Of a stretch of DNA of 64,000 nt, positions 1-64,000 are shown in pieces; the stretch's first letter is position 1, and each line of letters starts with the position of its first letter. The translations under genes and the position numbers were made by a program. Source of the DNA: an uncultured Methylococcaceae bacterium (GTDB lineage Bacteria; Pseudomonadota; Gammaproteobacteria; Methylococcales; Methylomonadaceae); NCBI GenBank assembly GCA_903917345.1, contig CAIXAE010000009.1, positions 124,001-188,000 on the forward strand. Direction: 5' to 3'. The notes under the pieces were generated by a model. That model saw only the letters and a list, made by a program, of their open reading frames with translations, made no database searches and was not told the origin of the DNA.

Positions 1-345
1 ATAGGGGCCTTTTTTATGCCTATAGAATTTAAATAAAACGATTTGCCATAAAACAATCCACAAACAGCACTATCAACAAAAAACAAACAATCTATGTTTA
101 AATATTAAATTTTGTAAATTAAACAAACTTAACTTTTTATAAGCCCCTGTAATCCGGTACATTATTCATTTATAATGTAACATTTTCAGACACTTACAAA
201 ATAAACACCTCCAAAATAATGTTAAAATAGTTATTGCAATTATAAAAAATAATTTATCATCAAAGCTGCGTACCGTACGAGCCTTGTTAGATAAATCATA
301 TTCTTAAACAAGTCTCCTAATTCAATCTGATTTAAGGAGTTGCCA

Positions 346-1011
346 ATGAACCTACCCAAATTTAAAAAGCGCTCGCCGGAGCAAGCGTTTTATTCAACGA
401 CATCATTTGCATCGCATGCGGCAAATGATTCATTTTCTGTTCAAACAGTCCAAAAAGTACAAACCAAATCGCGAGATAAACATAAGTACCATTGGGCCAT
501 TATGTTATTGCATTGGGGAACCTTGATCACTTTATTGGCTGCCGTAGGCACCGTTTTAGCATGGGACAATGCTGAAGATAGAGCATTAAGAGTGCTATTA
601 ATTGATTCGCACCGCCAAATCGGCATGCTAGTGTTAGTGTCTGTAGCAATAAGACTCGCCGTTAAAATGTTTACCGCAAAACCCACCCACCACCTCAACA
701 TGTCTAAAATTTTTAAGGTTTGTGCAGGCCTATGTCACACGGCACTCTACTTTATGATGGTTGCGTTACCCTTATTAGGCATAGGGCTTACTTTAGCGCA
801 TAACACACCCGTTACCGTCATGGGTTTAGTTAAGATTCCTAACTGGATTGGTGCAAATGCTGATTTGGCAGATACCTTAACTGATTACCACGTGCTCTTT
901 TCTTGGGCATTACTGGGTATTGTGAGTTTACATATGACGTCTGCCTTGATTCATCATTTTGTTATGAAAGACAAAACCTTAACGTCCATGATTCCTGGAA
1001 AAGTTAAATAG
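346..1011 (+). CDS. Cytochrome b561 domain-containing membrane protein
   Basis: Translation 'HYHWAIMLLHWGTLITLLAAVGTVLAW...LRVLLIDSHRQIGMLVLVSVAIRL...LHMTSALIHHF' has the multi-helix pattern with conserved His of the cyt b561 family; ATG at 346 follows 'aaggagt' better than the ORF-track ATG at 340. Confidence 0.85.
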   Translation: MNLPKFKKRSPEQAFYSTTSFASHAANDSFSVQTVQKVQTKSRDKHKYHWAIMLLHWGTLITLLAAVGTVLAWDNAEDRALRVLLIDSHRQIGMLVLVSVAIRLAVKMFTAKPTHHLNMSKIFKVCAGLCHTALYFMMVALPLLGIGLTLAHNTPVTVMGLVKIPNWIGANADLADTLTDYHVLFSWALLGIVSLHMTSALIHHFVMKDKTLTSMIPGKVK

Positions 1012-1278
1012 TTTTATAAAAATAAATTCAATATAACTGTTTTTTTTAAAAAAACAAATTGACCTATTCACCTTAATTATTTTAAATTTAATGTTAATAA
1101 ATTTTTAAATGCCTTATCAGACTAATAAACCAAGCACGCTTAACCTGCTCGGTTTATAAGCGCTCATGTCAGAATTGACTAGACTTTGTCATAAAAACTT
1201 AATTTATCAACACTATAAATAAGGTTATAGTACCCCCTACTTTATTAAAATTAAACTTTACCCACGAGGCATATATTT

Positions 1279-1629
1279 ATGAAACACCTATATTCGTTAA
1301 GCTTAAAAACTTTTATTGCTATCACCCTGAGTGTATTTTGTGTTTCTGTGCATGCTGATGCCGTTGATCCTGATGCAGCAAAAGCCTTTGCCAAACAAAA
1401 CAATTGCTTCAGATGCCATGGCGTTGATAAAGACAAAGACGGCCCAGCTTGGAACAAAATTGGCCCAAAATTTAAAGGCGACCCTAAAGGCGAAGAAAAG
1501 CTTCTACATCATTTAAGTTCTGGTGAAACCGCTAAATTCCCTGATGGACATGAAGAAGCACACATGATTTTAAAATCGGACGATCAAAAAGAAATTAAAA
1601 ACTTAGTCGACTGGATTCTTTCCCTTTAA
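1279..1629 (+). CDS. Monoheme c-type cytochrome (class I-like), exported
   Basis: N-terminal signal peptide; CFRCH heme motif ('NNCFRCHGVDKDKDGPAWNKIGPKFKGD'). Confidence 0.88.
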   Translation: MKHLYSLSLKTFIAITLSVFCVSVHADAVDPDAAKAFAKQNNCFRCHGVDKDKDGPAWNKIGPKFKGDPKGEEKLLHHLSSGETAKFPDGHEEAHMILKSDDQKEIKNLVDWILSL

Positions 1630-1675
1630 ATAAAAACCGCCTATGTCTTTTAAACCTTGCTGGAATTTTTATCTT

Positions 1676-2632
1676 ATGAATCTATTAATAAAATCTATCC
1701 TTCTGTGCGGACTCTTACTAACAACCGCACACGCAGAAAACACGACAACATCATTAGAAAATCCTTCCAGCAAGTCACCCGCTCAACAACTAGACAGAGA
1801 CTCAGTTTGTACCCGTTGTCACGATGAGAATGATAAAACCGCTGTACTTTCTATCGCTCAAACCCCGCATGGTAACAAAGCAGATTCTCGCACACCGTCT
1901 TGCCAATCATGCCATGGCGAAAGTGAAAAACATCTTACAAGCAAATCAAATCCACCCGATGTGATATTTGGCACAAAGAAAGGTGCTTATTCGCCTAGCG
2001 AGCCAAAAAGCCAAAATACAGCCTGCTTAACCTGTCATGACAAAGATCAAAATCGTACTCATTGGGAAAGCGGTGCTCACCAGTCTGCTGACGTAGCCTG
2101 CACCTCGTGTCATGTAACGCATACAGCACATGACAAAGTACGCGATAAAAGAACCCAGCCCGAAGTTTGCTTTACCTGTCACAAAGATCAAAAAGCGCAA
2201 ATACACAAGTTTTCGCATCACCCTATCATTGAAGGGAAAACCGCGTGTACTGACTGCCATAACCCGCATGGTTCAGCAGGCCCCAAATTGCTAAAGAAAA
2301 ACACAGTCAACGAAACGTGCCATACCTGCCATGCAGAAAAGCGTGGTCCATACCTATGGGAACACCAACCCGTAACGGAAGACTGTACTAACTGCCATAC
2401 ACCACACGGCTCTAATATCACACCGTTACTTAAGTCACGTCCACCGTTCTTATGTGACGAATGTCATGATGGCCCGCATCAAAGTAAAAATCCTGCCGCA
2501 GGCAATGCCGCTGGCATACAAAGTGGTTTATCTGGAGCGCCAAGCGCCAACTATACGGGCAGAGCGTGTATGAATTGCCACAGCATGGTCCACGGCTCTA
2601 ATGATCCAGCCGGCGCGTTATTGCAACGTTAA
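1676..2632 (+). CDS. mtrA: Decaheme c-type cytochrome, DmsE/MtrA/PioA family
   Basis: Ten CXXCH motifs counted (CTRCH, CQSCH, CLTCH, CTSCH, CFTCH, CTDCH, CHTCH, CTNCH, CDECH, CMNCH), signal peptide; ORF track opens at 1643 but ATG at 1676 (MNLLIKSILLCGLLL) gives the better signal peptide. Confidence 0.9.
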   Translation: MNLLIKSILLCGLLLTTAHAENTTTSLENPSSKSPAQQLDRDSVCTRCHDENDKTAVLSIAQTPHGNKADSRTPSCQSCHGESEKHLTSKSNPPDVIFGTKKGAYSPSEPKSQNTACLTCHDKDQNRTHWESGAHQSADVACTSCHVTHTAHDKVRDKRTQPEVCFTCHKDQKAQIHKFSHHPIIEGKTACTDCHNPHGSAGPKLLKKNTVNETCHTCHAEKRGPYLWEHQPVTEDCTNCHTPHGSNITPLLKSRPPFLCDECHDGPHQSKNPAAGNAAGIQSGLSGAPSANYTGRACMNCHSMVHGSNDPAGALLQR

Positions 2633-2651
2633 ACTTAACAGAGAGACAATC

Positions 2652-5048
2652 ATGAAAACTCACAATGAAAAAATGAAAGTCAAACAATTGGTTTTAGCGT
2701 TACGATTTGCACTGGTGGCATCGATTGCAATACCGACATTAACTTATGCGGATGATGACTTAGAAGCTTTAATTCATCCGACCAATACCCTTGATTTCGG
2801 TACTTTATATTCCACGCAAAGTTCAGCCAAATTTGGGGAATACAATGGCATCAATACTGAAGGGGCCTATGGATTGGGTGGCTTTGATATTCGTGGCGGT
2901 AAAGGCTACGACCCCGATAAAAACAGCGCCCTGCGCTGGAAACTAGGGGGAGCAAACCTTGGCACAACATCACGCTCACTTGATGGCTCGGTAAGTGACC
3001 AAGGTAAATGGAAATTAAACCTAAGCTATGATGAATTACAACATAACATCACCGATACCTATCAAACACCACTCATAGGTAGCCCCGGAGGGAATAATTT
3101 TACACTACCTCAAAACTTTGGTCCGATTGGCAAGGGTACAGCGACTAATACAAGAAGCTTAACACCTACCCAAAAAGGTGACCTTAATACTGAACGAGAA
3201 CACGTTGATCGAAAAAACGGATCGATTAGTACCTCTTATACTTTTAACGATCACTTAAGTGCTCAGCTTGATTATAATCACCTAGACCAATCTGGTGCTA
3301 AGCTTATTGGCACAGGTTCACAAGGCGGCATCAATGTAGGCAACGGCATTGGAAGTACGGGTATAAAAGGTGCGGGAGAAGCCAATAACATCCTAATGAA
3401 CCCGACCAGTTATCAGACTGATAACGTCAATGCTGCCCTTAACTGGACAGGCGATAAAGCCCATCTTACTGGCGGTTATTACGGTTCAATTTTTCATGAC
3501 GACTATAATAGCCTTAGCTGGCAAAGCGCTGTGGTCACTCCTGGTACTGGATCTGGCGCAAGCTCAACTTGCACAGGCTCCAATTGTTACACAAACAATA
3601 CGATGAGCACGGCGCCAAGCAATAGTTTGCATCAAGCAAATTTGACCGGCGGTTATAACTTTACTTCGACTACCAAGCTAGCAGGTGGCTTTTCTTACGG
3701 TTATAACGCGCAAAATAGTCTTTACGCACCCACTAATATCACCCAAGTTAATAACACAAAAGCAAACATGCTTTGGGGCGCATTACCTTTTTCCTCACTC
3801 AATGGCGTTGTGGAAACTAAACATGGCGACTTAAAGCTAACAAATCAGAGCATTAAGGACCTTAGTTTAAATGCAGGCTTTAAATTTAATGAACGTGACA
3901 ACCAAACTGATTCAGCTATTTACCTCTATAGAGCCATAAACTCGAATGGAGCAAATAATGCGAACTATACGGGCATTAATACCCCCTACAGCAACAGGAA
4001 AACCCAATTCGAAGCGGGGGCATCCTACCACTTAACCAAAGCCCAAAATATAGCGCTAAATTATGATCATGAGATCATTAATCGTTGGTGTAATGCTGTG
4101 GTAGGTGGAGCTCAATGCCTTGCTAGCCCAACCAGTGACGAAGATAAAGTAAACTTAAGTTACCGCCTAAAAGCACTGGATAATGTCAATTTTAACGCGG
4201 GCTATACGTACGCAAATCGCCTCGCAAACTTCGACAAAAACTACCGCGCTAATTCTGGAAACTACGCCATCACCACTGTCGGCACCGCCAGCTCTGTTTT
4301 GAATGGGGGTAATTATTTAGATTATGTTGCCTACCCTTATGCAAATCGTAATCAAAATGTGGGCAAAGCCGGTGTTAATTGGCAAGTCACCCAAAAATTA
4401 GATTTAGGTTTAAATGGCCGTTACAGTTATGACCAATATGATGCGACTTTAGGTGTACAAAACGGCTATTCAACTGGTGTTAATGTAGATGCTACCTATA
4501 GCTACGCAGAAAATAGCAGTCTTTCTGGCTATTGGAGCTGGCAAAATGGCGAGAGAAATTTAAGTAATGGGGGTAACTTTGTTCCCACGCCCAGTCCAAG
4601 TCCTGGCATTGCGAACTCAGTACCTAATGGCGTCTGGAAGAACAAGCTACTAGACAACAGTAATACGTTTGGCCTACTTGCCAGACACGCGGGATTGTTA
4701 AATGGTAAACTTGAAATCATTGGCGATGCCTCTTATGCACTAGATGCAACAACCTACTCTACACAAGTGCCTTATAATCCTGCCTGTGGCGTTGCTACCT
4801 CATTAACGTGTGGGACTTTACCGGACATTAATAACAACTTGTTAAGCCTAAAACTTACCGGCAATTATAAAGTGCTTAAAAATGGTAAAGTCTCTTTAAC
4901 CTATCTTTACCAAGAGTTAAAAAGCACAGATTATTTTTACAACGGGCAACAACTGGGTTACACACCTAATACCCTCATGCCAACCAACCTACAACCACTT
5001 AGTTACGCGGTTAACGTCGTCGCACTTTCATACAGCTACGCGTTTTAA
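2652..5048 (+). CDS. mtrB: MtrB/PioB family decaheme-associated outer membrane beta-barrel
   Basis: ~800 aa with signal peptide, Tyr/Asn/Gly-rich alternating strands, C-terminal 'YSYAF' ending in Phe; immediately follows the decaheme gene. Confidence 0.88.
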   Translation: MKTHNEKMKVKQLVLALRFALVASIAIPTLTYADDDLEALIHPTNTLDFGTLYSTQSSAKFGEYNGINTEGAYGLGGFDIRGGKGYDPDKNSALRWKLGGANLGTTSRSLDGSVSDQGKWKLNLSYDELQHNITDTYQTPLIGSPGGNNFTLPQNFGPIGKGTATNTRSLTPTQKGDLNTEREHVDRKNGSISTSYTFNDHLSAQLDYNHLDQSGAKLIGTGSQGGINVGNGIGSTGIKGAGEANNILMNPTSYQTDNVNAALNWTGDKAHLTGGYYGSIFHDDYNSLSWQSAVVTPGTGSGASSTCTGSNCYTNNTMSTAPSNSLHQANLTGGYNFTSTTKLAGGFSYGYNAQNSLYAPTNITQVNNTKANMLWGALPFSSLNGVVETKHGDLKLTNQSIKDLSLNAGFKFNERDNQTDSAIYLYRAINSNGANNANYTGINTPYSNRKTQFEAGASYHLTKAQNIALNYDHEIINRWCNAVVGGAQCLASPTSDEDKVNLSYRLKALDNVNFNAGYTYANRLANFDKNYRANSGNYAITTVGTASSVLNGGNYLDYVAYPYANRNQNVGKAGVNWQVTQKLDLGLNGRYSYDQYDATLGVQNGYSTGVNVDATYSYAENSSLSGYWSWQNGERNLSNGGNFVPTPSPSPGIANSVPNGVWKNKLLDNSNTFGLLARHAGLLNGKLEIIGDASYALDATTYSTQVPYNPACGVATSLTCGTLPDINNNLLSLKLTGNYKVLKNGKVSLTYLYQELKSTDYFYNGQQLGYTPNTLMPTNLQPLSYAVNVVALSYSYAF

Positions 5049-5072
5049 TAACATATTTTAATAGGGCATAAA

Positions 5073-5807
5073 ATGATCGGCTCAAAAGATGAACTCACTT
5101 TAGGCACTCTCTCATTAACGTACAGAGTGTTATTCACTGGTTTTTTAGTCGTCGTCGGTTTGGGCTTATGCATGGCGGGTGCACAAATCATGCTCACGCA
5201 TGGTAAAGCCGATGGCAAAGCGGGCTTATCGATAGATGATATTGTTTACAGTTATTATGGCAACCGCTCAGGTTCTAAGCTTGAAGCCGCTCTAACGGGC
5301 AAAATGAAAGATAAAGCCCCGGCAGAAGTCAACATTGCCTTGATTAAATGGGTACGCGATGGAGCTCCCGCCAGTCAATGGGAGACTGTAAAACCCTTGC
5401 TTGAAAAGCAATGCGCTAAATGTCACGATGAAGAATCTGGCCTGCCAGAAGTGACCAAACTTGAGGTCGCGCAAAGCTTAGCCGAAACAGATCATGGCGC
5501 CAGCATTGCCTCGTTAACACGCGTATCCCACATCCATTTATTCGGCATCAGCTTTATATTCTTATTTGTCGGCGCTATTTTTGGTCTTGCTGAATTTAAT
5601 CAGTTCTGGAAACTCATCTTAATATCCACACCTTTTGCGTTTCTAGTATTAGATGTCGCCTCCTGGTGGCTCACTAAATTTTGGCCATCATGCGCATGGC
5701 TCACTATGATTGGCGGTTTAGGCTATAGCCTGGCAGCCACCGTAATGTTCGCCACGTCTTTTGCTCAAATGTGGTTACCTCGTTGGACAAAAAAAACCAC
5801 CGATTAA
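5073..5807 (+). CDS. Integral membrane protein with periplasmic c-heme motif, associated with the MtrAB-like cluster
   Basis: Hydrophobic N-terminal helix, CAKCH motif in 'LLEKQCAKCHDEESGLPEV', then about three C-terminal hydrophobic segments. Confidence 0.65.
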   Translation: MIGSKDELTLGTLSLTYRVLFTGFLVVVGLGLCMAGAQIMLTHGKADGKAGLSIDDIVYSYYGNRSGSKLEAALTGKMKDKAPAEVNIALIKWVRDGAPASQWETVKPLLEKQCAKCHDEESGLPEVTKLEVAQSLAETDHGASIASLTRVSHIHLFGISFIFLFVGAIFGLAEFNQFWKLILISTPFAFLVLDVASWWLTKFWPSCAWLTMIGGLGYSLAATVMFATSFAQMWLPRWTKKTTD

Positions 5808-5847
5808 GATCTTGGCCATTGCCTTTTTGTTGCATTGACTTAAACTA

Positions 5848-5872
5848 AAGGCTCCTCTTAGGAGCCTTTTTT
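5848..5872 (+). terminator. Intrinsic terminator closing the cytochrome cluster
   Basis: aaaggctcc-tctta-ggagccttt 9-bp perfect stem followed by T-tract. Confidence 0.85.
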
Positions 5873-5887
5873 ATGCCTATCAACGCT

Positions 5888-6292
5888 ATGAATACACCCA
5901 CAGAACGCCATCCATCTACAACACCTAAAGTCACTTGCTTTCATGATGGCGAGTGTCCTATCTGCAATATTGAAATCAATGCCATGAAAAAGCTGGATAA
6001 AGCCGGTAATATTAACTGGGTTGATATTAGTCAAGATAAAACCGCCTTAGCCGAAGCAGGACTCACTTATAAGCAAACGATGGATCGTATGCATGTGATT
6101 GATGAGAACAATCAAATCAAATCCGGTGTTGTGGGTTTTTTACAAGTGTGGAAGCAACTGCCCTATTACAGACGCTTAGCTCCTCTTATTGAGCGAGTGC
6201 CGTTGCTATTGCCTTTGATGGAGTTTTTTTACACTATTTTTGCCCGCTATCGATTACCACTCACGGGTAAAAAGCAAATTTCAGATCAATAA
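5888..6292 (+). CDS. DUF393 / thiol-disulfide oxidoreductase DCC family protein
   Basis: 'CFHDGECPICNIEINAMKKLDKAGNINWVDIS' DxxCxxC motif; ORF-track start 5873 lies against the terminator T-tract, next ATG is 5888. Confidence 0.75.
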   Translation: MNTPTERHPSTTPKVTCFHDGECPICNIEINAMKKLDKAGNINWVDISQDKTALAEAGLTYKQTMDRMHVIDENNQIKSGVVGFLQVWKQLPYYRRLAPLIERVPLLLPLMEFFYTIFARYRLPLTGKKQISDQ

Positions 6293-6422
6293 AACAACCG
6301 CTTATTAACTAAGCGTTTAAGTTTCACCCACCCATAGTTAATATATTTTTTCATTTATAAAAGTAAATTAACTTTTAATTCTGCTAAACATCATATAAAC
6401 TCCACAAAAATCCTAATCATAC

Positions 6423-7947
6423 GTGGCTTTATTAATGACATTACTTTCTAAGAAACTATTAACACGACTCAAAATATCTTTTTTGATTGGGATCACTCTT
6501 CTTTCAAGCACCCATGCACTAGCACAAAGCATAGTCACCCAATGGAATGATGTCGCTATTCAAGCCGTTAGAGATACAGGTTTTGCGCCTACAAAAACCG
6601 CTCGCGCACTAGCCATTTTAAACACCTGCATGTACGATGCTTGGGCGACTTATGACTCGCAGGCTAAAAGAACACAATTAAACATATCTCGCATAACCAA
6701 TTCTAGCAATGTCGGACAAAGCCAAACCGAAGCCGTGAGCTACGCGGCATACGAATGTTTAGTTGATTTATTTCCTGACAAGGATTTAACGACTTATGTT
6801 GACCAATCACAAGATCGTGATTTCTATCCTTCATTAAAAGCGATAGCTCTAGCAGCTATATCAAACGACTACTCAACGCCTGCTGGTGTGGGACATGCCG
6901 CAGCATCAGCCGTATTAAGCTACCGTTCTGACGACGGTTCTAATCAACATGGTGATGTATTCAAGCAGTGTGGTGATATAAAGCAAGTGACAACTCCCTA
7001 CAGCGATTATACTTGCTATACCCCCCAAAACGCACCTCTCACAGTTAATACAATTTCAAAATTCGGTACAGACTTTAATCCAGACCATTGGCAACCACTA
7101 AAAGTCGGCTCAACTGCTACACAAAGTTTTCTTACACCTCAATGGAGATTAGTGACACCTTATGCTCTTAGCTCGGTGACCAGCTACGCAAGACCTTAGA
7201 AGGACCTGCCCCCTATCCTTCAGAAGCTTATGAAGAACAAGCCAAAGAGATTCTAAATTTTTCTCTACATTTAAATGACAAGAGTAAAGCAATTGTTGAA
7301 TATTGGATGAACGGCCCAAAATCAGAAACGCCCCAGGGCATTGGGTATTATTTGCAAAGTTTATATCGGATAGAGATGGCAATGACTTAAACAAAGATAT
7401 AAAAATGTATTTTGCACTCACCAACGCGATGCTAGATGCCAGCATCGCAGCGTGGGATGCTAAGTTTGCTTTCGACTATGTAAGGCCGATTTCAGCGATT
7501 CGTTTTCTGTTTAATGGCCAAACAATTGATTATTGGAATGGAACAACTGATGCCGGAAACTGGATGCCTTATCAAACAAGCAATGTGGTTACGCCAGCAT
7601 TTCCTGAGTATGTTTCAGGTCATAGTACTTTTAGTTTCGCAGCCGCCGAAACACTAAAACTATTTACAAGCAGTGATAAGTTTAACAATGAAGTTACCAT
7701 ACCTGCTCACTCATCAAGCGTTGAACCGAGTATCCCCAGCTCAGCCATTACCCTACATTGGGATACATTTACTGCGGCGGCCAGTGAAGCTGGCATTTCT
7801 AGACGCTATGGAGGCATCCACTTTAAAGATGGTGACTTACAAGGACGAAAGCTGGGTAAAGCAATTGCCGATATCGCTTGGAAAAAATCTTTAAGTTACT
7901 TTAATGGCTCTGACGGTGAATCTAAGACTAGATCAGGTAAAGAGTAA
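6423..7947 (+). pseudogene. Vanadium-dependent haloperoxidase / PAP2-superfamily protein interrupted by two frameshifts
   Basis: 6423-7199 (frame 0), an intermediate stretch 'EGPAPYPSEAYEEQAKEILNFSLHLNDKSKAIVEYWMNGPKSETP' in another frame (~7200-7333), then 7303-7947 (third frame) reading 'PGHWVLFAKFISDRDGNDLNKD...PAFPEYVSGHSTFSFAAAETL'; together they form one family-length product. Confidence 0.8.
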
Positions 7948-7999
7948 ATATTACGCTTTAATCTGAATTCAAATTCCACCCGTTTTTTTAGAAAGTTTA

Positions 8000-8491
8000 C
8001 TAGTAAACCTTTAACCGTATTGACCGCTCAATAGCGGGCATCAACATAGACGTGCTTTTAGCCTGATCCGTACACAAATAAAACGGATTGGGCATAATGC
8101 CTACTCTAGCCAAATCCAATCGATCGGCATCAAAACAGGTCTGCACAGTGATATCGGCTTCTATTAAGCCATTGCTGTGTTCGTGACAGGCCTCTGTTAA
8201 CAAAGCCATTTCGTGATCCGTCGCCTCAAATAGGCGATCTTTCAGTTGCCACGCTAATTCAGCACCGCGAATGCCATGCTCAGGATCTCTATGATCATTA
8301 AAACGTCGGGCATCATGAAAAAAGGCAAACAACTCCACCACATGCACCGAGGCGTCATTTTCTCTGGCCATTAATAATCCGTTATAACGCACACGCGACC
8401 AGTACCTTATGCCATGAATACCCTGCCAATCCAAGCAAAACTGATCTCTTAAATATCGTATTAAAGCAGGTTTATCAATGCGCTGGCTCAC
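8000..8491 (-). CDS. HD-domain containing protein (putative phosphohydrolase)
   Basis: 'VVELFAFFHDARRFNDHRDPEHGIRGAELA' HD motif, downstream 'CFDADRLDLARVGI'. Confidence 0.7.
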   Translation of the reverse strand: MSQRIDKPALIRYLRDQFCLDWQGIHGIRYWSRVRYNGLLMARENDASVHVVELFAFFHDARRFNDHRDPEHGIRGAELAWQLKDRLFEATDHEMALLTEACHEHSNGLIEADITVQTCFDADRLDLARVGIMPNPFYLCTDQAKSTSMLMPAIERSIRLKVY

Positions 8492-8636
8492 GGGCGTTCC
8501 TTGTTCATTTTACAAAGTATGATAACTAATTCTGTTATAATCACCGACATTTTATAGTCGATTGAATGACCGTATTCTGTTTAATCGCCAATAACAAAGC
8601 AATAACGCCTAACAACCTCATCATCAGTTAAATACC

Positions 8637-10436
8637 GTGGATTTAAAACATATCAGAAATTTCTCCATTATCGCGCATATCGATCATGGAAAATCTACCC
8701 TTGCCGACCGTTTTATTCAGATGTGTGGTGGCTTAAGTGACCGAGAAATGTCTGCTCAAGTGCTTGATTCAATGGATATTGAAAGAGAGCGCGGCATTAC
8801 CATTAAAGCCCAAAGTGTCACTTTAGACTTTAAAGCCCAAGACGGCGAAACATATCAGCTTAACTTTATTGACACCCCAGGCCATGTTGATTTTTCTTAT
8901 GAAGTATCGCGTTCTTTAGCCGCTTGTGAAGGTGCGTTATTAGTGGTTGATGCGGCCCAAGGGGTAGAAGCGCAAAGTGTGGCTAATTGCTATACCGCGA
9001 TTGAACAGGGTTTAGAAGTTGTACCGGTATTAAATAAAATCGACCTACCCTCTGCTGAACCTGAACGCGTCAAAAACGAAATCGAAGAAGTGATTGGCAT
9101 TCCCGCTGACGAAGCCTTAATGATCAGCGCCAAGACAGGCCTAGGCGTATTGGATGTATTAGAACAATTAGTCATTAAAGTGCCGCACCCAGTGGGTGAT
9201 CCAGAAGGCCCCTTACAAGCTTTAATTATCGACTCTTGGTTTGATAGTTATTTGGGCGTGGTGTCTTTAGTTAGAATTATGCATGGTAGTATTCGCCGCA
9301 AACAAAAGATAACTATTATGTCGACCGGTAAGTCTTTTATCGCGGAAAAAGTCGGCGTATTTACCCCTAAACGTTTAGAAAAAGAGCTATTAAATACCGG
9401 CGAAGTAGGCTACGTGGTGGCGGGTATTAAAGACATTTTTGGTGCGCCGGTGGGCGATACTATTACATGGACTGACAAACCAGCCCCTGAACAACTCACT
9501 GGATTTCAACGCGTACAACCTCGCGTTTTTGCTGGCTTGTATCCTATTAGCTCTGATGATTACGAAGGTTTACGCGAAGCGCTTAACAAGTTAAACCTCA
9601 ATGATGCGGCTTTACAGTTTGAACCTGAATCGTCACAAGCCTTAGGGTTTGGTTTCCGTTGTGGCTTTTTAGGCATGTTGCACATGGAGATTGTGCAAGA
9701 GCGCTTAGAGCGCGAATACAATGTCGACCTTATCACGACAGCTCCCACGGTGGTGTATGAAGTGATCACCCAAACCAATGAGATTTTAATGGTGGATAAT
9801 CCCGCCGATTTACCGGATGGGGGTGTGGTTAAAGAAATTAGAGAGCCGATTATTCGTGCCAATATTTTGGTGCCCCAAGCTTATTTAGGCGGGGTTATCA
9901 CTTTATGTATCGAGAAACGTGGCATACAAAAAGATATGCAGTATGTCGGTAGCCAAGTGTCTCTAAATTATGAAATGCCGTTAAGTGAAGTAGTACTGGA
10001 CTTTTTTGACCGCTTAAAATCAGTGAGCCGTGGCTTTGCTTCTTTTGATTATGAGTTCTTACGCTTTCAAGCTGCTGATCTTGTTAAACTGGATGTATTA
10101 ATCAACGCGGACAAAGTGGATGCTTTATCTATTATCGTGCACCGTGATTTAAGTAATAATCGGGGCCGTGATTTAGTTGAAAAGATGAAGGATTTAATCC
10201 CTCGACAAATGTACGAGGTCGCGATTCAAGCGGCCATTGGCTCTAAGATTATTGCGCGTTCTACCGTTAAAGCCATGCGTAAAAACGTAATCGCTAAATG
10301 CTACGGCGGCGATATTAGCCGTAAGAAGAAGTTGTTAGAAAAACAAAAAGCCGGTAAAAAACGTATGAAGCAAGTAGGCAACATTGAGATACCTCAAGAA
10401 GCCTTCTTAGCGGTATTACAATTGAATAAAGAATAA
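8637..10436 (+). CDS. lepA: Elongation factor 4 (LepA GTPase)
   Basis: GTG start; '[23 protein letters not shown]', '[30 protein letters not shown]'; 599 aa. Confidence 0.98.
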
Positions 10437-10503
10437 GAAAACACCCTACTATTAAATTCAAGGTAAGCCACTGACCTTACCCCTAAACACATTAGACATC
10501 ATT

Positions 10504-11280
10504 ATGGATTACGATTTTTCTTTTTACCTCTTTGTTGCTTCCGTTGTAACGGGCATTATTTGGGGTGGTTATTTACTGATTCTTAAATCTAGAGGCGAAA
10601 CCTTTAGTGAAGAAAACGAGCCCTTCTACGTAGAATATGCACGCTCTTTCTTCCCTATCGTACTCATCGTATTTTTACTAAGATCTTTTATCGCTGAGCC
10701 TTTTAGAATTCCTTCCGGTTCTATGATGCCAACGCTATTGGTGGGCGACTTTATTTTAGTGAATAAATTTACCTACGGCATTCGCATACCCATCATCAAT
10801 AAAAAGATTCTAGAGATTAATAAACCCCAACGGGGTGATATCTTTGTCTTCCGTTACCCTAAAGATCCAACGGTTGATTACATTAAACGTATTATCGGTC
10901 TACCCGGTGATAAAATTGAATACAGCAACAAAAGACTCACCGTAAATGGCCAAGCTATTAGTGAAATTTCTTTAGGGACTTTTCATGGCGTAGGCCAAGG
11001 TGATGATATGACCGGTGCAGAAGAATTTGTTGAGAATTTAACCGGCGTTGAACATAACATTTTAATTAGAAATGGTGCGCCCACCGTTGAGTTTGTTTAC
11101 GAAGTCCCAGAAGGCCAATACTTTGCCATGGGTGACAATAGAGATAACAGTAACGATAGCCGCTACTGGGGGCCAGTTCCTGAAGCAAACCTAGTCGGTA
11201 AGGCTTTCTTTATCTGGATGAACTGGGATTTAGAAAATACCGGTGTTGGCTTCAGTCGGATTGGCACGATTTTAAAATAA
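10504..11280 (+). CDS. lepB: Signal peptidase I
   Basis: 'FRIPSGSMMPTLLVGDFILVNKFTYG' and 'YIKRIIGLPGD', 'MGDNRDNSNDSRYWGPV' motifs. Confidence 0.97.
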   Translation: MDYDFSFYLFVASVVTGIIWGGYLLILKSRGETFSEENEPFYVEYARSFFPIVLIVFLLRSFIAEPFRIPSGSMMPTLLVGDFILVNKFTYGIRIPIINKKILEINKPQRGDIFVFRYPKDPTVDYIKRIIGLPGDKIEYSNKRLTVNGQAISEISLGTFHGVGQGDDMTGAEEFVENLTGVEHNILIRNGAPTVEFVYEVPEGQYFAMGDNRDNSNDSRYWGPVPEANLVGKAFFIWMNWDLENTGVGFSRIGTILK

Positions 11281-11292
11281 GACCTCACCATT

Positions 11293-11973
11293 GTGATTAA
11301 AAAAGCAGATGTTTTAGCTAGAAAACTAGGGTTAAGTTTTAATGACCCACAACTCTTTACCGCGGCTTTAACGCACCGCAGTGCGCATGCAAAAAACAAT
11401 GAACGCCTAGAGTTTCTGGGCGATTCGATCTTAGGTTTTGTGATTGCACAAAAGCTATATGATTTATTCCCACAAGCCAGCGAAGGCGTTTTAAGTCGCT
11501 TAAGAGCCAGCCTTGTTAATCAAAGCTCTTTAGCTGACTTAGCGAGAGAACATAATCTAGGTGAATATTTATTCCTGGGCTCTGGTGAGCTTAAAAGCGG
11601 TGGCTTTCGTCGTGACTCTATCCTATCTGATGCCTTAGAAGCGATTATGGGCGCCTTGTATAAAGACCAGGGCATCGAGGCCTGCAAAAGCTGGATAGAA
11701 ATATTGTTTAGCGATAAGCTCAACAGCTTATCATTGGACAATTGGCAAAAAGATCCCAAAACACAACTGCAAGAAATGATGCAGTCTAAAAAACAAGACT
11801 TGCCTGAATACACTTTAGTGACCATGTCTGGATTGGCGCATGAACAAATGTTCAAAGTTAGATGCCGAATCTCAAATATGGACTTTACTTGTATTGGCGC
11901 AGGAATCTCTCGAAAGAAAGCCGAGCAAGCAGCGGCAGAACTCATGTTAGAACACATTAATAAGGTTAAGTAA
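11293..11973 (+). CDS. rnc: Ribonuclease III
   Basis: GTG start; 'NERLEFLGDSILGFVIA' signature and C-terminal dsRBD. Confidence 0.97.
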   Translation: MIKKADVLARKLGLSFNDPQLFTAALTHRSAHAKNNERLEFLGDSILGFVIAQKLYDLFPQASEGVLSRLRASLVNQSSLADLAREHNLGEYLFLGSGELKSGGFRRDSILSDALEAIMGALYKDQGIEACKSWIEILFSDKLNSLSLDNWQKDPKTQLQEMMQSKKQDLPEYTLVTMSGLAHEQMFKVRCRISNMDFTCIGAGISRKKAEQAAAELMLEHINKVK

Positions 11974-12854
11974 TGAACTGTGGTTTCGTAGCCCTCATCG
12001 GGCGCCCAAATGTTGGCAAATCTACTCTGATGAATCATTTGCTTAAGCAAAAAATCAGCATTACCTCCCGCAAACCTCAAACCACGCGCCATCGCATTTT
12101 AGGCATTAATACCACGGACGCAGGCCAAGCCATTTATATGGACACCCCTGGCATGCACAATAATGAGAGCAAGGCCCTAAATCGATACCTTAATCGTACC
12201 GCTGAGACCACCTTATTAGGGGTTGATGTGATCGTTTGGTTGATTGATGGCTTGTCTTGGCATGAATACGATGAAGTGATCTTTAAGAAGCTAGAGCAAG
12301 CCGGCTTACCGGTTATTCTGGCGGTTAATAAAGTGGATAAAGTAAAAGATAAAGATGAGATTTTGGCTTTCTTTGCAGAAGCACAGCATAAGTTTCCTTT
12401 TGAGCATTTAGTCCCTATTTCGGCATTAAAACGTACCAACTTAGATGAACTAGAAAGTTTGATTATGCAGTTGTTACCCGAACAAAACTTAATCTATCCC
12501 GAAGATCAAATCACGGATCGACCTGAGCGTTTTCTGGCGGCTGAAATCATTAGAGAAAAACTAACGCGTCGTTTAGGTGACGAGGTACCTTATGCTTTAA
12601 CAGTAGAAATGGAACGCTACGAAGAGCATGAAAACCTGACTAAAATTTACGCTATTATTTGGGTAGAACGCCTCGGCCAAAAGACTATCGTGATCGGTAA
12701 AGACGGCGAAATGCTTAAGAGCGTGGGTACAGATGCACGTATTGATATAGAAAGACTGATTGATCAGAAAGTGTATTTACAGTTGTGGGTTAAAGTTAAA
12801 AAGAATTGGTCTGATAACGAAAGAGCCATGCAAAGCCTAGGATTTAATGACTGA
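11973..12854 (+). CDS. era: GTPase Era
   Basis: 'FVALIGRPNVGKSTLMNHLLKQKISITSRKPQTTRHRILGI', KH domain at C-terminus. Confidence 0.98.
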   Translation: MNCGFVALIGRPNVGKSTLMNHLLKQKISITSRKPQTTRHRILGINTTDAGQAIYMDTPGMHNNESKALNRYLNRTAETTLLGVDVIVWLIDGLSWHEYDEVIFKKLEQAGLPVILAVNKVDKVKDKDEILAFFAEAQHKFPFEHLVPISALKRTNLDELESLIMQLLPEQNLIYPEDQITDRPERFLAAEIIREKLTRRLGDEVPYALTVEMERYEEHENLTKIYAIIWVERLGQKTIVIGKDGEMLKSVGTDARIDIERLIDQKVYLQLWVKVKKNWSDNERAMQSLGFND

Positions 12855-13557
12855 AAACACTGTTTATTTACAACCTGCCTATATTCTTGCACAGCGTAAA
12901 TACCGAGAAACCAGTTTAATTATTGATATCCTTACTCAAGATTTTGGCAGAATCTCTTTATTAGCCCAAGGGGTCAGAAAGCCCAAATCTAAAACAGCAG
13001 GCCTATTACAGGCCTTTCTGCCTTTAAATATTTCTTATTTTGGCAAGTCTGATTTAAAAACCCTAAGTCATGTTGAAGTCTCAGGGGAGTTTGACACCTT
13101 ACAAGGCATTGCGCTGTATTGCGGCTTTTATGTCAATGAACTCATCACCTGTTTTTTACATAAATACGACCCACACCCTGATGTGTTTATCTGTTATAAA
13201 AATTGCTTGGCCAGATTGATATCTGATCCTAATATTGAAGCCAGTCTACGCATTTTTGAATTAGAACTCATTGAAGCTACGGGATATGGTCTAGAATTAG
13301 ATTATGATGCTAACAGCAACAAAATAGACCCCTTATTGACCTATCACTTTGATGTAGAACAAGGGGCGATTCCCGCAGTCGATGGGCAATTATCTGGAAA
13401 GACGCTTTTAGCCCTTAAAGCAAAACAACTATTAGAACCCCAAACCTTATTAGAAGCGAAATTAATCATGCGCAAGGTGATCGCGACTTATCTAAATGGC
13501 AAGCCTTTAAAAAGCAGAGCTGTTATTAACCAAATCATGCAACATCTAGAAAAATGA
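12847..13557 (+). CDS. recO: DNA repair protein RecO
   Basis: '[38 protein letters not shown]'; overlaps era. Confidence 0.95.
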
Positions 13558-14306
13558 ACACATCAAACATATTATTAGGCGTTAATATTGACCACATCTG
13601 TACCATCAGACAAGCACGAGGTACGCGCTATCCAGACCCTGTGCAAGCCGCTCTCATAGCTGAACAAGCAGGCGCTGATGGCATTACCGCGCATTTAAGA
13701 GAAGACCGTAGACACATTCAAGATAAAGATTTGTTCTTGTTAAAAGAAACACTACAAACGCGCTTAAATATGGAAATGGCTGTCACTGATGAAATGATTG
13801 GCATCGCTTTAAAAGTAAACCCCTTCGCTTGCTGTTTAGTCCCCGAGAAGCGAGAAGAGTTAACCACAGAGGGTGGCTTAGAAATAGCGGGTAACATTCG
13901 ACGCATGAAAAGCGCCTGCGCAACGCTGGGTGATGCAGGCATCGAAGTCTCTTTATTTATTGATCCTGATACAGTACAAATTGATGCCGCTGTAGAAGCG
14001 GGTGCACCCGTTATTGAACTGCATACAGGCTGTTATGCGGATGCTACAACAACAGAAGAAAAAAACGCGGAGCTGGTTCGCATTATAGAAGCCGCAAAAT
14101 ACGCACACAGCGCCGGCTTACACGTGAATGCGGGGCATGGTTTAAACTTTCATAACGTGGAAGACATTTGCGCGATCCCTGAGATTGTTGAGCTAAATAT
14201 TGGTCACTCGATTATTGCTCAAGCATTGTTTGTGGGATTAGCGCAGGCGGTGAGTGATTTAAAAGCGGTGATGAGACAAGCGAGATTGGTTTCGTTAACT
14301 CAATAA
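13554..14306 (+). CDS. pdxJ: Pyridoxine 5'-phosphate synthase
   Basis: '[53 protein letters not shown]'. Confidence 0.98.
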
Positions 14307-14315
14307 AATTATTTA

Positions 14316-14340
14316 ATCATAAAGATTCCGAATTTATGAT
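14316..14340. promoter_or_regulatory. Inverted repeat atcataaa-gattccgaa-tttatgat between pdxJ and xfp
   Basis: Perfect 8-bp arms, 9-nt spacer. Confidence 0.4.
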
Positions 14341-14345
14341 AACTC

Positions 14346-14364
14346 TATTTAAGTAACTTAAATA
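14346..14364. promoter_or_regulatory. Palindrome tatttaagt-a-acttaaata upstream of xfp, possible operator
   Basis: Perfect 9-bp arms around one central base. Confidence 0.4.
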
Positions 14365-14498
14365 CTACAGAATTTAGTAAAGTTAATGATACTGTAATAA
14401 ATTAGACGGAGAATTAAGCGATTGTAAAATTTTTTTGAACCTGTGTTCTTGGCCATCAGTTTTTATCTTGAACTCATTGACCCCTAAGAGATTTAAAA

Positions 14499-16895
14499 AT
14501 GATAACACCCACTATATTAACAACTGAAACCCAAGATTTACCTCTAAACCCAAAAGAACTTAACAGCATTAATAACTACTGGAATGCCTGTAATTATATG
14601 GCGGCCGGTATGATTTATCTGCGTGATAATCCTTTATTAAAAAACCCTCTCAAACCAGAGCATATTAAAAACCGTCTTTTAGGGCACTGGGGATCAAGTC
14701 CTGGACTAAGCTTTGCTTACATCCATATGAATCGACTTATCAACAAGTACGATCTTAATGTCATTTTCATGGCGGGACCCGGGCACGGAGCACCCGGCGT
14801 TTTGGCTCCAGTCTATCTAGAAGGCACTTACTCTGAGATATACCCTAACAAAGGTGAAGACGCAGAAGGACTATTACAATTTTTCAAAGAGTTTTCATTT
14901 CCAGGTGGTATTGGCAGTCACTGTACTCCCGAGACACCTGGTTCTATTCATGAAGGTGGCGAATTGGGCTATAGTGTTTCCCATGCTTATGGCGCTGCTT
15001 TCGACAATCCAGATTTAATTGTAACAGTCGTGGTGGGTGATGGTGAGTCAGAAACAGGACCTCTGGCAACGTCTTGGCATTCGAATAAATTCCTCAATCC
15101 AATCCGCGATGGTGCTGTGTTACCTATACTTCATCTTAACGGCTACAAGATTAACAACCCGACGATCTTATCTCGCATTTCTCATGAAGAACTAGACAAC
15201 CTCTTTCAAGGTTACGGCTATAATCCTTACTTCGTGGAAGGTAGTGATCCTGAAACCATGCACCAGTTAATGGCAAGTACCCTAGAAACCTGTGTGCTGG
15301 AAATTAAACATATTCAAGAAAAAGCACGACGCACCGGCGTTCCAACCAGACCAAGATGGCCTTTGATTATCTTACGTAGCCCTAAAGGTTGGACAGGCCC
15401 CAAAGAAGTAGATGGACACAAAGTGGAAGGCTTTTGGCGTTCACATCAGGTGCCTCTTGCCGGCATGAAGGAAAATCCAGCTCACTTGAAACAATTGGAA
15501 GACTGGTTGAAAAGTTATAAACCAGAAAATTTGTTTGATAACACCGGCAAATTATTCCCCGAACTAAAAGCACTGGCACCTAAAGGTACGCGTCGTATGA
15601 GTTCGAATCCACATGCCAATGGCGGATTGTTGCGTAAAGCCTTGCGGATGCCTGATTTTAGGGTGTATGCACAAGTCGTGGAAAGTCCGGGTAAAATCAA
15701 TGCGGAAAACACACGCCCACTTGGGAAACTTTTACGCGACATCATGAGCAACAACATGAGCAATTTCAGGGTATTCGGCCCAGATGAAAACAGCTCAAAC
15801 AAACTAGATGACGTTTATAAGGTTAGCAAGAAAACATGGCTGGCAACTACTTTGCCAGAAGATATAGACGGTGGCGAACTGTCAGCGGACGGACGGGTAA
15901 TGGAAATACTATCCGAACATACTTTGGAAGGCTGGCTAGAAGGTTATTTACTAACTGGCCGTCACGGTTTCTTTGCTACCTATGAAGCGTTTGTGCATGT
16001 TATTGACTCCATGTTCAACCAACACGCTAAATGGCTAGCGATGTCCAACGAAGTACCTTGGCGTGCATCAGTTTCTTCACTAAACATGCTAATTACCTCT
16101 ACCGTCTGGAGACAGGATCACAATGGGTTTACTCATCAAGATCCTGGTTTTATAGACCTAGTTGTGAATAAGAGCCCCGCTGTGACCCGCGTCTACCTGC
16201 CACCAGACGTAAACTGCCTACTTTCGGTAGCTAACCATTGTCTAAATAGCACCAACTACATCAACGTCATTGTGTGCGATAAGCAGAAACATCTGCAATA
16301 CCTTGATATGGACGCGGCGATTAAACACTGCACTAAAGGCATTAGCATATGGGAATGGGCCAGTAACGATAATGGAGTTGAACCAGATTTAGTGATAGCA
16401 AGCGCAGGGGACATTCCGACTAAGGAAGCACTCGCATCTATTGTATTACTACGTGAAAATTTCCCGCAACTTAAAATTCGGTTCATTAATGTAGTGGATC
16501 TCTATAAGTTAGTCCCAATTAGTGAGCACCCGCATGGCCTTTCAGATCGAGATTTCGATAGTCTATTCACGCTTGATAAACCGATTATATTCAACTTCCA
16601 TGGTTATCCATGGTTGATCCATCGACTCACTTATAGTCGCAATAACCACATAAATTTACATGTACGTGGTTACAAAGAAAAAGGTAGTATTAACACGCCC
16701 TTGGAACTAGCTATCCAGAATGAAATCGATCGCTTCAGCTTAGCCATTGATGCTATCAATCGTATTCCATCCATACAAATTTCTGGTGCTCATGTTAAAG
16801 AAAAATTACGTGACCAACAAATCGAATGCCGAAACTACGCATATGAGCATGGTATAGATAGACCAGAAGACGATAATTGGGTTTGGCCTTATTGA
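14499..16895 (+). CDS. xfp: Phosphoketolase (xylulose-5-P/fructose-6-P)
   Basis: 798 aa; '[23 protein letters not shown]', '[23 protein letters not shown]', '[24 protein letters not shown]'. Confidence 0.97.
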
Positions 16896-16949
16896 AATTA
16901 AGGCACTACAATTAACGTTAAACGTAATAGCATCAGGGATACATGATTT

Positions 16950-18533
16950 ATGAACAATCAAGAGCTTTGGCAACGATATCAGGATTGGCTTTATTTTAAT
17001 AAAGACTTAAGCCTATATCTTGATGTCAGTCGAATGCGCTTTAACGAGCAGTGGGTAACAGCAATGGAACCACAATTTTCGCAAGCATTTAAATACATGG
17101 CCAATTTGGAACAAGGAGCCATTGCTAACCCAGACGAAAATCGACGAGTGGGTCATTACTGGTTGCGTAACCCTGACTTAGCACCTGAAGAGCTAAAAAA
17201 TGAGATCTTGAATAATCTAGAACGGATTGAAGAATTTGCCCACAAAGTCATCAAGGGCTCGATTCATCCCCCCAAAGCGCCTCTATTCACAGATATACTT
17301 TCTATTGGGATTGGTGGTTCTGCACTTGGACCACAATTTGTAGATGACGCATTGGCAGCCGACTTTCCACCACTGTCTATCCACTTTATCGATAACACTG
17401 ACCCTGCTGGTATTGATCGGATCCTCATTCGCCTTAAAGATCGACTTAAAAGTACTCTTGTTATAGTTACTAGTAAATCGGGCGGGACACCCGAAACGCG
17501 TAACGGCATGCTGGAAGTGAAACATGCATACGAACAACAAGGATTAAACTTTCCTGCTCATGCGGTCGCCATTACAATGCTAGGTAGCAAAATGGATGAA
17601 CTGGAACATATTGAAGGATGGCTGACCGAATTCTCTATGTTCGATTGGATTGGTGGCCGCACTTCCGAAATGTCCTCAGTAGGGTTATTATCAGCATCTC
17701 TACTAGGGATTGACATTCGATCTCTGTTGGAGGGTGCAAGAGAAATGGACGCTGCTACTCGTCTGCCAGAAATAAAACGAAATCCAGCGGCTCTGTTAGC
17801 CCTATCTTGGTATTATGCAGGCAACGGCAAGGGTGAAAAAGATATGGTTGTAATACCATACAAAGACAGTCTACTACTATTTTCACGATATCTGCAACAA
17901 TTGGTGATGGAATCACTAGGTAAAGAAAAAGACCTAGATGGCAATACAGTACACCAAGGACTCGCTGTTTATGGTAACAAAGGTTCAACGGATCAACATG
18001 CTTATGTGCAACAACTACGAGAAGGAGTAGCAAACTTTTTCGCTATTTTCATCGAAGTTTTGCAAGATCGTAAAGGCGAATCCATTGAAGTAGAAACCGG
18101 CGTAACGTCTGGAGATTTTCTTTCCGGTTTTTTACAAGGTACTAGACAAGCCCTATACGAGAATAAACGAGACTCGATTACCATTACAATTTCCCAAGTG
18201 ACCCCGCGAACAGTCGGCGGCCTGATCGCCTTGTTTGAAAGAGCCGTTGGAATCTATGCTTCACTGGTCAATATCAATGCTTATAACCAACCTGGGGTAG
18301 AAGCGGGTAAAAAAGCAGCGGAAACGCTGCTAGACTTACAACGGAAAATACTGGTTGTCTTGAAAGCCGCTGATCGACCTCTGAATCTGGACGAGCTGGC
18401 AGAAAAAGCCGGGGCAAGTAATCAGATTGAACACGTTTACAAAATTGTACGTCATTTAGCCGCCAATCAACGTGGTATTGAGTTGCATGGCGATCACGCG
18501 AAACCTTGCGAACTAACTATTCTTTATGGGTAG
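16950..18533 (+). CDS. pgi: Glucose-6-phosphate isomerase
   Basis: '[17 protein letters not shown]', '[13 protein letters not shown]', '[15 protein letters not shown]'. Confidence 0.95.
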
Positions 18534-18632
18534 ACTTTCAGATACGCATTCTGAGCAAAGACAAACTATAATCTGCATTCGATTAGTAACTATTTCTAAT
18601 GATCAAATGGGCATGAAAAATAAAAAATAACC

Positions 18633-19820
18633 ATGAATAAACACTTGCTTGTTATCAATGCCGGCTCATCGAGCATTAAGTTCGCTATTTACCAAATAGA
18701 TACATCCTTAACAGAACTTATTGCAAATGCTACTGGGCAAATTGAAGGCATCGGTAATCAACCAAACCTCACAATAAACAGTTTTGAAGGTTTACTATTG
18801 GTTAATCGCAAACTGTCCGTTGACGAAGTGCATGATCACAAAAGTGCTATGACCCTTATGCTTGATTGGCTACGAAATTACCTAGCTGATGGGACATTGC
18901 TAGCAGTAGGACATCGCGTCGTCCACGGAGGACAACTATACTCGACACCTATCCTAATTAACGCAAACGTTCTTGCTGAGCTTGAAACACTCGTCCATCT
19001 GGCCCCATTACATCAACCAAATAACTTAGCTATTATCCACTCCATACTAGAATCCATGCCCTACTTGCCGCAAGTAGCGTGTTTCGATACCGCATTTCAC
19101 CGATCACAACCAGACGTCGCACAACGCTTTGCGATACCCAGACGATTTACAGAAGAAGGCGTACGCCCCTATGGATTTCACGGTCTGTCATATGAGTACA
19201 TCAGCACCGTTTTACCTAGGCTTGATCCAAAACTCTCCAATGCACGCATCATCGTCGCACATCTAGGTAGCGGAGCCAGTCTGTGCGCAATTCATAATGG
19301 ACAAAGTATAGCAACTACTATGGGATTCTCTCCTCTTGATGGCTTGATGATGGGTACTCGTTGTGGCAATATTGATCCTGGTGTATTACTTTATTTCATG
19401 GATCATCACAAAATGAATGTGCATACGGTAGAACAACTACTTTATTATCAATCTGGTTTGTTGGGTGTATCCGGAATTTCCAGCGACATGCGGACCTTGC
19501 TTGCTAACGACAATCCACACGCAAAGGAAGCAATCGAACTATTTGTGTATCGCATCAGAAGAGAAATAGGCTCTTTAATTTCTGCTCTCGATGGAATTGA
19601 TGCGCTAGTGTTCACCGGTGGTATTGGCGAACATTCCCCAGAGATCCGCTCAAAAATATGTCACAAGGCAACTTGGTTGGATTTAGAACTTGATGACTAC
19701 GCTAATGAGACTTCATCCATACGTATTTCCACATATAATTCCAGAATTTCTGGATGGGTCGTGCCTACTGACGAAAACCTTGTCATTGCAAATCACACCT
19801 TACAACATGTAACTTTCTAA
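18633..19820 (+). CDS. ackA: Acetate kinase
   Basis: 'LLVINAGSSSIKFAIY', 'RPYGFHGLSYEYI', 'VAHLGSGASLCAI', 'LVFTGGIGEHSPEIR'. Confidence 0.97.
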   Translation: MNKHLLVINAGSSSIKFAIYQIDTSLTELIANATGQIEGIGNQPNLTINSFEGLLLVNRKLSVDEVHDHKSAMTLMLDWLRNYLADGTLLAVGHRVVHGGQLYSTPILINANVLAELETLVHLAPLHQPNNLAIIHSILESMPYLPQVACFDTAFHRSQPDVAQRFAIPRRFTEEGVRPYGFHGLSYEYISTVLPRLDPKLSNARIIVAHLGSGASLCAIHNGQSIATTMGFSPLDGLMMGTRCGNIDPGVLLYFMDHHKMNVHTVEQLLYYQSGLLGVSGISSDMRTLLANDNPHAKEAIELFVYRIRREIGSLISALDGIDALVFTGGIGEHSPEIRSKICHKATWLDLELDDYANETSSIRISTYNSRISGWVVPTDENLVIANHTLQHVTF

Positions 19821-19829
19821 CACATTAAT

Positions 19830-20792
19830 TTACTTTCCTGAATCTCTAAACCCGTGCTTTTGCATTCGGTACAACAAGGTATCCCGAGTCAGTCCTAGCA
19901 ATTTTGCAGACTTACTTCGATTACCATTCGTGCGGTCTAACGCTTGTTGAATAAGTTCTACTTCTAACTGCTCTAAATTAAGCCCCTCATGAGGCAATAT
20001 AAATCCCTCTAAAGAGGTATTATTTACACCCGAAAAAAACTCACTGGGTAGGTGTTCCACTTCAATCACTTTACCCGCTAAAAGAATACTCAATCGTTCA
20101 CACAAATTACGTAGTTCACGCACATTACCTGGCCACGGATAATTCTTTAAAACGGCTAAGGCAGACTTACTTAGGGAGGGTGATGCTATACCATGTGTGC
20201 TAGCCACCATCGCCATAAAATGATTAATGAGGTGTTCAAGATCTTCTAATCGTCTCGTGAGTGGCGGTAATTCTAGAGGCACGACGTCTAAGCGATAGTA
20301 GAGATCTCGCCTAAACTGCCCTGCTCTCACTTGCTGATTTAAATCGGCATTGGTTGCGGCGATTATGCGCACATTGACACGATAAACTTTAGTATCACCT
20401 ACCGCTAAACATTCACCCGACTCTAAGACGCGCAATAGCTTAGCTTGAATAGTCATGGGTAATGAATTGATTTCATCAAGAAATACGGTACCGCCATCAG
20501 CCGCTTCAAATAAGCCGGTTTTATTTGTGGCCGCGCCGGTAAATGCTCCTTTCTTATGACCAAATAATTCAGACTCGATTAAGCTTTCTGAGAGTGCCGC
20601 ACAATTAAGACAGATAAACGGTTTGCCTGCGCGGCTACTTTCTCTTTGAATTGCATTGGCAAACAATTCTTTACCCGTGCCTGTTTCGCCCTTAATCAGT
20701 ACGGTCACATCGGTCGCAGCCACCATTTTGGCACTACGAATAATAGACTCTAACGACGGAGAGTGACCAATGATAGTTTTAAAATGTCCCAT
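19830..20792 (-). CDS. Sigma-54 dependent AAA+/Fis-type transcriptional activator without N-terminal sensory domain
   Basis: 'VLIKGETGTGKELFANAIQ' Walker A, 'ELFGHKKGAFTGA' GAFTGA loop, C-terminal Fis-type HTH 'NRSKSAKLLGLTRDTLLYRMQKHG'. Confidence 0.92.
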   Translation of the reverse strand: MGHFKTIIGHSPSLESIIRSAKMVAATDVTVLIKGETGTGKELFANAIQRESSRAGKPFICLNCAALSESLIESELFGHKKGAFTGAATNKTGLFEAADGGTVFLDEINSLPMTIQAKLLRVLESGECLAVGDTKVYRVNVRIIAATNADLNQQVRAGQFRRDLYYRLDVVPLELPPLTRRLEDLEHLINHFMAMVASTHGIASPSLSKSALAVLKNYPWPGNVRELRNLCERLSILLAGKVIEVEHLPSEFFSGVNNTSLEGFILPHEGLNLEQLEVELIQQALDRTNGNRSKSAKLLGLTRDTLLYRMQKHGFRDSGK

Positions 20793-20797
20793 CGTGG

Positions 20798-21529
20798 CTA
20801 TTTAAGATGCATTGAATGATCTGTAATCACCATAGGATTCAACCATGGAAATGCTGCCAGTAGGGCAAGCGCCACCATAAACAAACCGACAATTTGCTTG
20901 AAACGCTGCATTCTCGATAAGCGGGTCAACACATGTGTCATGACACCAATACCCATCACCGCCGGTAATGTCCCTAAACCAAACGCTAACATGGTCAAGG
21001 CACTCTTAGTCACATCACCCGAGGTTGCCGCGAGCGCTAAAGCTGAATAAACCAAACCACAAGGTAGCCAGCCCCACACCATACCGAATAGGTAGGCTTG
21101 GGTATAATTCTTAACGGGGATCAATTTACGCCCATAGGGCTCGAGGGTTTTCCAAATATTGATACCGGCTTTTTCTATGTAGGCAAAACGTGGGAACCAA
21201 CCGGCAATATAAACCCCTGCCCCCGCCATAATCACTGCCGATAATAGTTGTAATAATCGGTGACCATGAAAATCACCCAAAGGCATACTTAATAAGGCCT
21301 CTATACTGCCGATTAAAGCGCCCCCTAAGGCGTAACTCGTAATGCGACCAAAGTTGTAATTAAATACAAAGGGTAACAATAGCTTTTTGTTATTACGAAT
21401 TTCAGGGCTTAAACTTAAGGTTAACGTACCTATAATAGAACCACACATACCAATGCAATGCAGGCTACTGAATAGCCCCATCATAAAAGCAACCCCATAG
21501 GACGTTGTAAATTCAGGATCAAATATCAT
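20798..21529 (-). CDS. Sulfite exporter TauE/SafE-family (UreH-like) membrane protein
   Basis: 'FMMGLFSSLHCIGMCGSIIGTLTLSL', 'YNFGRITSYALGGALIGS', 'GMVWGWLPCGLVYSALALAATSGD'. Confidence 0.85.
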   Translation of the reverse strand: MIFDPEFTTSYGVAFMMGLFSSLHCIGMCGSIIGTLTLSLSPEIRNNKKLLLPFVFNYNFGRITSYALGGALIGSIEALLSMPLGDFHGHRLLQLLSAVIMAGAGVYIAGWFPRFAYIEKAGINIWKTLEPYGRKLIPVKNYTQAYLFGMVWGWLPCGLVYSALALAATSGDVTKSALTMLAFGLGTLPAVMGIGVMTHVLTRLSRMQRFKQIVGLFMVALALLAAFPWLNPMVITDHSMHLK

Positions 21530-21584
21530 AGTAAAGTTTAAGTTATAAAATTTATCGAAGTAGATTTAATGAGAGTTTAAATAC

Positions 21585-22304
21585 CTATACAAATTGAGCC
21601 AGTATTTGTGACTGAATCTTTTCCGCCATCGCTTTGCGATCTTCAGCATCACGAATAGGTCGGCCCACTACAATGTAGTCTGCTCCATTTTGGAAAGCCA
21701 TTTCAACGCTCACAACCCGTTTTTGATCATCATCTTCACGATTATCAACGGGGCGAATACCTGGGGTAATCACTAATAATTTGTGGCCTAATTCTTCTCT
21801 GAGCATAGAGACTTCTAAACCCGATGAAACGATACCATCACAACCAATCTGCAAAGCGCGTTTAGCGCGCGATAATACTAAGTCACGTACATCACACTTA
21901 AAGCCTAAATCATCTAAGTCCCCACGATCCAAACTGGTTAAGGCCGTTACCGCTAACACTTTAAGATCGCCTTTCGCTTTAGCCGCTGATTCCATAATAG
22001 CGTCATTACCGTGAATAGTCGCAAGATCTACACCCTTGCTACTTAAGGCTTTAATCGCTCTGCCCACTGTCTCTGGTACATCAAAAAACTTAAGATCAAC
22101 AAACACTTTTTTGTTCTGTTGTTTTAACCATTCGATAAAACCGAAATAATCACCCGACATAAATAACTCCATGCCGACTTTATAAAAGATCACCGAATCA
22201 CCTAATTCTTCCACTAACGCTTGTGCTTCTGGGATACTGGGAACATCCAACGCCATAATTAAACGTTCGCGGACAGGTATGTCTTTAGTTGATATCAATG
22301 TCAT
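21585..22304 (-). CDS. pyrF: Orotidine 5'-phosphate decarboxylase
   Basis: 'LIMALDVPSIPEAQALVEEL', 'VFVDLKFFDVPETVGRA', 'LLVITPGIRP'. Confidence 0.96.
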   Translation of the reverse strand: MTLISTKDIPVRERLIMALDVPSIPEAQALVEELGDSVIFYKVGMELFMSGDYFGFIEWLKQQNKKVFVDLKFFDVPETVGRAIKALSSKGVDLATIHGNDAIMESAAKAKGDLKVLAVTALTSLDRGDLDDLGFKCDVRDLVLSRAKRALQIGCDGIVSSGLEVSMLREELGHKLLVITPGIRPVDNREDDDQKRVVSVEMAFQNGADYIVVGRPIRDAEDRKAMAEKIQSQILAQFV

Positions 22305-22352
22305 AAACTAGGTATAAGATTAAGAATTATAAGAATTTGTGTCGTCTATGGC

Positions 22353-22748
22353 TTACTCTGTTTTTAAGCCTGCTTTATCCCACGCATTTAGACCACCTTC
22401 CATGTTGTATACATAAGAAAAACCAGCAGATTTTAACACATCACTCGCTTGAGCAGAGCGTCTACCTGATCGACATTGCGCAATAACAGGACTGTCTTTA
22501 TATTGTTTAAGCTCGGTTAAGCGTTCAGGTAACTGACCTAATGGAATATGAATAGCGCCTGGAATATGCTGTTCTTTCCATTCACTGTCTTCACGCACAT
22601 CTATAATAACAGCTTTCTTTTTGTTAAATAATTGCTCAGCTTCTACTGGAGATATCGCCGGAATGACATTACTTTCAGCCTTTAAAAGACCACTCACTAA
22701 TACTATTGAGATAATGATAGCTGACTGAAAATATTTAAAAAATGACAT
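22353..22748 (-). CDS. Exported rhodanese-like domain protein
   Basis: Signal peptide, 'VIDVREDSEWKEQHIPGAIHIPLGQL', active-site loop 'CRSGRRS'. Confidence 0.88.
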   Translation of the reverse strand: MSFFKYFQSAIIISIVLVSGLLKAESNVIPAISPVEAEQLFNKKKAVIIDVREDSEWKEQHIPGAIHIPLGQLPERLTELKQYKDSPVIAQCRSGRRSAQASDVLKSAGFSYVYNMEGGLNAWDKAGLKTE

Positions 22749-22879
22749 GGTCTAACTCCTAAGCATAATAAATTTATAATTATTGTCGATCACAAACAAA
22801 CAGCGCTTTATTTATATGATATATATTACCGGAACTCGATTTAAGATTGCACGCTATTAATACCCCATAAAATAAACAC

Positions 22880-23809
22880 ATGAACTCAACATTGTTGCAA
22901 ATGTCAGTATTGATGGCTTGTGGTATCGGCTGGAAAATACTTAAACCTGCTAATTTAGGCGCCGAACAAACCCGCTTAATACTTACGTCCGTCGTTTATT
23001 ATTTATTTCTCCCTGCCATGGTTTTAGAGGTTTTGTGGAACTCAGACCTTGGGATGCATTCCGTCAATTTTATGCTAATGGGTGCGAGTAGTATTTTAGT
23101 GGCTTTGTTCTGCACTTGGGCAATAGGCAAATGTCTTAAACTAGAAAATAAACGCTTAGGCGCCATTATTTTAGCGACCGTTCCCAATGTAACCTATCTG
23201 GGCCTGCCCGTTTTAGAGCAAACATTCGGTTATTGGGCTCGCTCTGTGGCGATACAAGTGGACTTGTTTTCTGCTGCGCCCATCGTCTTTACCTTAGGCA
23301 TTATGGTCGCACGTCATTATGGAGAAGACACGGCAGAAAACTCTAAATCTGTGCTATCTTTTTTAAATGCACCGCCTTTTTGGGCCGCGGCCATAGCTAT
23401 TATCTTAAATCTTAATAGCATATCTGCCCCCGTGTGGTTTGCGGCAGCATTACAGAAACTATCCGGTGCCGTAGTGCCTCTCATGTTGATTTCTCTTGGA
23501 CTCGCCTTAAATTGGCGAGCGGTTACGCGCAAAAACATTCCTTATGTGTTACCCGTAATTATCATAAAAATGTGTTTATTACCTTTATTTGCTATGACCT
23601 TAGCGTCTTATTTAACCATGGACGGACAATACAAAGCGGCGGCCGTTTTAGATTTAGCCATGCCCAGCATGGTAGTAGGCGTCGTATTTTGTGATCGCTA
23701 TAAATTAGACAGCGCACTGTATGCGATGACGGTAACAGTGACTACCGCACTGAGTTTATTTACTCTGCCTTTCTGGCATCATTTACTAGTCAATGAGTTT
23801 ATGCAATGA
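22880..23809 (+). CDS. AEC-family (auxin efflux carrier-like) transporter
   Basis: About ten hydrophobic segments; 'VVYYLFLPAMVLEVLW', 'PNVTYLGLPVLEQTFG', 'AVLDLAMPSMVVGVVFCDRYKLD'. Confidence 0.82.
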   Translation: MNSTLLQMSVLMACGIGWKILKPANLGAEQTRLILTSVVYYLFLPAMVLEVLWNSDLGMHSVNFMLMGASSILVALFCTWAIGKCLKLENKRLGAIILATVPNVTYLGLPVLEQTFGYWARSVAIQVDLFSAAPIVFTLGIMVARHYGEDTAENSKSVLSFLNAPPFWAAAIAIILNLNSISAPVWFAAALQKLSGAVVPLMLISLGLALNWRAVTRKNIPYVLPVIIIKMCLLPLFAMTLASYLTMDGQYKAAAVLDLAMPSMVVGVVFCDRYKLDSALYAMTVTVTTALSLFTLPFWHHLLVNEFMQ

Positions 23810-25020
23810 ATCCAACGCTAGAAATATTCTCCCAAGGTGAAGAAATTGTCACCGGGCAAACGGTTGATACTAATGCGGCTTGGTTAGCTCAAGAAGCCAT
23901 TCATTGTGGATTTACAGTGACTCGCCATACAGCCGTCGGTGACAAACTAGATGATCTAATCCACTTACTATCTGAGATTGCAGCAAGAGCGGACTGCTGT
24001 ATTTGCACAGGCGGTTTAGGCCCTACCTCTGATGACTTAACTGCTGAAGCTGTCGCAAAAGCCTTCGATAAACCCTTAACATTTGATGCCGTTGCCTTTG
24101 ATCAAATTATAGAATTCTTTCAAAGCAGAAACAGAGCTATGCCTCAGATCAATAGAAAGCAAGCTTTGTTACCACAAACAGCTATCCGTATCGATAATGC
24201 TTGGGGTACTGCCCCCGGCTTCGCTATAAAACATCGTCGATGCTGGTTTATATTTTTACCCGGCGTACCCTCAGAAATGAAAGCCATGTTCATAGAACAT
24301 GTTAAACCAGACTTACTCGCTAGATTTACTTTACACCCACCCCTCCTAATCAGCTTAAAAAGCTTTGGTTTAGGTGAGTCCGCCATCCAAGAACTCATCA
24401 AAGAAATTAAGATACCTAACAAGGTTGAATTGGGGTTTAGAGCAGGCACCGATGACGTGCAAACTAAATTACTATTCCCTTTTGATTATCCTAAAACTGA
24501 TCTAAATACATTAGTTTCTGAGCTTAACGACTGCTTAGGTGATTATGTCTTTGCTATTGATGGCTTAGGGGAACCTACTGGAGATTTGGCGTTTGAAATT
24601 GATAAATTTATGACCGCTAATAAGCAATCATTAGCGGTTATAGAAACGGCTAGTCATGGGCTACTGGCTGCAAAATGTGTTGGCTATGATTGGTTGATAA
24701 AAGCCAGTTATGAGAAAAATATTAAAGTATCCACTCAAGCGCTGAGCACTGAAGAGCAACTTATTCATGCTAAAGATCTCGCCATGGTAACTCAGAAAAA
24801 TACTGGCGTTAATGTGGTATTGATACAGCTTTATACAGGCGATGAGAACGCACTGATAGACAAAAATAAATCTATAGGGCTATTGAGTGTTTTACTAGTG
24901 GGTAAAGCGTTTTATCAAACGACTCATTCTATCGTTGGCCCCATTTCACGAAAACAAAACCAAGCCGCTCTATTAAGCCTAGATCTATTGAGACGTTATT
25001 GTCAGGGAAAAACCATTTGA
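23806..25020 (+). CDS. cinA: CinA-family protein (MoaB/MogA-like N-terminus + degenerate CinA C-terminal domain)
   Basis: 'LEIFSQGEEIVTGQTVDTNAAWLAQEAIHCGFTVTRHTAVGD', 'CICTGGLGPTSDDLTAEAVA'; overlaps the upstream gene by ATGA. Confidence 0.85.
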   Translation: MNPTLEIFSQGEEIVTGQTVDTNAAWLAQEAIHCGFTVTRHTAVGDKLDDLIHLLSEIAARADCCICTGGLGPTSDDLTAEAVAKAFDKPLTFDAVAFDQIIEFFQSRNRAMPQINRKQALLPQTAIRIDNAWGTAPGFAIKHRRCWFIFLPGVPSEMKAMFIEHVKPDLLARFTLHPPLLISLKSFGLGESAIQELIKEIKIPNKVELGFRAGTDDVQTKLLFPFDYPKTDLNTLVSELNDCLGDYVFAIDGLGEPTGDLAFEIDKFMTANKQSLAVIETASHGLLAAKCVGYDWLIKASYEKNIKVSTQALSTEEQLIHAKDLAMVTQKNTGVNVVLIQLYTGDENALIDKNKSIGLLSVLLVGKAFYQTTHSIVGPISRKQNQAALLSLDLLRRYCQGKTI

Positions 25021-25064
25021 TGAAGGGCGTTTACATTAAAAAACGCATATGACTTGTATCATGA

Positions 25065-25091
25065 CTAGAGCAATCAAAAAGATTGCTCTAG
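25065..25091. terminator. Perfect 11-bp hairpin between convergent cinA and mtkB
   Basis: ctagagcaatc-aaaaa-gattgctctag; no strong T-tract on either side. Confidence 0.5.
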
Positions 25092-25119
25092 TGTGATTAA
25101 TTTTAGATCCGCTACTCGA

Positions 25120-26007
25120 TTATAACGTTGCTAATACAGCGGCAACCGTTTCACCCATGGAAGAAGGTGTTGGACTGATGTGTACGCCCAACTCTCTTAA
25201 GATAGCTACTTTTTCTGCAGCGCCTTCGCCCGCAGAAGAAATAATCGCACCGGCATGGCCCATACGACGACCTTCTGGTGCAGTTAAGCCCGCAATATAG
25301 GCAATTACTGGTTTTGTCATATGCTCTTTCGCATATAAGCCCGCTTCAACCTCTTGTGGACCACCAATCTCACCAATCATTAAAACTACTTTGGTTTCTG
25401 GATCATTCTCAAAGTGCTCTAAGATGTCACGGTGTGAGCTACCGTTAATGGGGTCACCACCGATACCTACAGAAGTAGAAATACCAATACCCAAACGCTT
25501 CATTTGGTCAGCGGCTTCATACCCTAACGTACCTGAACGACCTACGATACCTACGTTACCTTGTTTGTAAATATGACCCGGCATAATTCCCAACATAGAA
25601 CGACCTGGGCTGATAGTCCCCGCACAGTTAGGACCGGTTAAAATCATGCGTTCTTCAACAGGAAAACGACGCAAAAAGTTTTTAACCGTCATCATGTCTT
25701 GAGTAGGAATACCGTCTGTAATCGCTACGCAATATTTAATACCCGCATCAGCGGCTTCCATAATAGAGTCAGCAGCAAATGCGGGCGGTACAAAAATGAT
25801 ACTCGCTTCTGCACCGGCTTGGCTCACTGCTTCTTTAACCGTATTAAAAACAGGTAACCCTAAATGCGTTTGGCCACCTTTGCCCGGTGTTACACCACCG
25901 ACAACGTTTGATCCGTAATTGATCATGTCTTGCGCATGAAAACTACCGATTTTTCCGGTGAATCCTTGAACAATAATACGGGTTGTTTCGTTAATAAAAA
26001 TTGCCAT
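25120..26007 (-). CDS. mtkB: Malate-CoA ligase (malate thiokinase) alpha subunit, SucD-like
   Basis: SucD family '[36 protein letters not shown]', '[11 protein letters not shown]', '[11 protein letters not shown]'; assigned to malate because of the serine-cycle context with mcl. Confidence 0.85.
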
Positions 26008-27201
26008 TTAAATCTCTCCAGCCGCTTCTTTTGCCACTACTTCGTTACGCGCTTGCACAGCTTTTTCTGCTGCTTCGGCTAACGTTTCTGCAGTAATGAT
26101 CGGTAAACCACTTTCTTTAATGATACGTTGACCTTCTTCAACGTTAGTACCTGATAAACGCACAATCAATGGCACTTTCATGTCAATTTTTCTAACGGCT
26201 TGCACAACACCTTCAGCGATCCAATCACAACGATTAATACCCGCAAAGATATTTACTAACATCGCTTTAACGCCTTTATCCGCTAAAACTAAACGAAAGG
26301 CTTTTTCTGTTCGTTCTGCAGAAGCTCCACCACCAACATCAAGAAAGTTAGCAGGCTCACCACCGGCTAGTTTAATCATATCCATGGTTGCCATCGCTAA
26401 TCCAGCGCCATTGATCATACAACCAATATCACCGTCCAAGCCCACATAGCTTAAGCCACGATCAGCCGCTGCCATTTCACGAGGATCTTCTTGCGTTTTA
26501 TCACGTAATTCAGCAATCTTAAGCTGTCTGAATAGTGCATTATCATCAAAGCCCATCTTAGCGTCTAACGCAACAAGCTCATTGCTTGCTGTAACCACTA
26601 AAGGGTTAATCTCTAACATGCTGACATCTAATGCACGTAACGCTTTGTAACACCCTTTAATAGTTTTTACAGCGTGGCTCATCATTTCAGGATCTAAACC
26701 CAATGCAAAAGCCATCTCACGTGCTTGATAATCTTGTAGGCCGACCGCAGGCTCTATATAGATTTTAGTTATCGCTTCGGGATTAGTCACTGCAAGTTCT
26801 TCAATGTCCATACCACCTTGCGCAGAACCCACCATCACTATACGCTCTGAACTCCGATCAACTAAAAAGCAAAAATAAAGCTCTTTAACAATATCAGTAC
26901 CGGCTTCAACATACAGACGTGAACATACTTTACCTGCAGGACCCGTTTGATGAGTGACTAATCTTTTACCCAATAAAGCGTCAGCAGCTGCCTGCACTTC
27001 ATCATGAGTTTTACAAATCTTGATACCACCTGCTTTACCACGTGCACCTGAATGAATTTGCGCTTTTACTGCCCAAACATGACCACCGATTTCTCGGGCA
27101 CGTTGCACAGCATCTTCAGAACTATAAGCCAAGCCACCTTCAGCGACCTTAAGACCATAACCACTTAAAATATCTTTCGCTTGATACTCATGAATATCCA
27201 C
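26008..27201 (-). CDS. mtkA: Malate-CoA ligase beta subunit, SucC-like
   Basis: '[31 protein letters not shown]', '[38 protein letters not shown]'-type ATP-grasp protein; context. Confidence 0.85.
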
Positions 27202-27278
27202 AGCATCTCTCTTTTTTAAAATGTATTTAGATGAAAGGACCCAAAATTTAACACTGATGTATTAAATCTGAGTGCCTA

Positions 27279-28229
27279 CTATTTAGTTTTCGCAGCAATT
27301 GCCTCTGCCGCCTTAACGACATTGTTAGCCATTTTTTCTGACGCCGCATCAATTAAGCGACCATCTAAAGCGGCTGCCCCTTTACCTTGTGCTGCTGCTT
27401 CTTGTAAAGCGACTAAAATACGTTTGGCTTTTTCTACTTCAGCCGCTGGCGGGGTAAATACTTCATTCGCCAATTCAACTTGTGATGGATGAATAGCCCA
27501 TTTACCTTCACAGCCTAAGGCTGCTGCACGTTTTGCAGCTAATTTAAACCCTTCAGGATCTTTAAAATCACCAAAAGGCCCATCAATAGGACGTAAACCA
27601 AAAGCACGACAAGCCACTGTCATACGACTAATCGCCGCATGCCATTGATCACCTGGATAATCAGGATTTAAACCACCGATGTTAGTCGTTCTAGCACGGT
27701 TACTTGCAGCATAATCAGCCACACCAAAATGCAATGCTTCCAAACGACCAGAAGCGCCATTACGCGCGATATCTTCAACATTAGCCATGCCCAATGCTGT
27801 TTCTATTAACGCTTCAATACCTATTTTGTTTTTTAAGCCTTGTTGCATTTCTAACTGGCTCAACATAGCTTCAACCATGTAAACATCAGAATAAACGCCC
27901 ACTTTTGGGATTAAAATCGTATCGATTTTTTCACCCGCTTGCTCCACTAAATCAACAATATCCCGCACCATATACTGGGTATCTAGGCCGTTAATACGCA
28001 CAGATACGGTCACACCATGACCTTTCCAATCCATATCGTTGATTGCTTCAATAATATTTTTTCTTGCGCGCAACTTATCATCTGGAGCCACTGCATCTTC
28101 AAGATCAAGAAAAATAAAATCCGCACCACTCTTCATCGCCTTTTCAAACATCTCAGGACTTGATCCTGGAACGGCTAACTCACAACGCTGAACACGTTGA
28201 ACTGACGCTGTATATAAAGTGTGACTCAT
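27279..28229 (-). CDS. mcl: Malyl-CoA lyase (HpcH/HpaI / CitE-like)
   Basis: 'RCELAVPGSSPEMFEKAMKSGADFIFLDLEDAVAPDDK', 'GLNPDYPGDQWHAAISRMTVACRAFGLRPIDGPFGDFKD'. Confidence 0.92.
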   Translation of the reverse strand: MSHTLYTASVQRVQRCELAVPGSSPEMFEKAMKSGADFIFLDLEDAVAPDDKLRARKNIIEAINDMDWKGHGVTVSVRINGLDTQYMVRDIVDLVEQAGEKIDTILIPKVGVYSDVYMVEAMLSQLEMQQGLKNKIGIEALIETALGMANVEDIARNGASGRLEALHFGVADYAASNRARTTNIGGLNPDYPGDQWHAAISRMTVACRAFGLRPIDGPFGDFKDPEGFKLAAKRAAALGCEGKWAIHPSQVELANEVFTPPAAEVEKAKRILVALQEAAAQGKGAAALDGRLIDAASEKMANNVVKAAEAIAAKTK

Positions 28230-28493
28230 TTGAAATTCCTAATGGCAATTAGTGTAAATATTCTTGCTTCTGTCTTTTCTATAGGCCCAAAGGGCTATAC
28301 GAGAAACAAATAAACCGCCCATTCTACTTTTCATGTAATTAAAGTCAATTTTTAACGTATAGTTTTGTCATAAATTTTTAATGAAATCTTGCTGATTAAC
28401 ATCGCCTATGTCATTATTGCCAGTTTTTTGGGTATTTAGCATAATTCTCAAAGCCAGTTTCTATCATCCAACTACTATTTAAGAGGCTAACCT

Positions 28494-29660
28494 ATGGCAG
28501 GTCGTAACCACCTTTATATTCCAGGCCCTACAAACGTGCCTAACGAAATTTTAAATGCGATGCACGTTACGATGGAAGACCATCGCTCTCCCGTATTTCC
28601 AAAATTATTAACACCTCTTTTACAAGATCTAAAAAAAATCTTCAGAACTGAAGCTGGCCAAGCATTTGTCTTTCCTGCAACAGGCACTGCGGGTTGGGAA
28701 ATTGCGCTTACCAATACTTTGAATCCCGGTGATAAAGTTTTAATTTATCGCTTTGGTCAATTTAGTCACTTATGGGCTGAAATGGGTAAACGCTTAGGCC
28801 TTGATGTTGAAATCCATCAAGAAACGTGGGGCAAAGGTATTCCACTTGATAAATTAGAAGCCCGTTTAAAAGAAGACACGCAACACGAAATTAAAGCCGT
28901 TTTAGCGACTCATAACGAAACAGCAACAGGTGTAAGAAGTGATATTGCGGGGGTTCGTAAAGCAATGGACGCAAGCAACCACCCTGCTCTATTATTTGTT
29001 GACGGTGTGAGCTCTATTGCCAGCCTTGAATTTAAAATGGACGAATGGGGCGTTGATGGCGCCATCAGTGGTTCTCAAAAAGGCTTCATGATGCCTGCTG
29101 GCGGTGCTTTTATGGCCTTTAGCCAAAAAGCATTAAAAGCCACAGAAACAGCAAGTTTCCCACGTTGCTTTTTAGACTTAAAAGATCAAATTAATACTAA
29201 TAAAGACGGTTACACGCCTTACACTCCAGCGTTACCCATTTTGTACGGCTTACGTAAAGCCATTGATATGTTACTGGAAGAAGGTTTAGAAAATGTTTAC
29301 GCTCGTCACTTCCGCTTAGCAGAAGGTACGCGTAAAGCAGTTGAAGCATGGGGCTTAAAGATTTGTGCTCAACCAGGTTTTGAATCTGACACAGTAACAG
29401 CCGTTATGGTACCTGAAGATAAAGATGCGCGCGATGTTATCAGCACGGCCTTCAATAAATACAATATCTCTTTAGGTGGCGGTTTATCTGAACTTTTAGG
29501 TAAAGCTTTCCGTATCGGCCATGTGGGTGATATGAATGATGTTTCAATGTTAGGCGCTATTGCGGGTGTTGAAATGGCATTATTAGATAACGGTTTTGAC
29601 ATTAAACCAGGTAGTGGTGTTGCCGCTGCTATTGAGTATTACCGCTCAACCGCTAAATAA
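28494..29660 (+). CDS. sga: Serine-glyoxylate aminotransferase
   Basis: 'AGRNHLYIPGPTNVPNEILNAM', 'LFVDGVSSIASLEFKMDEWGVDGAISGSQKGFMMPAGG'. Confidence 0.94.
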   Translation: MAGRNHLYIPGPTNVPNEILNAMHVTMEDHRSPVFPKLLTPLLQDLKKIFRTEAGQAFVFPATGTAGWEIALTNTLNPGDKVLIYRFGQFSHLWAEMGKRLGLDVEIHQETWGKGIPLDKLEARLKEDTQHEIKAVLATHNETATGVRSDIAGVRKAMDASNHPALLFVDGVSSIASLEFKMDEWGVDGAISGSQKGFMMPAGGAFMAFSQKALKATETASFPRCFLDLKDQINTNKDGYTPYTPALPILYGLRKAIDMLLEEGLENVYARHFRLAEGTRKAVEAWGLKICAQPGFESDTVTAVMVPEDKDARDVISTAFNKYNISLGGGLSELLGKAFRIGHVGDMNDVSMLGAIAGVEMALLDNGFDIKPGSGVAAAIEYYRSTAK

Positions 29661-29669
29661 TCAGCTTAA

Positions 29670-29704
29670 AAATTGCGTAGCCCTATCATTGGGTTACGCA
29701 ATTT
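29670..29704 (+). terminator. Terminator-like hairpin after sga
   Basis: aaattgcgtagccc-tatcatt-gggttacgcaattt, 14-bp stem with one G.T wobble. Confidence 0.7.
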
Positions 29705-29761
29705 CAATACTTATAGACTCTCCGTAAAACAATCTTTCTTTGATCGCATTAAGGATATGAA

Positions 29762-30733
29762 ATGAGCAAACCAAAAGTCATCGTCACTCGTAAATGGCCC
29801 GCTGAAGTTGAAGCTGAGTTAAAAGCACTATACGATGTCCAGCTCAATGAATCAGATATACCCTTAACGGCAGACGAACTAAAATTAGCCCTGCAAACAG
29901 CGGATGCTTTATTACCCACAGTGACGGATGCTCTCACCGCTGACGTTTTAAATGTTGAAAATAAACGCGCAAAAATAATTGGTAACTTTGGCGTAGGTTA
30001 TAACAATATCGACATCAATACCGCCAAAGCTCAGGGCTTAATTGTTACCAATACCCCCCATGTTCTAACCGATTGCACTGCTGACATTGCTATGCTTTTA
30101 TTATTAATGTCTGCAAGGCGAGCGTCTGAAGGCGAGCGGTTGATTCTGGAACAAAAATGGCTAGGCTGGAAACCTACACAGTTAGTTGGTCAAAAAGTTA
30201 CGGGTAAAACGTTAGGTCTGATTGGCTTTGGCCGTATTGCTCAAGCGATGGCCAGAAAAGCTCACCATGGTTTTGGCATGAAGATTATCTTTTTTTCACC
30301 TTCTCAACCTGATCAAACGATTATGGATAGCTTACAAGCTACCCGTTGCGAAACAGTTGAACAAGTACTATCTGAAGCTCACTTTGTTTCTTTACATTGC
30401 CCAGGTGGAGAAGCAACACGACATTTAATTAATGAAAAACGCTTAAAACTAATGCGTCCTTCAGCACACTTAATTAATACTGCACGAGGTGATGTTGTTG
30501 ATAGCAATGCGTTGATTAAAGCCTTAAAAGAAGGTTGGATTGCTGGAGCGGGTTTAGATGTTTATGAAGGTGAACCCCATTTAAATCCTGAATTTTTAGA
30601 ATTAGATAACGTTTCATTATTACCGCACCTTGGCAGCGCTACCGAAGAAACACGTGTTGCTATGGGCAACAGAGTATTAGCTAATATCGCAGCATTTTTT
30701 GCAGGTAATGAACCTGAGGATCGTGTTGTTTAA
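29762..30733 (+). CDS. hprA: Hydroxypyruvate reductase / D-glycerate dehydrogenase
   Basis: D-2-hydroxyacid dehydrogenase family: 'NFGVGYNNIDINTAKAQGLIVTNTPHVLTDCTADIAMLL', 'GKTLGLIGFGRIAQAMARKA'; serine-cycle context. Confidence 0.9.
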   Translation: MSKPKVIVTRKWPAEVEAELKALYDVQLNESDIPLTADELKLALQTADALLPTVTDALTADVLNVENKRAKIIGNFGVGYNNIDINTAKAQGLIVTNTPHVLTDCTADIAMLLLLMSARRASEGERLILEQKWLGWKPTQLVGQKVTGKTLGLIGFGRIAQAMARKAHHGFGMKIIFFSPSQPDQTIMDSLQATRCETVEQVLSEAHFVSLHCPGGEATRHLINEKRLKLMRPSAHLINTARGDVVDSNALIKALKEGWIAGAGLDVYEGEPHLNPEFLELDNVSLLPHLGSATEETRVAMGNRVLANIAAFFAGNEPEDRVV

Positions 30734-30772
30734 AAAGCGGCTTTTAAATCAAGTGCATAATAGCCGCTTTTT
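30732..30772 (+). terminator. Terminator-like hairpin after hprA that overlaps the 3' end of convergent mdh
   Basis: aaaaagcggct ... agccgcttttt, 11-bp perfect arms followed by T-rich sequence. Confidence 0.65.
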
Positions 30773-31721
30773 CTTCTTTTAACTCAGCTTCAGAAAGTTG
30801 CATCCTTTCACGACTAAAATCATCAATAGCTAAGTCTTTAACAATACTCACTTTACCACCCACAACAGTCACTGGAAAAGAGAACATTAAATCTTCTGTG
30901 ACGCCATAACTCCCATCAGACAACACACCCATACTCACCCACTCACCCTCTTGAGTACCTTCCGCCCATGTTCGCATTTGATCAATAGCGGCTTTAGCTG
31001 CAGAAGCTGCACTTGATTGCCCCCTGATCTTAATAACAACCGCCCCACGTTGCTGAATAGTAGGAATAAACTCATCAATAAACCAGCTTTTTTCTACCAA
31101 AGACAACGCATCGTGACCTTTAACTTTTGCATGGTTTAAATCAGGGTATTGCGTAGTGGAATGATTACCCCAAATAATGACATTTTTGATATCGCTTGAT
31201 AAAACGCCGCATTTTTCTGCTAACTGATTAATAGCACGATTATGATCCAATCGACTCATCGCAGAAAAGTTTTCTGGCTTTAAATTTGGCGCGTTTTTCA
31301 AGGCAATCAAAGCATTCGTATTAGCGGGATTTCCTGTTACTAATACTTTTACATTTCTATGTGCTACGTCATTCAATGCCTTTCCCTGTATCGCAAAGAT
31401 CTCTGCATTGACCTCTAATAAATCTTTACGCTCCATGCCCGGACCTCTGGGTCTGGCACCGACTAAAAAAACAAAATCTGCATTTTTAAAGGCTACTCTA
31501 GGATCAGCCGTCACCTCTATTCCATGTAATAAAGGATTCACACAATCCTTTAATTCCATAACCACTCCCTCTAAAGCAGGTAATGCCGCAGGGATTTCTA
31601 ATAAATGTAAGATAATAGGCTGATCTGGCCCTAATAATGCGCCAGCGGCTAATCGGAATAACAGAGAATAACTTATTTGCCCTGCTGCACCAGATACTGC
31701 GATATGAACGGGTGATTTCAT
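30744..31721 (-). CDS. mdh: Malate dehydrogenase
   Basis: '[39 protein letters not shown]', '[15 protein letters not shown]', '[13 protein letters not shown]', '[12 protein letters not shown]'. Confidence 0.96.
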
Positions 31722-31871
31722 TTAATGTCCTCGTTGTACATTCGCGTAATCGTATCACTACTAAGCCCATAAAAACACTCATTAATCATCCTGCTTAAAT
31801 TACGGCACCGTTTTTTATCGGCTATAATAGTCACATTACTTTCACAATCTCAATTACACTCGGGTAAGTTA

Positions 31872-32729
31872 ATGAAAAAACTACTCTTCCAATTCGATAC
31901 CGATACCCATCCTTCCGTTTTTGATACCGTAGTGGGCTACGATGGTGGCGCAGATCATGTCATTGGACATGCTGGATTAACTCCCGAAAACATCGCAAGC
32001 CTAGTCGAAGGTGCCATCTTTACAAGAGCACCTAAAGATAAAAAAAATACCGCCATCTTTGTTGGGGGGAGTGATATGGAAGCGGGTCAACTCTTATTTA
32101 AAGCGGTTCAGAAGTGTTTTTTTCCGGGCTTTCAAGTGTCTGTCATGCTTGACAGCAACGGCAGCAACACGACTGCCGCAGCCGCCGTAGCAAAACTTGC
32201 CACGACTCATTCACTACAAGGCAAAAATGCGGTTGTCCTCGCGGGCACTGGCCCTGTAGGGCAACGTGCAGCGGCTATGCTCGCTCAGGAAGGCGCAAAT
32301 GTTGCTATCACCGCACGAAAAATTGAACGCGCCATTGCCGCCTCTGAAAATATAAAAAAACGCTTTGGCGTTGACGTTACACCCATTGAAGCATTTGACA
32401 ATGCGGCCAGAGCTAAAGCCACAAAAAACGCTCATATTATCTTGGCCACGGGGGCTGCAGGGGTGGAACTTTTAAGTTTAGAGCAATGGCAAAACAACCC
32501 TAACCTAGAAATGATTGCTGACGCTAATGCCACCCCTCCTCTAGGCATCGGCGGAACAGACATGATGGACAAAGGCGAATTACGCCATGGAAAAGTCATT
32601 TGGGGCGCTATTGGATTTGGTACTCTAAAACTCGCTTTACATCGCGCTTGTATTTCTAAATTATTTGAAGACAACAAACAAATCCTAGATGCCGAAAACA
32701 TCTTTGCTTTAGCCAAAGAAATGGCTTAA
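31872..32729 (+). CDS. mtdA: NADP-dependent methylene-H4F/H4MPT dehydrogenase MtdA
   Basis: 'KKLLFQFDTDTHPSVFDTVVGYDGGADHVIGHAGLTPENI', 'VLAGTGPVGQRAAAMLAQEGANVAITAR'. Confidence 0.94.
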   Translation: MKKLLFQFDTDTHPSVFDTVVGYDGGADHVIGHAGLTPENIASLVEGAIFTRAPKDKKNTAIFVGGSDMEAGQLLFKAVQKCFFPGFQVSVMLDSNGSNTTAAAAVAKLATTHSLQGKNAVVLAGTGPVGQRAAAMLAQEGANVAITARKIERAIAASENIKKRFGVDVTPIEAFDNAARAKATKNAHIILATGAAGVELLSLEQWQNNPNLEMIADANATPPLGIGGTDMMDKGELRHGKVIWGAIGFGTLKLALHRACISKLFEDNKQILDAENIFALAKEMA

Positions 32730-32741
32730 TTCAAGACACTG

Positions 32742-34139
32742 TTGATGAGCCAAAGCGATCAAAAAACATTGGTTCTAAGAAAACAAGCCCTCGATATATT
32801 TGAAGCAGGCGTTATGGCAGCCAATCCATTTCTAGCGGTAAAGCAATCTTTATCAATAGAGAATGGGCAATTAAAACTCGCATTAAACACAGTTGATAAA
32901 AACTCATTTCGCAGCAAAGAGTGGTCAAAAATACATTTAATCGCTTTTGGCAAAGCAGCTTGCGCAATGGCAAAAGCCGCTTTAGACATTATCCCCAACC
33001 ACCTACTTGCTGGAGATAGCATAGTTATCAGTAACTACAGCAATCTAACTTCACTTAATGGCTTAGATGCTATTGGCGCGGGACACCCGCTCCCAGATGA
33101 AGCGGGGCTTATTGCTGCAAAAAAATGTGCTGCTTGTGTTAGTCATGCAAAACAAAATGAACTTGTTCTAGTCTTAATTAGTGGCGGTGGCTCTGCCCTA
33201 ATTCCCTATCCTGTCGACTCCATCTCCTTAAATGATAAAATTGCTACCACTGGTTTGTTACTCGCTTGCGGTGCAACTATCCATGAAATTAATTGCGTAC
33301 GTAAACACCTCTCTCAATTAAAAGGAGGTGGATTAGCTAAGCTTTCAGCGCCCGCAGACTTACATGCTATTATTTTGTCAGATGTTTTAGATGACGATTT
33401 AAGTGTGATTGCGAGTGGTCCGACCGTAGCGGACAGCACAACTTTTAACGATGCCATCACTATTTTCTCCCATTACAATGTGTGGGATAAAATGCCCAAT
33501 GCTGTTAAAGAACACCTAGAAAAGGGGCAAAAAGGTTTAAGGCCTGAAACACCCAAAACAACAGACCCTATTTTTAACAATACAACTCATGTTTTAATAG
33601 GCAGTAATAGCATCAGTCTTGATGCAAGCGCTAAAACAGCAACTAAGCTAGGCTACTCAACACTCGTTTATAATAAGCAACTCTGTGGCGAAGCCAAATA
33701 CGTTGCTGAAGATTGGGTTAAATATGCCAAAAGCTTATGCACAAAAGACTTTGATACACCTATAGCCTTACTTGCTGGCGGTGAAACTACAGTTACTCTG
33801 AAAGGCGATGGTAAAGGCGGACGCAATCAAGAGTTATCTTTAGCCTTTGCAATAGCCGCAGAAAAATACGACTTAAATGGAGACTGGGTATTTCTAAGCG
33901 GCGGCACCGATGGACAAGATGGCCCAACCGATGCTGCGGGTGGCTTAATTGACAAAAATAGTTTAAAACGTATGATTTTTGCTAACCACGACCCAGAAAG
34001 ATTATTAAATAACAATGACTCCTATACAGCATTAAAAAGCTCAAATGATCTATTGATGACTGGAGCGACAGGTACTAATGTCGCAGATTTACAAATTTTA
34101 TTAATACACCCTAAATCAGACTCTAATACGCATTCATAA
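32742..34139 (+). CDS. gck: Glycerate 2-kinase (MOFRL family)
   Basis: '[15 protein letters not shown]', '[11 protein letters not shown]', '[21 protein letters not shown]', '[25 protein letters not shown]', '[16 protein letters not shown]'. Confidence 0.92.
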
Positions 34140-34153
34140 ATTCAGGAGACACC

Positions 34154-35407
34154 ATGTTTAAAAAATCCATGTCCATTGCCGGCTTTGATAATGATTTATT
34201 TAATGCCATGGAAGAAGAGCGTCTTCGCCAAGAAGATCATATTGAATTGATCGCGTCAGAAAACTACACCAGCCCAAGAGTCATGGAAGCACAGGGCTCG
34301 CAACTCACTAATAAATACGCGGAAGGCTATCCTGGCAAACGTTATTATGGCGGCTGTGAGTTTGTCGATAAAGTGGAACAATTAGCCATAGACCGTGCCA
34401 AGGCACTATTTGATGCTGATTATGCCAATGTGCAACCGCATTCAGGCTCTCAAGCTAACATGGCTGTGTTTATGGCTTTAATTCAACCAGGCGACACCGT
34501 CTTAGGTTTAAGCTTAGCGGATGGTGGACATTTAACGCACGGCGCTAAACCCAACTTCTCGGGCAAAATTTATAACGCCATTCAATACGGTTTAAACTCA
34601 GAAACGGGTGAAATTAACTATGAACAAGTTGAAGCCTTAGCTTTAGAACACAAACCTAAATTAATCATTGCTGGATTTTCTGCTTACTCGCGCATTTGGG
34701 ATTGGCAACGTTTCCGTGATATTGCTGACAAAGTGGGTGCTTATTTTGTGGTAGACATGGCGCATGTTGCAGGCTTAGTGGCAGCTGGCTTATATCCAAA
34801 TCCAGTACCTTTTGCAGATGTGGTCACCAGTACTACCCACAAATCTTTACGCGGCCCTCGTGGTGGACTTATTGTTTGCAAAAGCAATCCTGAAATAGAG
34901 AAAAAAATAGACTCTAGTATCTTTCCAGGTATCCAAGGTGGCCCAGCTATGCATATTATTGCCGCCAAAGCCGTCGCTTTTAAAGAAGCCTTAGAGCCAG
35001 AATTTAAAACCTATCAAGAACAAGTGATTAAAAACGCAAAAGCCATGGCCGCTGTTTTTATGAGCCGTGGTTTTGATGTCGTTTCTGGTGGTACTGATGA
35101 TCATTTAATGTTGGTGTCGTTAATCGCTAAAGGCATTACCGGTAAAGCTGCAGATGCAGCATTAAGCAAAGCGCATATTACTGTTAATAAAAATGCAGTC
35201 CCTAATGATCCACAATCACCTTTTGTGACTAGCGGTATCCGCGTAGGAACTCCTGCGCCAACCACACGTGGTTTTAAAGAAGCAGAAGTCACCGAAATTG
35301 CAAATCTAATGTGTGATGTAATGGAAAATCTTGAAGACGATTCCGTCATAGCAACGGTTCGTGAAAAAGTAAGTGCGCTTTGTGCTCGCTTTCCTGTTTA
35401 TAGCTAA
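34154..35407 (+). CDS. glyA: Serine hydroxymethyltransferase
   Basis: '[53 protein letters not shown]'. Confidence 0.98.
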
Positions 35408-35441
35408 TTAAAAAATAAAGAATACTGTTCCAAGGAAAACC

Positions 35442-37115
35442 ATGTCAGATATAGAAATCGCCCAACAAGCCACTATGAAACCCATTATTGGTTTAGCAAA
35501 AGCTCACTTTGGGATTGATGCAGAGCACCTTGACCCTATTGGTCATTACAAAGCCAAAATATCACTAGAATACATAAACAGCTTAAGTGACAAACAAGAC
35601 GGCAAGCTCATTTTAGTGACCGCTATTAGCCCTACTCCAGCTGGCGAAGGTAAAACAACCACCACCGTTGGTTTAGGTGATGCCATGAATCGTTTGGGTA
35701 GCAAAACAATTATGTGCCTACGCGAACCTTCTCTGGGTCCTTGCTTTGGTGTAAAGGGTGGTGCGGCTGGCGGTGGTTATTCGCAAGTTGTACCTATGGA
35801 AGACATTAACTTACATTTTACGGGTGACTTCCATGCTATTGGAGTCGCCCATAATTTACTATCTGCCTTAATCGATAATCATATCAATCACGGCAATACA
35901 CTTGATATTGATCCTAGACGCATTCAATGGAAACGCGTAGTGGATATGAACGATAGAGCACTACGTAACATTGTCGTGGGCATGGGTGGACCTGCTAACG
36001 GTTATTTACGCGAAGACGGTTATGACATTGTTGTCGCTTCAGAAGTGATGGCTATTCTATGTCTAGCAGTTAGTCGAGCTGATCTTAAAGACCGCTTAGG
36101 CCGCATCGTAATCGGTTACAAATCAGACAAAATCACCCCTGTTTACGCTCGTGATTTAAACGCCCAAGGCGCTATGGCTGCCTTATTAAAAGATGCGATT
36201 AAACCCAACTTGGTACAAACCCTAGAGAATAATATTGCTATTATTCACGGTGGACCCTTTGCCAATATCGCACATGGTTGTAACACTGTCACCGCCACTA
36301 AAACAGCGCTTAAATTGGCTGACTATGTGGTTACAGAAGCTGGGTTTGGTGCCGATTTAGGTGCCGAAAAATTCATTGATATTAAATGCCGTATGTCAGG
36401 CTTAAAACCCGCTATCGTGGTATTGGTGGCTACAGTTAGAGCCCTTAAATTCCACGGCGGTATTGCTAAAGAAAACCTAAATACAGAAAGCTTAGCCGCC
36501 CTTGAAGAAGGTTTTAGCAACCTTGAGCGGCATTATCACAATATTACCCAACATTACGGCTTACCCTGTGTGGTTTGTATTAACCACTTTACTTTTGATA
36601 CTGAAGACGAAATTAATCTGCTAAAACAAAAGTGCGAAGTTTTAGGCGCAAAATGCATCGTGTCTAAACATTGGGCTCATGGTGGCGCGGGCGCTGAAGA
36701 CTTAGCCAATGCTGTGCTAGAGGTTACAAATGCAAGCACAGGCAAGTTTACTTATGTTTACGATGAAAACCTTAGCTTATGGGAAAAAATAGAAACCATC
36801 GCCACTAAGTTATATGGCGCATCGGGTATCACCGCTAATGCAAAAGTAAAGGCTCAACTCGCCGAGTGGAATGCCGAGTACGGAAAATTTCCTATTTGCA
36901 TGGCTAAAACCCAAATGTCATTTTCAACAAACCCTAATGCTAAAGGCGCACCTTCTGGACATAGCCTAGAAATCAGAGATGTAAAACTCGCTAATGGTGC
37001 GGGGTTTATCGTTGCCATTGCAGGTGACATTATGACCATGCCAGGCTTGCCTAAAGTACCTGCTGCAGAACGCATTGACATTGATGATGATGGCAAAATA
37101 ACTGGTTTATTTTAA
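35442..37115 (+). CDS. ftfL: Formate-tetrahydrofolate ligase
   Basis: '[29 protein letters not shown]', '[40 protein letters not shown]'. Confidence 0.98.
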
Positions 37116-37127
37116 TTAGCTTTCGAC

Positions 37128-38726
37128 ATGAAAACACCCGTACTGTCTGTTGAAAATCTGCAAGTCACTTTTAATCAAGAACAACACGTAGTTGACACGA
37201 TAAGTTTTGAGATTTATCCCAGTGAAACTTTCGCTTTAGTGGGAGAGTCTGGCTCAGGGAAATCAATGACTGCACTCTCAGTGTTACGGCTATTACCCAA
37301 TAACGCACAGATAAGTGCCAGCTCTATTGTTCTGCAAGATGATAACTTGCTTGACGCCACTGAAGACGAACTGTGCAAAGTGCGTGGTAAACGCATAGGA
37401 TTAATCTTTCAGGATCCCATGTCATCACTCAACCCAGTGATGACTATAGGTAAGCAAATTGAAGAGGTCATTAATATCCACTTCTCATTGCCCCAAAAAA
37501 CGGTTGCAGAACAAGCGCTAAAACTATTAGAACAAGTAGAAATACCCCATCCAGAAGCACGTCTTAACGACTATCCTCATCAATTATCAGGGGGACAAAG
37601 ACAACGGGTCATGATTGCCATAGCACTCGCAGGGCAACCCGAATTATTAATCGCGGATGAACCCACTACCTCGCTTGATGTCACCATACAAGCGCAAATA
37701 CTCAGTTTACTTAAAAACATACAGCAACAAACAGGTATGGCTTTATGGCTGATTAGCCATGATTTAGCCCTCGTTTCCACAATTGCAGATCGGGTTGCTG
37801 TCATGCAAAAAGGTAAGATTGTTGAAACCGGCTTAACACTAGATGTTTTTAACAATCCTCAACATGCCTACACGCGTAAATTAATTGAAGCGCTACCCTC
37901 AATAAAAAGCTGCTTAAATCACACAACAACAGAGCAAGCTCCGTTATTAAAAGTAGATAACTTTTGTTGCTACTATCCCATAAGAAAAGGTTTATTTAAA
38001 CGCATCGTAGATTATGTTCGCGCGGTTGATGATGTGAGCTTTACTATTCAAAAAGGCAAAACGCTTGCGCTAGTCGGTGAATCTGGCTGTGGTAAAACCA
38101 CCTTAGGTAAAAGTTTAATCAACCTAATTCCTAGCCATAGTGGACAAATTAGTATTGATGGCCTATCAATAAATAAGTTAGATAAAGAAGCCATAAGAAA
38201 ACAGCGCACTCACTTACAAATTGTCTTTCAGGACCCCTTTTCTTCAATGAATCCGCGTATGCTGGTGGGCGATATTATCGCTGAAGGGATTAGAGCCTTA
38301 CATCCCGAAATAACAAATGAAGCACGTAAAACACGCATTCAACAATTATTACATCAAGTTAATCTGCCTGCAGATTCTGCATTACGCTACCCACATGAAT
38401 TTTCAGGCGGACAAAGACAACGCATTTGTATAGCGCGCGCCTTAGCTGTTAATCCAAAACTCATCATTTGTGATGAACCCACTAGCGCCTTAGATGTATC
38501 AGTCCAAAGACAAATTATTCAATTGCTAAAATCTTTGCAACAAGAAAAAGGTATCAGCTATTTATTTATAACGCATGATTTAAGCGTAGTAGCCGAAATT
38601 GCAGACGAGGTAGCCGTAATGTATCAAGGAAAAATTGTCGAATATGGATCGGTTGAACAAGTCTTAACTCAACCAAAAGAAGAATACACAAAACAACTAT
38701 TAAGTGCAGTCCCAGTTTTGAAGTAA
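37128..38726 (+). CDS. yejF: ABC transporter ATP-binding protein with two NBDs (YejF/oligopeptide type)
   Basis: Two Walker A (GESGSGKS, GESGCGKT) and two signature motifs (LSGGQRQR, FSGGQRQR). Confidence 0.92.
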   Translation: MKTPVLSVENLQVTFNQEQHVVDTISFEIYPSETFALVGESGSGKSMTALSVLRLLPNNAQISASSIVLQDDNLLDATEDELCKVRGKRIGLIFQDPMSSLNPVMTIGKQIEEVINIHFSLPQKTVAEQALKLLEQVEIPHPEARLNDYPHQLSGGQRQRVMIAIALAGQPELLIADEPTTSLDVTIQAQILSLLKNIQQQTGMALWLISHDLALVSTIADRVAVMQKGKIVETGLTLDVFNNPQHAYTRKLIEALPSIKSCLNHTTTEQAPLLKVDNFCCYYPIRKGLFKRIVDYVRAVDDVSFTIQKGKTLALVGESGCGKTTLGKSLINLIPSHSGQISIDGLSINKLDKEAIRKQRTHLQIVFQDPFSSMNPRMLVGDIIAEGIRALHPEITNEARKTRIQQLLHQVNLPADSALRYPHEFSGGQRQRICIARALAVNPKLIICDEPTSALDVSVQRQIIQLLKSLQQEKGISYLFITHDLSVVAEIADEVAVMYQGKIVEYGSVEQVLTQPKEEYTKQLLSAVPVLK

Positions 38727-38731
38727 GACAA

Positions 38732-38947
38732 TTAAGCCGCAATTCGACTTATGTTTGGACAACCTTTTTGAGTAGCCTGCCACAAATCATACTTAACTTG
38801 CATACTTAACCAAAACTCAGCAGAAGTTCCCAACCATAGCGATAATCTTAATGCCATATCAGCACTAATATTACTGTTTCCATTAAGAATTTTAGATAAG
38901 GTAACTCTAGAAACCTTTAATTCGCCTGCGGCAGTCGTTATAGACAT
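38732..38947 (-). pseudogene. HigA-family antitoxin, N-terminally truncated
   Basis: 'SITTAAGELKVSRVTLSKILNGNSNISADMALRLSLWLGTSAEFWLSMQVKYDLWQA' lacks the usual 'PPHPGE...' N-terminus. Confidence 0.7.
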
Positions 38948-39072
38948 AGACTCTGGTATCCATTCACAGAGATTGAATAATGCCCTCTCATATCACCTTT
39001 CAGTTCGTGCAACTGCCATGATGGTACATTAATATCATTCTTTGATTTAGCGTTATTAAGTGAAACAAGCAT
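38938..39072 (-). pseudogene. HigB/RelE-family toxin remnant, immediately upstream of the truncated HigA
   Basis: 'LVSLNNAKSKNDINVPSWQLHELKGDMRGHYSISVNG' matches the mid/C-terminal HigB pattern, then goes out of family sequence. Confidence 0.6.
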
Positions 39073-39079
39073 TGATGAT

Positions 39080-39436
39080 ATGGATATCCCTGGATTTAGA
39101 CTGCATTCATTAAAAGGTTTAGACAAGAACAGATGGTCAATCTGGGTGAATGGCAACTGGCGTGTTACATTTGAATTTATTAAAGAAGTATACCTGGTAC
39201 CTTTTGAAATCACAGGAAGACAACTCGCTTTTAAACTTGGCGTATCGCCTTCTACCTTAAGTCGCATTTTAAATGCAAACAGTAGCATCAGCTCAGAAAT
39301 GGCCTTACGTCTTTCTAAGGCTCTGGGTCGATCACCAGAAAGTTGGTTAGCTATGCAAGATAACTACGACCTTTGGCATGCCAGACAAACAGTTAATCTT
39401 GATAACGTAGAAAAGATAGAATTTAAAGCTGCATAA
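39080..39436 (+). CDS. HigB(C-terminal part)-HigA in-frame fusion remnant
   Basis: 'DIPGFRLHSLKGLDKNRWSIWVNGNWRVTFEF' (HigB) runs directly into 'IKEVYLVPFEITGRQLAFKLGVSPSTLSRILNANSSISSEMALRLSKALGRSPESWLAMQDNYDLW' (HigA); HigB-like codons also read upstream of the ATG (FDLALLSETSIDDM). Confidence 0.7.
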   Translation: MDIPGFRLHSLKGLDKNRWSIWVNGNWRVTFEFIKEVYLVPFEITGRQLAFKLGVSPSTLSRILNANSSISSEMALRLSKALGRSPESWLAMQDNYDLWHARQTVNLDNVEKIEFKAA

Positions 39437-39449
39437 CAAATAATATCTA

Positions 39450-39536
39450 GATCGACTGATTGCCGCAACGGCACTCGCTAATCAAAGACCTCTTATTACT
39501 GCTGATGAAAAAATTAAGAACTACGCCGGGTATTAA
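39450..39536 (+). pseudogene. C-terminal remnant of a PIN-domain (VapC-like) toxin
   Basis: Hand translation: DRLIAATALANQRPLITADEKIKNYAGY*, a typical PIN-domain C-terminal pattern; in-frame stop at 39441. Confidence 0.6.
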
Positions 39537-39584
39537 ATTTATAGGGTGATTTATTTATTGCAGTCGTAAAACAAACAACGAGCA

Positions 39585-39870
39585 TCATTTAATAGTGGAC
39601 TGATTTAAGTTTACTCTGACCCCAGCTATTATTTTAGGTGCTTCACCATTAAATTTAGCAAAGCCCATTTCTTTAGCTTTATTATCCAGTGCATCAGGGC
39701 ACCCAAATTTCTTGCCGTGTTTTTTAGTTGACTCTAATCCAGATTTAACTCGTTCACGAATCAAACTACGAACAAATTCTGCCAATGAGCCAAAAATATG
39801 AAATATCAATTTACCCGTAGGTAGTATCAATGTTTTCAGTAATGGCAATGTTGGTTTTTTTTGTAGATTG
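39585..39870 (-). pseudogene. Serine recombinase (resolvase/invertase) fragment with a frameshift
   Basis: 'PTGKLIFHIFGSLAEFVRSLIRERVKSGLESTKKHGKKFGCP' in one frame; 'NIAITENIDTT' just upstream in a second frame; catalytic Ser region absent. Confidence 0.75.
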
Positions 39871-40020
39871 AAATATTCTGATATTTATAGTTGTCAATAA
39901 TTTTGTCGATATCGTGAACCACATGCCTTATGATTGGGGACTAAAGTTATTGGTTAGCAATTATTAGTAGTGCTTCAAATCGTAACACTCTAGGCTAAAT
40001 AGATAACCCCCCTTTGTACA

Positions 40021-40995
40021 ATGGAGCTACAAATGTGTGAAGAATTGAAGAATTTGCCAGATCTAAAACTTTTTTTAGGTTTCCCTGAAAAACTTTCAAC
40101 AATATCAAATGTTGCTAGTGCACTTCAATCTTTCGAAACTGCTATTTACTGCATTGCTCTTGGCAGGTGGCCAGCTACAGTTGGACTAGTTTGGCAAGCA
40201 AATGAGCTGTTACTTCAATACCTTTACAAGGGCTCCTTGGACGAAAATTCTACGATGGCAGCAATGAAAAAGCATTTAGACGAAAAAAAGGTATCTAACG
40301 ATCTAAATAAGGCAGCACATAAACTCCGAATAACAAGAAATGATTTTATGCACACTGGCTTCTCACCAAAAGATGACCTTTTATCAATTCGAATGTTTTT
40401 TGAAGCCGGTGTGCCATATTTTGACAATCTACTCAAAACAGCATTTGAATGTAATGTATATGATTTTTGTGGCACAGGAAACACAAGCAAATGGTTTTGG
40501 GATATTTACAGGAATACTAGAAAGTTAACCTTGAATAGAATTAAAAATGACGACAAATATGCACTAAATGCGACAAATCTGTTTGTTCGTGCTTGCTATA
40601 AAATTGTGTCCACAGGAGGTCGATTCGAAGATTTTGTATTTTCATATAATCCCTATGAATACTTTTTGAAAAATCATCTATACGGAGTCACGTATGAAAT
40701 CGAAAAGATGATAATTAAAGAGTTCATCGCTGATAATTTCAGTGAGGATGAATATGACTTAGTCTGGCTAAATATCAACTGCGATATTTGTTCAACTGAA
40801 CTGATAGGTATATGTGAACGGGACGAAAATGATAATTTTGTTAATCATACCGCCTTTGGTTGTGCTAAATGTGGCTACTCAGAAAAAGCTCAAGATGCAG
40901 TAAATTGTTTCCTAAGCAACCCCATTAACAAAAATAGCAACATTGAAAGAAATTTTGATAACTTAATTCTTGTAACAGATAGAGAATCATTTTAA
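40021..40995 (+). CDS. Uncharacterised protein with HEPN-like Rx4H motif and C-terminal zinc-ribbon
   Basis: Helical N-terminal region with 'HKLRITRNDFMHTGF' (R-N-D-F-M-H); C-terminal CDIC...CAKC pairs; 324 aa. Confidence 0.6.
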   Translation: MELQMCEELKNLPDLKLFLGFPEKLSTISNVASALQSFETAIYCIALGRWPATVGLVWQANELLLQYLYKGSLDENSTMAAMKKHLDEKKVSNDLNKAAHKLRITRNDFMHTGFSPKDDLLSIRMFFEAGVPYFDNLLKTAFECNVYDFCGTGNTSKWFWDIYRNTRKLTLNRIKNDDKYALNATNLFVRACYKIVSTGGRFEDFVFSYNPYEYFLKNHLYGVTYEIEKMIIKEFIADNFSEDEYDLVWLNINCDICSTELIGICERDENDNFVNHTAFGCAKCGYSEKAQDAVNCFLSNPINKNSNIERNFDNLILVTDRESF

Positions 40996-41040
40996 TAAAA
41001 TCGAAATTAACAAAAGTCACTGCGTTCGCTGGTCTATTGC

Positions 41041-41421
41041 TTACGGATGATTCTTAAGACGCCATAAATTATATTCATCCTCTTCTTCTGGTCGAATATA
41101 GCCATTCTTTTTCTCTTTAATTTTCGTCCAATCGCTTTTTGTTAGCTTAGGGCCACTCACATCAAGGTATCCATAGTTTTGATCAGGCAACCTATCCATT
41201 TTACCGATATAGTAATGATAACCACCTTCAGATTATCTTCTAGCAGGAAACTCTGTATCACAGTAATCTAAAAGAATTCGTAAGCTATCGTTATTCTTAG
41301 CATCTTTTGCAGCTTGAACTGAACATTCCTCATAATCTTTAGGACTAAAGATTGACCAAGCTGGAGCAGCATTAGATATTAGACTTAAACTGATTATTAA
41401 CAGTATATCTATTCCTTCCAT
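41041..41421 (-). pseudogene. Small exported protein interrupted by an in-frame TAA (41233-41235)
   Basis: 41233-41421 encodes a hydrophobic leader + '...FSPKDYEECSVQAAKDAKNNDSLRILLDYCDTEFPARR*'; the same frame continues open for 63 codons 'SEGGYHYYIGKMDRLPDQNYGYLDVSGPKLTKSDWTKIKEKKNGYIRPEEEDEYNLWRLKNHP*' to 41041. Confidence 0.55.
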
Positions 41422-41526
41422 ACATTTACAAAATTAAACCGCAGTATTCAATTACAAATCACAAAGGGAATGCAAGTCAAATAATACAATTTCATGGACA
41501 GTTTTTTTACGAAAAATCATTAAATA

Positions 41527-43521
41527 TTAAAAATCTCGCACTGCACAAAATACTGCTGTTGCGCCTTTATCGTGATTGTATTGATTGCTTCGGGTTTCGA
41601 TGTTCCAGGCCCACACCCATGATATATTGTATTCCGTAGAAATCCAGAAATTCGAGCCTAATAGAGCACTGACTGTCTTTTGTTTATACAGAATTTCTAA
41701 CTCACCTTTGGTTGGCAATCTCCATTCTTTATCATAAGTTTTTATTAAATTATTTAATTCTGCCCAAGTTACAAGTGTTGTATCATTTTTTTTGACTGAT
41801 ATGCCATGTTGTCCTGAGCTATCAAGATAAAAGACAATACTGCCATCTGATAATATGTCACCTAACTTGTAAATAATTAATTGGGTCTGACTAACCTTTG
41901 TTTCTAAAATTTGATCGAAAAGAAAGCTACGTACAGCCCGTGCACGGTTAGCATAAGACTTAAAACTGGATATTTGGTTACCATCGTCAAAACTATAAAG
42001 CCACGCACCTTTTATACTACTTTCCAAAGAACTCCAATAAAAGTTAGGTGAAAAATCACCAATAATTGACCTTTGTTCAAATAATAATGTCATTTCATTC
42101 ATCGTTGGAAGATGCCATTCTAGACCATATTCATTTGCCACTTGATTAGCTTGGTTCCAAGTCACTTTATTAGGAATATCTTTTTTTTGTACGGCTAAAC
42201 CATGCTTTTGTGAATTATCAATGTAGAAGATAATGCTATCGTCAGGTAATGTGTCACCAATCTTATAATCATTTGTGTCCTGTTGAGAACTGTCATTTTT
42301 TATAGCTATACTGCTATCTACATGATTACGAATGGGTCTTACATTAACTGACTTAATCGCGGGCAAGATGTCTTTTTTATCTACTCTTTTCCCATTAAGA
42401 AACAATTTCTTCAAAATCTTTTGCGCATCCTGATTATTTTGCTCCGCGGCTTTATTAAACCAATAGAACGCTTCGTCATTATTTTGCTCAATGCCGGTGC
42501 CGTGCAAATACATTTCACCTAATTTATATTCTGCGGGCGCAAAATTCTGTTGAGCTGCTTCATGAAACCAGTAAACAGCTTCATCATGATCTTCATCTGC
42601 GCCTTCGGCGTTAAAATGCATAAGACCTAATTGATATTGGCTCTCGGTATGTCCTAAATCAGCTAATTGACTAAATAGTTGTATTGCTTGGATATATTTT
42701 CTATGCGTATGAAGTGTTTTAGCTTTTAAAAAAGTATCATTTGTAATAAATTCGTAATCTAATTCATTTAACCGTTCTTCAACTGCGTCGTCGATTCCAT
42801 TATTAACAGCAATTTTAGAGGGATGCCATAACAACACATTATTGGATGTAAAATCATAATCCGTTGCTCTACATATACGAGCAATTCTAGCCTGAGTTAA
42901 AGCATTACCCTCAGAAAGCCCCTGACACTTATAAGTATCTACAATTGCATTCCACCAATTACTTTGGTGATAAGTATCTAAAATTTTTGTTGCTTTAACA
43001 GGGCCGATGTTAGGACAACCTTTATAACCATCCGTAGAATCGCCAGTAAGAGTCTGATATAAATGAAATCTATCCGCTTCTAGCTCACTAATATATTGTG
43101 GCTGAATATCTTTATTTGGGTTATATAACCAACCAGGAATTGTTCGCATATCCTTATCTTCAGAGACTATTATTTTTTTACCCTGAATTTTTGTTGGATG
43201 CGTACTTAGGATGCCCATAACATCGTCGGCCTCTAAGTTCTCATAAATAATTGACGTATAGTTTTGGGTCAAATGCAGTTTGACTGCATCTAAATGAACA
43301 GGTCTTTCAATATCTTTACGATTGTGTTTATATGAAGGCAATAAGTGTTTACGCCAATTATTTTTATCACTAAGACATATTAAAGCTTCATCGGCATTTA
43401 GAATATCTATGTATCGATTGATAATATTGCCAGCCTTTCTGTTGGCGTCATAGACACTTTCATTTAATAAGGCACATTTATACGCAATAATATCTGCGTC
43501 TATCAATAATGTTATTCTCAT
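41527..43521 (-). CDS. Phage-type 5'-3' exonuclease (FEN/PIN fold) fused to Sel1-like repeats and two Lcl/DUF1566 domains
   Basis: N-term: 'LLIDADIIAYKCA', 'LEADDVMGI', 'VSEDKDMRTIPG', 'LTGDSTDGYKGCPNIGPVKATKIL'; middle: 'ESQYQLGLMHFNAEGADEDHDEAVYWFHEAAQQNFAPAEYKLGEMYLHGTGIEQNNDEAFYWFNKAAEQ'; C-term: two copies of 'YKxGDxLxDxSIxFYxDxSxxHGxxVxKxD...VTW...EWxLPTxxExxxLxxQ'. Confidence 0.85.
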   Translation of the reverse strand: MRITLLIDADIIAYKCALLNESVYDANRKAGNIINRYIDILNADEALICLSDKNNWRKHLLPSYKHNRKDIERPVHLDAVKLHLTQNYTSIIYENLEADDVMGILSTHPTKIQGKKIIVSEDKDMRTIPGWLYNPNKDIQPQYISELEADRFHLYQTLTGDSTDGYKGCPNIGPVKATKILDTYHQSNWWNAIVDTYKCQGLSEGNALTQARIARICRATDYDFTSNNVLLWHPSKIAVNNGIDDAVEERLNELDYEFITNDTFLKAKTLHTHRKYIQAIQLFSQLADLGHTESQYQLGLMHFNAEGADEDHDEAVYWFHEAAQQNFAPAEYKLGEMYLHGTGIEQNNDEAFYWFNKAAEQNNQDAQKILKKLFLNGKRVDKKDILPAIKSVNVRPIRNHVDSSIAIKNDSSQQDTNDYKIGDTLPDDSIIFYIDNSQKHGLAVQKKDIPNKVTWNQANQVANEYGLEWHLPTMNEMTLLFEQRSIIGDFSPNFYWSSLESSIKGAWLYSFDDGNQISSFKSYANRARAVRSFLFDQILETKVSQTQLIIYKLGDILSDGSIVFYLDSSGQHGISVKKNDTTLVTWAELNNLIKTYDKEWRLPTKGELEILYKQKTVSALLGSNFWISTEYNISWVWAWNIETRSNQYNHDKGATAVFCAVRDF

Positions 43522-43527
43522 GAACTT

Positions 43528-45378
43528 TTACTCATAAATAATCTGCCCTCTTAAATCCCTCACCAACACCCTATGAAACGCCAACCAAGTCTCATGGTCT
43601 TTGCTGTTACATACAGCTGAAGGTTTATTGATGGTTAGGGCTCTTTTTACGTTAACCTTATTAGCATCAAGTTGGTAAGTGGCGTCATATTCAATACCGT
43701 TATCATTAAAGTGTGCTGGTTCGGGTATTTTGGTCACTTTTACGTTATTAGGAAAGTTAAGCACGATTGAATCTTCTGTGTAATAAGATCTGCACACAAA
43801 AGGAAACTCTACTGAGTCATCATACTTAGTAACGGATTTTTTATGTATTATGCTGTTTGCTAAGCCATAAGGCACTGTCATGGCACCGTTACCCGGCATA
43901 TTGCTGACGGGTTCTAACATAAACTCACTACTATATTTAAAGGGTGTATTTAAATCATAAACATCAGTAGGCGTAAATGACCCTGTACCCAGTTCACCAT
44001 TAATTGTAAAGTAGTGATTCTCTAACACCTCTTTATTCTGACCTTGATAAGATTCAAATTCATTTCTAGCGGTAAACTCTTTACTGCCACTCGAACTTAC
44101 GTCATGTGTGCCTTTGATGGTTCCGTCTGGCTGTATATCGAGTTTTATGTGATTAATTGATTGTTCGTCTCGGCTGTTAAAGGTTTTTGTGTGGCCGATT
44201 GCCTTAAGTGCCGTGAGTAAAGTGGGTTTATCCATGGCGGACTCAACCAAGATACCGAAAACATTAAGTCCTCGTGTGGAGTCTACGTATAGTTGCCATT
44301 TAGGCAAATAGGTGATCACATGATCAAAAGCACCAAATGAACCCAAGGTGGGTATTTTGTACTTTCTATCAGAGTTGATTAATGCGCTACTCGCTTCAAT
44401 ATGTTTGGCTTTTAAGAGTGTAATCAATAAATTGTTATGATCTTTACAGTCGCCAAAACGTTTTTGCAGGATATAGCTGGCCTCATGCGGAGTGTAATCA
44501 TGTACGCCCAAAGTATCAGACACATAACGTATTTCTTTACTGACCCAGTTGTAAATCGCTTTGGCTTGTTGATAATCATCATCTATGCCTTTTGTAATAC
44601 TATCTGCTAAGGCTTGTATTTCTGGAGTTACCTTAGCCTTTGGTGCTGCCGCATTTTCAAATAGCGTGGCTAAGGCAGTGGGATCTGCTAAAGTCGTAAA
44701 ATGTAGGTGGGGGGCAAAGTCTGAATAATCCACTTCATTAGCTTCTTCTTTCAATGCTTGTGGGTGTGAGTAGGTGTATTGATAGCGTAATTGGCCGTCT
44801 TTAGCATCACTGAGACGCCCCCCATTAAGTTCTTTTATATCAATGTATAGTTTTAGACCTTTGGGGTATTGGATATTGTATTCCACATAACGATTATCCG
44901 TGTGTGGGTTAAACGGTACGAACAAATCATATTGGTGTTTAAACAGTGTCTTGTGAATTGTATTTATCGCTTTGTAATAAGTCTTGCTACCTACCACTAC
45001 GTTGGGGTAAATAATTTGCACTGTTTTAGAGTCGTCTATACTGGCAGTACCATTTCCACTTGCATCTTTGGTAATAATATTATTCTTAGCCACGGCAATA
45101 CGTTTGCCATCAGGCAATATTGTGTAGGCTTCTGTGACTTTAACACTTACATCTTCTGCACTATAAGAAATTTCATCATAGGCATAACCAATCGCGGCTT
45201 GCTGAGTATTGTATAGAGTGGTTAACTCTTGGACTTTTTCGCTAGTCCCATCGGCATTAATTTTAATGCTAAAGATTAACCTCTCAGTCGTGTAGGGGGT
45301 ATCAATAACTTTGGCTTGGGTGGAAGTAGAGTTAAAGCCTAGAGTGATTATAAAAAAAGATGTTAGTAATTTGCGCAT
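43528..45378 (-). CDS. Exported DUF3857 + transglutaminase-like domain protein
   Basis: Signal peptide; 'YNWVSKEIRYVSDTLGVHDYTPHEASYILQKRFGDCKDHNNLLITLLKAKHIEA' transglutaminase core with 'GDCKDH', 'HVITYLPKWQLYVDST'. Confidence 0.85.
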   Translation of the reverse strand: MRKLLTSFFIITLGFNSTSTQAKVIDTPYTTERLIFSIKINADGTSEKVQELTTLYNTQQAAIGYAYDEISYSAEDVSVKVTEAYTILPDGKRIAVAKNNIITKDASGNGTASIDDSKTVQIIYPNVVVGSKTYYKAINTIHKTLFKHQYDLFVPFNPHTDNRYVEYNIQYPKGLKLYIDIKELNGGRLSDAKDGQLRYQYTYSHPQALKEEANEVDYSDFAPHLHFTTLADPTALATLFENAAAPKAKVTPEIQALADSITKGIDDDYQQAKAIYNWVSKEIRYVSDTLGVHDYTPHEASYILQKRFGDCKDHNNLLITLLKAKHIEASSALINSDRKYKIPTLGSFGAFDHVITYLPKWQLYVDSTRGLNVFGILVESAMDKPTLLTALKAIGHTKTFNSRDEQSINHIKLDIQPDGTIKGTHDVSSSGSKEFTARNEFESYQGQNKEVLENHYFTINGELGTGSFTPTDVYDLNTPFKYSSEFMLEPVSNMPGNGAMTVPYGLANSIIHKKSVTKYDDSVEFPFVCRSYYTEDSIVLNFPNNVKVTKIPEPAHFNDNGIEYDATYQLDANKVNVKRALTINKPSAVCNSKDHETWLAFHRVLVRDLRGQIIYE

Positions 45379-45540
45379 TAGATTATTTTAATGGTAAGGC
45401 TTTAATGAAACTTTACCATAATTACCCCTGTCTGGTTAGTTAAGATTGGGGGCTAATATAATCAAGGGTAACGACAAGTTATGACGCTTATTTAATGATT
45501 TTCGGAGTGTAACTTTGCCATGAAACTAGCGCAAACACTT

Positions 45541-45552
45541 CACCTGCAGGTG
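45541..45552. repeat. 12-bp perfect palindrome CACCTGCAGGTG beside the tandem array
   Basis: cacctgcaggtg is self-complementary. Confidence 0.5.
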
Positions 45553-45567
45553 CAATGCTTCGACCTC

Positions 45568-45840
45568 GTGGTACAGACTCTAGACCACCTTGCATAATAC
45601 CTGTGCGTGCTTGCACAGACACTCGACGTCCACGCACAGCACCTATGCATGCTTGCACAGACACCCGACCTCCACGCACAATACCTATGCATGCTTGCAC
45701 AGACACTCGACCTCCACGCACAATACCTATGCATGCTTGCACAGACACTCGACCTCCACGCACAGTACCTGTGCTAGCTTGCACAGACATTCGACCATCT
45801 CACACAATATCTGTGCGTGCTTGCAGAGAGTCGAACACAT
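45568..45840. repeat. 42-bp tandem repeat array (minisatellite), ~5 clear units plus degenerate edges
   Basis: Units begin at 45610, 45652, 45694, 45736, 45778 and partial 45820; consensus cttgcacagacactcgacctccacgcacaatacctatgcatg. Confidence 0.95.
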
Positions 45841-45941
45841 AATTTTAATCATCCCCTAGCGTTAGAGCCCTCTCAATTTAAGTCATATTTTGTGTTATCC
45901 TACTCGGCTAAATTTTATTCAATAAATTCTCATATCACTTT

Positions 45942-46574
45942 ATGCGAACTCGCGTTAAAATCTGCGGTTTTACCCGCCCTGAAGAAGCTGTTGTTGCCGC
46001 TCGATTAGGTGTGGATGCTATCGGCTTGGTGTTTTATCCACCTAGCCCAAGAAATGTTGATATTGAGCAAGCAGTGACCATTGTTAATGCCTTGCCGGCG
46101 TTTACATCGGTAGTGGCTTTATTTGTTGATGCAGAAGAAGTAAAAATCCGTGAAGTTTTAGCTCGGGTGCCGATTGACTGTCTGCAGTTTCATGGCAATG
46201 AACCCCCAGAAGCTTGCAGAATTTATGGCAAACGCTACATTAAAGCGGTGCCGATGCAAAATGAAACGGATGTGAAGGCGTTAGCACTTGCCTATCATGA
46301 TGCGGATGGTTTATTGCTAGATGCTTATGACGCTAAAGCAAAAGGCGGAACAGGACACCCGTTTAATTGGGACTTAATTCCAACAGATTGCACTCTGCCC
46401 ATTATTTTGGCGGGTGGATTAGATGAAACAAACGCCAAGCACGCAATTTTAAGTGTAAAACCTTATGCTTTAGATGTCAGTAGCGGTGTCGAAATAGCAA
46501 AGGGCGTTAAAGACTCAATAAAAATAGCAGCATTTATAGAACAAGTTAATGAGGGTGACCAGGTAACACTATGA
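45942..46574 (+). CDS. trpF: Phosphoribosylanthranilate isomerase
   Basis: '[38 protein letters not shown]', '[12 protein letters not shown]'. Confidence 0.97.
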
Positions 46575-47773
46575 ATAATAAATATAATATGCCCGATGAT
46601 CGGGGGCACTTTGGCCCCTATGGTGGAATTTTTGTTGCAGAAACACTAATGCCACCCATCCAAGAACTTAATGAAGCGTATCAACGCTACATTAATGATC
46701 CTGAATTTATAGCTGAGCTAGATAAAGACTTAAAATATTATGTAGGCCGGCCTTCACCGCTTTATCATGCAGAACGCTGGAGCCGTGAACTGGGTGGCGC
46801 ACAAATTTATTTAAAGCGTGAAGACCTTAACCACACCGGCTCTCATAAAATCAACAATACGGTCGGTCAAGCTTTGCTTGCTAAGCGTATGGGCAAAACC
46901 CGCATTATTGCCGAAACAGGTGCCGGACAACATGGCGTTGCCACAGCCACTATTGCCGCCAGATTAGGCTTAGAGTGTGTTGTGTATATGGGCGCTGTGG
47001 ACGTAGCCAGACAATCACTTAATGTCTATAGAATGAAGTTATTAGGCGCTAAAGTGGTGGCGGTTGAATCCGGTTCAAAAACCTTAAAAGACGCACTTAA
47101 CGAAGCACTCAGAGATTGGGTAACCAATGTTGATAACACTTTTTATATCATTGGTACGGTAGCAGGCCCACATCCCTACCCTGCTATGGTTAGAGATTTT
47201 CAATCTATTATTGGTAGAGAAGCTAAAGAACAATGTATTGAAGCAACTGGCCGTTTACCGGATGCTTTAGTAGCTTGTGTTGGCGGTGGTTCTAATGCAA
47301 TCGGTTTATTCTATCCTTTTATAGATGATGCTTCGGTAAAAATGTACGGCGTTGAAGCGGCCGGTGATGGTGTTGCTACGGGTCGCCATTCAGCACCTTT
47401 ATGTGCAGGTCGTCCTGGGGTTTTACATGGTAATCGTACGTATTTGATGTGTGATGACGATGGCGAAATTATCGAAACCCATTCTATTTCTGCGGGCTTA
47501 GATTATCCTGGTGTGGGTCCTGAACATGCTTGGTTAAAAGATACTGGCCGTGCTACTTATGTAAACATCACTGATACTGAAGCCTTAGAAGGTTTTTATG
47601 CCTTAACCCGTATGGAAGGTATTATTCCGGCTTTAGAATCTAGCCATGCCATGGCCTATGCGATGAAGCTAGCCCCTACCATGAGCAAAGATGAAACACT
47701 GATTATTAATTTGTCAGGTCGTGGCGATAAAGACATGCAAACCATGGCAAAACGTGAAGGTATTGAACTATGA
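46571..47773 (+). CDS. trpB: Tryptophan synthase beta chain
   Basis: '[18 protein letters not shown]', '[16 protein letters not shown]', '[15 protein letters not shown]'. Confidence 0.98.
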
Positions 47774-48573
47774 GTCGCTTAGCTAGTACATTTGAAGAAC
47801 TTGCCAAAACAGGTCGCAAGGCACTAATCCCCTTTATCACCGCCGGCGATCCTAGTCCTAATTTTACTGTACCGTTGATGCATGCCATGGTTGAAGCGGG
47901 CGTTGATGTGATTGAATTAGGCATACCCTTCTCTGACCCCATGGCAGATGGCCCGGTTATCCAAAGAGCCAGTGAACGGGCTTTAGCTCATAAGATGAGC
48001 TTAAGACGTACCCTAGAAATCGCAATAGAATTTAGAAAAACAAATCAAACAACACCGGTTGTGTTAATGGGCTATTTAAACCCTATTGAAGCAATGGGGT
48101 ATGAAGACTTTGCCAATGCCGCTCAACGTGCTGACATTGACGGCGTATTAACCGTTGATTTACCCCCCGAAGAAGGCATGGAATGCAGCGCTTTATTAAA
48201 AGCACGCGACATAGATCCTATTTTTCTATTAGCCCCCAATAGCACTGATGAACGCGTGCAAAAAATGGATTTAGCCGGCAGTGGTTACATCTATTATGTG
48301 TCGCTAAAAGGTGTTACTGGCGCCGGACATTTAAACATTACAGATGTCGAAAACAAGCTAAAACAAATTAAAGCGCATACAAATCTACCTATTGCTGTTG
48401 GCTTTGGTGTAAAAGATGCACAAACGGCACAAGCCATTGCTAATGTGGGTGACGGTGTTGTTATTGGTAGCGCCTTGATTAGTAAAATTGAAGCTAACCT
48501 CGACAACCCTGAGCAAGCGCACAAAGAAATAATAGAATTATTAGTATCCATTCGCCAAGCGATGGATAATTAG
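47770..48573 (+). CDS. trpA: Tryptophan synthase alpha chain
   Basis: '[12 protein letters not shown]', '[26 protein letters not shown]', '[12 protein letters not shown]'. Confidence 0.98.
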
Positions 48574-48608
48574 AAAAAACATCACCTATAAGCATTACGG
48601 AGTAAGCA

Positions 48609-49547
48609 ATGAGTTGGTTTGAAATACTACTACCCAAAACCATTAGAACTGAAGGATCTACAAAAAAAGTCACTGTACCCGAAGGTTTGTGGACAAAGTG
48701 TCCTAGTTGCAATGCCATTCTTTATAACAATGAATTAGAAAAAAACCTGCACGTATGCCCAAAGTGTGACCATCACTTGCGTATTTCAGCTAGAACACGT
48801 ATCGACATGTTTCTTGATGAAGAAGGTCGAGTAGAAATAGGCAAAAACATTAAGCCTGTTGACCCTCTAAAATTTAAAGACACTAAGAAATATAAAGATA
48901 GAGTAACCCAAGCGCAAAAACAAACGAAAGAACATGACGCGCTTGTTGTTATACAAGGCAAATTAGAAGGGCAAGACCTTGTTGTTGCCGCTTTCGATTT
49001 TAGTTTTATGGGCGGCTCAATGGGCTCTGTGGTAGGTGAGCGTTTTGTCCGTGGTGTTAACCGAAGCTTAGAATTAGGCATTCCTTTTATTGTATTTACC
49101 GCCAGTGGTGGCGCTAGAATGCAAGAGTCATTATTCTCTTTGTTCCAAATGGCAAAAACCAGTGCTGCTTTAACTAAACTTTCTGAAGCAGGCATACCTT
49201 ATATCTCTTTTATGACGGACCCTACTATGGGCGGTGTATCAGCTAGTTTAGCCATGCTCGGAGATATTAATGCTGCCGAACCTAATGCCCTCATAGGATT
49301 TGCAGGCCCTCGAGTCATCGAACAAACTGTACGCGAAAAGTTACCCGAAGGCTTTCAACGCAGTGAGTTCCTTCAGGAACATGGCGCGATTGATATGATT
49401 ATCAGCAGAAGCGAAATTCGCAGCAAAATTGGAAGTGTCTTAAAACTATTAACCGCCGCTAAATTAGAGAAAGAGGTCTTATTTCCTCCAACATCACTCT
49501 CTCTAGAAACAAATACAGTGACCGAGCCTAGCTCAGAACAAGCGTAA
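48609..49547 (+). CDS. accD: Acetyl-CoA carboxylase carboxyltransferase beta subunit
   Basis: Zinc finger '[26 protein letters not shown]' and '[26 protein letters not shown]'. Confidence 0.98.
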
Positions 49548-49570
49548 ACCTCAAAGTTTTTTAAACGATA

Positions 49571-50851
49571 ATGCGCTTTGACTCGCTAAAAGGGTGGTTG
49601 GATTGGCAAGAAAACTTCCACCCTATTTCGATAGATTTAGGATTAGACCGTGTCAATCGAGTTTATCGCGCCCTTAACCCTAGCCGAAAGAAACCAACGA
49701 CTATTACAGTCGCAGGAACAAATGGCAAAGGTTCTTGTATCGCCTATCTAGAAGCCATATACAGAGCCCAAGGTTATCGTGTCGGCACCTATTCCTCGCC
49801 ACACATACTAAAATATAACGAACGTATAAAAATAAACGGTGAACCCGTTTCGGATGCTCTTATTTGCGATGCATTTTCTAAAATAGAAGCTGTTCGTGAC
49901 GAAACATCACTCAGTTACTTTGAATTTGGCACCTTAGCCGCTCTAGAAATCTTTAAAAACGCTCATTTAGACATCCAATTACTTGAAGTGGGTTTAGGCG
50001 GTCGTCTTGATGCTGTTAATATTGTAGAACCCGATATAACATTAATCACTAGCATAGCGATTGATCATGTTGATTGGCTAGGCACCACAAGAGAAGCAAT
50101 TGGCCGAGAAAAGTCAGGTATTTTTAGAACCGACATACCTGCCATTGTGGGGGATCCTAATCCGCCAGAGACACTACTAGAAATTGCTACCTATAAAAAA
50201 GCCCCGCTTTATCTCATTAAAAGCGACTTCAATTATTCCAAGCACGATACGACTTGGGACTGGACATCGAAGCAACGCATTATTACCGACATCCCAGAAC
50301 CTGGATTAAAAGGTGAGCATCAATATCGTAATGCATCTTCTGCGATTTTGGCCGTCGATTTGTTATCAAAAAAGCTATTCGTTGATAATGATGCCATCAG
50401 AAATGGAATTAAAAATATCCATTTACTCGGTCGATTTCAACTAATTGATGATAAAATCCCTGTGCTGTTAGATGTTGGGCACAATCCAGAGGCCGTGAAA
50501 ACGCTAGTTGATTATTTAACGACGGCTTTTCCCGATAAAAAAATACACGCTATCTTTTCAATGATGAAGGATAAAGATATCGCCAGCGTGCTGGAAATTA
50601 TGAATCCTGTCATCTACGATTGGTTTTTTACGCCATTAAGTAACCCCAGAACTGTAGCAGAAGAAACGATGAAAAATATCTTTTCTCAAAGTTCAGTTTC
50701 TAGAGTTTCTTTTGGATATAAAGATTTTAATGATGCATTTAACACTGCACAAAGTCAGTCTCAACCAAATGATTTACTTCTCGTTTTTGGGTCTTTTTTC
50801 TTAGTATCTGAATGTTTGAATGAATTTAAAAAGAGTGAGTTAACAATATGA
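49571..50851 (+). CDS. folC: Folylpolyglutamate/dihydrofolate synthase
   Basis: 'TITVAGTNGKGSCIAYLEAIYRAQGYRVGTYSSPHI', 'LLEVGLGGRLDAVNIV'. Confidence 0.96.
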   Translation: MRFDSLKGWLDWQENFHPISIDLGLDRVNRVYRALNPSRKKPTTITVAGTNGKGSCIAYLEAIYRAQGYRVGTYSSPHILKYNERIKINGEPVSDALICDAFSKIEAVRDETSLSYFEFGTLAALEIFKNAHLDIQLLEVGLGGRLDAVNIVEPDITLITSIAIDHVDWLGTTREAIGREKSGIFRTDIPAIVGDPNPPETLLEIATYKKAPLYLIKSDFNYSKHDTTWDWTSKQRIITDIPEPGLKGEHQYRNASSAILAVDLLSKKLFVDNDAIRNGIKNIHLLGRFQLIDDKIPVLLDVGHNPEAVKTLVDYLTTAFPDKKIHAIFSMMKDKDIASVLEIMNPVIYDWFFTPLSNPRTVAEETMKNIFSQSSVSRVSFGYKDFNDAFNTAQSQSQPNDLLLVFGSFFLVSECLNEFKKSELTI

Positions 50852-51633
50852 ATCCAGAGTTAAAACAACGCTTAATTGGTGCTGTAGTTGTTACTGCACT
50901 TGCCGCTATATTCATTCCCATGTTGTTTGATGATCCGATTGACCAAGGTGGGCAATCAGTAACCGAACTTGAAATTCCTTCCGCTCCTATCACTACAGGG
51001 GAAATTTCAGCCAATAAACTCCCCAGTAATAGTAAAGAGGTTTTAGCATCACAAGAACCGAGTCCTGAAACTACTTTAAACGCCGCAGAAGAATCTGAAT
51101 TATCAGCTGAAACCACACCACCCGCAGAAGCAAACGTACAAGAAGAACCTGAAAATACTTCGGCTTCTTTAGATACAGGCATGGTTAATGAACAAAACCA
51201 AGTGATAACCAGCAAAAATACTCAGCCAGCTGTTGTTAAACCGGCCCCTGCAGCAGTAGAGCAGCCTACATCAATAGAACAGCCTAAAAAACCAACTCCA
51301 GCGCCCCCTAAAACACCCGTAAAGAACACAACACCCCCTGTTACTAATCCTGTTAGTAACGAAAGCGCGATTACCAACACGCCAAAAGTAAAATCTGAAT
51401 TTAGTCGCTGGACTCTCCAAGCCGGTAGTTTTAGTAAGAAAGAAAATGCGACGGCTTTAATGGAAACGCTCAAAAAACAAGGTTTACCTGTCACTCTAGA
51501 TACGGTAAATGGTGCTAACAATAGTGTTATTTATCGACTCAAAGTAGGCCCTACGCTGGATAAAAAACGCGCCAATGACATGAAAGCCAAATTAGATAAT
51601 CTAAAAATTCAATCTTTAATGATTTCTGAATAA
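50848..51633 (+). CDS. dedD: SPOR-domain protein (DedD-like)
   Basis: N-terminal 'NPELKQRLIGAVVVTALAAIFIPMLFDDP', Pro-rich linker, C-terminal SPOR domain 'RWTLQAGSFSKKENATALMETLKKQGLP'. Confidence 0.85.
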   Translation: MNPELKQRLIGAVVVTALAAIFIPMLFDDPIDQGGQSVTELEIPSAPITTGEISANKLPSNSKEVLASQEPSPETTLNAAEESELSAETTPPAEANVQEEPENTSASLDTGMVNEQNQVITSKNTQPAVVKPAPAAVEQPTSIEQPKKPTPAPPKTPVKNTTPPVTNPVSNESAITNTPKVKSEFSRWTLQAGSFSKKENATALMETLKKQGLPVTLDTVNGANNSVIYRLKVGPTLDKKRANDMKAKLDNLKIQSLMISE

Positions 51634-51740
51634 CGCATTGGTTCTGTAACAATACGTTATCTGGGTAAGAGGGCATACTCTGTCTAAATAGGCAGAACTA
51701 TTAACTATCACTTAATAAACCTTAAGCAAAAAATAAAATT

Positions 51741-53240
51741 ATGTGTGGTATTGCTGCAATTGTTTCACATCAAGCTGTTAACCAAGAACTCTATGACGCT
51801 CTCACTGTCTTACAGCACAGAGGACAAGATGCTGCAGGTATAGTCACTTGCGAAGGAGGTCGTTTACATTTACGTAAAGATAATGGCCTAACACGCGATG
51901 TATTTAATAATGCCCAAATGCTCAAATTAAAAGGCAACATGGGGATTGCACATGTTCGCTACCCTACAGCGGGATGCACCAGTTCTGCGGAAGCACAACC
52001 TTTTTACGTTAACTCACCCTTTGGCCTTACCCTTGCTCACAACGGTAATTTAACCAATACCGAAGAATTAAAAAAAGCGTTGTTTGTTGAAGATCAACGT
52101 CATATCAATACCGACTCTGACTCGGAAGTACTTTTAAACGTCTTTGCTCATGAACTCCACATATTAGGTAAGCTGGACTTGAGTGTTGAGGACATCTTTG
52201 AAGCTGTGCGTGGTGTTCATCGTCGTTGCAGAGGCGCTTATGCCGTTGTGATAATGATTGCAGGTGTTGGCATATTAGGCTTTAGAGATCCACATGGTAT
52301 AAGACCCATTGTTTTCGGAGAGCGAAAATCAGAAGACGGTCCAGAGTTTATGATTGCCTCAGAAAGTGTCGCTCTTGATGTATTAGGTTTCGATCTTATC
52401 CGTGACATAGAACCGGGTGAAGCTATCTTCATAGAGGCGTCAGGTGTACTTCATACCGAACAATGTTCAGAAATCGTAGATCACTGCCCTTGTATTTTCG
52501 AATATGTTTATTTTGCCCGTCCTGACTCAATTATCGACGACATATCCGTCTATAAAGCCAGACTTCGTATGGGAGACAAACTTGCTGCGAAAGTCATTAG
52601 AGAGTGGCCGGATTATGATATTGATGTTGTCATTCCCATTCCAGATACCAGCAGAACGGCCGCATTACAAATGGCTAACAAGTTAGGCGTTAAATTTAGT
52701 GAAGGCTTTATGAAGAACCGATACATCGGTAGAACCTTTATTATGCCAGGTCAAAAAATGCGCGAAAAATCTGTTCGTCAAAAGTTGAACGCTATAGACC
52801 TTGAATTTAACGGCAAAAATGTTTTACTAGTTGATGACTCAGTAGTAAGAGGCACAACCTCTGCTCAAATTATTCAAATGGCGCGTGATGCGGGTGCTAA
52901 AAAAGTATACTTTGCTTCAGCGGCGCCGCCAGTTAGATATCCTAATGTTTACGGCATAGATATGCCTGCTGCAAATGAGCTAATTGCTCATGATCGTACC
53001 GAAGAAGAAGTGTGCGAGGCTATTGGTGCAGACCGTTTAATTTATCAAGATTTAGAAGACTTGATTGAAGCCGTTCGTAAAGGGAACCCTAGTATCGAGC
53101 ACTTCGATACCTCTTGCTTTAGCAAAGAATATATCACAGGCGATATTGACGACGCTTATCTTGAAAAAACGGAGGCTTTACGTAACGATAACGCTCAGGC
53201 GGAACGTAATTCAGCAAAATCAATTATCGAAATGATATAA
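51741..53240 (+). CDS. purF: Amidophosphoribosyltransferase
   Basis: '[34 protein letters not shown]', '[18 protein letters not shown]'. Confidence 0.98.
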
Positions 53241-53265
53241 GACAGTACACAGATAACCCAACGAT

Positions 53266-54450
53266 ATGACCGATACCAACTGGAACGATTACGCCCTAGA
53301 AACACAAGCTATTAGAGCAGGTCATGTTCGTACGCCTGAAGATGAACACAGCATCCCCATCTTTGCGACTTCCAGTTATGTATTTAAAAGTGCTGAAGAA
53401 GCGGCTTTACGTTTTACCGGCAAAAAACCAGGAAACATCTATTCTCGCTTTACCAATCCAACGGTTAATGCTTTTCAAGAAAGATTAGCTTTTATGGAAA
53501 AAGGCGAGCGTTGCCTTGCTTTTTCATCTGGCATGGCCGCGATTATGGCGGTCGGCATGGGTTTACTTAAAGCAGGCGATCATGTTGTCTGTTCACGCAG
53601 TGTGTTTGGCAATACCGTGTTAGTTTTTCAAAATTACTTTGCAAAGTTTGGTGTCGAAACTGAATTTGTTGATTTAATCGATACGGCCGCATGGGAAGCT
53701 GCCATAAAACCAAACACCCGTTTTTTATTTATAGAAACACCCTCTAACCCACTCATTGAAATTGCCGATATTCAAGCGTTAGCTAATATTGCGCATGCCC
53801 ATGATGCGCTTTTAATTGTGGATAATTGCTTCTGTACCCCCGTACTGCAAAAACCATTCGAGCTCGGCGCTGATATTGTTATCCATTCAGCCACTAAATA
53901 TATCGATGGACAAGGTCGCTGTGTAGGTGGTGCTGTGATCGCCAGTGATGAAATTATTGAAAAACATATTTATCCTTACCTAAGAACAGGCGGCGCAACG
54001 ATGAGTCCGTTCAATGCGTGGGTATTTTTGTCTGGCTTAGAAACCTTAGCCGTTCGAATGAAAGCACATTGTGACAACGCTTTTGAATTAGCAAAATGGT
54101 TAGAACAACAATCAAATGTCGCTAAAGTTCACTACCCTGGCCTAGCCTTTCATGCTCAACATGATTTAGCCAAGAAACAACAAAGTCGCTTTGGCGGCAT
54201 TGTCAGCTTTGAACTAGAAGCGGGCAAAGATCATGCATGGAAATTGATTGATTCAACTCAAATGATCTCGATCACCGCTAATTTAGGCGATGTAAAAACT
54301 ACCATCACGCATCCAGCTACAACAACGCATGGTCGTTTAAGTCCAGAAGCTAGGGCTAAAGCAGGCATTAAAGACGGCTTGGTGCGTATTTCAGTGGGAC
54401 TAGAAGCGATCGAAGATATAAAAAATGATCTTGTTAAAGGGTTGGCCTAA
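53266..54450 (+). CDS. metZ: O-succinylhomoserine sulfhydrylase
   Basis: Cys/Met metabolism PLP family; 'ETQAIRAGHVRTPEDEHSIPIFATSSYVFKSAEEAALRF', 'HSATKYIDGQGRCVGGAV'; downstream of purF. Confidence 0.9.
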   Translation: MTDTNWNDYALETQAIRAGHVRTPEDEHSIPIFATSSYVFKSAEEAALRFTGKKPGNIYSRFTNPTVNAFQERLAFMEKGERCLAFSSGMAAIMAVGMGLLKAGDHVVCSRSVFGNTVLVFQNYFAKFGVETEFVDLIDTAAWEAAIKPNTRFLFIETPSNPLIEIADIQALANIAHAHDALLIVDNCFCTPVLQKPFELGADIVIHSATKYIDGQGRCVGGAVIASDEIIEKHIYPYLRTGGATMSPFNAWVFLSGLETLAVRMKAHCDNAFELAKWLEQQSNVAKVHYPGLAFHAQHDLAKKQQSRFGGIVSFELEAGKDHAWKLIDSTQMISITANLGDVKTTITHPATTTHGRLSPEARAKAGIKDGLVRISVGLEAIEDIKNDLVKGLA

Positions 54451-54478
54451 ACCAAGACCCCGTCATTAATTTATAACT

Positions 54479-55366
54479 ATGGACGTAGATGTACTTTGTG
54501 TAGGTCACGCATCTTATGACCTCATTTTCTCGATTGATCATCACCCCCTTGCGGACGAGAAAATATCAGCCGATGATTTTTTTAGTTGTGGCGGAGGGCC
54601 AGCCGCTAATGCCTCGGTAACCATCACTAGATTAGGATTTAATGCGGGCTTTGCTGGCTATCTAGGCAATGACATTTTCGGCGAAAATCATTATCAAGAA
54701 TTAATCAAAGAGGGTGTTAACACCCAATTGATAGCCCGTGACCACCACCCTACCCCACTCTCGACCATTTTAGTGAAACCGGATGGTAGACGCTCGCTTA
54801 TTAACTACAAAGGCTCCACTACCCCTCTAACTGCTGATGCAATTGACTTTTCATCTCTAAAGGCCAAAGTAGTGCTATTCGATGGTCATGAACCTAATAT
54901 ATCCCTGTCATTACTCAAGCAGCTTAAAAAACAAAATATACCCACGGTATTAGATGCGGGCTCTGTTCATGAGGGAACTCTAAGCTTAATGGATAAAGTG
55001 GATTATTTAGTATGTTCAGAAAAGTTTGCTATTCAGTTTGCAGGTAATGAAACCGACGCCCTTTCTAGCTTAGCTAAACTGTCGCCTAATGTCGTTATTA
55101 CGCTGGGTGAACGTGGCCTCATTTGGCAACGTGATCATGAAACAGGGCAATTAAATGCTTTTAATATTAAGGCGCTAGATACCACCGGTGCGGGAGATGC
55201 TTTTCATGGTGCTTTTGCTGCAGCTCTCACAACACAGATGAATTGGCAGGAAATTTTAAAGTTCTCTAGCGCGGCAGGCGCATTATGTTGTACAAAAGTA
55301 GGAGCTAGAGTCGGATTACCCACTAAATTAGAGCATAGTAAATTTTTAAATGCGTGTACTATTTAA
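54479..55366 (+). CDS. PfkB-family carbohydrate kinase
   Basis: 'GGGPAANASVTITRLGFNAGFAGYLGNDIFGE' and 'DTTGAGDAFHGAFAAAL'. Confidence 0.92.
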   Translation: MDVDVLCVGHASYDLIFSIDHHPLADEKISADDFFSCGGGPAANASVTITRLGFNAGFAGYLGNDIFGENHYQELIKEGVNTQLIARDHHPTPLSTILVKPDGRRSLINYKGSTTPLTADAIDFSSLKAKVVLFDGHEPNISLSLLKQLKKQNIPTVLDAGSVHEGTLSLMDKVDYLVCSEKFAIQFAGNETDALSSLAKLSPNVVITLGERGLIWQRDHETGQLNAFNIKALDTTGAGDAFHGAFAAALTTQMNWQEILKFSSAAGALCCTKVGARVGLPTKLEHSKFLNACTI

Positions 55367-55533
55367 AAAACGGTTTAATTAAAATACAATTAATAAGAAT
55401 AAGATGGTCAGGTGGATTAATCTGATATTATCTTAGTAATTTATATAGTTAATATAAAACAAACGCAATCTGAACCCCTATAAATTGAACGACTCAAACA
55501 CATGACTACTCTTCATAAAATGTCGTTTACTCT

Positions 55534-56574
55534 ATGGAGCCAATGATGAACGCCCCCTCTAAAGTATCAACTTCGATCTCACAAATTAGCTCCATCATCA
55601 TTTTAATCACCATCATTATTGCTGGTGGCTGGGCTCTCTCTATTTACGAAGAATCAAAAACCCCACCCATAGATTACACACAATCGATAGTAGAAGGAGA
55701 AAATGCTTTAAATGATGGGCATTACCGTGAAGCAAAACTTATTTTTGAAGAAGAGCTCCGTATAAATCCCAAAAACCAACAAGCGATTTGGGGAGTCAAG
55801 ATAACCCAAGTTAAAGAGGCAATGGGGCAACCAGGATTTAAAGAAACCATTGATCAACTTCATGAAGAAGATCCCAATAACGCGAGCATCAATTTATTTC
55901 TAGGTGAGTTTCACGTTAGCAATAAAGAATACGATAAATCAATCCCCTACTTTGAGAAAGCCCTATTAGAAAACCCACGATTAGCTGAGGCGCATAATGA
56001 CTTAGCGATTGTTTATGTGCATCTGGGTGATTACGAAACTGCAAAAATTGAGTTTCTAAATGCTATCGATAACTCTGCCAGACCTAAATATCGTAATAAT
56101 TTAGGCGCTGTCTACATTAAACAAAAACGATACGAAGAAGCCGTCAAAGAATACGGTAGAAATAAAGAATATCCCTTTTCAGCCATTGAGAGCTCAAAGA
56201 TTTATTGGCGCCTTGAATACCTTAGTCAGGCAACCAACTATCAAAATCAGGCCATTGAGTGGTTAAACGACAAAGCCATCATGGCGAAGCCGGAAAACCA
56301 AGAGCCTTGGTCCGTTGAGATGAGTTCGGATAATTACATGGACCTGAGCAGTCTAGAAGAGAAAAAGAGTTACGCTTACTTCTGCCTTTCTGTCAGTCTG
56401 TATCTCCAAGGAGATAAAGCTGGGGTAGAGAATGAACTGAAGAAAATAGCAGATTTAACGCCCACTCGGTCTAATCAATTTACTGCACTTTTGGCTAACA
56501 CGCTGGATAAATTAGTCATAGCCAACCCTAATTATTCGGATGAAATTACGAGTTATAGGCAACAGTATTTATAA
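55534..56574 (+). CDS. TPR-repeat protein with N-terminal transmembrane segment
   Basis: Hydrophobic helix then TPR repeats ('ASINLFLGEFHVSNKEYDKSIPYFEKALLENPRLAEAHNDLAIVYVHLGDYETAKIEFLNAI'). Confidence 0.8.
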   Translation: MEPMMNAPSKVSTSISQISSIIILITIIIAGGWALSIYEESKTPPIDYTQSIVEGENALNDGHYREAKLIFEEELRINPKNQQAIWGVKITQVKEAMGQPGFKETIDQLHEEDPNNASINLFLGEFHVSNKEYDKSIPYFEKALLENPRLAEAHNDLAIVYVHLGDYETAKIEFLNAIDNSARPKYRNNLGAVYIKQKRYEEAVKEYGRNKEYPFSAIESSKIYWRLEYLSQATNYQNQAIEWLNDKAIMAKPENQEPWSVEMSSDNYMDLSSLEEKKSYAYFCLSVSLYLQGDKAGVENELKKIADLTPTRSNQFTALLANTLDKLVIANPNYSDEITSYRQQYL

Positions 56575-56595
56575 AATAAAAATAGATCCTCATTC

Positions 56596-58047
56596 GTGAA
56601 CTCAATTTTCTATCTACCCGCGAAAATTCGCGCAATTGCGTTCCTCGGCTTATTATTATTAGCGCTTTCTATTCTCGGCGGCATGATATGGAGAAATCTA
56701 CATCATTTTGAAACCGTCTTATCGTATGTCAATTACTCTCATCGTATCCAAAGCATCTCAGTCGATTTGCAGCAATCTTTAATTGGATTTATAACGGAAA
56801 CCACTACCGAGTCTCAGCCTATTGTTTTAAATAAAACATTAACTGAGATGCAAACCTTAATTGACGATGACCACTATTTATCACCCTCTACAAAAGATCG
56901 TTTAGAAACAGTAAAAAGCTTACTTTTAAACATTGATAAATTAGAAAAGGCACAAAAAAATAGCCAACTCATCCAAGCCGTAAAACTTATGACCCAAACC
57001 TTGGAAGAGGAAGGCTTAATAAGAGAAAAACTATTAGAAGATATTAACTTTGATACCCAGACAGAACTCTATATCGCATTAATCACTTTTACTCTAATTT
57101 TAACGGGAGCGATGTTATTTTTGCACTTTAGAATTCTTCATCCCCTTAATGACCTAAGGCTCTTATTAGAAAGACTCACCGAAGAAAACTACACTCCTAT
57201 AAAAACAGCGCATTTAGACCCTTTATTATTCCCCGTTTTTAATAGTTATAACGAAATGGTCCTGCATTTAGCAGAGCTAGAAGAAGCCCAACAACGCTAC
57301 GCTCTTTCTCTAAAGCACGAAGTACGTTTGGCCACACAGGCCTTATTAGAACAACAATACAGCCTTGCTAGAGCCGAACGATTAGCCGCCATTGGTGAAG
57401 TCGCCGCAGAATTAGCCCACGAAATACGGAATCCATTAGCAGGTATCCAAATGGCTTTTAGTAATCTCAGACGTGAAATTGCGGACGAAAATCAACGCGA
57501 AAGAATAGAGTTAATTAGTAATGAACTTAAGCGCCTAGGTCGCTTACTCAATGACATGCTGGATCAAAGTCGACATTCGCCCGAAGTTGCTACCCATTTT
57601 AATATCACTAAATTGATTCAAGATTTAATCACATTAACACGTTATCAAATACCTGAAAGGATAGAACTGATCATCGATTCACCTAATAACCTGAATGTTC
57701 ACTTACCTGAAAGTGGTATCCGTCAGGCACTACTCAACTTGATACTCAACTCAGCTGACGCGCTAAGAAACAACGCAGGTATCATTCATATTAAAACAAA
57801 GGCAGAAGCGGATAACTTATCTATAGAAGTATTTGATAATGGCCCTGGCTTCTCTCAAGACATGCTTAATTACGGCATAAGACCTTTCCGAACCAGCCAT
57901 CAAGATGGCACCGGCTTAGGTTTAGCCATGGTTCAACGATTTGTAAAAGACATCGGCGGAAAAATCAAGCTCAGCAACCTTCATCCTAAAGGCGCTTGTG
58001 TTTCTATTTTAATTCCCAAAGCCTGCCTAACTAAACAAAAATCATGA
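56596..58047 (+). CDS. Membrane sensor histidine kinase (NtrB-like group)
   Basis: GTG start; two TM segments, HAMP-like linker, 'ELAHEIRNPLAGIQMAFSNL' H-box, 'LLNLILNSADALRNN' N-box, 'GTGLGLAMVQRFV' G-box. Confidence 0.93.
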   Translation: MNSIFYLPAKIRAIAFLGLLLLALSILGGMIWRNLHHFETVLSYVNYSHRIQSISVDLQQSLIGFITETTTESQPIVLNKTLTEMQTLIDDDHYLSPSTKDRLETVKSLLLNIDKLEKAQKNSQLIQAVKLMTQTLEEEGLIREKLLEDINFDTQTELYIALITFTLILTGAMLFLHFRILHPLNDLRLLLERLTEENYTPIKTAHLDPLLFPVFNSYNEMVLHLAELEEAQQRYALSLKHEVRLATQALLEQQYSLARAERLAAIGEVAAELAHEIRNPLAGIQMAFSNLRREIADENQRERIELISNELKRLGRLLNDMLDQSRHSPEVATHFNITKLIQDLITLTRYQIPERIELIIDSPNNLNVHLPESGIRQALLNLILNSADALRNNAGIIHIKTKAEADNLSIEVFDNGPGFSQDMLNYGIRPFRTSHQDGTGLGLAMVQRFVKDIGGKIKLSNLHPKGACVSILIPKACLTKQKS

Positions 58048-59468
58048 TAGAAACCTTACTGATTATAGAAGATGAAAAATTACTAGGAACGGAGCTTTCT
58101 AGACATTATCGCTCACATGGCTGGGAGGTGATATTAGCGAAGACCCTAGAGGAAGCTAAAAGTCTTATTTTAAAAGATCGCATTGAGCCATTACTCATAC
58201 TGTCTGACATGAACCTACCTGATGGTAATGCACTTGATTTTATGGAGTCCATAAAGAAACAAGTGAACTATGCTGAATGGTTGTTTCTAACCGGCTATGG
58301 CAGCGTACCTGATTCCGTTAGAGCGCTTAGACTCGGGGCTTATGACTTTTTAGAAAAACCTTGTGATTTAGAGCGCTTAGATCTCGTTGTAACCAGTGCA
58401 ACGCGCAGTGCCTTAATGCAACGCCGAGTTATTGATCAAACAAAACAAGGTTACCGAAGATACTCCCCTGATGCTTATTTAGGCCAAAGTGAACAAGCCA
58501 TCAATATTAGAGCGTTATTATCTAAACTGACCAATGTGCCTTTCAGCGCTTTAATCATAGGTGGCGAAAGTGGCACCGGCAAAGGGTTAACAGCACGCAT
58601 ATTACATTATGGGGGACCGCGAGCTCAAAACCCTATGATAGAAGTCAACTGCGCTGCGCTGCCGCGAGAACTGCTTGAGTCCGAATTATTCGGACATGAA
58701 CCTGGGGCATTCACTGGCGCTTCAGGAAGACACCGTGGATTGCTTGAACAAGCCGATGGCGGCACTCTTTTTATGGATGAAATTGGTGAAATGCCCCTCG
58801 ATCTGCAAGCTAAATTATTAAAAGCCATTGAAGATCATAAATTCCGTCGCTTAGGTGGCGAAAAAGAAATCAATGTTGACGTGCAAATAGTGGCCGCCAG
58901 CAACCGCGACCTAGAACAGATGACCCAAGAAGGTCATTTCAGAGCAGACTTATATCATCGCCTGAGTGTATTTAAAGTGATCTTGCCGCCCTTACGTGAA
59001 GCGATCGATGATTTGGATGAACTAGTACCTCTTTTTATCGCAGAATACAATGCTAAAGCGGGTCGCCAAGTTAAGAATATATCGGATGAGGTCTGGCAAA
59101 AACTAAAAAGCCACCATTGGCCCGGTAATGTAAGAGAATTAAGGAATGTTATTGAACGTTGCGTACTCTTTGCAGACAGTCATATTTTCCCGATTCAATG
59201 GTTACAATTGCCTAGAAAATCATCGCCTTCATTACCAATGGAAGGTTCTGAAGAGATTACCGATCCAAACCAAGCTAAAGCCCATCAGTCAGGTATCTAC
59301 TTGCCATTAGATGGCAGTATGGCATTAGATGATATGGATCGTTTTATCATCAAAACAGCCTTAGACAGAGCCGATAACAATCTAACAGCCGCCGCTAGAG
59401 ACTTGGGCGCAACGCGAGAAACTTTGCGTTATCGCGTTAGAAAATACAATCTAAAAACAGTTGATTAG
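58044..59468 (+). CDS. Sigma-54 dependent response regulator (receiver-AAA+-Fis)
   Basis: Receiver 'LLIIEDEKLL...LILSDMNLPDGNALDF', 'IIGGESGTGKGLTARIL', 'ELFGHEPGAFTGASG', C-terminal Fis HTH. Confidence 0.95.
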   Translation: MIETLLIIEDEKLLGTELSRHYRSHGWEVILAKTLEEAKSLILKDRIEPLLILSDMNLPDGNALDFMESIKKQVNYAEWLFLTGYGSVPDSVRALRLGAYDFLEKPCDLERLDLVVTSATRSALMQRRVIDQTKQGYRRYSPDAYLGQSEQAINIRALLSKLTNVPFSALIIGGESGTGKGLTARILHYGGPRAQNPMIEVNCAALPRELLESELFGHEPGAFTGASGRHRGLLEQADGGTLFMDEIGEMPLDLQAKLLKAIEDHKFRRLGGEKEINVDVQIVAASNRDLEQMTQEGHFRADLYHRLSVFKVILPPLREAIDDLDELVPLFIAEYNAKAGRQVKNISDEVWQKLKSHHWPGNVRELRNVIERCVLFADSHIFPIQWLQLPRKSSPSLPMEGSEEITDPNQAKAHQSGIYLPLDGSMALDDMDRFIIKTALDRADNNLTAAARDLGATRETLRYRVRKYNLKTVD

Positions 59469-59550
59469 ACCCTTGATAACGCGCTAACTTAAATCAATAC
59501 GCACTCAATTGGTGCAATTAAGGCATCATTCAACACCCTACACAGATAAT

Positions 59551-59592
59551 AAGCCATAAAAATCAGCAAACTAATTATATGGCTTGTTTTTT
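59551..59592 (+). terminator. Terminator-like hairpin upstream of glgX
   Basis: aagccata ... tatggctt 8-bp arms followed by gttttttg; long (19-nt) loop. Confidence 0.45.
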
Positions 59593-59649
59593 GCATGAAT
59601 TATTAGTCTAATATAAAGATTCAGGGTTAAGCTGGTATAAAGCAGAGAT

Positions 59650-61764
59650 ATGCAACAAGACTATCAACTAAAGCATGGAAAGCCCTATCCTTCGGGTTCA
59701 AAATATAACGAAAAAGGGGTTAACTTCTCCATTTTTAGTCGTTATGCCGAACAAGTGGAATTACTATTATTCTCGAGTGCTGATAGTGACGAACCGTTCC
59801 AAATCATCCCACTCAATAAAGACATAAACCGCACCTTTTTCTCTTGGCATGTTTACGTCTCAAAACTACCTGTGGGCACATGGTACACCTGGCGCATGAA
59901 CGGCCAAGGCCAAGAGCGTGATTCTGGATTCCGTTTTGAAAAAGAAAAACATCTACTTGATCCATGGGCACAAGCTGTAAGCCATAAACGCTGGGATAGA
60001 AAAGCGGCTTGCAATCCAGGTGATAACGTACTGAGCTCAATGCGCTGCATGGTCACCGATGATCAATATGATTGGGAAGGTGACGTGCCTTTAGCCATTC
60101 GTAGTGAAAAAGCCATCGTATATGAACTACATGTGGGCGGTTTTACCCGTCATTCATCATCAAAAGTTAAACATCCAGGTACGTTCTCAGGTCTTATTGA
60201 AAAGATACCCTATCTACAAAAACTGGGCATTAGCCATGTAGAACTATTACCCGTCATGGCTTTTGACGAACAAGACGTGCCGCCCAAAACAGCAGAACTC
60301 GGTTTAAAAAACTATTGGGGATACAGTACTCACAGCTTCTTTAGCCCACACCCCGGTTACTGTGTAACACCTGAGGAGGGTACACATGTTCAAGAATTTA
60401 GAGATTTAGTTAAAGCGCTCCATAAAGCAGGCATCGGCGTGATTATGGATGTAGTCTTTAATCATACGGCTGAAGCAGGCGCGACCGGCCCCGTTATTAA
60501 TTTTAGAGGCATCGGCGGTAAATCTTTCTATCACACCGACAACGCAGATAAAAGCATCCTACGTGACTATACAGGCTGTGGAAACACGGTTAATGCCAAT
60601 CACCCCTTAGTCGCCCGCTTTATCATTAGCTGCCTAGAATATTGGGTCAGAGAAATGCATGTCGACGGCTTCCGTTTTGACTTAGCCAGCGCCATGGCGA
60701 GAGGCGAAAACGGCGAAGTATTACAAGATCCGCCTGTATTGTGGGGCATTGAGCTTTCAGAGCAACTGATTAAAACAAAACTCATTGCAGAAGCGTGGGA
60801 TGCCGCAGGGCTTTATCAAGTAGGCAGCTTCCCTGGCTATCGTTGGGCAGAGTGGAATGGTCGCTACAGAGACATCATTCGCCAATTCGTCAGAGGGGAT
60901 AAAGGTTTATTATCAGAATTAGCCACCCGTATTTGTGGCAGTAGCGACCTCTATCAACACCAAGGTCGTTTACCCATCAACAGCATCAACTTTGTCACCT
61001 GTCATGATGGTTTTACGTTATACGACTTATTCAGTTACAACGAAAAACATAATCTAGCCAATGGCGAAGATAATCGTGATGGCTGCAGTAACAATCTAAG
61101 TTATAACTCTGGCGTTGAAGGGGACACAAACAATGCGGACATTTTAGATTTTCGTAAGAAACAAGCTAAGAACGTGTTTGCTATTTTATTGCTTAGCCAA
61201 GGTGTACCGATGCTATTGGCTGGGGATGAAATCTTACACAGCCAACGCGGTAACAACAATTGTTACTGCCAAGATAATGATACGAGTTGGATAGATTGGA
61301 ACCTGGCTAAAAAAAATGCCGATGTTTTACGCTTTGTGCAAGAAATGATCTCCTTACGTAAAAGACATCCCGCCATTATGCGCAGACGCTTTCTCACCGG
61401 AGAAGTGCCGACCGGCAAAGATAAACCTGATGTATCTTGGCATGGCACTGAGATTAATGAACCACTCTGGTTTGACCCCGAAGCACGCATTCTTGCTTTT
61501 ACCTTAACGGGTCTTGACGCAGATGAAGAAGATTTACATGTTGTCATGAATATGTCAGATGAAAGTGCTTCTATTCGACTCCCGCTGATTAAAGCTAAAA
61601 AATGGTGTGTTGCATTAGACACTTCGCAGCAAGCACCTTACGATATTATTACCCCAACCAAGCAAAAACAATACAAAGGTAGCCATTACACTGTTCATGA
61701 AAAAACGGTCGTTATCTTTGAAAGCACTCCCAGCAGACGTACTACTTTACTGAGTTTATTTTAA
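59650..61764 (+). CDS. glgX: Glycogen debranching protein GlgX
   Basis: 'GKPYPSGSKYNEKGVNFSIFSRYAEQVELLLF', 'VIMDVVFNHTAEAG', 'VDGFRFDLASAMAR', 'INSINFVTCHDGFTLYDLFSYNEKHNLANGEDNRDG'. Confidence 0.95.
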   Translation: MQQDYQLKHGKPYPSGSKYNEKGVNFSIFSRYAEQVELLLFSSADSDEPFQIIPLNKDINRTFFSWHVYVSKLPVGTWYTWRMNGQGQERDSGFRFEKEKHLLDPWAQAVSHKRWDRKAACNPGDNVLSSMRCMVTDDQYDWEGDVPLAIRSEKAIVYELHVGGFTRHSSSKVKHPGTFSGLIEKIPYLQKLGISHVELLPVMAFDEQDVPPKTAELGLKNYWGYSTHSFFSPHPGYCVTPEEGTHVQEFRDLVKALHKAGIGVIMDVVFNHTAEAGATGPVINFRGIGGKSFYHTDNADKSILRDYTGCGNTVNANHPLVARFIISCLEYWVREMHVDGFRFDLASAMARGENGEVLQDPPVLWGIELSEQLIKTKLIAEAWDAAGLYQVGSFPGYRWAEWNGRYRDIIRQFVRGDKGLLSELATRICGSSDLYQHQGRLPINSINFVTCHDGFTLYDLFSYNEKHNLANGEDNRDGCSNNLSYNSGVEGDTNNADILDFRKKQAKNVFAILLLSQGVPMLLAGDEILHSQRGNNNCYCQDNDTSWIDWNLAKKNADVLRFVQEMISLRKRHPAIMRRRFLTGEVPTGKDKPDVSWHGTEINEPLWFDPEARILAFTLTGLDADEEDLHVVMNMSDESASIRLPLIKAKKWCVALDTSQQAPYDIITPTKQKQYKGSHYTVHEKTVVIFESTPSRRTTLLSLF

Positions 61765-61797
61765 AATCTAACCCGTTAGGCATGTTAAAATAAACAC

Positions 61798-62703
61798 ATG
61801 AGAATTGAGCATTTAAATCGTGACCATGGCATTAAAGGCCACCTCAAATTCGATAAAGGCAATGGTCACTTACCCTTTATTTTTATCAACAATGCCCGTG
61901 CGAGCGCCATTATTTCTCTGCATGGTGCGCAAATCCTGTCCTATAAACCCCATAGGGAAGAAGAAGATTTACTCTTTGTCAGCCAAAACTCATGGTATGA
62001 AGAAGGCAGAGCTATCAGAGGCGGTATACCGCTATGCTGGCCCTGGTTTGGCCCAGACCCCTCAGAAGATAAAAGACCCGATCACGGCTTTGTGCGTAAT
62101 GGCTTGTGGGATATTTTAAAGACCGAAGCGCTCTCTAAAGATGAAACTAAAATTGTGTTTCAGTTTGAGAACTCCCCTAAAAGCGAAGCTTATTGGCAAC
62201 AACCCTTCAGTTTAGAATTAGAAGTCATCATCAGTGACACGCTCACGGTAAATTTAATCACCCGTAATACCGGTGATAAATCTTTTACTATTACGCAAGC
62301 GCTCCACGCCTACTTTAATGTAGGGCACATCAACGACATTAAGATTTTAGGCTTAGATAATTCTGCTTACTTAGACAAAGCACAAAATGAAGAAGAATAC
62401 CAACAAGAGGGGCACCTGACTATTAACACCGAAGTTAATAGGATTTATAAAGATGTCGAAAACCCGTTGGTCATTCAAGATCAGGCCTTTAGAAGAAAGA
62501 TCATTATTACGGCAACACATCACAAAACAGCGGTCGTCTGGAACCCAGGCGTAGACTTACCCCCGACCATTACCGATTTAGAGACTGACGATTACCAACG
62601 CTTTGTCTGTGTTGAATCAGGCAATGTCTCTTGCGATACTATTGAAGTCCCCCCCCAAAGTGAGTTTCAGCTTCGCGCTAATTACAAAATTGGCAAAATC
62701 TAA
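61798..62703 (+). CDS. D-hexose-6-phosphate mutarotase (aldose 1-epimerase family)
   Basis: 'SIISLHGAQILSYKP', 'RAIRGGIPLCWPWFGPDP...DHGFVRNGLWDI', 'CVESGNV'. Confidence 0.92.
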   Translation: MRIEHLNRDHGIKGHLKFDKGNGHLPFIFINNARASAIISLHGAQILSYKPHREEEDLLFVSQNSWYEEGRAIRGGIPLCWPWFGPDPSEDKRPDHGFVRNGLWDILKTEALSKDETKIVFQFENSPKSEAYWQQPFSLELEVIISDTLTVNLITRNTGDKSFTITQALHAYFNVGHINDIKILGLDNSAYLDKAQNEEEYQQEGHLTINTEVNRIYKDVENPLVIQDQAFRRKIIITATHHKTAVVWNPGVDLPPTITDLETDDYQRFVCVESGNVSCDTIEVPPQSEFQLRANYKIGKI

Positions 62704-62758
62704 TGCGCATTGATTCAGAATATCGAACCAATACTCGTCACTGTTAACTGCATATTTC

Positions 62759-63334
62759 ATGAATAGCATTAATACACTATTAGTTGAAGACAATCCGATC
62801 GACTTCAGCCTAGAAAATCTCCTTAAAACAGAAGGCTATGCACATCTTAAATCTAGCTATGAAGAGAGCACCCATACGCTAATCAAAGAAATCAAGCCTA
62901 ATATAATTATATTTAATTTAAATACTCTCGCGGAGTCAACTTTATTAGATTTAAAAAAGCTTAGTGCCTTTAAAGCATTACCTATCATAATTTTCAGTAG
63001 AGAAGCGTCTTCAGAAGCTATCGAGCTTGCAATTAAATTGGATATCAGCGAACTGTTTATCAATCATGATAAACCAGCCAGCATTAAGTCTATTATCAAC
63101 ATTGCAATCAGTCGATTTAATCACCAACAAGCATTAAGAAGCGAGTTAGAAGAAGCTTTAGAAAAACTAGAAAACAGGAAACTAACCGATCGTGCTAAAG
63201 CCATTCTTATTAAAACTCAAAACTTTAGTGAGGATGAGGCTTATCACACGCTTAGAAAGCTTGCGATGGATAGAAAAATCACATTAGGTGAAATGGCTAA
63301 AAATGTCATTGCCATGTCAGAATTGTTTAAATAA
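62759..63334 (+). CDS. ANTAR-domain regulator with receiver-like domain (AmiR/NasT type)
   Basis: N-terminal 'TLLVEDNPIDFSLENLLKTEGY'; C-terminal 'ELEEALEKLENRKLTDRAKAILIKTQNFSEDEAYHTLRKLAMDRKITLGEMAKNVI' ANTAR pattern. Confidence 0.92.
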   Translation: MNSINTLLVEDNPIDFSLENLLKTEGYAHLKSSYEESTHTLIKEIKPNIIIFNLNTLAESTLLDLKKLSAFKALPIIIFSREASSEAIELAIKLDISELFINHDKPASIKSIINIAISRFNHQQALRSELEEALEKLENRKLTDRAKAILIKTQNFSEDEAYHTLRKLAMDRKITLGEMAKNVIAMSELFK

Positions 63335-63354
63335 GAGTTACTGCATATACAACT

Positions 63355-64000
63355 ATGAAAACATTTATCAAAGTCACTGAAATATGGGTTCCAGACAAAA
63401 CCAGAACGCATCTTGAATTTGGCTCTGGCCTATATGGTGACCTTAATGACTTTAAAGCAGATAGTGCTCAACAAAAATTTGCCTATAACGAAGGATTACC
63501 GGGTAAGGCGTGGGCAGAAGGTCATCCCATCGTTCTCAACCAATTTGAACACTCTTACTTTAAACGCACTCTTTCAGCCCAAAATGCTGGGCTAAACTGT
63601 GGCATTGCCTTACCTATATTCTCAGGTGAGTTTTTAATGGCAGTGGTGGTTTTTTTATGCGGTGACGATGAAGACCATGCCGGAGCGATAGAAGTCTGGA
63701 GTCGATCAGAAACCATGGAAAACACGCTCAGTATCATGGATGGTTATTACGGCACTTTAAAACATTTTGAAACGATTTCTAGAGAACTATCCGTACCAAA
63801 AAACCAAGGAATAGCGGGGTTAGCATGGGAAACAGGGATGCCAATACTCATTGAAGATCTAGGGAAAGCTGATAATTTTATCAGAGCAAAAGAAGCTCAA
63901 TTAGAGGGCATCACCGTTGGTATTAGTATTCCCGTTTATAACCATCATGAAGTACCTTATATAATGGCGTTTCTTTCGGCAAAATCTACTCCCATTGCTA
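63355..64000 (+). CDS. GAF-domain (tandem) signalling protein, truncated by window end
   Basis: Hand translation from ATG 63355 is open to 64000: 'MKTFIKVTEIWVPDKTRTHLEFGSGLYGDLNDF...GLPGKAWAEGHPIVLNQFEHSYFKRTLSAQNAGLNCGIALPIFSGEFLMAVVVFLCG...GIAGLAWETGMPILIEDL'; two GAF-like repeats. Confidence 0.8.
   Translation, partial: MKTFIKVTEIWVPDKTRTHLEFGSGLYGDLNDFKADSAQQKFAYNEGLPGKAWAEGHPIVLNQFEHSYFKRTLSAQNAGLNCGIALPIFSGEFLMAVVVFLCGDDEDHAGAIEVWSRSETMENTLSIMDGYYGTLKHFETISRELSVPKNQGIAGLAWETGMPILIEDLGKADNFIRAKEAQLEGITVGISIPVYNHHEVPYIMAFLSAKSTPIA

Follow-up and report, generated by a model that had tools for sequence, protein, structure and literature searches.

A T7 gp6-type phage exonuclease fused to Sel1 repeats and Lcl/DUF1566 modules in methanotrophic bacteria

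The window analysed here, a stretch of 64,000 nucleotides from an uncultured Methylococcaceae bacterium, carries a gene for a protein of 664 amino acids that joins a complete phage-type 5′-3′ exonuclease, a solenoid of Sel1 repeats and two Lcl_C/DUF1566 modules (Table 1). A preliminary description of this DNA had proposed a single uninterrupted frame with such a layout, and both points were confirmed, the layout by domain searches against Pfam, PHROG and the PDB; the gene is read from the minus strand, while the plus strand of the same interval contains many stops. The exonuclease was detected by the Pfam models 5_3_exonuc_N (1.4e-11, residues 29-125) and 5_3_exonuc (5.4e-6, residues 151-188, under its own curated cut-off), presumably weakly because these models are centred on Pol I-type enzymes, and by PHROG 107 ('exonuclease'), which matched residues 3-256 at 1.5e-65. 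Two Sel1 repeats were found by Pfam at 2.8e-23, and Sel1 proteins of the PDB were matched by sequence down to 4.6e-58. Pfam Lcl_C matched two stretches (6.7e-14) and the whole protein exceeded the curated score of this model (52.6 bits vs 34.9); the second module by itself stays under the cut-off (28 bits, E 4e-6) and is retrieved with the first module as query at 39% identity (E 6.7e-21).

Table 1. Features of the fusion gene, of its genomic setting and of a diversity-generating retroelement in a genome of the genus (positions are those of the window unless L255 is indicated).
Feature	Position	Strand	Basis
Whole fusion gene, 664 aa, T7 gp6-type exonuclease - Sel1 - Lcl - Lcl	41527..43521	-	ORF, domain matches, orthologues in two other MAGs
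Complete phage 5′-3′ exonuclease (autographivirus gp6) module, residues 1-237	42811..43521	-	PHROG 107, tblastn, alignment, pLDDT 88-97, FEN fold
Active-site D8-A-D10	43492..43500	-	D8, D10 invariant incl. T7 gp6
Active-site E97-A-D99-D100	43222..43233	-	E97, D99, D100 invariant
Active-site D122-K-D124	43150..43158	-	invariant
D161-S-T-D164, acids starting the H3TH region	43030..43041	-	D161, D164 invariant
Low-confidence linker, exonuclease to Sel1, residues 238-257	42751..42810	-	pLDDT <50 over 237-257; longer in G002
Sel1 repeat solenoid, about residues 258-384	42370..42750	-	Pfam Sel1; PDB Sel1 proteins; helical pairs in model
Low-confidence linker, residues 385-417	42271..42369	-	pLDDT <50
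First Lcl_C/DUF1566 module, residues 418-534	41920..42270	-	Pfam Lcl_C; Legionella Lcl 8q4e by sequence and fold
Second Lcl_C/DUF1566 module, residues 553-664	41530..41865	-	Lcl_C second stretch; match to first module
DUF3857 + transglutaminase core gene, signal-peptide-like start, same orientation, upstream of fusion	43528..45378	-	6 nt from fusion
Variable insertion holding the fusion, 7.2 kb, between core genes oppDF and trpF	38727..45941	.	Comparison with G034, G027, G029; GC
Variable repeat of DGR (L255, genome G021)	291-422		
Avd-like ORF of DGR (L255)	655-1026		
Template repeat of DGR (L255)	1210-1341		
Reverse transcriptase (RT) of DGR (L255)	1321-2838		

An AlphaFold2 model built from 19 sequences reached pLDDT values of 88-97 in the exonuclease and, in most of the Sel1 part, 70-90, while the Lcl modules scored lower, with a pTM of 0.43, an unreliable relative placement of the domains and low confidence in the Lcl part. 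A Foldseek comparison of this model with the PDB retrieved ExoIX, T5 FEN, other FENs, Sel1 proteins and the C-terminal domain of Legionella Lcl (8q4e). The protein has no visible signal peptide, and with the J-domain-Lcl proteins described below as a precedent a cytoplasmic location is a reasonable prediction.

By sequence and tree, the exonuclease is assigned to the T7 gp6 family. The tblastn searches matched 2,222 phage records, the best of them Autographiviridae exonucleases at up to 45% identity; residues 1-237 share 41-50% identity with the nearer phage enzymes (44-50% in the alignment) and 31% with T7 gp6, to which they are homologous over their full length. One homologue, that of LUZ100, is annotated as 'Similar to phage T7 Gp6', and the closest IMG/VR relative (49% identity) lies on a contig of ~40 kb with a DNA polymerase gene upstream. 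The best-matching phage homologues are stand-alone genes, of ~245 aa in the nearest cases and in several of them close to a DNA polymerase gene, whereas the gene of the window is not a separate gene in a phage replication module but a fused, accessory bacterial one with no phage genes recognised next to it. The acidic motifs quoted in the preliminary description proved to be a complete FEN-type set of active-site acids, since D8, D10, E97, D99, D100, D122, D124, D161 and D164 are all invariant in an alignment that sets the three bacterial copies against T7 gp6 and five further homologues from phages. The FEN fold and this acidic site are shared with the Pol I 5′ nuclease, ExoIX (Xni) and T5 FEN, but identity over the fold matches is only 13-19% and the fusion stays below the NCBIfam equivalog cut-offs. 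In the tree, the bacterial exonuclease domains group together with full support (100/100) and branch from within the phage sequences, with a placement of 99/92 inside a phage clade, so that a single capture from phage would be the simplest reading. The three fused copies lack a loop near residue 183 that is present in T7, S2B and L141, as well as a segment of ~14 aa near residue 22, which reads WGDG..W in many phages but is no firm marker because it is divergent in some phage ORFs too.

Three intact copies are known, all of them in MAGs or draft assemblies. Besides the one in the window, two MAGs labelled Crenothrix polyspora encode an exo-Sel1-Lclx3 protein of 815 aa (G002; exonuclease 79% identical to that of the window) and a protein of 600 aa without Sel1, in which the exonuclease is followed by Lcl and an unknown tail (G023; 70% identical), whereas in a fourth genome, G004, the gene survives as a relic interrupted by stops and by breaks of the frame. 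The fusion boundary is identical in the three MAGs. An assembly chimera was therefore rejected, given that two further MAG assemblies share this boundary and that the window copy lies inside a 222-kb contig; conservation across species indicates that the fusion is no assembly artefact. The preliminary description is supported in its claim of a new fusion whose nuclease site is intact. Its distribution is that of an accessory gene: four of 35 congeneric genomes have it, including the relic, and it is absent from 233 of the 237 genomes of the family searched, where weak matches correspond to frames of ~900 aa, the size of Pol I. No fusion was found in a sample of 387 genomes of the class, nor beyond G002 and G023 in 85,488 species genomes, in a pattern scan with two N-terminal peptides that distant fusions could escape.

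A phage-encoded fusion and a plasmid origin were also considered and rejected. None of the exonuclease ORFs of 85 phage or viral loci has a C-terminal fusion; few of them exceed 310 aa and the longest, of 403 aa, is extended at its N-terminus. Searching phages with the Sel1-Lcl part gave partial matches in ten records, none covering 80% of it, and a viral scan with whole-protein patterns gave no match, the patterns being probably too specific, while the alignment-based scan did yield relatives. The sole exonuclease match to a plasmid among the matches listed was that of Vibrio panuliri, which lacks the fusion, and no plasmid covers 80% of the query. In the literature, nothing relevant was found on gp6 domestication or on the combination of Sel1 and DUF1566.

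The exonuclease, Sel1 and Lcl parts are all under purifying selection. Between the window and G002, dN/dS (Nei-Gojobori, with dS of about 1-1.5) is 0.11 for the exonuclease, 0.18 for Sel1 and 0.21 and 0.33 for the Lcl modules, and comparison of the window with the other intact copies gives 0.11-0.13 for the exonuclease; every part of the fusion has therefore been kept. The C-terminal part changes faster, as its sequence, the number of Lcl modules (1-3) and the tail differ between orthologues.

The fusion lies in a variable insertion, of which most has a GC content of 33-40% vs 41-46% in the flanks, and which contains among others a HigB/HigA-like gene, a resolvase-like remnant, an unknown gene of 324 aa and the DUF3857-transglutaminase gene. 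The gap between oppDF and trpF measures 192 bp in G034 and 86 bp in G027, and in the closest relative, G029, it holds ~4.2 kb with other genes. No long direct repeats bound the insertion, and promoter and terminator scans stayed at chance level. Tandem units of 42 bp, open in several frames, were observed just upstream of trpF (45488-45842), with different versions in G029 and G021. Since the fusion starts only 6 nt past the stop of the DUF3857 gene, the two are likely to form an operon; the G023 fusion, too, is immediately preceded by a similar DUF3857 gene, of which the 3′ end is present. In G002, the upstream gene, 20 bp away, encodes a TM0106 RecB-like nuclease-helicase, and a DNA-binding gene of HTH/resolvase type follows downstream. 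The neighbours thus differ among the three loci and no conserved partner gene was found; nor was any integrase, terminase, capsid or plasmid replication gene recognised beside the three intact copies.

Other traits of these regions were recorded. DUF3857-transglutaminase genes of the genus are often found at contig ends (43528-45378 in the window; L077-L084, L095-L098), and their 3′ ends adjoin a varied cargo comprising the exonuclease fusion, cas1/cas2-like genes, a DnaK-like protein with IS66-like genes and a phage-type integrase, so these genes may mark recombination-prone sites. A stretch of 47 bp in the window (39842-39887) is 89% identical to the 3′ end of the nuclease-helicase gene of G002 (L026 4245-4291) and may be a trace of recombination. 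Downstream of the G023 fusion there are two genes of 807 and 331 aa (L027 1235-3658 and 195-1190, minus strand) without any family match.

In the same bacterial family, similar Lcl modules end J-domain, kinase-TM-Sel1, caspase-like, collagen-repeat and small secreted proteins, the names kinase, J-domain and caspase having been read from the sequences and not from a Pfam scan. The J-domain-Lcl, kinase-Sel1-Lcl and caspase-like-Lcl proteins have the same C-terminal type of Lcl as the fusion, with about 39-47% identity to its first module, but differ in their N-terminal domains, no nuclease being among those seen. The first of them, of about 340 aa, occurs in many genomes of the genus (L100 3365-4387, minus strand; L223-L236) and illustrates a cytoplasmic use of DUF1566; a Ser/Thr kinase-TM-Sel1-Lcl protein of 939 aa is encoded in a sister genus (L099 2501-5320, minus strand), and caspase-like proteins with a C-terminal Lcl/DUF1566 and a signal-peptide-like start in other members of the family (L237 313-1845 and L239 322-1836, plus strand). 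Lcl of Legionella, a protein with a solved structure for its DUF1566-containing domain, forms trimers and binds glycosaminoglycans; according to the authors of that work, DUF1566 could promote trimer formation (PMC11162425). The C-terminal domain of this protein (8q4e) shares the Lcl fold with 25% identity in the fold alignment, but Legionella Lcl carries collagen repeats and is an exported adhesin, trimeric and glycosaminoglycan-binding (PMC11162425), whereas the module of the fusion belongs to a nuclease in which no signal peptide is visible.

G021, a close relative within the genus, carries a textbook diversity-generating retroelement (DGR) targeting a DUF1566-type protein (L255, G021:C5), with an Avd-like ORF, an RT and a pair of 132-nt variable and template repeats whose 18 mismatches all fall at template adenines (18/18). 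DUF1566-type modules of the genus can therefore serve as variable ligand-binding domains. For the fusion gene itself, diversification by a DGR was rejected. No RT (RVT_1) was detected in the genomes with intact fusions (G000, G002 and G023), no hypervariability was seen in the fusion Lcl modules, and the end of the first module that matches the variable repeat is at least as well conserved as the remainder, with 28 of 39 residues conserved between the window and G002 vs 59% overall.

The preliminary description had read the fusion as a sensor-effector protein of immunity or conflict between bacteria. This idea is supported in part, as similar Lcl modules on J-domain, kinase and caspase-like proteins recall other sensor-effector arrangements; on the other hand, none of the PADLOC 2023 families matches the fusion, its neighbours include no known defence genes and its Lcl modules show no sign of being diversified. 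PADLOC gave no convincing defence match around the three loci, the helicase of G002 matching Mokosh models mainly over the generic helicase region. The DGR-diversified CLec antigen sensors of multicellular bacteria, which are fused to effectors (PMC10907252), have in common with the fusion an N-terminal catalytic domain and a C-terminal ligand-binding-type fold, but the fusion lacks a STAND/MoxR NTPase and no RT accompanies its intact copies; the resemblance to such CLec-tipped conflict proteins is one of layout only. A gp6-type exonuclease was not found in the excerpts of two accounts of these proteins (PMC10907252; PMC7159879). The patchy distribution of the gene, its variable location and the quicker change of its C-terminal arm fit a conflict role better than a housekeeping one, though other accessory genes show these traits too.

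Altogether, the evidence strongly suggests that an ancestor of these methanotrophs gained, in a single capture, the 5′-3′ exonuclease gene of a T7-like phage (autographivirus gp6), and that this gene was joined to a host-derived Sel1 and Lcl/DUF1566 set of a kind that elsewhere in the family is appended to signalling and protease proteins. From its intact site and the purifying selection, the product is predicted to be an active, cytoplasmic, metal-dependent nuclease of 5′-3′ exo/flap type. The Sel1-Lcl arm may bind a partner, such as a protein of the host or of a phage or else a glycan-like ligand, and thereby place, assemble or switch on the nuclease, although Lcl could equally serve oligomerisation or scaffolding instead of sensing. 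Its likeliest use would be that of an accessory nuclease against phages or mobile DNA, attacking free 5′ ends or replication intermediates of the invader; an anti-phage role is plausible and a reasonable guess. The reading as a whole, a captured phage nuclease under C-terminal recognition or scaffold control and used against invading DNA, is the one we tentatively prefer, at somewhat less than an even chance. Counted in its favour are the shared boundary, the nested clade, the lack of a C-terminal fusion among the phage and viral ORFs screened, the low dN/dS, the invariant acids and the FEN fold, together with the accessory, AT-rich character of the gene, its variable insertion, its variable C-terminal part, the related Lcl modules on J-domain, kinase-Sel1 and caspase-like proteins and the TM0106 helicase neighbour in G002. 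Counted against it are the lack of a PADLOC match to the fusion and of a known defence system around it, the differing neighbours of the three loci, the Lcl modules with no hypervariability, the low model confidence for these modules and the small number of intact copies, all from MAGs or draft assemblies. The bolder proposal of an undescribed kind of anti-phage effector, in which the replication and recombination exonuclease of a lytic phage would be turned on phages through an exchangeable Sel1-Lcl recognition arm, is doubtful.

T7 gp6 naturally acts in recombination according to record annotation, and the fusion might instead be a domesticated repair or recombination exonuclease, whose gp6 module would supplement the Pol I 5′ nuclease or a 5′ resection enzyme while Sel1-Lcl would do no more than scaffold it to a repair complex. 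The strong purifying selection on the exonuclease and the RecB-like nuclease-helicase 20 bp from the G002 fusion agree with such a role, but this helicase is not beside the window copy, the gene sits in a variable insertion, and a presence in only four of 35 congeneric genomes, with absence from 233 of 237 family genomes searched, makes it unlikely. The variable island, with its resolvase-like remnant and HigB/HigA-like gene, the differing neighbours and the HTH/resolvase-type gene downstream in G002 would rather be expected of cargo of a mobile element or satellite, in which the exonuclease serves replication of the element or competes with that of a phage, while Sel1-Lcl would tether it to a protein of the replisome; without a recognised integrase, terminase, capsid or plasmid replication gene beside the three copies, and without long direct repeats at the bounds of the insertion, this seems quite improbable.

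By analogy with the Legionella Lcl-CTD trimer, in which DUF1566 could promote trimer formation (PMC11162425), and given the fold match to 8q4e, tandem Lcl modules might trimerise into a multi-nuclease assembly, so that oligomerisation and not ligand sensing would control the nuclease. A number of modules varying from one to three is awkward for a fixed oligomer, and we give this possibility little weight. The least probable explanation, and one that we disfavour, is a chance chimera born from recombination between the Sel1 and Lcl genes abundant in the genus and the remnant of a phage, whose joined parts would have no function under selection together. One of the four copies (G004) is indeed a broken relic, but there are three intact long ORFs (664, 815 and 600 aa) in separate assemblies, and at a dS of about 1 each of the exonuclease, Sel1 and Lcl parts has a dN/dS far below 1.

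Exonucleases of the T7 gp6 type are familiar as lytic-phage genes. In the present case, bacteria have taken one over, preserved its active site and connected it to binding modules of their own, which are also found at the C-terminal end of their kinases, caspase-like and J-domain proteins. If the arm senses phage, the fusion would represent a new route for reusing phage replication enzymes in immunity; if it does not, the fusion would still be a clean case of the domestication of a lytic-phage nuclease.
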